Shown here: positions 1-33,787 of the stretch, in pieces | Layout of the letters: each line of letters starts with the position of its first letter | How positions within the stretch are numbered: position 1 is the stretch's first letter | Assembly (NCBI GenBank): GCA_031289145.1 | Contig: JAITQA010000131.1 | Span: forward strand, 1 to 33,787 | Origin: Dysgonamonadaceae bacterium | Lineage (GTDB): Bacteria; Bacteroidota; Bacteroidia; Bacteroidales; Azobacteroidaceae | Direction: 5' to 3' | DNA: 33,787 nt | Position numbers and translations under genes: made by a program | The notes under the pieces: generated by a model | What the model was told of the DNA's origin: nothing | Seen by the model: only the letters and a program-made list of their open reading frames with translations | Database searches by the model: none

Positions 1-132
1 CGAGCCATGTTTTTGACTTTCAACGAGAAAATAAGCGATCTGCCCGTTTCTGTTCGATTTGTGGTGCAGATGGAAACGTCTGAAGGATTATTGCTGTCGG
101 ATACCACCCGATTAATCACGATCACCCAATGA
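1..132 (+). CDS. C-terminal end of an unidentified protein (partial)
   Basis: An open frame enters from the left edge and runs 43 codons to a TGA at 130-132, ending in LITITQ. The visible tail has alternating hydrophobic and polar residues, as in beta-sandwich or surface proteins of Bacteroidota, but no motif I can name. Its stop overlaps the ATG of the next gene (ATGA), so the two are probably translationally coupled and belong to the same export or uptake operon. No function is assigned. Confidence 0.6.
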   Translation, partial: RAMFLTFNEKISDLPVSVRFVVQMETSEGLLLSDTTRLITITQ

Positions 133-1085
133 TGATATGCGGTTTTTTAAGAAAAACAGGAACAGGCTTGGTTTTGATTTTGTTGACGGCCTGCGTCAAG
201 GAATTATCTTACAACATAGACGGCGCAATTCTCCCGGTGGTGAATTGTGTTCTAAGCAATGATACCGTCCAGAAACTAACGCTGACGCAATCCGTAAGAA
301 TTGACGAGGCCTACGGTTTTAAGGAAATCAGGGACGCCGAAATTACACTTTGGGCAGACGAAGCAATCGCAGGCCGTTTTGAACGGACAGGTTATGCTAC
401 CTGGCAATTGCATTATCAGCCGGTAATCGGGCAGGCTTATCGCCTGACCGTTAAATTGGCCGATGGCACGGAGTTGACGGCAACTACCACCATGCCCGCA
501 GACAACCGAATTGTGCCGGCATGGGAAACAGACCACTATCCGGCAAGGCATTTCCGACAAACTACTGCCGAAAATCCCTGCTGGATATTTGTTCTTTCCA
601 ACCGGAACGGAGAAATAGATACAGAACATCCTTCTTTGAGCGACAAATCATTATTGAGATATGCCTTAGGCACCGATCACCCCTCAGTTGACCGGTTTAA
701 TGAAGATGAGACGGCTTCGGATTTGGTAGAGAGAATTTCCGTACCGGTGAGTCTCAGATACATTCGGACCCAGCCTTCGGATATAACAGGAGAAGGGATT
801 TTATTTAGCGTACAAACCAATTACTCCGGTTATGATTTTGTTTATTTCCGGACCGCTTCGGCTGAATATGACCAATACCTGAAAAGTTCTTGCCGCAAAT
901 TAATTGCCTACGAAGATGAGGACGATCCCATTCAATGGTTCAATGAAGACAGGGTATATTCCAATATTGAAAACGGATTGGGCATTTTCGCTGCTTATAG
1001 CGACCGGTTTATTTACTATCACTACAACTTTTTTATTTATTATGACAGTACACGTATTTTCCCGGATATTGCGTTTTACGATTAA
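129..1085 (+). CDS. DUF4249 family outer-membrane lipoprotein
   Basis: A 318-residue protein with a type II signal: hydrophobic stretch, then LLTAC with the lipidated cysteine at residue 22. The body has the beta-rich pattern of the DUF4249 family: an N-terminal domain with ITLWADE and TGYATWQL, a YRLTVKLADG strand, and near the C-terminus NGLGIFAAYS, which resembles the family's usual ending. DUF4249 proteins are typically encoded beside TonB-dependent receptors and are thought to be accessory surface lipoproteins; their biochemical role is unknown. Two consecutive ATGs (129 and 132) could start it; 129 gives the ATGA overlap with the upstream gene. The 3' end overlaps the downstream receptor gene by 44 bp. 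Family call is from pattern recognition, fairly confident. Confidence 0.75.
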   Translation: MMICGFLRKTGTGLVLILLTACVKELSYNIDGAILPVVNCVLSNDTVQKLTLTQSVRIDEAYGFKEIRDAEITLWADEAIAGRFERTGYATWQLHYQPVIGQAYRLTVKLADGTELTATTTMPADNRIVPAWETDHYPARHFRQTTAENPCWIFVLSNRNGEIDTEHPSLSDKSLLRYALGTDHPSVDRFNEDETASDLVERISVPVSLRYIRTQPSDITGEGILFSVQTNYSGYDFVYFRTASAEYDQYLKSSCRKLIAYEDEDDPIQWFNEDRVYSNIENGLGIFAAYSDRFIYYHYNFFIYYDSTRIFPDIAFYD

Positions 1086-3207
1086 ACATAAAAGAACCTT
1101 CAGCCTTATTTTTCTTTGCTGTCTTTCTTCATTCTATGTTGAAGCGCAAAACGACCGTCCGGAGCAACCCGCCCCGGATACTGCAAGGATAGTGACATTG
1201 GACAGCGTGGTAATCACTGGATCTCGCTTACGCCGGAATAATACGTATCAGTATACATTGAATGAGATCAAACCATTGGTTACAGTTCTTGGAGAACAGG
1301 ACGTGTTGCGTTATATCGGGACTTTGCCGGGTGTATCGCAGGGGATGGAGGGAGGTCTTGGCTTCTTTGTTCGCGGAAGCAACAGCGGTAACAATCGTTT
1401 TACATTAGACGATGTTCCTGTTTACGGCAACACACACTTATTCGGACTATTTTCCGTATTTTCGCCTGACATTGTAGAAAATGTAAATTTTTTCAGTGGT
1501 AAATTACCGGCATCTTCCGGTGATTTTTTATCTTCCTTGACACAGATTTCAAGCAAAAATCCGGACACTGAAAGCTATCATGGAAATTTTTCTATTTCTC
1601 CGTTTTTGGTCGGCGCAAACCTGACCGGCGATCTCGTGAAAAACAAACTGAGTTTTCAGGTTGCCGGGCGCTATTCGCTGCTAAGTCAGGAAATCCGACT
1701 GCTTGAGTCCATGCTGGAAATGGAGGGCGATATTGTCCCCGAAATGGCGGATTTGTATGTTAAACTGCATTACCGGCCTCATGCCAATCACACCTTGAAC
1801 GCATCCGGCTATTACAGTAACGACTATTTCAAATTTGAAAACAGCAATTTTTCTTCGCCAAACTTTGCGGAAAACTGGGGAAATAAGATTTTTCGTTTAT
1901 CCTGGAATTGGTCGTTATCCGATTCCTTACAGTTGAATACAATGGCTTATTACAACCGGTTTTTCACCGTTCAAAAACAGCAAATGTTTAATAATAACGT
2001 CTTGGACAAGGAATTTCGTATGCAAACCGCCTTAAATGAACAAGCGCTGCACTCGACGCTAAATTACCAAATGGGAAACCGAAAAGTTGCTGTCGGATTA
2101 CAAAGCATGCGAAGGGAAATATACCCGGCTTCCCGAAAAATTTATACGGGAAACAGAGATACGGAAAGCAATAACGTCCAGTCGGTCAATCCGCCTTCTT
2201 CTGCTGTTATCATCACCGCTTTTGGCGACTACGAATACAAATATAAATCCGTCACCGCTTCCGCAGGAATCAGGGAAAGCTATTACCGGATACACGATTA
2301 TCATTCGTTTGATAATAACATCCATTTGGCGCTTTCCATAGAACTTTCGAAAAAAAATGGACTGGAATTGAGCTATGACCGGTTTTCTCAATTTTATCAT
2401 GTATTAGAAGGATTACCGGTAGGATGGAATCTGGATTTGATGATTCCTTCGGACAAACAGTTTCAACCGGAGAAAGCGCAACAATTTTACGTGGGAGGAT
2501 TCCAAACGATTCAACAATTTTTTCTTTCTCTTGGCGCCTATTACAAAAACATGAAAAATCTGGCAAGCTATAAAAATCCGGCGAACATTTTTTCCATTCA
2601 AGACAATTGGAGAGATGAAGTGATAAACGGAAAAGGAACAAGTTATGGCTTGGAATTTCGGGGAGAAAGAAGCGGAGAAGACTGGAACGCCAGCCTTTCC
2701 TATTCTTTGTCGAAAACAGACCGGCTTTTTAAAGAGATAAATAACGGCGAAAAATTCCCATTTAAATTTGACAGACGACATATTCTGAATTTTACCGGAC
2801 AAATACGTACTCGCCAAAGACAGAACGGCAAACAATATTTTAGCCTGTCAAGCTCTTTTTCATCCGGACATAATATAACGGTCCCGATTGCAATGTATAT
2901 GGGAGTCGAACCGCCTTTCTGGAGTTGGCAACTCAGCAACGATCTGTCAATTAAAGAACAGGAAAATGCAATGTATCGCCAGTTAATGAGCGATGTGAAC
3001 GGTTATTCTTTGCCGTATTATCTGCGTATTGATGTTGGATATGGGTTTTTACACACTTGGAAATACTTTACGAGTGAATGTACAATCGGTGTGTTCAATG
3101 TTTTAAATCGACAAAATCCTTACCTGCTTTTTTATGATGAGGGGCAGTGGAAACAATTAAGTATCTTCCCATTAATTCCCTCTATCAAATGGTCGTTGGA
3201 ATTTTAA
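1042..3207 (+). CDS. TonB-dependent outer-membrane receptor
   Basis: The frame is open from before 904, but the ATG at 1042 is preferred because it leaves a proper signal peptide (basic n-region, FSLIFLCCLSS core, cleavage near VEA/QN at about residue 35), giving 721 aa. A TonB-box-like stretch LDSVVITGSR (53-62) precedes the plug domain (about 72-170) with VLRYIGTLPGV, FFVRGS and TLDDVPVY; the remainder is a strand-rich barrel ending in WSLEF, a typical outer-membrane C-terminal aromatic. There is no N-terminal carboxypeptidase-like domain of the SusC type. Such receptors bring siderophores, vitamins, peptides or glycans across the outer membrane using ExbBD-TonB energy. The substrate is not evident; the paired DUF4249 lipoprotein is the expected partner. 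The start lies inside the upstream gene, suggesting coupling. Confidence 0.85.
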   Translation: MTVHVFSRILRFTIKHKRTFSLIFLCCLSSFYVEAQNDRPEQPAPDTARIVTLDSVVITGSRLRRNNTYQYTLNEIKPLVTVLGEQDVLRYIGTLPGVSQGMEGGLGFFVRGSNSGNNRFTLDDVPVYGNTHLFGLFSVFSPDIVENVNFFSGKLPASSGDFLSSLTQISSKNPDTESYHGNFSISPFLVGANLTGDLVKNKLSFQVAGRYSLLSQEIRLLESMLEMEGDIVPEMADLYVKLHYRPHANHTLNASGYYSNDYFKFENSNFSSPNFAENWGNKIFRLSWNWSLSDSLQLNTMAYYNRFFTVQKQQMFNNNVLDKEFRMQTALNEQALHSTLNYQMGNRKVAVGLQSMRREIYPASRKIYTGNRDTESNNVQSVNPPSSAVIITAFGDYEYKYKSVTASAGIRESYYRIHDYHSFDNNIHLALSIELSKKNGLELSYDRFSQFYHVLEGLPVGWNLDLMIPSDKQFQPEKAQQFYVGGFQTIQQFFLSLGAYYKNMKNLASYKNPANIFSIQDNWRDEVINGKGTSYGLEFRGERSGEDWNASLSYSLSKTDRLFKEINNGEKFPFKFDRRHILNFTGQIRTRQRQNGKQYFSLSSSFSSGHNITVPIAMYMGVEPPFWSWQLSNDLSIKEQENAMYRQLMSDVNGYSLPYYLRIDVGYGFLHTWKYFTSECTIGVFNVLNRQNPYLLFYDEGQWKQLSIFPLIPSIKWSLEF

Positions 3208-3246
3208 TTTTTACAGGAATAGCCTGAATATCGGCTTGAAAAAGAA

Positions 3247-3274
3247 AGAACTTATGAGTCGGACGCATAGTTCT
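3247..3274 (+). terminator. Hairpin after the receptor gene (possible terminator)
   Basis: AGAACTTATG at 3247-3256 pairs with CATAGTTCT at 3266-3274, a stem of nine pairs with one bulged T and a loop of nine bases. It lies 40 bp past the receptor stop and about 70 bp before the pyrE promoter. No U-tract follows, so it is not a textbook intrinsic terminator; it may simply protect or end the upstream transcript. Confidence 0.3.
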
Positions 3275-3342
3275 CACCATTGTTTGATTCAATTCTTTAC
3301 AAAAAAGTTGTAGAATAATTGTGATTTGTCGTTTTGAATGAT

Positions 3343-3350
3343 TACTTTTG
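3343..3350 (+). promoter_or_regulatory. Bacteroidota -7 promoter element for pyrE
   Basis: TACTTTTG matches the Bacteroidota -7 consensus TAnnTTTG and sits 33 bp before the pyrE ATG. A degenerate ATTG at 3318-3321 is 21 bp upstream, the right distance for a -33 element. Probably drives pyrE, the SRPBCC gene, argH and the small lipoprotein. Confidence 0.55.
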
Positions 3351-3383
3351 TCCCTGAAACCATCTTTTTGATATACATAAGAT

Positions 3384-4019
3384 ATGAAAACACTTGAACA
3401 GATTTTAGCAAAGAAATTGCTTAAGATTAAGGCTGTAAAGTTACAGCCTGCGAATCCTTTTATCTGGGCTTCCGGATGGAAATCGCCGATTTATTGCGAT
3501 AACCGGAAGACTTTGTCGTATCCTTCTTTACGAAATTTCATCAAATTACAATTGGCCCGCATAATTACAGAAAAATATGAAAATGTGACGGCTATTGCCG
3601 GTGTTGCAATGGGCGCTATCGCACAAGGCGCTATGGTGGCGGAGGAATTAAATTTACCTTTCGTGTATATTCGCGCTACGCCCAAAGACCACGGCTTGGA
3701 AAATTTGATTGAAGGCGACCTGAAACCGGGTTCGAAAGTAGTGGTAATAGAAGATTTGATTTCAACCGGCGGAAGCAGTCTGAAAGCCGCAGAAGCCGTC
3801 AGGGCTGCCGGTTGTGATGTGATAGGAATGGTCGCTATTTTTACCTATGGCTTACCGCTTTCGGAAGAAAAATTCAAGGATGCAAGGGTTAAACTGATTA
3901 CACTTTGTAATTATGATGCCATTTTAGATGAGGCGTTGCGAACGGATTATATTGACGAATCCGAAATCAAAACCCTTCAAGAATGGAGAAAAGACCCCGC
4001 TAACTGGCATTCCAAATAA
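3384..4019 (+). CDS. pyrE: Orotate phosphoribosyltransferase
   Basis: 211 aa, the usual length. It transfers the phosphoribosyl group of PRPP to orotate to give orotidine 5'-phosphate in cytosolic pyrimidine synthesis. Visible features are the N-terminal SGWKSPIYCDNRK substrate segment (30-42), the flexible-loop lysine/histidine stretch KDHG (101-104), and the PRPP-binding motif VVIEDLISTGG (120-130). First gene after a clear promoter; the SRPBCC gene follows within a few bases and argH overlaps that one, so the three are likely co-transcribed. Confident from conserved motifs. Confidence 0.95.
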   Translation: MKTLEQILAKKLLKIKAVKLQPANPFIWASGWKSPIYCDNRKTLSYPSLRNFIKLQLARIITEKYENVTAIAGVAMGAIAQGAMVAEELNLPFVYIRATPKDHGLENLIEGDLKPGSKVVVIEDLISTGGSSLKAAEAVRAAGCDVIGMVAIFTYGLPLSEEKFKDARVKLITLCNYDAILDEALRTDYIDESEIKTLQEWRKDPANWHSK

Positions 4020-4030
4020 AAATGTATGAT

Positions 4031-4462
4031 ATGACTGAATTTGTAAGTGAAATAAAGACGCTCCCTCACAGCCAACAGGTTATTTATGAAGCGCTTTCCG
4101 ACTTAAACAATTTGGAACTGTTTAAAGATAAGATTCCCGGAGATAAGATAAATGAATTTTCTTTTGACCGGGACACTTGTTCTTTCACGGTGAATCCTGT
4201 GGGAAAAGTCAAGTTCCTGATTGTCAATCGGGAACCTCCGGAAACGATTAAATTCGTAGCCGATGAATCACCGGTGGAAGTGAATATGTGGATTCAACTG
4301 AAAGAGGAGAGTCCGGAGGAAACCAAGATGAAATTGACTATTCAAGCCGAACTGAATCCGTTTCTCAAACCCATGCTATCCAAGCCGCTTCAGGATGGAA
4401 TTAACAAAATCGCAGATGTATTGGCAGTAGTTCCTTATGACGAAATTATGGCAAAAAAATAG
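4031..4462 (+). CDS. SRPBCC (START-like) family protein
   Basis: A small cytosolic protein of 143 aa with the SRPBCC/START-like pattern: an N-terminal SEIKTLPHSQQVIYEALSD strand-helix start, a central antiparallel sheet and a long amphipathic C-terminal helix (PLQDGINKIADVLAVV). Members bind hydrophobic ligands in a deep pocket; the ligand here is unknown. An ATG at 4022 is also in frame, but 4031 gives an MTEF start like the relatives I recall in Bacteroidales and better spacing from the pyrE stop. The gene sits between pyrE and argH; the last 26 bp overlap argH. Its role in either pathway is not established, so no pathway function is assigned. Confidence 0.75.
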   Translation: MTEFVSEIKTLPHSQQVIYEALSDLNNLELFKDKIPGDKINEFSFDRDTCSFTVNPVGKVKFLIVNREPPETIKFVADESPVEVNMWIQLKEESPEETKMKLTIQAELNPFLKPMLSKPLQDGINKIADVLAVVPYDEIMAKK

Positions 4463-5786
4463 CAGGATTGATAAATCCGTAGAGCGTTTCACTGTCGGTA
4501 AAGACCGTGAAATGGATTTGTATCTGGCCAAAGCCGATGTCTTAGGCTCAATGGCGCACATTACCATGCTCGAAAGTATCGGCCTGTTGACATCGACCGA
4601 ACTGCGGGAACTATTGACCGAACTTCGTAACATTTACTACCTGGCCGAATCCGGCCGGTTTGTGATAGAAGAAGGCGTAGAAGATGTCCATTCTCAAGTG
4701 GAATGGATGCTGACGCAAAAATTAGGCGATACCGGAAAAAAAATCCACAGTGGCCGTTCACGTAACGACCAGGTCTTGTTGGACATTAAACTTTTTACCC
4801 GTGATGCCATACAGGATTTGGTTGGTCGGATTTCAGCCCTGATAGCTGTTTTATTAGCCCAAAGCAATCGCTACAAAGCGGTTTTGCTTCCGGGGTATAC
4901 CCATTTGCAAATCGCTATGCCGTCGTCGTTTGGGCTATGGTTCGGCGCTTATGCCGAAAGTCTGACCGATGATTTGCAATTGTTGTTGGCTGCCTATAAA
5001 ATCTGTAATCGCAATCCTTTGGGTTCCGCCGCAGGTTACGGATCCTCTTTTCCTTTGAATCGCACAATGACTACCGATTTGCTGGGCTTCGATTCCATGA
5101 ATTACAACGTGGTTTATGCCCAGATGGGACGGGGAAAATTAGAACGTACGGTAGGTTTCGCTTTGGCCGGAATTGCCGCTTCCCTGTCGAAATTAGCCTA
5201 CGACGCCTGTTTGTTCAACAGTCAGAATTTCGGATTCATCAAACTCCCTGAAGAATTTACTACCGGTTCGAGCATTATGCCTCACAAGAAAAATCCGGAT
5301 GTATTCGAACTCACTCGCGCCAAGTGCAACCTGATACAGGCGATTCCGCAACAGATAACTTTGCTGTCCAATAACCTGCCTTCGGGTTATTTCCGCGACA
5401 TGCAAATTACGAAAGAAGTGTTTCTTCCTGCCTTCGGTGAATTATCGGATTGCCTTGAGATGGTTTCCCTGATGATGCAATCGGTCGAAGTCAATGAGAA
5501 AATTCTGGATGACGAAAAATATTCCCTGATTTTCAGCGTCGAAAAAGTAAACAATCTGGTGTTGAACGGTATACCCTTCCGTGCGGCTTACAAACAAGTC
5601 GGCTTAGCAATAGAAGCCGGTGATTTCGTTCCGGACAAGGAAATAAAGCATACCCACGAAGGCAGTATCGGAAATCTTTGCAATGAAGAAATTGAGGAAT
5701 TGAAAGAAAATATCATAAAGGAGTTCCGGTTCGAAAAAATCAATGCGGCGAAAGATAAGCTGATAAATTTGCATCCGGGCGTATGA
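4437..5786 (+). CDS. argH: Argininosuccinate lyase
   Basis: 449 aa, full length for the fumarase/aspartase superfamily. It cleaves argininosuccinate to arginine and fumarate, the last step of arginine synthesis, as a cytosolic tetramer. The N-terminus (LWQKN, then ERFTVGKDREMD) matches ArgH and supports this start inside the upstream gene. Superfamily regions are visible: HSGRSRNDQ (104-112), the catalytic-histidine segment PGYTHLQ (152-158) and the signature GSSIMPHKKN (277-286) with the catalytic serine. Overlap with the SRPBCC gene by 26 bp and an ATGA overlap with the next gene argue for one operon with pyrE. Confidence 0.95.
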   Translation: MTKLWQKNSRIDKSVERFTVGKDREMDLYLAKADVLGSMAHITMLESIGLLTSTELRELLTELRNIYYLAESGRFVIEEGVEDVHSQVEWMLTQKLGDTGKKIHSGRSRNDQVLLDIKLFTRDAIQDLVGRISALIAVLLAQSNRYKAVLLPGYTHLQIAMPSSFGLWFGAYAESLTDDLQLLLAAYKICNRNPLGSAAGYGSSFPLNRTMTTDLLGFDSMNYNVVYAQMGRGKLERTVGFALAGIAASLSKLAYDACLFNSQNFGFIKLPEEFTTGSSIMPHKKNPDVFELTRAKCNLIQAIPQQITLLSNNLPSGYFRDMQITKEVFLPAFGELSDCLEMVSLMMQSVEVNEKILDDEKYSLIFSVEKVNNLVLNGIPFRAAYKQVGLAIEAGDFVPDKEIKHTHEGSIGNLCNEEIEELKENIIKEFRFEKINAAKDKLINLHPGV

Positions 5787-6277
5787 AAAAAATGGTATTG
5801 CTGCTATTGTTCGTTTGCGCAGGTTTCTCCTGTGATGATGAAATTTATTCAAATATTCCGAATACAGAAGTAAATTTGCTGTTGGATTTGGATTTTAAGG
5901 ATAGAAATTTGGTTGCCAATCAGGCTTATGAAGTGATCATCGGACCTACGCCGGAAAGACCGGCTCATGCTTTGGACAGATTCGGATATGGGGGTATTTT
6001 GGTAATAAACGGTCAGGGAGTAGAGGTAATCAACCTGTTTGCTTACGACTTGTCTTGTCCGGTCGAAGCAGAACGAAATGTGCGGGTTGCTCCGAATAAT
6101 ACAAATACGCGGGATTCGGATGTGCCGGTGGCGCTTACCGCTACTTGTCCGAAATGTGGCGCGGTTTACAATATTTACAACGGACTTGGCAATCCCCAGA
6201 GCGGAACCAAATTTTATCTGAGGTCCTACCGGGTGATGAAAGAAAGCGGCGGAAGACAATATCGTGTGATTAACTAA
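5783..6277 (+). CDS. Small Rieske-like lipoprotein lacking the cluster histidines
   Basis: 164 aa with a lipoprotein signal ending GFSC (lipidated Cys17). The fold region resembles a Rieske domain: AYDLSCPV with Cys92, then TCPKCGAVYNIYNG with Cys122 and Cys125, then NPQSG and LRSYRV. In true Rieske proteins the ligands are Cys-x-His and Cys-x2-His; here the first histidine is Val94 and the second is Cys125, so canonical 2Fe-2S coordination is not possible. It may bind another metal, hold a disulfide, or be purely structural. It overlaps the argH stop by an ATGA, so it is translated from the same mRNA, with no obvious tie to arginine synthesis. Family call is an inference from motif layout. 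Confidence 0.6.
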   Translation: MKKMVLLLLFVCAGFSCDDEIYSNIPNTEVNLLLDLDFKDRNLVANQAYEVIIGPTPERPAHALDRFGYGGILVINGQGVEVINLFAYDLSCPVEAERNVRVAPNNTNTRDSDVPVALTATCPKCGAVYNIYNGLGNPQSGTKFYLRSYRVMKESGGRQYRVIN

Positions 6278-6292
6278 TTGATAAAAAAGAGG

Positions 6293-6577
6293 ATGGAAAC
6301 AACAAAAAACACTATAAAAAGAACCTTTCCTGTACTGCAAATGGGATGTGCAGCTTGTGCGGCAAGAGTGGAAAATGTGCTTCGCAAACAAAACGGCGTA
6401 ATTGAAGCCTCCGTAAATTTTGCGTCCGCCGAAGCCCTTGTCGAATACAATCCGACCCTTGTCAATCCCGAAAATATTCGGCAAGCCGTTCAGGATGCCG
6501 GATACGACCTGCTGATTGAAGAAAAAGATTCCACAGTCGAACTGGAAAACATTCAAAAAAAAAATTTAAATCCTTAG
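6293..6577 (+). CDS. copA: HMA copper-binding domain, zero-frame 5' part of copA
   Basis: Starting at the ATG at 6293, which has AGAGG directly upstream, this frame encodes 94 aa: an HMA ferredoxin-like domain with the copper-binding MGCAAC motif (Cys19 and Cys22) and the usual NFASAEALVEY strand and VQDAGYD end. It stops at the TAG at 6575-6577, just after ten consecutive A. The ATPase continues in the -1 frame, and the segment between is conserved CopA sequence, so this is either the first part of a broken copA or a chaperone-like product made without frameshifting, similar to a CopZ protein. A TTG at 6278 is in frame but less likely as a start. Confidence 0.75.
   Translation: METTKNTIKRTFPVLQMGCAACAARVENVLRKQNGVIEASVNFASAEALVEYNPTLVNPENIRQAVQDAGYDLLIEEKDSTVELENIQKKNLNP
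6555..6564 (+). other. A10 slippage site joining HMA and ATPase frames
   Basis: Ten A in a row (zero-frame reading CAA AAA AAA AAT). A -1 shift on A AAA AAA (6556-6562), or transcripts with one extra A, joins the HMA frame to the ATPase frame, giving a protein of about 738 aa, normal for a single-HMA CopA. The -1 frame after the run reads KFKSLGFKTFF then SIPVVIIGMF, which is the expected first transmembrane segment, so the joint is at or very near the run. Could also be a sequencing indel. Confidence 0.6.
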
Positions 6578-8508
6578 GTTTTAAAACCTTTTTCTCTTTT
6601 CTTTTCTCCATCCCTGTTGTCATAATAGGGATGTTCGATACCGGCTTGTCTTTTCCCAATGAAATCATGTTGATTCTTTCCGTTCCGGTTGTTTTCTACT
6701 TCGGCGGAGGGTTCTTTGTTCGGGCATGGAAACAAGCCTGTCACCGTTCGCTGAATATGGATACGCTTGTTTCGTTGAGTACGGGTATTGCTTTCTTATT
6801 CAGTCTTTTTAACACTTTATACCCGGAATTTTGGATCGCAAGAGGCTTGCATCCGCATGTCTATTTCGAAGCATCCTGTGTAATCATTGCTTTCGTTCTG
6901 TTGGGACGTCTGTTGGAAGAAAAAGCCAAAGGCAATACGGCAAGCGCCCTAAAAAAACTGATGGGGCTGCAACCCAAGACTGTAAGTATCATCACAGGTG
7001 AAGGGAAAATTGTCCAAACACCTATTGAGAAAGTGGTTCCGGGAAATGTGTTATTGGTTAAACCCGGTGAAAAAATAGCCCTTGACGGCCAGGTCATCCA
7101 AGGGCGTTCATATATAGACGAAAGCACGTTGAGCGGCGAGCCTGTTCCCGTGTTGAAGCAAGCAAACGACAAAGTTTTTGCAGGTACAATTAATCAGAAA
7201 GGCAGTTTCCGGTTTGTGGCGGAAAAAGTAGGCGCCGATACCTTGTTGGCGCAAATCATCCGGATGGTACGGGAAGCGCAAGGAAGCAAGGCGCCTGTAC
7301 AGAAATTAGTCGATAAGATAGCTGGTATATTCGTGCCGATAGTAATGGGTATTGCTGTGACGGCATTTATTGCCTGGTTAGTATGGGGCGGAACAGAAAG
7401 TTTTGCACAGGCCTTGCTGTCCTTGGTTACCGTATTGGTTATTGCCTGTCCCTGCGCTTTGGGACTGGCGACGCCTACGGCCATCATGGTAGGCGTCGGG
7501 AAAGCCGCCGAAAAAGGTATCCTGATAAAAGATGCCGGCTGTTTGGAATCCGCCCGGAAAATTGATACGATTGTGTTGGATAAAACGGGCACGATTACCG
7601 AAGGTAAACCCCTTGTGACCGGTGTTTTCCGGATGGACGGCGATGTGTATAAGGAATCCGTTTTGTGCAGTATCGAAAAACAATCGGAACATCCGTTGGC
7701 AGAAGCGATAGTCAATCATTATCGTAATTCGGAACTTCTTCCGGTCACTGATTTCGAAAGCATAAGCGGCCAAGGCGTAAAAGCCTGCGTTGACGCTTGT
7801 ACCTACTTTGTCGGCAATCGGAGTTTGTTAGTCGAAAACGGCATAAACATCGGTGAAGATTTTTTGGAAAAAGCGAACGAGTGGGACGCACAATCCGTGA
7901 CAAGCGTATGGTTTGCCGATACCGGGAAAGCCTTGGCTTTACTTGCCGTTGCCGATACAATCAAAGAAAGTTCAAGGGAGGCCGTTCGACAGTTGCAATC
8001 GGCAGGAATAGCAGTGTATATGCTCACAGGTGACAATGAGGCCACGGCCAAAGAAATAGCTGCAAGCGCCGGAATAAGCCGGTATCAGGCAGGCGTGTTG
8101 CCTCAACAAAAGGCAGGATTTATCAAACAATTGCAGTTGGACGGAAAAACGGTGGCCATGGTCGGCGACGGGATAAACGATACGGCTGCGCTTGCCCAGG
8201 CCGATTTGAGCATAGCCATGGGGAAGGGTAGCGATATTGCGATGGATGTAGCGGAAATGACCATTATCTCGTCCGATTTGACCAAAATTCCCGAAGCCTT
8301 GCGATTGTCCCGGCAAACAATTATCACTATCCGGCAGAATTTATTTTGGGCGTTTATCTACAATCTCATCGGCATACCCCTTGCCGCCGGTGTGCTGTAT
8401 CCTGTAAACGGTTTTTTGCTGAATCCGATGATTGCAGGCGCCGCAATGGCTTTAAGTAGCGTAAGTGTGGTCGGCAACAGTCTCCGGCTGCGGAATTGTT
8501 ATAAGTAG
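6562..8508 (+). CDS. copA: Copper-exporting P1B-type ATPase core (-1 frame)
   Basis: The -1 frame is open from the A run to the TAA-type end at 8508 and carries the complete ATPase core; it has no good start before the ATG at 6631, and starting there would remove the first transmembrane helix. Counting from that ATG, motifs are in order: actuator-domain TLSGEP (about 166-171), the Cu(I) motif CPC (273-275), phosphorylation site DKTGT (317-321), SEHPLAEA of the nucleotide-binding domain (352-359) and the hinge GDGIND (about 512). The CPC motif and the linked HMA domain indicate Cu(I) export across the inner membrane. Joined to the HMA frame the product would be about 738 aa. No copper regulator is visible nearby; the gene follows closely on the argH operon. 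Intact core argues against long-standing pseudogenisation. Confidence 0.85.
   Translation, partial: KFKSLGFKTFFSFLFSIPVVIIGMFDTGLSFPNEIMLILSVPVVFYFGGGFFVRAWKQACHRSLNMDTLVSLSTGIAFLFSLFNTLYPEFWIARGLHPHVYFEASCVIIAFVLLGRLLEEKAKGNTASALKKLMGLQPKTVSIITGEGKIVQTPIEKVVPGNVLLVKPGEKIALDGQVIQGRSYIDESTLSGEPVPVLKQANDKVFAGTINQKGSFRFVAEKVGADTLLAQIIRMVREAQGSKAPVQKLVDKIAGIFVPIVMGIAVTAFIAWLVWGGTESFAQALLSLVTVLVIACPCALGLATPTAIMVGVGKAAEKGILIKDAGCLESARKIDTIVLDKTGTITEGKPLVTGVFRMDGDVYKESVLCSIEKQSEHPLAEAIVNHYRNSELLPVTDFESISGQGVKACVDACTYFVGNRSLLVENGINIGEDFLEKANEWDAQSVTSVWFADTGKALALLAVADTIKESSREAVRQLQSAGIAVYMLTGDNEATAKEIAASAGISRYQAGVLPQQKAGFIKQLQLDGKTVAMVGDGINDTAALAQADLSIAMGKGSDIAMDVAEMTIISSDLTKIPEALRLSRQTIITIRQNLFWAFIYNLIGIPLAAGVLYPVNGFLLNPMIAGAAMALSSVSVVGNSLRLRNCYK
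6576..6589 (+). repeat. Perfect 14-bp palindrome beyond the slippage site
   Basis: AGGTTTTAAAACCT is self-complementary and could form a five-pair stem with a TTAA loop. It begins 11 bases after the A run and overlaps the zero-frame TAG. A pyrimidine-rich stretch follows. It could be a weak stimulatory structure for frameshifting, a weak terminator, or chance; the stem is short and AT-rich. Confidence 0.35.
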
Positions 8509-8512
8509 AAAG

Positions 8513-8587
8513 ACCGTATTTGTCAATTGAGAGAATTAAAATATTTTTATTACGGATATTATTTTTATCTTTGTTCCAAAATACGGT
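8513..8587. repeat. 9-bp inverted repeat flanking the R-M promoter
   Basis: ACCGTATTT at 8513-8521 is the exact reverse complement of AAATACGGT at 8579-8587. The arms bracket the -7 element and the right arm ends 8 bp before the start codon. A third TTACGG lies between them at 8550-8555. This could be an operator for self-control of the restriction enzyme gene, but no controller protein gene is present next to it. Confidence 0.35.
8566..8573 (+). promoter_or_regulatory. Bacteroidota -7 promoter element for the R-M gene
   Basis: TATCTTTG fits TAnnTTTG and lies 22 bp before the ATG at 8596, implying a very short leader. The region upstream is AT-rich with no clear -33 TTTG. It indicates that the restriction-modification gene is transcribed independently of copA. 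Confidence 0.55.
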
Positions 8588-8595
8588 AATTGATT

Positions 8596-11500
8596 ATGAA
8601 TTATAAGAATTTACTTATTGCATTAGGGTTCGGCCCTAAAGAAAATGCTGTAAATGTCTTCTCTAAGATATATCTACAGCCTGATAATTACGGTATTGAA
8701 GTTGATTTTGAGAAAAGTATCATCAATTATGGCAGCAAAATCAAATCAGAGAGTAAGACCACGCTCAATTTTGTACAAGATGAAAATTTTGTTGTGTTGG
8801 AATGTGTGGACAGGCTTTTGACAAAAGGATACAAACCAGAAAATATCATGCTTGAAAAAACATGGGGCGCCGGACATGGAACATCCGGACGGTTGGATAT
8901 TTGCGTTACTCGCGACGATGGTTCGGAATATTTGCTGATAGAGTGTAAAACTTTCGGCAAAGAGTTCGACAAGGAATTTGCCCGCATGAAACGCGATGGC
9001 GGACAACTTTTTACCTATTTCAAGTTTAGCAATAAAGCAGACATTTTAATGCTTTACGCCTCAGAACTGCAAACCAACAATGGTGCTTGCCCCATTGTCG
9101 GTGCTTGCCCCATTGCCGGTTATCGCAATGAAATCGTAAAAATCGAAGACGATTACCGCACGGGCGACGTAAAAGATTTTTATGATAAATGGAACAAACT
9201 GACCAAAGATAACGGTGTTTTTGATTTGTGGGTAAAACCCTATAATTTTGAGAGCAAGGCATTAACGCCAAAACAGTTAAAGCCTATCTTACAAGAAGAC
9301 AGCAGTTTTATTTTCAATAGTTTTCTGGAAATTTTGCGTCATAATGTTGTGTCCGATAAACCCAATGCTTTTAACAAGATTTTTACGTTATTTCTCTGTA
9401 AAGTTTATGATGAAAAGACAACAAAACCAAATCAGGAATTAAAATTTCAGTGGTTGGAAGGAAAAGACGACGATGTGCGTTTTCAAATACGCTTAACCAA
9501 TCTGTATAAAGACGGTATGCGCGATTTTTTAGAAAAGGAGGTTACCGATTTTTCCGAAGCCGATTTTGATACGGAATACAACTATTTGGACGAAAAAACC
9601 AAACAGTCATTACTTCACAAAATCAATAAACTTCGTTTGGAAAAAAATAACGAGTTTGCCATTAAAGAAGTATATGATGAAAAATCGTTCAAGGAAAATG
9701 CCAAAATTGTAAAAGAAGTTGTTGTACTGTTGCAAAACTTTCGGTTGCGTTACAACAAACGCCAACAATACCTTTCCGATTTTTTTGAGCTTTTGTTGAC
9801 TACCGGACTGAAACAGGAATCGGGACAGTTTTTCACTCCAGTTCCGATTGCTCAATTTATCATTAAAAGTTTGCCGATTGATATTCTGGTAGATAAGAAA
9901 TTGGAAAAAGGCGAAACCAATAATTTGTTACCCTTCTTAATTGATTATGCTGCCGGCAGTGGTCATTTCCTGACCGAAAGTATGCACGAAATGCAACGTC
10001 TGCTTGATAAGAAAAATTCTGAAAATTACATAGACAGTACTGCAAAAAAGATAACAGGTTGGCATACTGACCATTTCGATTGGGCGACGCAATATATTTA
10101 TGGCGTTGAAAAGGATTATCGTCTCGTTAAAGTAGGTAAAGTGGGCTGCTATTTGCACGGCGATGGTTTAGCTAATGTTATTTTGAGCGATGGTTTGGCT
10201 AATTTTGAAACTTCCGAATACAAAGGCAAATTGCATTTTCACGACAAAGATTTTCCGAAAGAAAACAAACAATTCGATATACTTGTGTCCAATCCGCCTT
10301 ATTCGGTTTCGGCTTTCAAAAATGCGGCGCGAGAATATTACACCGAAAATGATTTTGAACTTTACGATATGCTGACTGATAACAGTTCCGAAATTGAATG
10401 TCTGTTTGTCGAACGCACCAAACAGTTACTCAAAGACGGCGGCGTGGCAGGCGTTATTTTGCCGAGTTCAATTCTCAGCAATGAAGGCATATACACCAAA
10501 GCCCGCGAAATCATGCTGCAATATTTTGAAATAATCGCCATTACGGAATTAGGCTCCAATACCTTTATGGCGACAGGGACAAATACGGTTGTGCTGTTTC
10601 TCCGACGCAGAAATAATTACGACAGTATAAATCTGAAAATCTCCATAGAAACGTTTTTTACTACCTTTAGAGATGTAACATTGAACGGCATAGAAAACCC
10701 TGTTGCAAAATACCTTAGTCATGTATGGGAAGGTATTGCATTTGATGATTATGTGACTTTGTTAAAAATATATCCTAACGAAGCAGTAAAAAATCACGAG
10801 TTATACAAAGAATACGACAAAAAAATAAAAGCAAAAACGCAAGGCGAAAAACACCGCAATATCATTGAAATAGAAAAAGAAAAGTTGTTGTATTTCATTT
10901 TGGCTTATCCGCAAAAAAATGTGGTTTTGGTAAAAACAGGGGAAAAAGACGCCGAAAAGCGTTTTTTAGGATACGAATTTTCCAACCGGCGCGGCAGCGA
11001 AGGCATTCACCCGATACAGCGCGGCAAAACCATTGACGAATGTACCCGATTATTTGATGAAGAAACATTCGACAATCCCGAAAAAGCAAGTACCTACATT
11101 TACAAAGCTTTTGCAGGAAATTATGACTATCCGATACACGAAAGTTTGAAAGAAAATATTTCCCGCGTTCGTTTGGTTGATATGCTTACTTTTGACCGGG
11201 CAATATTTGCAAAAAATATCTCTACGGCAATTAAAAAAAAAGTAAGGATTGAAAGTAAATGGGAAGTGGTGAAAATAAATCAATTGGTTGATATTGTTCG
11301 AGGAGCGTCTCCAAGACCAATAAGAGAATTTATTACTGATGAACCTAATGGTATCAATTGGATAAAAATAGGCGATGTAAAACCGAACTCTAAATATGTT
11401 ACAGAAACCGAAGAAAAAATAACTCCGTCCGGCGCGGAAAAATCAAGATTTGTTAATGAAGGCGACTTTATTTTGTCTAATTCAATGAGTTTTGGAAGAC

Positions 11501-12396
11501 CTTATATTATGAAGATAAAAGGTTGTATTCATGATGGATGGCTTTTGATGACGAATTTTGATTCTAAGTTAGATAATGACTATTTTTATTATATTTTATC
11601 AGCAAATATTGTTCAAAATCAATTTATTATTGCTGCAAGTGGAGGCACTTCTGTTGATAATCTTAATATTGAAAAAGTCGCACATATCCTAATTCCTCTC
11701 CCACCCAAAGAAATACAGGAAAAAATAGTGGCTGAAATTGAAGTGTTGGAAACGAAAGAGGAGAAGGCAAAAGAGCAGGTCGGAAAACTAAAAAATGAAA
11801 TTACCGAGCTGGCAAATCGGTTATTTGGAGAATATAAAACAAAAAAAATAGGATTATTGTCAAATGAACCAATGTATGGTGCTAATGAAAGTGCAGTTGA
11901 AGGCAATCCTAAAACTGACTATCGCTACATAAGAATTACAGATATAAACGACAATGGAACTTTGAATAATGATTGGAAAACAGCTGAAAACATTGAAGAA
12001 AAATACGTTTTAAAGCAGGGTGATTTTCTTTTTGCCCGTTCAGGTGCAACTGCTGGAAAAACATTTTTATATACAGAAAAATATGGTAAAGCATTGTATG
12101 CTGGTTATTTGATTAAATTTGAAACAAAAAAAGAATTGTTGTTACCAGCGTTTTTAAATTTTATTTTGAAAAGCGATATTTATAAAGAATGGGTTTTACA
12201 AAAAAGAATTGGAACAGCGCAACCTAATATCAATGCTCAACAATTTTCTTCTTTTGAAATTCCTCTCCCTCCTCTTTCCACCCAGCAACAAATCGTTTCT
12301 GAAATAGAAAAAACAGAGGCGCAAATTGCTGTATTAGAGCAGGAAATTGCAGAAATTCCGAAACAAAAAGAAGAAATTCTGAAAAAATATTTGTAA
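8596..12396 (+). CDS. Single-chain restriction-modification-specificity enzyme
   Basis: 1266 aa combining all three activities of a type I-like system. N-terminal nuclease: GRLDI (Asp101), IECK (Glu116, Lys118) and Gln137, a PD-(D/E)XK core. A helical linker is followed by an N6-adenine methyltransferase of the type I HsdM class: SGQFFTP (409-415), SAM motif DYAAGSGHF (450-458) and catalytic NPPY (566-569). The C-terminus holds two HsdS-like target recognition domains (about 889-1050 and 1080-1220), each ending with the LPLPP-like motif and a coiled coil. This architecture matches AloI/PpiI-type (IIB/IIG) enzymes, which recognise a bipartite site, methylate adenine and may cut on both sides. 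ATG 8596 is chosen over an upstream TTG. The recognition domains are visibly AT-richer than the neighbours. No separate methylase or helicase gene exists here. Sequence specificity cannot be read from the protein. Confidence 0.9.
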   Translation: MNYKNLLIALGFGPKENAVNVFSKIYLQPDNYGIEVDFEKSIINYGSKIKSESKTTLNFVQDENFVVLECVDRLLTKGYKPENIMLEKTWGAGHGTSGRLDICVTRDDGSEYLLIECKTFGKEFDKEFARMKRDGGQLFTYFKFSNKADILMLYASELQTNNGACPIVGACPIAGYRNEIVKIEDDYRTGDVKDFYDKWNKLTKDNGVFDLWVKPYNFESKALTPKQLKPILQEDSSFIFNSFLEILRHNVVSDKPNAFNKIFTLFLCKVYDEKTTKPNQELKFQWLEGKDDDVRFQIRLTNLYKDGMRDFLEKEVTDFSEADFDTEYNYLDEKTKQSLLHKINKLRLEKNNEFAIKEVYDEKSFKENAKIVKEVVVLLQNFRLRYNKRQQYLSDFFELLLTTGLKQESGQFFTPVPIAQFIIKSLPIDILVDKKLEKGETNNLLPFLIDYAAGSGHFLTESMHEMQRLLDKKNSENYIDSTAKKITGWHTDHFDWATQYIYGVEKDYRLVKVGKVGCYLHGDGLANVILSDGLANFETSEYKGKLHFHDKDFPKENKQFDILVSNPPYSVSAFKNAAREYYTENDFELYDMLTDNSSEIECLFVERTKQLLKDGGVAGVILPSSILSNEGIYTKAREIMLQYFEIIAITELGSNTFMATGTNTVVLFLRRRNNYDSINLKISIETFFTTFRDVTLNGIENPVAKYLSHVWEGIAFDDYVTLLKIYPNEAVKNHELYKEYDKKIKAKTQGEKHRNIIEIEKEKLLYFILAYPQKNVVLVKTGEKDAEKRFLGYEFSNRRGSEGIHPIQRGKTIDECTRLFDEETFDNPEKASTYIYKAFAGNYDYPIHESLKENISRVRLVDMLTFDRAIFAKNISTAIKKKVRIESKWEVVKINQLVDIVRGASPRPIREFITDEPNGINWIKIGDVKPNSKYVTETEEKITPSGAEKSRFVNEGDFILSNSMSFGRPYIMKIKGCIHDGWLLMTNFDSKLDNDYFYYILSANIVQNQFIIAASGGTSVDNLNIEKVAHILIPLPPKEIQEKIVAEIEVLETKEEKAKEQVGKLKNEITELANRLFGEYKTKKIGLLSNEPMYGANESAVEGNPKTDYRYIRITDINDNGTLNNDWKTAENIEEKYVLKQGDFLFARSGATAGKTFLYTEKYGKALYAGYLIKFETKKELLLPAFLNFILKSDIYKEWVLQKRIGTAQPNINAQQFSSFEIPLPPLSTQQQIVSEIEKTEAQIAVLEQEIAEIPKQKEEILKKYL
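9082..9117 (+). repeat. 18-bp tandem duplication in the nuclease domain
   Basis: Two consecutive copies of an 18-bp unit beginning GGTGCTTGCCCCATTG (9082-9099 and 9100-9117), differing at one base, encode GACPIV and GACPIA. The duplication keeps frame and falls just after the PD-(D/E)XK core, probably in a loop. Confidence 0.8.
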
Positions 12397-12522
12397 ATTA
12401 ACCCCTTTTCATATCATTGTTACTAAGTGAGCGAAGCGAACGCATAGAAGACTCGCCTGCTAATCATTAATCATTGAATGCAAAAGTGTTACATGCTTAC
12501 AATTACATCTGAGACAATGTGG

Positions 12523-12548
12523 AATGTACCTCATTTTTTTGGTACATT
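12523..12548. repeat. Perfect 8-bp hairpin upstream of purD
   Basis: AATGTACC at 12523-12530 pairs with GGTACATT at 12541-12548 around a ten-base T-rich loop. It lies 126 bp after the R-M stop and 36 bp before the purD -7 element. It may end the R-M transcript (either strand) or be an operator; no long T run follows on the plus strand. Confidence 0.4.
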
Positions 12549-12583
12549 ATGTAAATATATTTTCATTATTCACAATAAAGTTA

Positions 12584-12591
12584 TATATTTG
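12584..12591 (+). promoter_or_regulatory. Bacteroidota -7 promoter element for purD
   Basis: TATATTTG fits TAnnTTTG, 47 bp before the purD start. It places the transcript start near 12598, which excludes any purD start upstream of it. Confidence 0.5.
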
Positions 12592-12637
12592 CTCTCCATA
12601 TCAAAAAAAACAGCGTAAAATCTATGGAGGGTTGTTT

Positions 12638-13909
12638 ATGAATATTATACTTTTAGGTTCCGGAGGAAGAGAGCATGCTTTGGCTTGGAAAATAAAGCAA
12701 AGTCCAAAGATAGACAAACTTTTTATTGCACCCGGAAATGCCGGGACTGCTCAGGTAGGCGTCAATGTCCCGATTGCAGCAACTGATTTTGTGGCCTTAA
12801 AAAAAACGGTTTTGGAAAACGACATTAAAATGGTTGTTGTAGGGCCGGAAGACCCATTGGTGAAAGGTGTTTATGATTTTTTTCAACAAGATGCGGAACT
12901 GAAAAATATTCCGGTCATCGGCCCTTCTCAGCAAGGGGCGCAATTAGAAGGCAGTAAAGATTTTGCAAAAGCATTCATGATGCGGCACAAAATCCCGACG
13001 GCTCAGTACCTGAGTGTAACGAAAGAAAACCTTCCGCAAGGCATTATTTTTCTTGAATCGCTAAAGCCGCCTTATGTTCTCAAAGCTGACGGATTGGCTG
13101 CAGGCAAAGGCGTATTGATTATCGACAATCTGCCGGAGGCTCAAAAAGAATTAAATGCCATGCTGAATGGTAGCTTTGGTAAAGCCGGCGAAAAAGTAGT
13201 CATTGAAGAATTCCTTTCGGGAATCGAATGTTCTGTTTTTGTAATGACCGACGGCAAATCCTACAAAATCCTGCCGGAAGCCAAGGATTACAAACGTATC
13301 GGCGAAAAAGATACCGGTCTGAATACAGGTGGAATGGGGGCTGTATCCCCTGTTTCTTTTGTTGACCGGGATTTTATGAAAAAAGTGGAAGAACGGATTG
13401 TAATACCAACTATCGAAGGGTTAAAAGCGGAAAAAATTGATTATAAGGGATTTATCTTTCTTGGTCTGATTAATGTAAATGACAATCCGGTGGTAATTGA
13501 ATACAATTGCCGGCTGGGCGACCCGGAAACCGAAGTCGTGATACCCAGAATTCAATCCGATTTTGTTGATTTGCTGAATGGTATCGCACAAGAAAATTTA
13601 GCTGAAAAAAAACTGCTTATTGATGAGCGTTCCGCAACAACCGTTATGTTGGTATCCGGCGGCTATCCGGGCGATTATGAAAAGGGGAAAATTATTTCAG
13701 GATTAGATAAGACTGAGGACAGCATCATTTTTCACGCAGGAACTGTTGAAAAAGACGAAAAAATATTGACAAATGGCGGCCGGGTGATAGCAGTCACTTC
13801 CTACGGAAAAAACAAAAATGAAGCTTTGGCACAATCTTTCAAAAATGCGGAAATCATTGGGTTTGATGGAAAATATTATCGGAAAGACATTGGGTTTGAT
13901 TTGGAATAA
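12638..13909 (+). CDS. purD: Phosphoribosylamine--glycine ligase
   Basis: 423 aa, standard length. It joins phosphoribosylamine and glycine with ATP to form GAR, the second step of purine synthesis. ATG 12638 is chosen because GGAGG stands at 12626-12630, the N-terminus LLGSGGREHALAW is the family's conserved start, and the promoter lies downstream of the alternative start at 12524. ATP-grasp features: LKADGLAAGKG (148-158), NTGGMGAVSP (229-238) and the PurD signature RLGDPETE (292-299). Its TAA overlaps the ATG of the following membrane-protein gene by one base (TAATG), so the two are probably translated together. Confident. Confidence 0.95.
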   Translation: MNIILLGSGGREHALAWKIKQSPKIDKLFIAPGNAGTAQVGVNVPIAATDFVALKKTVLENDIKMVVVGPEDPLVKGVYDFFQQDAELKNIPVIGPSQQGAQLEGSKDFAKAFMMRHKIPTAQYLSVTKENLPQGIIFLESLKPPYVLKADGLAAGKGVLIIDNLPEAQKELNAMLNGSFGKAGEKVVIEEFLSGIECSVFVMTDGKSYKILPEAKDYKRIGEKDTGLNTGGMGAVSPVSFVDRDFMKKVEERIVIPTIEGLKAEKIDYKGFIFLGLINVNDNPVVIEYNCRLGDPETEVVIPRIQSDFVDLLNGIAQENLAEKKLLIDERSATTVMLVSGGYPGDYEKGKIISGLDKTEDSIIFHAGTVEKDEKILTNGGRVIAVTSYGKNKNEALAQSFKNAEIIGFDGKYYRKDIGFDLE

Positions 13910-14898
13910 TGAACATTGACAAAATTCACAAAGCGTTTGTATCCGGCCGTTTGTTGCTATTGTGCACGCTGCTTGGTTTTGTAGCTTTGCGTGTGTACGA
14001 TGTCGGCGGCGATTGGCGTAACCCCCATTGCTGGGTCAGTACCTTTATCCAAATCGGCATTGCGCTATTGCTCTTACAGTTAAACCATGTTTTTAACATT
14101 ATCAGGAGCCGAACCCTGCTTCCGGCAATTTTTTATTTGGTTTTTGCAAGTAGCGATGCATCGTTCGCCTTTGATTCGGCCGGGAGTATTTCCGCGTTCT
14201 GTGTGCTTATCAATTATTTCTTTTTATTTAATTCCTATCAACAAGCGGAATCACAAATCAATGCTTTGAATATTTCGCTTTCGCTGACTTTAGGGAGTTT
14301 ATTCTGGCCGCAATTGTTGCTGTTTTTTCCTGTTTTCTGGTATGGTTTCCATCGTTTTCATAGCTTCAATTTACGGGTGTTTATGGCAAGCATCATCGGT
14401 GTTTTGGCCGTATACTTGTTTATTGTCACATGGTGTGTCTATGCGGGAGATTGGCATATTTTCTTTTCAGCTATACCTGAACCGGACAAATGCTTATCCA
14501 TACAAATCCCGGATTTTACAGTATTGAATTGGATGGTTATCGGTTTTACTTTCTTAATCTGTTTAATGACAGGATTTAATTTATTTGGTTCCGGACTCTC
14601 TGAAAAAATCAGAACGGTTTCTATTTTGAATTACCTGTATATTTCTTCTTTCATCATTTTAATACCTTTTCTCTTACAAAGTGAATCCCAAACAAGCTGG
14701 TCGCTGATAATCTGGATTCCTGTAACGATCCTTATATCACATTTATTTACTTTGTCCAATAGGAAATACATCAAATACATGATGCTGTTTTTTTTCTTTT
14801 TCCTTTTAGGGATGAGCTTTTTGCAGCATTTTTACCCGCAGCATTTCTCTTTTTCCGGGAGGCCCTGGTATACGTTCTACACAGAAACCGGCTTGTAG
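13909..14898 (+). CDS. Polytopic membrane protein of unknown function
   Basis: 329 aa dominated by hydrophobic segments; I count eight or nine likely transmembrane helices, such as LLLLCTLLGFVAL, FIQIGIALLLLQL, LFWPQLLLFFPVFWYGF and MVIGFTFLICLMTGF. No enzymatic motif is seen. The layout, and a location directly after purD, recall the Bacteroidota DUF6427 membrane family, but I am unsure. Translation is coupled to purD by TAATG. The last 93 bp lie opposite the end of mnmD on the other strand, so the C-terminal tail after the last helix is constrained by, or may be an accident of, the overlapping gene. Confidence 0.7.
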   Translation: MNIDKIHKAFVSGRLLLLCTLLGFVALRVYDVGGDWRNPHCWVSTFIQIGIALLLLQLNHVFNIIRSRTLLPAIFYLVFASSDASFAFDSAGSISAFCVLINYFFLFNSYQQAESQINALNISLSLTLGSLFWPQLLLFFPVFWYGFHRFHSFNLRVFMASIIGVLAVYLFIVTWCVYAGDWHIFFSAIPEPDKCLSIQIPDFTVLNWMVIGFTFLICLMTGFNLFGSGLSEKIRTVSILNYLYISSFIILIPFLLQSESQTSWSLIIWIPVTILISHLFTLSNRKYIKYMMLFFFFFLLGMSFLQHFYPQHFSFSGRPWYTFYTETGL

Positions 14899-15465
14899 CA
14901 TCATCCGGCGAACGCTTCCTTTGGCACAATAAGTAGTAAGAATCCCGCCCGGATTCATCGAAGAAAATACTTTGTCGAATAATTCCTGTGACCAGACTTC
15001 AGGTTGCTTATCCGGTGCAAAAGCATCATAATAAACCACATCGTAAAATTCAGGAAAATCGAAATCCGAAAAGTCGGTTTGTATTTTACAGAGATTAAAA
15101 AACGGATTCAGTTGCACGGGAAACGCCCATTCACTTTGGTGTATTGTTTGGAAAAAGTCCTTATCTGTTCCCGGATAATTGAGTTTTTCCACAATTTCCT
15201 GCGGCAGTGGAAATTTTTCCAACCCGGTATAAAAAACTTTTACCTGCCTCTTTTCTGCTTCTAATGCTGTCAATAAAGCATTTAAACCCGAACCGAAACC
15301 AAACTCAAGTATACGAATTTCGGGTTTCAGGCATTGATTGAATCCGGCTTCGATATAAACATGCCGCGATTCCTGTATAGCCCCATTGACCGAATGGTAA
15401 TGTTCGTCCAATTCCGGAACGAAAAGAGTGGACGAACCATCGGCGGTAGATTCAATAACCGGCAT
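14806..15465 (-). CDS. mnmD: MnmD-type tRNA mnm5s2U methyltransferase
   Basis: 219 aa, matching the stand-alone DUF752 methyltransferase (the N-terminal half of MnmC without the oxidase). Such enzymes methylate aminomethyluridine at the wobble position 34 of tRNA. SAM-binding motif LEFGFGSGLN (53-62), the family motif YYDAFAPDKQPEVW (145-158) and the conserved ending RIPGPPGKREM (198-208) are all visible. ATG 15465 is used; two TTG codons just upstream are less likely. The start overlaps the end of the thioesterase gene by 14 bp, so the two form a small operon. Its 3' end overlaps the convergent membrane-protein gene by 93 bp. Confidence 0.88.
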   Translation of the reverse strand: MPVIESTADGSSTLFVPELDEHYHSVNGAIQESRHVYIEAGFNQCLKPEIRILEFGFGSGLNALLTALEAEKRQVKVFYTGLEKFPLPQEIVEKLNYPGTDKDFFQTIHQSEWAFPVQLNPFFNLCKIQTDFSDFDFPEFYDVVYYDAFAPDKQPEVWSQELFDKVFSSMNPGGILTTYCAKGSVRRMMLQAGFCVERIPGPPGKREMLRVKMLQKAHP

Positions 15466-15865
15466 TTTCAACAAACGGCAATGAAAGTTCTTTTCTGAAG
15501 GCTGTAGCCGTAAACAAGGCGATTAATTCCTGCGCTTGATTGGTAACATGCACTTCAAAAGTCGCTAATTTTTTATGAACGTGCACCGCTTTGGCTTCCG
15601 CAAAAAGTGTTCCGTTTCCCACTCCCTTGAAATAACGTATGCTCGTTTCAACTGACATGGCCAGATTACCGTAAGCGTTAACCGCCGCCGCAAAAGCCAA
15701 ATCTGCCAAGGTAAAAATCGCACCGCCCTGCACCACATTACCGGCATTGAGATGCATATCGCAAATATCCATTTTTGCCAAGGCTTTTCCCGGCTCGACT
15801 GCCAATAATTCGATACCTGAAAATACGGCGTAACGGTCGTTTTTAAAGAATTCTTTGATGGTCAT
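15452..15865 (-). CDS. PaaI-like hotdog-fold thioesterase
   Basis: 137 aa. The hotdog segment HLNAGNVVQGGAIFTLAD (38-55) has the asparagine/glycine and acidic residues used for thioester hydrolysis in PaaI/YbgC-like enzymes, followed by the strand SVETSIRYFKGV. It probably hydrolyses an acyl- or aryl-CoA in the cytosol; the substrate is unknown. It has its own promoter element 15 bp upstream of the start codon and is followed, with a 14-bp overlap, by mnmD. Family confident, substrate not. Confidence 0.85.
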   Translation of the reverse strand: MTIKEFFKNDRYAVFSGIELLAVEPGKALAKMDICDMHLNAGNVVQGGAIFTLADLAFAAAVNAYGNLAMSVETSIRYFKGVGNGTLFAEAKAVHVHKKLATFEVHVTNQAQELIALFTATAFRKELSLPFVENAGY

Positions 15866-15880
15866 AACTTGTTTTTTTTA

Positions 15881-15888
15881 CAAATTTA
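15881..15888 (-). promoter_or_regulatory. Bacteroidota -7 element for thioesterase-mnmD
   Basis: On the minus strand TAAATTTG fits TAnnTTTG, 15 bp before the thioesterase ATG, giving a very short leader. It lies in the 59-bp gap after the glycosyltransferase gene. Confidence 0.45.
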
Positions 15889-15924
15889 TATGCATTTTTC
15901 TATTTTTTTGATAAACAGGGTCCA

Positions 15925-17019
15925 CTATTCCAACAAACGAATTTCTTCATCCACAGCTGCCCATGCCAAGTAGGACGGATGCACATGATTCAGGTATTTC
16001 AATATCTTGAACGCATTGAAATACTGAAAAAACCGTTTGCGAAAATTGGGAAGCGACGCCGTATGCCGGTTTATTTCCGCTATTTTCGGCAGGAATCCGT
16101 CCGTATTTAAAAAGGAAACCAGGTATTCCGGTAAATCCTGAATGAGCATTGCGGTTTCATTTTCTGTTTTTTTGAAAAAAGAATCTATCCGGTCGAAAAG
16201 CTGTTTTAAGGTCCGGAAAGCCGCGACCTGATAAGAAAGTTTGATGAACCGGTTTTCATGTAACATTTTCCGCAAAGCCGGGCCGGTTCCGAAAGGGACT
16301 CTATCCGAAAGCCTTGCTGCAGGATAAACTTTTGTCGTATCAATAAATTTGGTCTTCCCCAATGGAAAAACTTTCTGAAGGAAATAAAAATCTTCACCGG
16401 ATTGTTGCTTCCCCATACCCCCCACTTTGAGATAGGTTTCGACTGTAACGGCAAAAGCGGAACCGATGGTGTAATACGGATAAGGATAGCCGCAAAAAGC
16501 CAATGCGGAGCGGTAATAATGCAGATACTGCTCATAAGCGTTCATGGCTTTCCGCAAGGTGTCCGATTCGTCCAAATGTTCAACCGGATGATGAAAATCA
16601 AGGGTAGCCGAATTCAATCCATATTGTTTGAAATTCCTGTAAATTTCCGTCAAATAATTCTTTTCTACTAAGCAATCGGCATCCAAACTCACGATAATAC
16701 CCGATTTCCGGCCTTTGAAATGCTTGACGGCCTCATCCATCCCCAATTTCCGCGGCAAACCGGCCCCCGTCTGATGCCCCGGCAAGTTTTCAACTAAGAG
16801 GGGCGTCAGACAAAAAAAGGCTGAACTGTTTTCACGTGCAAAATCCATCGCTTCCAGGTAGGTAAGCCTGTTAAGTTCGGCAACTGCCTCGGAATTGATT
16901 TGGTAAGAATTGATTAAAAGAATAATTTCGACCTGAAAATCTCCCCGTGCGCAATCAAAAATACTTTGAAGGGTTTTTATTACGTCCGGTTCTTTATAAC
17001 AGGGAATTACAACAATCAA
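15925..17019 (-). CDS. Family 2 glycosyltransferase
   Basis: 364 aa with a GT-A fold: IVVIPCYKEPD at the N-terminus, the metal-binding DAD in SLDADC (113-115) and GED (208-210), the likely base region, in SGEDFYFLQK. No transmembrane segment is seen, so it is cytosolic or peripheral. It transfers a nucleotide-activated sugar to an unknown acceptor; no sugar-synthesis cluster surrounds it. The start appears to be TTG at 17019: no ATG is available in frame between the preceding stop and the conserved IVVIP strand. It begins 5 bp after the stop of the OmpH-like gene, so it likely depends on coupled translation. Confidence 0.85.
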   Translation of the reverse strand: MIVVIPCYKEPDVIKTLQSIFDCARGDFQVEIILLINSYQINSEAVAELNRLTYLEAMDFARENSSAFFCLTPLLVENLPGHQTGAGLPRKLGMDEAVKHFKGRKSGIIVSLDADCLVEKNYLTEIYRNFKQYGLNSATLDFHHPVEHLDESDTLRKAMNAYEQYLHYYRSALAFCGYPYPYYTIGSAFAVTVETYLKVGGMGKQQSGEDFYFLQKVFPLGKTKFIDTTKVYPAARLSDRVPFGTGPALRKMLHENRFIKLSYQVAAFRTLKQLFDRIDSFFKKTENETAMLIQDLPEYLVSFLNTDGFLPKIAEINRHTASLPNFRKRFFQYFNAFKILKYLNHVHPSYLAWAAVDEEIRLLE

Positions 17020-17024
17020 TCCAA

Positions 17025-17630
17025 CTATTCTTTTATCGGTTTATAACGCGCATTCAAAAAAGTAACCACCTCTTTTGTAATATCGTAGGAATCTTCGGCA
17101 TAAAAAATAGTACTGTTTTCTATGCTGCCGAATATAAACTGATATTTTACAGGTGTATTGAACACTTTCAGCGCCGACAAAATAGTATCTTGCACCTGTT
17201 TGTTTATCCGGTCTTGTTCTATAGCCAATTCCTCCTGAAGGCGAGATTGATACTCTACCAAATCATTCTGCTGTTTGTTTAAACGCGCTTCCTCCTGTTG
17301 CTGTCTTTCAGGCGTTAAATAAGCATTCGCTTGCGCTTTTTGGTAATAATCTTGCACTTGCTTTTCGAGCGCTGTGCGACGTTGATTAAAAGCAACGCGG
17401 CCATTTTCCAATTTTTTCATTATGGACTCATTCATATCAAGATAAAATTGATAATTCTTGATAAGAGAATCCGTGCGAATATAAGCTATCGGCAGTTTAT
17501 ATCCGATAGAGTCGGCATTGACGCCCGACTCCGGGTTAGAGGAACCTTCTTTCTTTGAAAACAGCAAAAAAAACAAAACAAGTATTGCCACAGCCAAAAC
17601 TCCGCTAATAATGTAATTCGTACGATTCAT
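17025..17630 (-). CDS. OmpH/Skp-like periplasmic coiled-coil protein
   Basis: 201 aa. An N-terminal hydrophobic anchor (about 7-24, SGVLAVAILVLFFLLF) is followed by IAYIRTDSLIKNYQFYLDM, the OmpH strand and start of the long helical hairpin, rich in Gln, Glu and Lys (about 65-145), then a C-terminal strand region YQFIFG. Skp-type chaperones hold unfolded outer-membrane proteins in the periplasm; here the uncleaved-looking anchor suggests a membrane-tethered version. Its own -7 element lies about 85 bp upstream. The glycosyltransferase follows within 5 bp. Confidence 0.8.
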   Translation of the reverse strand: MNRTNYIISGVLAVAILVLFFLLFSKKEGSSNPESGVNADSIGYKLPIAYIRTDSLIKNYQFYLDMNESIMKKLENGRVAFNQRRTALEKQVQDYYQKAQANAYLTPERQQQEEARLNKQQNDLVEYQSRLQEELAIEQDRINKQVQDTILSALKVFNTPVKYQFIFGSIENSTIFYAEDSYDITKEVVTFLNARYKPIKE

Positions 17631-17715
17631 AAATTATTTGTTAATTGTTTGTATAGGCTATATATCCAACAAATTGAATAAAGATTTCTCTCTATACTAC
17701 CTGTCTTTCGCCGTG

Positions 17716-17723
17716 CAAATATA
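17716..17723 (-). promoter_or_regulatory. Bacteroidota -7 element for the OmpH-like gene
   Basis: Minus-strand TATATTTG, a full match to TAnnTTTG, 85 bp before the ATG. It is back-to-back with the pepD promoter inside a 197-bp divergent intergenic region that shows nothing else. Confidence 0.5.
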
Positions 17724-17753
17724 ATTTAAAATATTCTTAAAATCTTTCATTTG

Positions 17754-17785
17754 TTTGATTATTGTGCATTTTTTTTGTATCTTTA
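17754..17785 (+). promoter_or_regulatory. Promoter for pepD
   Basis: TTTG at 17754-17757, a 20-bp spacer and TATCTTTA at 17778-17785 (seven of eight fixed or free positions of TAnnTTTG), 42 bp before the pepD ATG. One of the few sites here with both -33 and -7 elements at normal spacing. Confidence 0.55.
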
Positions 17786-17827
17786 TGCTTTCAATTCACT
17801 TTTTAAACATACTTAATAATTTATTCT

Positions 17828-19285
17828 ATGCAAATTACAGATTTAAAACCGACTTTGGTATGGGATTTTTTCCATCAAATTACCCAAGTTCCACGCCCTT
17901 CAAAAAAAGAAGGGAAAATAGTTCAATTTTTGCTTGACTTTGCAGCACAATACGGCTTAGAAGCAAAACAAGACGGAGCCAATAATGTACTCATCCTTAA
18001 ACCTGCCACACCGGGTAAAGAAAACCTGAAAACAGTCATATTACAATCGCATGTAGATATGGTCTGCGAGAAAAATAGCGATATTCAATTCAATTTCGAA
18101 ACGGATGCTATTCAAACTCGGATAGACGGCGAATGGTTGAAAGCTACGGGAACTACTTTAGGCGCTGACGATGGAATCGGCGTGGCGGCGGCCATGGCTA
18201 TTTTGATTTCAAAAGATATTGCACACGGTCCGCTTGCCTGTCTTTTCACTACCGACGAAGAAACCGGTTTAACAGGCGCTTATGCCCTCCGGAAAGATTT
18301 CCTGAACGGGGATATCCTGCTTAATTTAGACAGCGAAGAATGGGGTGAATTTTGCATTGGTTGCGCCGGAGGAAAAAATACGATGGGTACTTTTACCTAC
18401 GAAAAAAAATCGGTCCCGCAAGATTATTTCTGGTTCGAGGTACGGGTTAGCGGGCTGAACGGCGGCCATTCCGGCAGTGACATCAATGTAGGCTTGGGTA
18501 ATGCCAATAAAATCCTCACGCGGTATCTGTGGCAATTGCGGCAAGAATCACCTTTGGCGCTTTCCCGCATCGACGGCGGAAATCTGAGTAATGCCATTGC
18601 CCGCGAAGCGCTTGCCGTTGCCGGCGTCCCGTTCGCATCCAAAGAAAAGGTGAGCACAATCCTGAATGTTTTACAAGCCGAACTTTCGGCCGAATTAGCG
18701 AAAGTAGACAAAAACGTGCAACTTTCTATTCAGTCTGTCGAAACACCGGCGTTTTGTATCGATGCTGACACCGGCAACAATCTTTTGAATGCACTCTATG
18801 CTTTACCGCACGGCGTAATAGGAATGAGTCATGAAATACAGGGCTTGGTAGAAACGTCAACCAATCTGGCATCGGTGAAAATGAAAGAAGAGGGAAAAAT
18901 CTTAGTGACAACCAGTCAGCGCAGTTCTACCGGCTCTTTGAAAATCAATGTGGTCAATATCGTGAAATCCGTATTCAAGCTGGCAGGCGCGGAAGTCTAC
19001 GAAACAGAAGGTTATCCAGGATGGAAACCCAATCCTGATTCCGCTATTCTGAAAGTCTCGGAAAAAGTATTTGAAAATCTTTTCGCTGAAAAACCCAAAG
19101 TAATTGCCATCCATGCAGGTTTGGAATGTGGCTTGTTCTCCGAAAAAAATCCGGGATTGGATATGATTTCTTGTGGGCCTACCATTATGGGCGCCCATTC
19201 TCCCGACGAAAGAATAGAAATAGCCACAGTAGAAAAATGGTGGAAATTCCTGCTTGAATTGCTAAAAGCGATTCCTGCAAAATAA
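17828..19285 (+). CDS. pepD: Cytosolic aminoacyl-histidine dipeptidase (M20C)
   Basis: 485 aa, full length for PepD. It hydrolyses dipeptides, including Xaa-His, with two active-site metals. Ligand and catalytic motifs in order: SHVDMVCEK (His75, Asp77), LGADDGIG (Asp114), TTDEETGL (Glu144/145), LNLDSEE (Asp168) and the C-terminal GAHSPDE with its histidine. The dimerisation (lid) domain lies between about 185 and 390, including GLNGGHSGSDI. No signal peptide, so intracellular. Monocistronic or leading into the downstream lipoprotein gene, from which a palindromic element separates it. Confidence 0.95.
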   Translation: MQITDLKPTLVWDFFHQITQVPRPSKKEGKIVQFLLDFAAQYGLEAKQDGANNVLILKPATPGKENLKTVILQSHVDMVCEKNSDIQFNFETDAIQTRIDGEWLKATGTTLGADDGIGVAAAMAILISKDIAHGPLACLFTTDEETGLTGAYALRKDFLNGDILLNLDSEEWGEFCIGCAGGKNTMGTFTYEKKSVPQDYFWFEVRVSGLNGGHSGSDINVGLGNANKILTRYLWQLRQESPLALSRIDGGNLSNAIAREALAVAGVPFASKEKVSTILNVLQAELSAELAKVDKNVQLSIQSVETPAFCIDADTGNNLLNALYALPHGVIGMSHEIQGLVETSTNLASVKMKEEGKILVTTSQRSSTGSLKINVVNIVKSVFKLAGAEVYETEGYPGWKPNPDSAILKVSEKVFENLFAEKPKVIAIHAGLECGLFSEKNPGLDMISCGPTIMGAHSPDERIEIATVEKWWKFLLELLKAIPAK

Positions 19286-19315
19286 AACCCTTTGGAAAAC
19301 GTTTACTATTTGTAT

Positions 19316-19351
19316 CCGTCATTGTGAAGGCGAAGGCTGAAGCAATGACGG
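19316..19351. repeat. REP-like palindromic element
   Basis: CCGTCATTG at 19316-19324 is the exact reverse complement of CAATGACGG at 19343-19351, with an 18-base purine-rich GAAGGCGAAGG-type loop. The composition recalls the short interspersed CGTCATTGCGA...GAAGCAATG palindromes seen between genes in many bacteria. It lies between pepD and the next lipoprotein gene and can form a strong hairpin. Confidence 0.65.
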
Positions 19352-19377
19352 TTTATAAAAATATTTTATTTCGCACT

Positions 19378-20868
19378 ATGCCTAAATTGCATTGTTTACT
19401 GTATGTACTGCTTATTTCTTTGTCGGCGATTTTTTTTGCCTGCAACGATGGTTTTGAGGATTATTCCGTGAATCCCCAACACACACTTACATTCTCTACC
19501 GATACGCTTTCTTTCGATACGGTGCTGACGACGGTCAATTCACCGCTTCGGTACTTTAAAGTGTATAACAGAAACAGCAAGCCGCTCCTTATCTCATCTG
19601 TTACTTTAGCCGGTGGAACCGATAGTAATTACAAAATTAATGTTGATGGCTTTGCCGGATTAACATTCGAAAATATTGAAATCGGAGCCAAGGATAGTAT
19701 TTATGTTTTAGTGGATATCAGACCGGTTGAAAACGGACAGTTTGCGCCTGCTTTGCTGAACGATTATGTGGTTTTTACTACGAACAATGTCCGTCAGGAA
19801 GTAGTGTTATCGGCTTATGGGCAGGATGTATTTACTTGGAAAGGCGTAACTTTGACCTCCGATTCGCTCTTGGACAATCAAAAACCCTATTTGATTTACG
19901 ACAGTTTGGTTGTCGAAACGGGTGTAAGACTTACCATCAACGAAGGAACGATTTTTTATATGCACAACAATGCTCAACTGATTGTAAGAGGGACTGTAAT
20001 AGTGAAAGGAAGCCTTGAACGTCCGGTTATCTTCAGGGGAAGCCGTACAGATGATATTATCGGTATCCCTTACGACCGTATACCCGGCCAGTGGGGTGGA
20101 ATTCGTTTTGCAGCGGATAGTTACGAAAATGTATTTGAAAATGTACGTATCCGGAATGGAAAATTTGGAATGGATTTTGTGCTATCGGAACCCTCCCGGA
20201 ACAAAATAAATATGAAAAATGTACTGCTGACAAATGTTTCCGGCACATTATTCAACGCGGTGAATTGTGATATTGTCGCTGAAAATTGCGAATTTTCCAA
20301 TGCCCGGTATGCCCTGTTAAATTTAACCGGTGGTTCTTACCGCTTTACACATTGTACGCTTGCTAATTTTTATCCGGTCGCTCCGGATGCCGGATGGCTG
20401 AATTCCGACAATGAAACCCTGATTCTTGCCAACACATACTATCCGGAATCGGGAGAGGAAGAAAAATATTTTCCCATCCTTAGCGCGACGTTTGCCAATA
20501 CGATTATCTGGGGCGCCAAATTGACGTCCGGCATCAAGATTGAAGAAACCCTTGCATCTGAGGTGCATTATATTTTCAGCAATTGCCTGCTGCCGAATGA
20601 AGGTTCGAACGATGACCATTTTATCGCTTGTGTTTTTCGGGAAGACCCTTTGTTTGCGGATAAGGATTTTTTGGATGAGGCAAAAGACAAGAATGGGCGA
20701 AATGTCTATGCTACTTTTGATTTCAGTTTACAGGAAAAATCGCCGGCACGCGCTATTGCCGACCTCGACATCGCAAGGTCTGTTCCGTATGATATAAAAG
20801 GATTTTACCGGTTCACGGACGAGCAACCCGACTTAGGCGCTTACGAATACCAAACAGAAAATAAATAA
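19378..20868 (+). CDS. Beta-helix lipoprotein with choice-of-anchor Q ending
   Basis: 496 aa from the ATG at 19378, preferred because it begins directly with a lipoprotein signal (IFFAC, Cys22); earlier in-frame starts fall in or beside the palindromic element. An N-terminal beta-sandwich (about 30-150) precedes a right-handed beta-helix-like region with repeated strands, as in YMHNNAQLIVRGTVIVKG and NVRIRNGKFGM, and the protein ends QPDLGAYEYQ, the hallmark of choice-of-anchor Q proteins. Probably a surface lipoprotein binding or acting on a polymer; no catalytic residues are evident. The next gene starts 4 bp later, so the pair is one transcript. Confidence 0.75.
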   Translation: MPKLHCLLYVLLISLSAIFFACNDGFEDYSVNPQHTLTFSTDTLSFDTVLTTVNSPLRYFKVYNRNSKPLLISSVTLAGGTDSNYKINVDGFAGLTFENIEIGAKDSIYVLVDIRPVENGQFAPALLNDYVVFTTNNVRQEVVLSAYGQDVFTWKGVTLTSDSLLDNQKPYLIYDSLVVETGVRLTINEGTIFYMHNNAQLIVRGTVIVKGSLERPVIFRGSRTDDIIGIPYDRIPGQWGGIRFAADSYENVFENVRIRNGKFGMDFVLSEPSRNKINMKNVLLTNVSGTLFNAVNCDIVAENCEFSNARYALLNLTGGSYRFTHCTLANFYPVAPDAGWLNSDNETLILANTYYPESGEEEKYFPILSATFANTIIWGAKLTSGIKIEETLASEVHYIFSNCLLPNEGSNDDHFIACVFREDPLFADKDFLDEAKDKNGRNVYATFDFSLQEKSPARAIADLDIARSVPYDIKGFYRFTDEQPDLGAYEYQTENK

Positions 20869-20872
20869 TAAA

Positions 20873-21901
20873 ATGAAACCAAAACCAATAGGATTACTTC
20901 TCCTCTTGCTATCCTTTTTTTCCGCTTACGGGCAAACCAATTTCCGGGTAATGTTTTATAATGTGGAAAATTTGTTCGATACCCTTGATAATCCGGAGAA
21001 AAATGACAACGAATTTCTTCCGGATGGCGCCAGACATTGGACCGTGGGACGGTACAACAATAAAATAAACAATCTCGCAAAAGTCATTACATCGGCCGGA
21101 GAGTGGGGTGCTCCGGCACTGGTGGGAATGTGCGAAGTGGAAAACGACAAAACACTGAAAGACTTAACGCAATATTCCCCATTGCGAAAAGCGGATTACC
21201 GTTATGTCATCACCGAATCGCCGGATATCAGGGGAATCAATACCGCTTTGCTCTATCAGCGGGATAAGTTCAGATACCTGATGCATAAAGCCTATACCAT
21301 CCGGTTTCCTTACAATACCCGAAAAAAAACACGGGATATTCTGCATGTTACCGGTTTGGTTTCCAGCAGGGATACCTTGGATGTATTTGTTTGTCATTTC
21401 CCTTCCCGACGAGGCGGGGAACAGGAATCGGAAGCCGACCGCAAATATGTGGCGTCCGTCCTTAAAAGCAAAACCGATAGCTTGCTGAAAATCAGGAAGA
21501 ACGCCTATCTCATTATTATGGGTGACTTCAACGATGAACCCTCAAATATAAGTGTATCAAATACACTTAATACAAAACCCATTACACGAAATATCAATCC
21601 GACCGGTTTATACAATTTGTTTCTGCCGTTTGAGAAACGAAATGATACGGGAAGTTATAAATACGGGAAACAGTGGAATATGCTGGACCAAATCATCGTT
21701 TCGGGCAATTTGATAGAAGAAAGTCAATCCATACGGGTGCAACCGTCTACCGCAACGATTTTCCGCCGTGATTTTATGCTGACAGAAGATAAAACACACG
21801 GCGGAAAGCGACTTAAAAAAACGTTTCACGGCTACCATCACGAAGGAGGATACAGTGACCATTTACCTGTATATGTAGACTTTACAATTACTACTTTTTA
21901 A
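20873..21901 (+). CDS. Secreted endonuclease/exonuclease/phosphatase protein
   Basis: 342 aa with a cleavable signal peptide (GLLLLLLSFFSAYGQ). The EEP-fold motifs are complete: MFYNVEN (Asn30), GMCEVEN (Glu90), CHFPSR (His175), MGDFND (Asp218, Asn220) and YSDHLPV (Asp329, His330). EEP enzymes cleave phosphoesters with Mg2+; the substrate could be nucleic acid, a nucleotide or a phospholipid headgroup, and cannot be told apart here. Exported to the periplasm or beyond, it is co-transcribed with the beta-helix lipoprotein. Its stop is 11 bp from the stop of the convergent TlpA-like gene, leaving no room for a terminator. Confidence 0.85.
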   Translation: MKPKPIGLLLLLLSFFSAYGQTNFRVMFYNVENLFDTLDNPEKNDNEFLPDGARHWTVGRYNNKINNLAKVITSAGEWGAPALVGMCEVENDKTLKDLTQYSPLRKADYRYVITESPDIRGINTALLYQRDKFRYLMHKAYTIRFPYNTRKKTRDILHVTGLVSSRDTLDVFVCHFPSRRGGEQESEADRKYVASVLKSKTDSLLKIRKNAYLIIMGDFNDEPSNISVSNTLNTKPITRNINPTGLYNLFLPFEKRNDTGSYKYGKQWNMLDQIIVSGNLIEESQSIRVQPSTATIFRRDFMLTEDKTHGGKRLKKTFHGYHHEGGYSDHLPVYVDFTITTF

Positions 21902-21912
21902 TCGGACTGCAT

Positions 21913-23280
21913 TTATTTTGCCAACTCGGTTCGCAAGATTTTTTCAAGTTCGGGATCTTGCGGACGCGGCGCATCTTCTGCAACGACTTTTCCCTGTTTG
22001 TCGAAGACCAGATAACGTGGAATAGAATTAATTTTATAGTCCTTTTTTATCTTGCTATCTCCATTCCCGGCAAACAGATGAATACCGGGCAATCCTTCCG
22101 ATTCAATCATTTTTACCCATTTCGCCTTGTCTTTCTCAGCATCAATTGAAACGCCCATAAAAACCACATCTACTCCCTGCATTTTCTTTTCAAGCGTTTT
22201 CAAATAGGGAAATTGCTGGCGGCATGGCCCACACCATGTAGCCCAGACATCTACTACCACCACTTTTCCCCGGTATTCGGAGAGTGAATGTATCTTTCCG
22301 GTCTGGTCGGGATATGAAAAATCGGCAGAAACAGCGCCGACTTTCGCTTCGTAAAGCGAGGCGCCGAAATCTTCCGCCCGCTTTTTCTGGTCGGGGCTTA
22401 CCAAATAGCTTCCGTGAGTCTGCATGAAATCAAGATATTGATCGTACGTCTTGATCATCCGCTTATTATACAGCAAAAATTCACCTTTCAATACCGGATT
22501 GGGAATATATTGTATATCCGTAGTAAGCGCCAGAGAAGTGGGGATGTTATTCTCCATACGATTAAACATAAGGTAGTTATACAAGACCCTTATCCCTTCC
22601 GGATATTTCAGTATCTCGTCTGTTACAAATTTCTTTTCCGATACCACAGCATCATAATACGGAATCCTGTCTTTATCTGTCGGTTGGTCTACCCTGGGTG
22701 AAAAAAAGAAGGTAAGAAACCAACAATCCAGATCATAATCTATCTTATTCCTGAGTAGTGCATCAAACGCGGCATTTCCGCTGTTAACCGTTTTTTTGAT
22801 GCTATCTGTTTTTCCTGCTAATTTCTCAAATTCCGGATAGAAGTCTTTGAAAGTGGACAGGGCGTTGTCGGCGCCGATGGTATATACCTTATTACAGACG
22901 CTCCGGGAATCAGCCAGCCATTTATACAGTTCCTTATTCTCTTTTGTATTGTCGCCTGCAAGCGAGGCAATTCCTCCGGCAAGTATATTCAGATTGGCCT
23001 TATCGCCGGCCCGTAAGTACAACAGGTAAGATAATCTGCCTACGCTTAAGGTATAAAACCCATCATAAGGCGGCACAAACAGAAATCCGTAAGTCCGGTC
23101 GGGACCGATTTTTGTCAATGCGATATCCTTGGTAGCGCCATTCTCAACAGCAGAAAGCGTAATTTCGTTTCCGCTTGCTTCCAGACTACCTTTTATCTCG
23201 GCATATTGAGCTTGTTGGGCAGAACATACCGAAGATAAAAACAGTACTATACATAAAATACATGAATGTTTCATACGCAT
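21913..23280 (-). CDS. Exported TlpA-like thioredoxin-domain protein
   Basis: 455 aa with a signal peptide ending CSA/QQ. The N-terminal region (about 25-110) resembles the DUF4369-type beta domain found in Bacteroidota TlpA relatives, a helical middle follows, and the C-terminal TlpA/AhpC-fold domain has VWATWCGPC (active-site Cys350 and Cys353) and a cis-proline region SIPRYLVF. It probably reduces or isomerises disulfides in the periplasm. It is the last gene of the susC-led operon, starting immediately after the preceding stop; the next in-frame ATG is two codons later. Its substrate could be a protein handled by this uptake system. Confidence 0.87.
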   Translation of the reverse strand: MRMKHSCILCIVLFLSSVCSAQQAQYAEIKGSLEASGNEITLSAVENGATKDIALTKIGPDRTYGFLFVPPYDGFYTLSVGRLSYLLYLRAGDKANLNILAGGIASLAGDNTKENKELYKWLADSRSVCNKVYTIGADNALSTFKDFYPEFEKLAGKTDSIKKTVNSGNAAFDALLRNKIDYDLDCWFLTFFFSPRVDQPTDKDRIPYYDAVVSEKKFVTDEILKYPEGIRVLYNYLMFNRMENNIPTSLALTTDIQYIPNPVLKGEFLLYNKRMIKTYDQYLDFMQTHGSYLVSPDQKKRAEDFGASLYEAKVGAVSADFSYPDQTGKIHSLSEYRGKVVVVDVWATWCGPCRQQFPYLKTLEKKMQGVDVVFMGVSIDAEKDKAKWVKMIESEGLPGIHLFAGNGDSKIKKDYKINSIPRYLVFDKQGKVVAEDAPRPQDPELEKILRTELAK

Positions 23281-24957
23281 TTATTGTGGATTTTTGTAAT
23301 CAACGCTAATTACCTTTCCCAATCCCGTCCATTTCATATCAATCTGATAGCCGTCATCCGTAGGAGCAACCGGATGTTTAGCCAATTTCAGATTACCCGT
23401 TCCGTCTTCTACCTCATATAAAGCCAATTGTCCGTTTTCTCCCGCTGGTCCGCCGGGATTATAGGAGGCAATGACAATCTGGTTGGTTCTGGGAAACCGG
23501 ATGGCAGAATTTTTTATCTTGCTGACCTTATATCCGGCAGGTAAAACCTGAGCGGTAATATCGTCTAAGGTAGTCATCGCACTGGTATTGATCCGGTACA
23601 CGCGGTCTTCCGAAGCAAGAAACAAGTAAGGCAAAGTATTGTGGTAAGCAAAAAATTTGATATTATCCAAGTTGGCGCCGGCCGGAAATTCCGCCTTGCC
23701 GATTTGGTTTGCTGCAATCACAATAGCGCCTTCTACTACAGCTGTGGCTAAACTCATTTGCAGAAATTCATACCGGCCGGTTCTGTCGTTCCGGACAACG
23801 GCAAAACCGGTAGTGGTCGTCCGGTTGTCCATATAAAGCAAGCGATAATCGGGGTCCTGCCAATCGAAGTACGCTCCGCTGGTAAGCCTTGTTGTTCGCA
23901 AAAGCGTTGCAGAATTACTCGCTATTTCATTTGTTCCTGCTATATGCGCTTCAAAACGATTGTGTGTTTCGTCGAAGAAAACAGCGCCGTTTGATGTCAT
24001 GAAAACATAAGGGGCTACTTTGTACGGCGCTTCACTGACGGACATGGTATTAACGGGAAAACTATAGAACCAACCCATAACCGCCCAATTATAAAAAAAG
24101 TAATTTCCACCGGTAAACAGATAATCCTTTCCGGATGTCGTACTGTGGAGGGCTATCGAAAATATCCTGTCTGCCACCAAATTACCGTCTGCCGGGCGAT
24201 ATTTGTTATCCAAGACCGTCAATCTGTTTGATAAATTAAATCCCGGTTGGTATTCCAAATTTTCCGCCCGCACCCGGTCGGTACTTTTATCGGTAAGCAC
24301 CCAGATCGCATATTTCTTTCCACCTGCCGTAACGGAAGGAGAAATATTATCGCCATAGCAGACCAAATCAATCGGTTTACGGCCTGTACGCGGCAGTTCG
24401 GAATCGTAAATATCCAGTGCATTGTGATAATGCGTCAAAGTATCCCTGAACAGGGAAATCAAGTCAATATCAAAACTATCGCTTTCCTTTTCGCAAAGCA
24501 TGATATAACCTACTTGCATCCGGTCTTGCACAACTAAGGTAAACAGATGATCGTACCGGACGCTGGTGTTTAGATTGGTTATGCAGTACATCAATTGATA
24601 GGTGCCTTCGGCATTGATTAATCCGCCAACCGTAATCGCCAGGTTTCTCTGGTCGGAAAGAACGCCGATAGACTGTCGAGGAGGCGTAGTGGTAATTTTC
24701 ATTAAATGCCACTCATATTTGAAAACTTCGCTTTCCTCGCCTAACGAGAAAGCAAGTGTCGGCGCAATCTTCAAAGAATCGCCCAATGTCGTATAATAAG
24801 GCGTATCCTCATCATTGATTCCGGATATGCTTACCTCGTTGATTTCCAGGTAATCATAGTTACCGGTATCTTCGAGACACGAGGTGAAAGCGATTAGCAA
24901 CAGGAGTATCATCCATCCCGTTTTTTTCTTTTTTTGTAAAATAGCTGTATTTGCCAT
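23281..24957 (-). CDS. PKD-like family lipoprotein
   Basis: 558 aa. Lipoprotein signal with basic n-region (KKKKTGW) and IAFTSC, Cys27. The N-terminal Ig/PKD-like domain (to about 150) has TLGDSLKIAPTLAF and YEWHLM, and the remainder looks like a beta-propeller or sandwich with repeated aromatic-rich strands such as YLFTGGNYFFYNWAV. This arrangement is the Bacteroidota PKD-like family that accompanies SusCD pairs; it is probably exposed on the cell surface and binds the cargo. The gene lies 60 bp downstream of the DUF4843 gene and abuts the TlpA-like gene. Confidence 0.75.
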   Translation of the reverse strand: MANTAILQKKKKTGWMILLLLIAFTSCLEDTGNYDYLEINEVSISGINDEDTPYYTTLGDSLKIAPTLAFSLGEESEVFKYEWHLMKITTTPPRQSIGVLSDQRNLAITVGGLINAEGTYQLMYCITNLNTSVRYDHLFTLVVQDRMQVGYIMLCEKESDSFDIDLISLFRDTLTHYHNALDIYDSELPRTGRKPIDLVCYGDNISPSVTAGGKKYAIWVLTDKSTDRVRAENLEYQPGFNLSNRLTVLDNKYRPADGNLVADRIFSIALHSTTSGKDYLFTGGNYFFYNWAVMGWFYSFPVNTMSVSEAPYKVAPYVFMTSNGAVFFDETHNRFEAHIAGTNEIASNSATLLRTTRLTSGAYFDWQDPDYRLLYMDNRTTTTGFAVVRNDRTGRYEFLQMSLATAVVEGAIVIAANQIGKAEFPAGANLDNIKFFAYHNTLPYLFLASEDRVYRINTSAMTTLDDITAQVLPAGYKVSKIKNSAIRFPRTNQIVIASYNPGGPAGENGQLALYEVEDGTGNLKLAKHPVAPTDDGYQIDMKWTGLGKVISVDYKNPQ

Positions 24958-25017
24958 TGTTGTAATTTTTATTTTTGCTGTATTTTTTTTCCTGTTAACG
25001 CGGAAGGTTATTCATTT

Positions 25018-25854
25018 TTATTGAAAGCTACCGCCATTGGGGCCAAGACTCATCACACTTCCATCGTCTTCAAGCAAAGGTTCGCCGTTGGTTTCCAAAT
25101 AATTTGTCAGATACCTGTTCAGCGTTCTGCAAATCATGGTAAATATCTGTATCGGAAATTTAAGGGTGAACGCTGCGCTTGCAGTTTCCACTTGCGGGTC
25201 ATACGAGAAATACGCCCGGTCTAAGTTACATAATTCACAAATCAAACGGAATTTTTTTTCCGTATAAATGCCCAAATAAGGTCTGAACCTTGCTGCATCG
25301 TAATACGCCCATAAATTAGGCATATCACTTGCGTTATCAAACATAATCCGGTATTCGGTCGCTATAATTTTCCCTTCATCATTGATGTATGCATGACGAG
25401 TGGTTGTATAATCAACCTTAAAATAATTGTTTTCGACCAAGCGGAAAACTGCTTTCAACTCTTTTCCATCCAGGTTGGACGTATTTTTCAGCCGTACAAC
25501 GATATTGCCATTTCTGCTCCCGGCAGGCACAAACGATTCCGCTAAGAGCAATTCTACATCAACTCCTTCTGTTGCCGTAGAACTGGTATCTACCAGGATA
25601 AATTGAACCGGACGGTCGTAATCGACCAGATTTCCCATCACCCTGACGGGTATCCGGCAAATGGAATCATCCTTTATTTTGACATCGTAACCGAAGTGAA
25701 TATAAAGAGAATCAATTACTTCAGTTGCATAATATTCAGAGGCATATCTGAAATAAATCTCATCGTTCCCACTGTACGTCGGCAGTTTTTCATATTCACA
25801 GGAACAAACAAACAATGCCATTGACAATAATACAAATTGAATATATCTTTTCAT
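25018..25854 (-). CDS. DUF4843 domain lipoprotein
   Basis: 278 aa from the second of two close ATGs (25854; the first is at 25860), giving MKRYIQFVLL and a lipobox at CSC with Cys19. The region IYFRYAS..., then VRVMGNLVDYDRPV and ATEGVDVELL, is the Calx-beta-like pattern of DUF4843, and the C-terminus has FRPYLGIYTEKKF. DUF4843 lipoproteins are found after SusD in operons of this type and are thought to be surface cargo-binding or accessory subunits. Twelve bp separate it from the susD stop. Confidence 0.8.
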   Translation of the reverse strand: MKRYIQFVLLSMALFVCSCEYEKLPTYSGNDEIYFRYASEYYATEVIDSLYIHFGYDVKIKDDSICRIPVRVMGNLVDYDRPVQFILVDTSSTATEGVDVELLLAESFVPAGSRNGNIVVRLKNTSNLDGKELKAVFRLVENNYFKVDYTTTRHAYINDEGKIIATEYRIMFDNASDMPNLWAYYDAARFRPYLGIYTEKKFRLICELCNLDRAYFSYDPQVETASAAFTLKFPIQIFTMICRTLNRYLTNYLETNGEPLLEDDGSVMSLGPNGGSFQ

Positions 25855-25872
25855 TACCATAAAATATTAACA

Positions 25873-27402
25873 TTAATTATTCAGTTCTTTTTGTGGAACC
25901 GGAACAAGGTAATTATCAGGTGAGATATCTTTTGTTCCGGACGCAGAAGCGTTTATTATTTTCGTATTTCCCCTCCGTTTCAGAAAGAAAAATGCCTGTC
26001 CTTCGCCATAAAATTCTTTGTAATATTCCGTTTCGAGAATATCGTAGGCCTTTTCTTTTGTAATCGTAGCCGGGTCAGGCAAAGATGTATACTGCACCCC
26101 TCGATGGAAACGGAAATCATTCAGATAAGTCATAGCGTCCTGCACCAGTCCTCTATCAACCATAAATTCGGCAATAATATAAAACAACTCTCCCGTTCTT
26201 ATCAAGGGTTGCATATATTCTTTCGGATTATAAACTTTGGTATCATATTGGGTAAACTTATTGGAAATAAGCTGCCCGAAACCGACTCTACTGGACGTCC
26301 ACTGCTTTGCGCGGATATCTTCCCAAAGGGAGAGGTCACTCGTAGTAATATCATTTCGGAAGATATTGTAGCGCAGGTTATCTTCATACACGGTATAAGT
26401 CAGCCCTCCCTGGTTGCCGCCGGTATTGGCTTCCCAATCGGTGTGTAAATCCAAGTTGTGTATGCCGAACAATACTTCCGGGTAAAAAATAAAATCTTTG
26501 ACTTTTTCGTCTGTAATATGCGCTTTATCAACCCAATAGAAAGGCTTTCCTGCGTCAGCATTTTCACCGAAAGCCTCGGAAAGCGCTCTTTGCGCCGTCG
26601 CTGCCGCCTCTTCCGCATTGCCGAAATACAGCAAGGTCCTTGCTTTCAATGCCAATATGGCAAAGTAATTCATCCGGAAATTGCGGAAATACTTGGTAAA
26701 CAATTCTGTGGGCGCAATACTTTGGGAAGAAGTTTCTTTAAAATCCAATATTTTACCTTCTGTTCTTACCGGGTCGTTTTGCAAAAGTGTTTCTGCCATA
26801 TCCAGATCGGCTAACAGGCATTTCTGAAAATCCGCAACGCTTATCGGGTCGTGGGGAATCACTTCCGCCGATTGGTTGTATGGGATTTTCTGCATATCGT
26901 TTATATCGCCGAACAAACGGAACAAGTCGAGGTGTACAAAAGCCCTCAAACCGTAAACTTCTCCAAGTAAGGCATTTTTTTTGTTTTCAGACAACACCGT
27001 TGTTTGCTGTACACTTTCAATAAACCGGTTCATTTTGAAAATAGCGTCATAAGCGCCAATCCATATATCCTCAAAAGATTTGCTTACAGTACTTTCACTG
27101 TATTTGTAATTTGATGTTTGTGTAAAATGGATGTAATTTGGATTGACGGAAATATCTTCAATGTAATAGTAATAATGCGCCAAAAGTTCCACATCGGTTG
27201 TTGTCAGTTTCTCCCCATACAAATCGGCGTCGGACAATGTTGTGTAAAGACCGTTCAATACGGAATTGATGCCCGATTCCGTAGCAAATTGCGCTTCGTC
27301 CAGATTTTTGTCTTTGGGTAAAGCCCCATCTAACCAGTCGGAACAAGCGGAAATACAAAACGGAATAAAAATTAGTACTGTATATAATCTGATCTGTTTC
27401 AT
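25873..27402 (-). CDS. SusD/RagB family surface lipoprotein
   Basis: 509 aa with a lipoprotein signal (CISAC, Cys20) followed directly by SDWLDGALPKD, the typical SusD start, and four TPR-like helical pairs (for example LGEVYGLRAFVHLDLFRLFGD). The C-terminal NYLVPVPQKEL is also typical. SusD proteins cap the SusC barrel and capture the ligand at the surface. No carbohydrate enzyme is in the operon, so the ligand is not necessarily a glycan. The start is 12 bp after the susC stop. Confidence 0.93.
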   Translation of the reverse strand: MKQIRLYTVLIFIPFCISACSDWLDGALPKDKNLDEAQFATESGINSVLNGLYTTLSDADLYGEKLTTTDVELLAHYYYYIEDISVNPNYIHFTQTSNYKYSESTVSKSFEDIWIGAYDAIFKMNRFIESVQQTTVLSENKKNALLGEVYGLRAFVHLDLFRLFGDINDMQKIPYNQSAEVIPHDPISVADFQKCLLADLDMAETLLQNDPVRTEGKILDFKETSSQSIAPTELFTKYFRNFRMNYFAILALKARTLLYFGNAEEAAATAQRALSEAFGENADAGKPFYWVDKAHITDEKVKDFIFYPEVLFGIHNLDLHTDWEANTGGNQGGLTYTVYEDNLRYNIFRNDITTSDLSLWEDIRAKQWTSSRVGFGQLISNKFTQYDTKVYNPKEYMQPLIRTGELFYIIAEFMVDRGLVQDAMTYLNDFRFHRGVQYTSLPDPATITKEKAYDILETEYYKEFYGEGQAFFFLKRRGNTKIINASASGTKDISPDNYLVPVPQKELNN

Positions 27403-27414
27403 TGCTGTTATTAT

Positions 27415-30400
27415 TTAAAATAGTGCGGATAAATTCATAATCACCGATCTTTGGAAAGGATAGTCGGTACTTCGCTCAACCTGTATTGAAGTCAGGTTGA
27501 AGAAATCTTCCATAGAGAGGCTCAAGCTCAAGTCTTGCAGCCTTACGGATTTCAACCATTTTTCACCGGTAAAGTTCCAGGTCAGTTTAGCGGATTCACC
27601 TCTCAGGTAATTATTTTTCTGTACAAAACGAGAGGATACAGGCGTCCGTTCGGTGGGACGAGTTACCATTTCTATAGATTTGAATTCGCTGATATCACCG
27701 GTTTCTTTCCAACGGTCGTACAAGGCGCGTTTGTCCTGATTGTATACCATACTCTCTCTTGAAATGTTCTCAACCTTGCGAAACAATGCCGTATTGAAAG
27801 TATGAGCGCCCATAGAATAGCGCAGATTTGTGTTCAACATTAACTTTTTGTAGCGAATGGTAAAACCGACGATACCTTCAATGTCCGGTCGGCTGTTGGC
27901 CACCACTACCCTGTCGTCCGGATTATACACCGTGGTAGGCTTTCCGTCTTTTGTCTGGAAAATTTCCAGACCGGTAGCCGGGTCTATTCCCAAGGAACGA
28001 ACCGCCCAAATATCTTCCGGACTGTTTCCGTCAAAATAATGCTGCAACGATTGTAACAACAATTCCGAATTATCTTCTTGCTTGTAAGCTTCGTTTAATT
28101 GTTCCAGGGAATTGGCAAATCCGCCGTAAGTGCCTTTAGTGTGTCCGCCGGTAGCTCTGACGCTTAGCAATAATTCGTCTTTCGGCCGGTTGATAATATT
28201 GTAAAACACTTTGAATTCATAACCTTCGGTTTTCAGGTAACCCAAATTGAGCGGGTAGTAGGAAACACCTGTTGATGGGCGTTGACCAAGCACCACAATT
28301 TGCGGGTCAGTAAGATGTCTGTAAGCATCCAAAGTGATTTTCAGGTTATTGTCCAGAAGCCCGGCATCTAAGCCGGCCGACAGTTTTTCGACGACCTGCC
28401 ATCGCAAATCAGGATTACCTACTTGCGAAAGATAAGAAGATTGTCCGAAAATATTGCTTCCCACATAATAAGAATAGATAGAACTGGTGGTTACATTTAT
28501 GTTCTGATTTCCATTGGTACCATAAGACCCTCTCAGTTTTAACTCAGTTAACCATGCCCAATCTTTTGCAAAGGCTTCTCTGTGGATGTTCCATCCCATA
28601 CCGGCCGACCAGAATGATTGAAAGCGTTTGTTCCGTCCGAAATTGGTGGAACCGTCCATATTATAAGTTACATCAAATAAATAACGAAAATTATAGTTGT
28701 AGTTGAAGATGCCTATCAAACCTAAGATGCGGGTTTTACTTGTTGAATAGTCGGGGCGTTTCCCCGGATCATAAGAAAACGCATACGATGGATACCCGAC
28801 CGCGCCTTCGGGAAAACCTATAGCTTTGAATGCTTCGGCGGTCTCATTCGTTTCTTCTATATTGTATCTGCCGATAGCCGTAATATTGTTTTGCCCGATA
28901 GATTTTAAATAATTCACAGACGCATTGGCTTTGTATGACCAGTAAGACGTGTAGGCGCTCTTATAAGTCCCTTTTTTGTCATAAGTATCATTGTCAAACG
29001 AGGAATGTCGCGGATCTACAAAATCAATTTTATTTTCCGTATTGCGTTTCAAACTCAGGCTTGCCCGCAACAACAAAGATGAATTGATTGTCCAATCAAG
29101 GGAAGTATTGTTGGTCAAGTTGAATATATTTTTGTCATGCCGGGTATTCAAGGTAGCATTGTATAAAGGATTAACGGCAATAATCTGGGTATTGTCTGTA
29201 TTCAAGAAATTTTCAAAAATATCTAAATATTTCGGAATGGTTCCGTCTGCCTCTCTTTTGCGATAATACGGATTGGCGTTTACAAAATCAGAGAAAGACC
29301 CCCAAGGTCCTTCCGCCGCATTGGTTCCGGACAAACTTATATTGTTTTGAATACTCAAGCCTTCTACACCTCTGTAAACAAGTTTAATGTTTCCGCCATA
29401 CGTATCGCGAGCGGAACCTTTCATGACGCCGGGATTGTTTTTGTAATTGAAACCTACATTAAACAACAGATTTTTTTCACCGCCGGAAAGCGTTAGAGAG
29501 TGCGCCTGAGTAAAGGCGAGCCGAACCGGCTCATTCAGCCAATAGCTATCCACACCGGATTGTACCCATGCCAAACGTTCATAATAAGATGATTGGTTTG
29601 TATACCAATCATCAATTGTCGGAATAGAAACATCATAACCGTCGCCATACATATAGCTGTAACGTCCCGCAAGGCGTTCAAACTCTAATTTTTCGGCTGC
29701 GTTCATCATGTTGTACACGCTCAAATCAGGCGCAGCTAACTGAAAATCACCACTGTATGAGACAAAGAATTTTCCGGAAGCCGGACGGAGCGTTTCGATA
29801 ACAACAACGCCATTAGCGCCTTTTGAGCCGTAAATGGCGGTAGAACCGGCGTCTTTCAAAATCGTAATGGATTCAACGCGGTTAATGTTCAAGTCATTTA
29901 TTTCCTGTAAGGTGGCTTCAAATCCGTCTAATATAAACAAGGGCAAATTGCCGGTTTGCGTAGCCGAAGCTTCGTCCTGGACGGAGGAGATGTTCATGGT
30001 CGTTTGCCCACGTATCTCAATGTTTGCCATCACGTTCGGATTCGATCCGGACAGACCGTTTTCCACAATAACAAATGCAGGGTCTAATGATTTCAAACTT
30101 TGAATCAAGTTAGTGTTCCCGATGGATTTCAATTCCTCCTTGGAAATTGCCGTGTAAGAACCGGTAAAACCCATTTTGTCGCGTTTAACAATACCCGCTT
30201 CAATTACTACTTCTTGCATTAATTTAACGTCTTCCTGTAGCGTTATTTTCAGCAAGTCTTCCTTTCCTGTTACTTTGTATTCCTGCGTTTTGAACCCAAT
30301 AAACAAGAATGTAATCACATCTCCTTCTGCAGCCGTGATGGTAAACTGTCCATTTCCATCGCTGGTTGCAGCGCTTTTTGCTGTTTTAATAGTAACGCCG

Positions 30401-30534
30401 GGAAGCGGCCCTTTGGTTTCAGCATCCGTTACAACACCTTTGATAGCTTGCTGAGCTATAGCTACCAAGGGAGTAAAGGCAAAAACCAGTACACATAGAA
30501 ATTTCAATAAAATTTCGATAGCGTCTTTCCTCAT
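27415..30534 (-). CDS. SusC/RagA TonB-linked outer-membrane transporter
   Basis: 1039 aa from the ATG at 30534, chosen because it begins the signal peptide (LLKFLCVLVFAFTPLVAIA) and sits behind a -7 element; the open frame continues upstream to 30606 across that promoter. Order: signal peptide, carboxypeptidase-like domain (about 28-105, IKGVVTDAETKGPLPGVTI), plug domain with IEIRGQTT, PLFILDGFE and the SusC signature VESITILKDAGSTAIYGSKG, then a large barrel. It imports cargo caught by SusD across the outer membrane. It leads a five-gene operon with DUF4843, PKD-like and TlpA-like proteins. No ECF sigma/anti-sigma or hybrid two-component gene lies next to it in the window. Confidence 0.93.
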   Translation of the reverse strand: MRKDAIEILLKFLCVLVFAFTPLVAIAQQAIKGVVTDAETKGPLPGVTIKTAKSAATSDGNGQFTITAAEGDVITFLFIGFKTQEYKVTGKEDLLKITLQEDVKLMQEVVIEAGIVKRDKMGFTGSYTAISKEELKSIGNTNLIQSLKSLDPAFVIVENGLSGSNPNVMANIEIRGQTTMNISSVQDEASATQTGNLPLFILDGFEATLQEINDLNINRVESITILKDAGSTAIYGSKGANGVVVIETLRPASGKFFVSYSGDFQLAAPDLSVYNMMNAAEKLEFERLAGRYSYMYGDGYDVSIPTIDDWYTNQSSYYERLAWVQSGVDSYWLNEPVRLAFTQAHSLTLSGGEKNLLFNVGFNYKNNPGVMKGSARDTYGGNIKLVYRGVEGLSIQNNISLSGTNAAEGPWGSFSDFVNANPYYRKREADGTIPKYLDIFENFLNTDNTQIIAVNPLYNATLNTRHDKNIFNLTNNTSLDWTINSSLLLRASLSLKRNTENKIDFVDPRHSSFDNDTYDKKGTYKSAYTSYWSYKANASVNYLKSIGQNNITAIGRYNIEETNETAEAFKAIGFPEGAVGYPSYAFSYDPGKRPDYSTSKTRILGLIGIFNYNYNFRYLFDVTYNMDGSTNFGRNKRFQSFWSAGMGWNIHREAFAKDWAWLTELKLRGSYGTNGNQNINVTTSSIYSYYVGSNIFGQSSYLSQVGNPDLRWQVVEKLSAGLDAGLLDNNLKITLDAYRHLTDPQIVVLGQRPSTGVSYYPLNLGYLKTEGYEFKVFYNIINRPKDELLLSVRATGGHTKGTYGGFANSLEQLNEAYKQEDNSELLLQSLQHYFDGNSPEDIWAVRSLGIDPATGLEIFQTKDGKPTTVYNPDDRVVVANSRPDIEGIVGFTIRYKKLMLNTNLRYSMGAHTFNTALFRKVENISRESMVYNQDKRALYDRWKETGDISEFKSIEMVTRPTERTPVSSRFVQKNNYLRGESAKLTWNFTGEKWLKSVRLQDLSLSLSMEDFFNLTSIQVERSTDYPFQRSVIMNLSALF

Positions 30535-30574
30535 GTTTAGTTTATTAATTTTTAATGTTATTTCGAATACTTTG

Positions 30575-30582
30575 CAAAAGTA
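30575..30582 (-). promoter_or_regulatory. Bacteroidota -7 element for the susC operon
   Basis: Minus-strand TACTTTTG fits TAnnTTTG, 40 bp before the susC ATG. No -33 TTTG at normal spacing is seen, which would fit a promoter needing an activator or alternative sigma factor. Confidence 0.5.
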
Positions 30583-30677
30583 TAATAATTTCTTTGAATA
30601 TGACATACATTACTTAATATTTAACAAAAAAAACCTTGTTTTTTCGCATAATCATTAATATATCAGCGCAATTTTTG

Positions 30678-30685
30678 TATCTTTG
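30678..30685 (+). promoter_or_regulatory. Bacteroidota -7 element for the GHL10 gene
   Basis: TATCTTTG fits TAnnTTTG, 27 bp before the ATG at 30713. It overlaps an upstream in-frame TTG (30683), so that codon cannot be the start. It is divergent from the susC promoter, about 95 bp away. Confidence 0.55.
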
Positions 30686-30712
30686 TGGTTAAATTATATA
30701 TATTGCATGCAC

Positions 30713-32227
30713 ATGAAACTGATATTATCTGTTCTATTAGCGCTTTTTTTCGCATTCCCCTCTTTTTCGCAAATCGCTCCCAAACGGGAATTTCGCGGAG
30801 CCTGGATACATGTTATCGGCCAGCGGCAGTATAAAAACATGCGTCCCGACGAGATGAAGCAATACTTTATCAATATGCTCGACCGGCTTCAGTCGTGCGG
30901 TATCAATGCCATCGTATTTCAGGTACGTCCTACCGCAGATGCATTTTATTATTCTGAAATAGAGCCATGGAGCACTTACCTGACAGGCGTTCAGGGGCAA
31001 CCGCCAGCCGGGAATTTCGACCCTATGGCATTTCTTGTCGAAGAAGCGCACAAACGAAATATGGAGTTTCATGCCTGGCTGAATCCTTACCGGGTTACCG
31101 CCTCGGAAAACGATGTGCTTTGCGAAAGCCATCTTTATTACCGCTACCCGGAACGTTTTGTCAAATACGGAACCCAGATTTATTTCGACCCGGGCTTACC
31201 CGAAAACAGGAATCATATCTGTAAGGTAGTAAAAGACATTGTCGCCCGTTACGATGTAGACGCTATTCACATGGATGATTATTTCTATCCTTATCCCATA
31301 GCCGGTGAAGCGTTTAACGACAGGGTGAGTTTTACTAAATACGCTTCCGCTCAAGGCTTCGGCCCCGGCGATACGGATGATTGGAGACGCAACAATGTGA
31401 ACCTGCTGATAGAACAAATCAAACAGACCATCCTGCTTACCAAATCCTGGGTGCGATTCGGTATCAGCCCTTTCGGCATCTACCGGAACAAAAAAAGTAC
31501 GCCGGACGGATCGGGCAGCGAAACCAACGGCTTGCAAAACTACGATGAACTTTATGCCGATATTCTGCTATGGACCCGAAAAGGTTGGATAGATTATTGT
31601 GTCCCGCAACTGTATTGGGAAATCGGAAACAAAGCGGCAGATTATGAAATCTTGGTTGAATGGTGGAGCAAAAATACCAACAAACGGCCGCTTTATGTCG
31701 GGCAAAGCATCGCCCGGACAGTGAAAGTTCCGGACACAAAGTTTCCGGACACCAACCAGTTGCCTCGTAAAATGCAATTGGTCGGAATGTTTCCGGAAAT
31801 AGAAGGAAACTGCTGGTGGCCTGCATACAATATACTGGATAACACCGGCGGAATTGCCGATAGCCTGCAAAATCATTACCAGACCTATCCGGCTTTGATT
31901 CCGGCCTACACGCATTTACACAAAAAAGCGCCCAAAGACGTAAAATCGCTCAAAGCCGAATGGACGCCATCCGGTTATCTCTTGCATTGGAAAAGAAACG
32001 GAGATTCGCAAAATCCTGAAAAAGCGCAATACTATGTTATTTATCGCTTTCAAGACAAGGAGAAAACCAATCTGAACGACCCCTCTAAAATTGTTCTGAT
32101 CACAAAAGATATTGCTTACCGCTTGCCTTACAACAAAGGGACAGCGAAATATAAATATGTCGTCACGTCCGTCGACCGCTTCCACAACGAAACAAAAAAA
32201 GGAAAATCCAAAACCGTGAAGTTATAA
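30713..32227 (+). CDS. Secreted GHL10-family glycosidase-like protein
   Basis: 504 aa from ATG 30713 (an ATG at 30707 is also possible), with signal peptide LILSVLLALFFAFPSFSQ. The GHL10 (DUF187, PF02638-type) TIM-barrel domain covers about 25-390: REFRGAWIHV, NAIVFQVRPTADAFY, FHAWLNPYR and the acidic active-site strand AIHMDDYFYPYP (184-195). A C-terminal fibronectin-III-like domain follows (YYVIYRFQDKE to the end). Relatives include E. coli DigH, which acts on denuded peptidoglycan glycan strands, so cell-wall turnover is a reasonable guess; the substrate here is unproven. Monocistronic; its end overlaps the convergent rsmF-like gene by 6 bp. Confidence 0.88.
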   Translation: MKLILSVLLALFFAFPSFSQIAPKREFRGAWIHVIGQRQYKNMRPDEMKQYFINMLDRLQSCGINAIVFQVRPTADAFYYSEIEPWSTYLTGVQGQPPAGNFDPMAFLVEEAHKRNMEFHAWLNPYRVTASENDVLCESHLYYRYPERFVKYGTQIYFDPGLPENRNHICKVVKDIVARYDVDAIHMDDYFYPYPIAGEAFNDRVSFTKYASAQGFGPGDTDDWRRNNVNLLIEQIKQTILLTKSWVRFGISPFGIYRNKKSTPDGSGSETNGLQNYDELYADILLWTRKGWIDYCVPQLYWEIGNKAADYEILVEWWSKNTNKRPLYVGQSIARTVKVPDTKFPDTNQLPRKMQLVGMFPEIEGNCWWPAYNILDNTGGIADSLQNHYQTYPALIPAYTHLHKKAPKDVKSLKAEWTPSGYLLHWKRNGDSQNPEKAQYYVIYRFQDKEKTNLNDPSKIVLITKDIAYRLPYNKGTAKYKYVVTSVDRFHNETKKGKSKTVKL

Positions 32228-33574
32228 AGAGGGAATATGCATTCTGATGCGCCATTCCGGCGGGTACAAATTGTTGGCCCTCGCGCCTATATTCTTGATA
32301 AATCCCAAAGGATGATTCCGATAACCGACGATGATATATCCTTTCGGAAAATTGCTGGGTATGTCGTGCAAGGCCTCTTTCCGTAAGTATTGCAAGGCAT
32401 TTTCCTTGTCAAGTTCCCAAAACGGGAACTTTCCCTCCGGTAAGGCGGAAGACATAGCCAAGGCATGCGCAGGAATCATATCCCTGCCTTTCATTTCACC
32501 CAAAGTCACGCCCGCCGACACGATTTTTAATGTGCTTTTCAACAAACGATAATCAGGATAAAAAACGGAAGGAATAGCGCCGAAAACATTGCCTTCCCTG
32601 AAGATGGTAAAATCGTCCGGGGAAGAAAGCCATGTTTTCAAGTCGGGCGAAGGCCCGATTCCGGCGGTTTTGCCACTGTCACTTCGTTCGGAACGACGCA
32701 GAAAGGACTTTTCCCGACTGTTTCCGGCAGTCATTGCGCCGTTTTTTCTCAGTCCTGCGATAAAGAAACCTTCTCCGCGGGTTTTGTGAGGCATGAAACG
32801 GTGGGGGGCTTCCAATTGTTCGGAACCCATTTTGCTGCAAATCCAATTGATATTGTTTTCATTTTCTTCCCGGTTGTAGGTACAGGTGCTGTAAATCAGG
32901 ATGCCTCCGGGTTTCAAGGCCGACCAGACGCCGGCCACAATCCGCCGCTGACGCTCGGCGCAAAGCCTTACATGATTGACCGACCATTCCGAAACTGCAA
33001 GCGGGTCTTTGCGGAACATGCCTTCGCCGGAGCAAGGTAAATCAGCGACAATCAGATCATAAAATCCGGTCAGTTTACCGATATCCGACGGATCATTACC
33101 GGTAACGATAACAGCAGGATTCCCCCATTTGGTCAGGTTTTCCGACAGGATATTCGCCCGCTGACGGATTACTTCGTTGGCCGTAAGGAGACTGCCGTCG
33201 GGCAAGATTGAAGACAAATGCGTAGTTTTTCCCCCGGGCGCCGCACACAAATCCAGGGCTTTCACCGGCTCTTTTACGTATTTCCTGATATAATATTCCA
33301 AAAACATGGACGATGCTTCCTGCACGTAATAACAACCGGCATGGAAAAGCGGGTCAAGGGTAAAGGAAGGACGACTGTCGAGGTAAAAAGCATCCGAAGC
33401 CCAAGGAACGGGCGCCTCTGTCCTTTCCTCGGAAAGGAAGAAATTTTTTCCCGGATTCAGGCGGATACTCACCGGACTTTCTTCCTGCAGCGCCTGCTCA
33501 AATTCATACCATTCATTACCAAGTAAGGGCTTTGTCCTTTCAACAAATGCTTCGGGTAACCGTATGTACACCAT
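32222..33574 (-). CDS. rsmF: RsmF-type 16S rRNA m5C methyltransferase
   Basis: 450 aa, NOL1/NOP2/Sun family. The N-terminal segment SPVSIRLNPGK is followed by the SAM-binding LDLCAAPGGKTT (107-118), the DLPCSGEGMFRKD motif with its cysteine at 181, and YSTCTYNREENE with the catalytic cysteine at 231. A charged linker (about 275-310) leads to a C-terminal PUA-like RNA-binding region containing ALHDIPSNFPKGYIIVGYRNHPLGF split over two strands. The enzyme methylates cytosine C5 in 16S rRNA (by relation to RsmF/YebU); the exact position is inferred. A -7 element lies 27 bp upstream. Confidence 0.88.
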   Translation of the reverse strand: MVYIRLPEAFVERTKPLLGNEWYEFEQALQEESPVSIRLNPGKNFFLSEERTEAPVPWASDAFYLDSRPSFTLDPLFHAGCYYVQEASSMFLEYYIRKYVKEPVKALDLCAAPGGKTTHLSSILPDGSLLTANEVIRQRANILSENLTKWGNPAVIVTGNDPSDIGKLTGFYDLIVADLPCSGEGMFRKDPLAVSEWSVNHVRLCAERQRRIVAGVWSALKPGGILIYSTCTYNREENENNINWICSKMGSEQLEAPHRFMPHKTRGEGFFIAGLRKNGAMTAGNSREKSFLRRSERSDSGKTAGIGPSPDLKTWLSSPDDFTIFREGNVFGAIPSVFYPDYRLLKSTLKIVSAGVTLGEMKGRDMIPAHALAMSSALPEGKFPFWELDKENALQYLRKEALHDIPSNFPKGYIIVGYRNHPLGFIKNIGARANNLYPPEWRIRMHIPSL

Positions 33575-33600
33575 AATGCGCTATAATTAATATAATATGA

Positions 33601-33608
33601 CAAAGGTA
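33601..33608 (-). promoter_or_regulatory. Bacteroidota -7 element for rsmF
   Basis: Minus-strand TACCTTTG fits TAnnTTTG, 26 bp before the rsmF ATG. The AT-rich region beyond it (33609-33781) shows no gene; a weak CAATTTTG at 33730-33737 could serve a plus-strand gene. Confidence 0.5.
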
Positions 33609-33781
33609 CATTTTTTTTGCCAATTAAAATGCACCCCTTTATTTCTTTTTGACAAACAAGTTTTATGTAATAATTATTTAAATTTTCTTAAATTTTACTT
33701 TAAGGCAACTTTTTTGCATTAAACAAACACAATTTTGCCCTCGAAATTTCAATTATTAATCATTTTAAACATCTTTTTATT

Positions 33782-33787
33782 ATGAAG
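33782..33787 (+). CDS. Possible start of a new gene at the right edge
   Basis: ATG AAG are the last six bases of the window, after a 200-bp AT-rich leader with a degenerate -7 element (CAATTTTG, 33730-33737). Met-Lys is a common start for exported Bacteroidota proteins, but two codons cannot identify anything. Confidence 0.25.

Follow-up and report, generated by a model that had tools for sequence, protein, structure and literature searches.

We think it likely that slippage on a run of ten A's allows a single copA gene to produce two proteins. The gene lies in a window of 33,787 nucleotides (the whole stretch of DNA that was analysed), which is contig C167 of the draft genome G000 of a Bacteroidales bacterium (3.94 Mb, 96% complete). 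If the A10 run is read faithfully, then the product would be a CopZ-like protein of 94 amino acids that contains only an HMA domain, and this would be the default product. If RNA polymerase slips back on the run, then the mRNA would have one extra A (A11) and would encode a Cu(I) pump of 738 amino acids. Transcripts with A10 or A12 would both give the HMA-only protein. Slippage by the polymerase is probably the main mechanism, and it is the best supported one; ribosomal slipping into the -1 frame might assist. According to PMC5574713, insertions of a single base are the predominant slippage error at A/T runs and become more frequent as the run lengthens, but no frame-restoring error was detected there.

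Table 1. Features of the copA locus, in positions of the window
Feature	Position	Strand	Evidence
Zero-frame ORF of 94 amino acids with an HMA (copper-binding) domain and MGCAAC; predicted default product	6293..6577	+	PF00403, residues 11-72, 57.3 bits
A10 run, proposed slippage site	6555..6564	+	Same A10 in L033; in-frame A10 in L034
Overlapping X_XXY_YYZ heptamers in the zero frame (A_AAA_AAA, A_AAA_AAU, A_AAU_UUA, U_UUA_AAU); possible ribosomal -1 sites	6556..6571	+	
Zero-frame TAG that closes the short form, 4 codons past the A10 run	6575..6577	+	Identical TAG in L033
Cu(I) P1B-ATPase core in the -1 frame, 647 amino acids plus stop	6565..8508	+	TIGR01511, 588 bits
Two small predicted RNA hairpins: 6576-6589 (weak) and 6609-6633 (stronger, distant from the site)	6576..6633	+	z = -2.9

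A first-pass annotation had described copA as split at the A10 run, with the ATPase core continuing in the -1 frame and showing no other damage, and our analysis agrees (Table 1), including on the lengths of the two products (94 and about 738 amino acids). The HMA domain of the short ORF is complete. The score of the core is well above the cutoff of TIGR01511 (397 bits), and the five ATPase motifs that we looked for (CPC, DKTGT, [ST]GE, HP, and GDGxND) were all found. By its score and by the presence of CPC, DKTGT, and GDGxND, this is the core of a Cu(I) P1B-1 ATPase (CopA). A CopA should also have an N-terminal HMA domain in the same frame, but here the HMA domain is in the zero frame and the core is in the -1 frame, so the locus encodes a usual CopA only if it is recoded. 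After the run, the zero frame ends after 4 codons and the third register ends after 1 codon, so two of the three registers yield the short form. This corresponds to poly-A recoding of the Thermus dnaX type, with at least 9 A's at the transition and nearby stops in the other registers. In the core from the window, 28 of 36 lysine codons are AAA, so at this locus the run alone is weak evidence. An Rfam scan of positions 6000-8700 found nothing above the gathering score, and a search for relatives of the HMA domain in viral contigs gave just one weak match, which was uninformative.

The core might instead start independently and function without the HMA part. The first ATG, GTG, or TTG of the -1 frame after its preceding stop is the ATG at 6631, and the catalytic motifs are downstream of it. 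However, this ATG is within the first membrane segment, so the first half of that segment requires a change of frame, and a start there would cut the segment in two. Also, the -1 frame is conserved upstream of the ATG: across these 22 codons, the window and its closest relative (L033, below) differ by 3 synonymous and 2 conservative changes. We consider an independent start to be highly improbable.

Among named relatives, the one with the closest core is L033, from Candidatus Symbiothrix sp. Po218_bin22 (Bacteroidales), at 92% amino acid identity. Its A10 run, the bases that follow as far as the TAG, and the -1 offset of its core are all identical to those in the window. The two loci are 90% identical in DNA over 3.37 kb. 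The usual line between species is about 95% identity, so L033 represents a second species. We considered an error in sequencing or assembly and rejected it, because separate assemblies of different species have the same A10 and the same offset. We also rejected special conservation of the DNA around the run, as the 48 identical bases there are just the 9th longest identical stretch of the region, which is ordinary for this pair.

When 24 cores were placed in a tree, the window grouped with L033 (support 100/100) and then with L034 (labelled Tannerella sp. Pq454_bin22; support 100/99). L034 has an A10 at the equivalent place, with the HMA domain and the core in frame. Both of the other registers in L034 stop within 4 codons, so either slip would give a short HMA protein. 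L034 differs from the window in the base after the run, not in the length of the run. The parsimonious reading of these sequences, which is not proof, would be that register was lost once, before the window and L033 diverged; losses in parallel are also possible.

The first-pass annotation had proposed aligning copA from relatives to see if the run and the offset are conserved. This holds for L033. The annotation had also counted relatives with an open frame and no A run as evidence against its reading, and most relatives are indeed of this kind, with one unbroken frame and without a long run. We examined 111 loci that contain the core (several of them are duplicated between collections). In 101 of these, the HMA domain and the core are in one frame; another 7 have no HMA match. 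The remaining 3 are offset, and these are L033 and two entries for the window itself (L001 and L003).

One intact frame in most relatives is what we would expect if the gene in the window were an early pseudogene, in which a single base was lost recently and the core is no longer made. However, the offset is common to two species at dS of 0.32. We computed dN/dS for the window against G058, which is the genome that contains L033, using genes within two stretches of G058 (the window's ORFs at 129-1085 and 904-3207 have no counterpart in those stretches). From position 6631 on, the core has dN = 0.041, dS = 0.317, and dN/dS = 0.129 (interval 0.089-0.186), with no stop in 623 codons. For 14 other genes from the same two genomes, dN/dS ranged from 0.047 (argH) to 0.316, and two of these (with dN/dS of 0.316 and 0.098) have stops in the G058 copy. 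The core is as constrained as neighbouring genes and, provided that both species inherited the same frameshift, has been so ever since it arose. A pseudogene should show relaxed selection past the frameshift, which is not what we found, so we reject this explanation as the least probable of those we considered. Also, G000 has no other match to the core above 31% identity. The out-of-frame core is thus under purifying selection, and it is very probable that the cell makes both proteins by slipping on the run. For the HMA part, the estimate is 0.280 with a wide interval (0.10-0.82; 93 codons). Separately, comparing the window's 13909-15474 to L184 showed that the neighbouring ORFs at 13909-14898 and 14806-15474 have 2 and 1 stops, respectively, in the G058 copy.

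The arrangement in the window, where the zero frame encodes the short form and a -1 shift leads to the pump, had been described in the first-pass annotation as inverted. It is common to two species of this clade, with a constrained core, and it recurs in another family. We searched 393 genomes from across the order, which were drawn from a larger group; at least 150 of them had a match at 1e-150. Among the matches listed, three genomes from one genus of another family have an inverted copA: G246 (L379), G328 (L380), and G147 (L381). In each of these, the zero frame ends with ...IQKKK* directly at the end of an A10 run, and another frame carries the core without a stop for 643-646 codons. By sequence, then, the design of an HMA-only protein plus a pump via -1 is present in 2 + 3 genomes. 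The three cores are 72-77% identical to each other, with dN of 0.17-0.22 and dS of 1.7-2.1 (saturated), and the GC content of these loci is 52-61% over 3.1-3.2 kb. In the tree, these cores form a clade of their own (100/99), and the deeper forks are weak. As the window pair and these three are in separate clades, there were at least two flips of register, or flips and returns.

Judging the frame by the open length of the core frame alone overlooks cases such as G147, so we read 80 further copA linkers individually. These were the best-ranked further matches listed from across the order, down to E = 1.5e-202, leaving out G352 and G093, whose matches begin inside the core. None of the 80 is split: 64 are in frame by motif, and 16 have no motif match but have a core frame that is open for 116-166 codons upstream. 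Nor is there a run of nine or more A's within 200 bases upstream of the core in any of the 80. A lower-ranked match, G341:C2 (L297), has no run of A8 or longer and, by eye, no HMA domain.

The main rival to slippage by the polymerase is programmed -1 frameshifting by the ribosome on A-rich heptamers, which would have the same outcome. Ribosomal -1 sites follow the heptamer rule X_XXY_YYZ, and the window has four overlapping slippery heptamers. The predicted fold downstream of them is better than 200 of 200 shuffles, but the nearer hairpin is weak and the stronger one begins about 38 bases past the last heptamer. (One base pair of the stronger hairpin is C-G in the window but A-U in L033, and neither change alters the amino acid encoded in the -1 frame. 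This is a single pair and may be due to chance.) In G246, G328, and G147, A_AAA_AAG is immediately before the stop, and this is the heptamer of E. coli dnaX, as given in PMC3711429. However, A10 is longer than a heptamer needs to be, and in all three of these genomes the run is extended upstream by CAA, which is a rare codon. Across the three cores, 3 of 42 glutamine codons are CAA and 29 of 68 lysine codons are AAA, so the chance that CAA-AAA-AAA was kept in all three lineages is about 2e-6 (taking the lineages as independent). Slippage on a heptamer does not need the CAA, yet it was kept, which points to the run itself as the element. Given this and the dnaX genes described below, we view frameshifting by the ribosome without polymerase slippage as unlikely, though it is the most serious alternative.

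Other genes with long A runs are relevant to this choice. G000 has 35 distinct runs of A10 or longer, including the one in copA. Of the 34 others, 11 are inside a stop-to-stop frame of at least 100 codons, with at least 15 codons on each side. At just two of the 35 runs is a frame split, and these are in copA and dnaX. Among the other runs that were flagged as possible splits, two are at gene starts and one (L135) is among short ORFs of 55-75 codons. G058 has 32 such runs and again has copA and dnaX at frame splits; three other runs that were flagged in G058 were rejected, as by eye they are at gene starts or between non-matching ORFs. In dnaX from G000 (L181:391-2080; G000:C165:28039-31049), a gamma-like ORF of 374 amino acids ends at an A11 run and the tau end is in the -1 frame. 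This tau end has a 75-bit match to the final part of PRK14971. G058 (L220) is the same, with A11 and tau in the -1 frame.

Of the 51 dnaX loci that we examined, a run of at least nine A's is close to the gamma/tau junction in 43 and absent from it in the other 8. An in-frame A10 is at the junction in all 28 of the same-genus loci other than G000 (not counting G005, G009, and G024, which have partial or weak dnaX matches), and also in G003. G246, G328, and G147 have an in-frame A10 at the junction as well, and in G021 the run is about 68 bases further along. Seven of the 43 have a flipped register: G000, G058, G037, G051, and G046 need one extra A, while G052 and G057 need two extra A's or one fewer. 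In PMC3711429, flips of both signs are taken as a mark of slippage by the polymerase, so by that criterion the flips in dnaX of this order point to polymerase slippage, which argues against a ribosomal mechanism.

A run of A10-A13 was also seen at the linker between CoaC and CoaB in a good part of the coaBC loci that we examined (L174:944-2134; L285, L284, and L288). In G000 and G058, coaBC has an in-frame A11; the CoaB part is in another frame in G021 (A10), G044 (A11), and G037 (A13). From these sequences, coaBC is possibly a third gene with poly-A recoding. A literature search found no paper on transcriptional slippage in coaBC.

A long homopolymer could also point to phase variation, in which replication slippage changes the length of the run and turns the pump on or off, and the assemblies would represent the off state. 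L034, with a run of equal length, is in register. However, L034 is distinguished by the base after its run and not by run length, the A10 is off-register in all five genomes (G000, L033, G246, G328, and G147), and dnaX, whose tau and gamma forms are a known case of slippage (PMC1088944 and PMC3711429), has the same design. We think phase variation very unlikely as the explanation; it could coexist with slippage in expression, and the odds of the two overlap slightly.

Returning to two proteins from slippage on the run, we infer that the short form would be a cytosolic copper chaperone, by analogy to CopA(Z) of E. coli. The HMA ORF scores below the cutoffs of the NCBIfam models for CopZ (49.2 versus 95 bits and 47.7 versus 91 bits). 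The only other HMA match in G000 is a lipoprotein-like ORF of 131 amino acids, while G058 has further HMA proteins, one of which has several HMA-like stretches. In G246, G328, and G147 (each 99% complete), the HMA domain of copA is the sole HMA match in the genome at E = 0.001.

More broadly, the chaperone-first copA might be a programmed element that took the place of a separate copZ, with at least two origins within the Bacteroidales. In this order, the long A runs between domains in copA, dnaX, and coaBC might act as slippage switches. Their efficiency would be high enough to make the register in the genome nearly neutral, so that it could change in either direction with both products supplied throughout. 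We offer this tentatively and lean slightly against it as a whole. The register flips of these three genes among relatives provide a natural experiment on how frameshift mutations become nearly neutral where slippage is efficient. Gene callers would label such genes as broken.

In the known system, E. coli copA produces an HMA-only chaperone, CopA(Z), as well as the pump, via a -1 shift (Meydan et al. 2017, as described in PMC6747150 and PMC5009743). The products that we predict from the window's sequence are alike, with an HMA-only product, a pump, and a -1 shift after the HMA domain. In E. coli, however, the zero frame yields the pump and the shift is needed for the chaperone, whereas in the window this is reversed, the shift is at an A10 run, and there is a single HMA domain. 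If our proposal is true, then there is a second way to obtain a copper chaperone and a pump from one gene, in which the default product is the opposite one. Among the titles and opening lines of abstracts, no paper reported a copA in which the pump depends on a frameshift. Frameshifting in human ATP7B has been doubted (PMC9548414).

The closest precedent for the run itself is dnaX. Antonov et al. 2013 (PMC3711429) describe two-ORF dnaX genes in which tau is made by recoding at A10, with nine such dnaX genes having A10; the words "copper" and "ATPase" are absent from the main text of that paper. Thermus dnaX uses slippage on A9 (PMC1088944). Two-ORF dnaX is like the window's copA in having a run of A9-A10, a short form in the zero frame, and a long form that needs recoding, and it occurs in the window's own genome as well. 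It differs in gene and function. In Blochmannia and Buchnera, frameshifts at poly(A) are kept by selection (PMC3017870, citing Tamas 2008 and Wernegreen 2010). These are also ancestral frameshifts at A runs in genes that are otherwise intact; the genomes there are very AT-rich, and the frameshifts are interpreted as indels whose effect slippage may correct. In the window's copA, by contrast, each of the two readings seems to give a meaningful protein, and the same design is found again at loci with a GC content of 52-61%.
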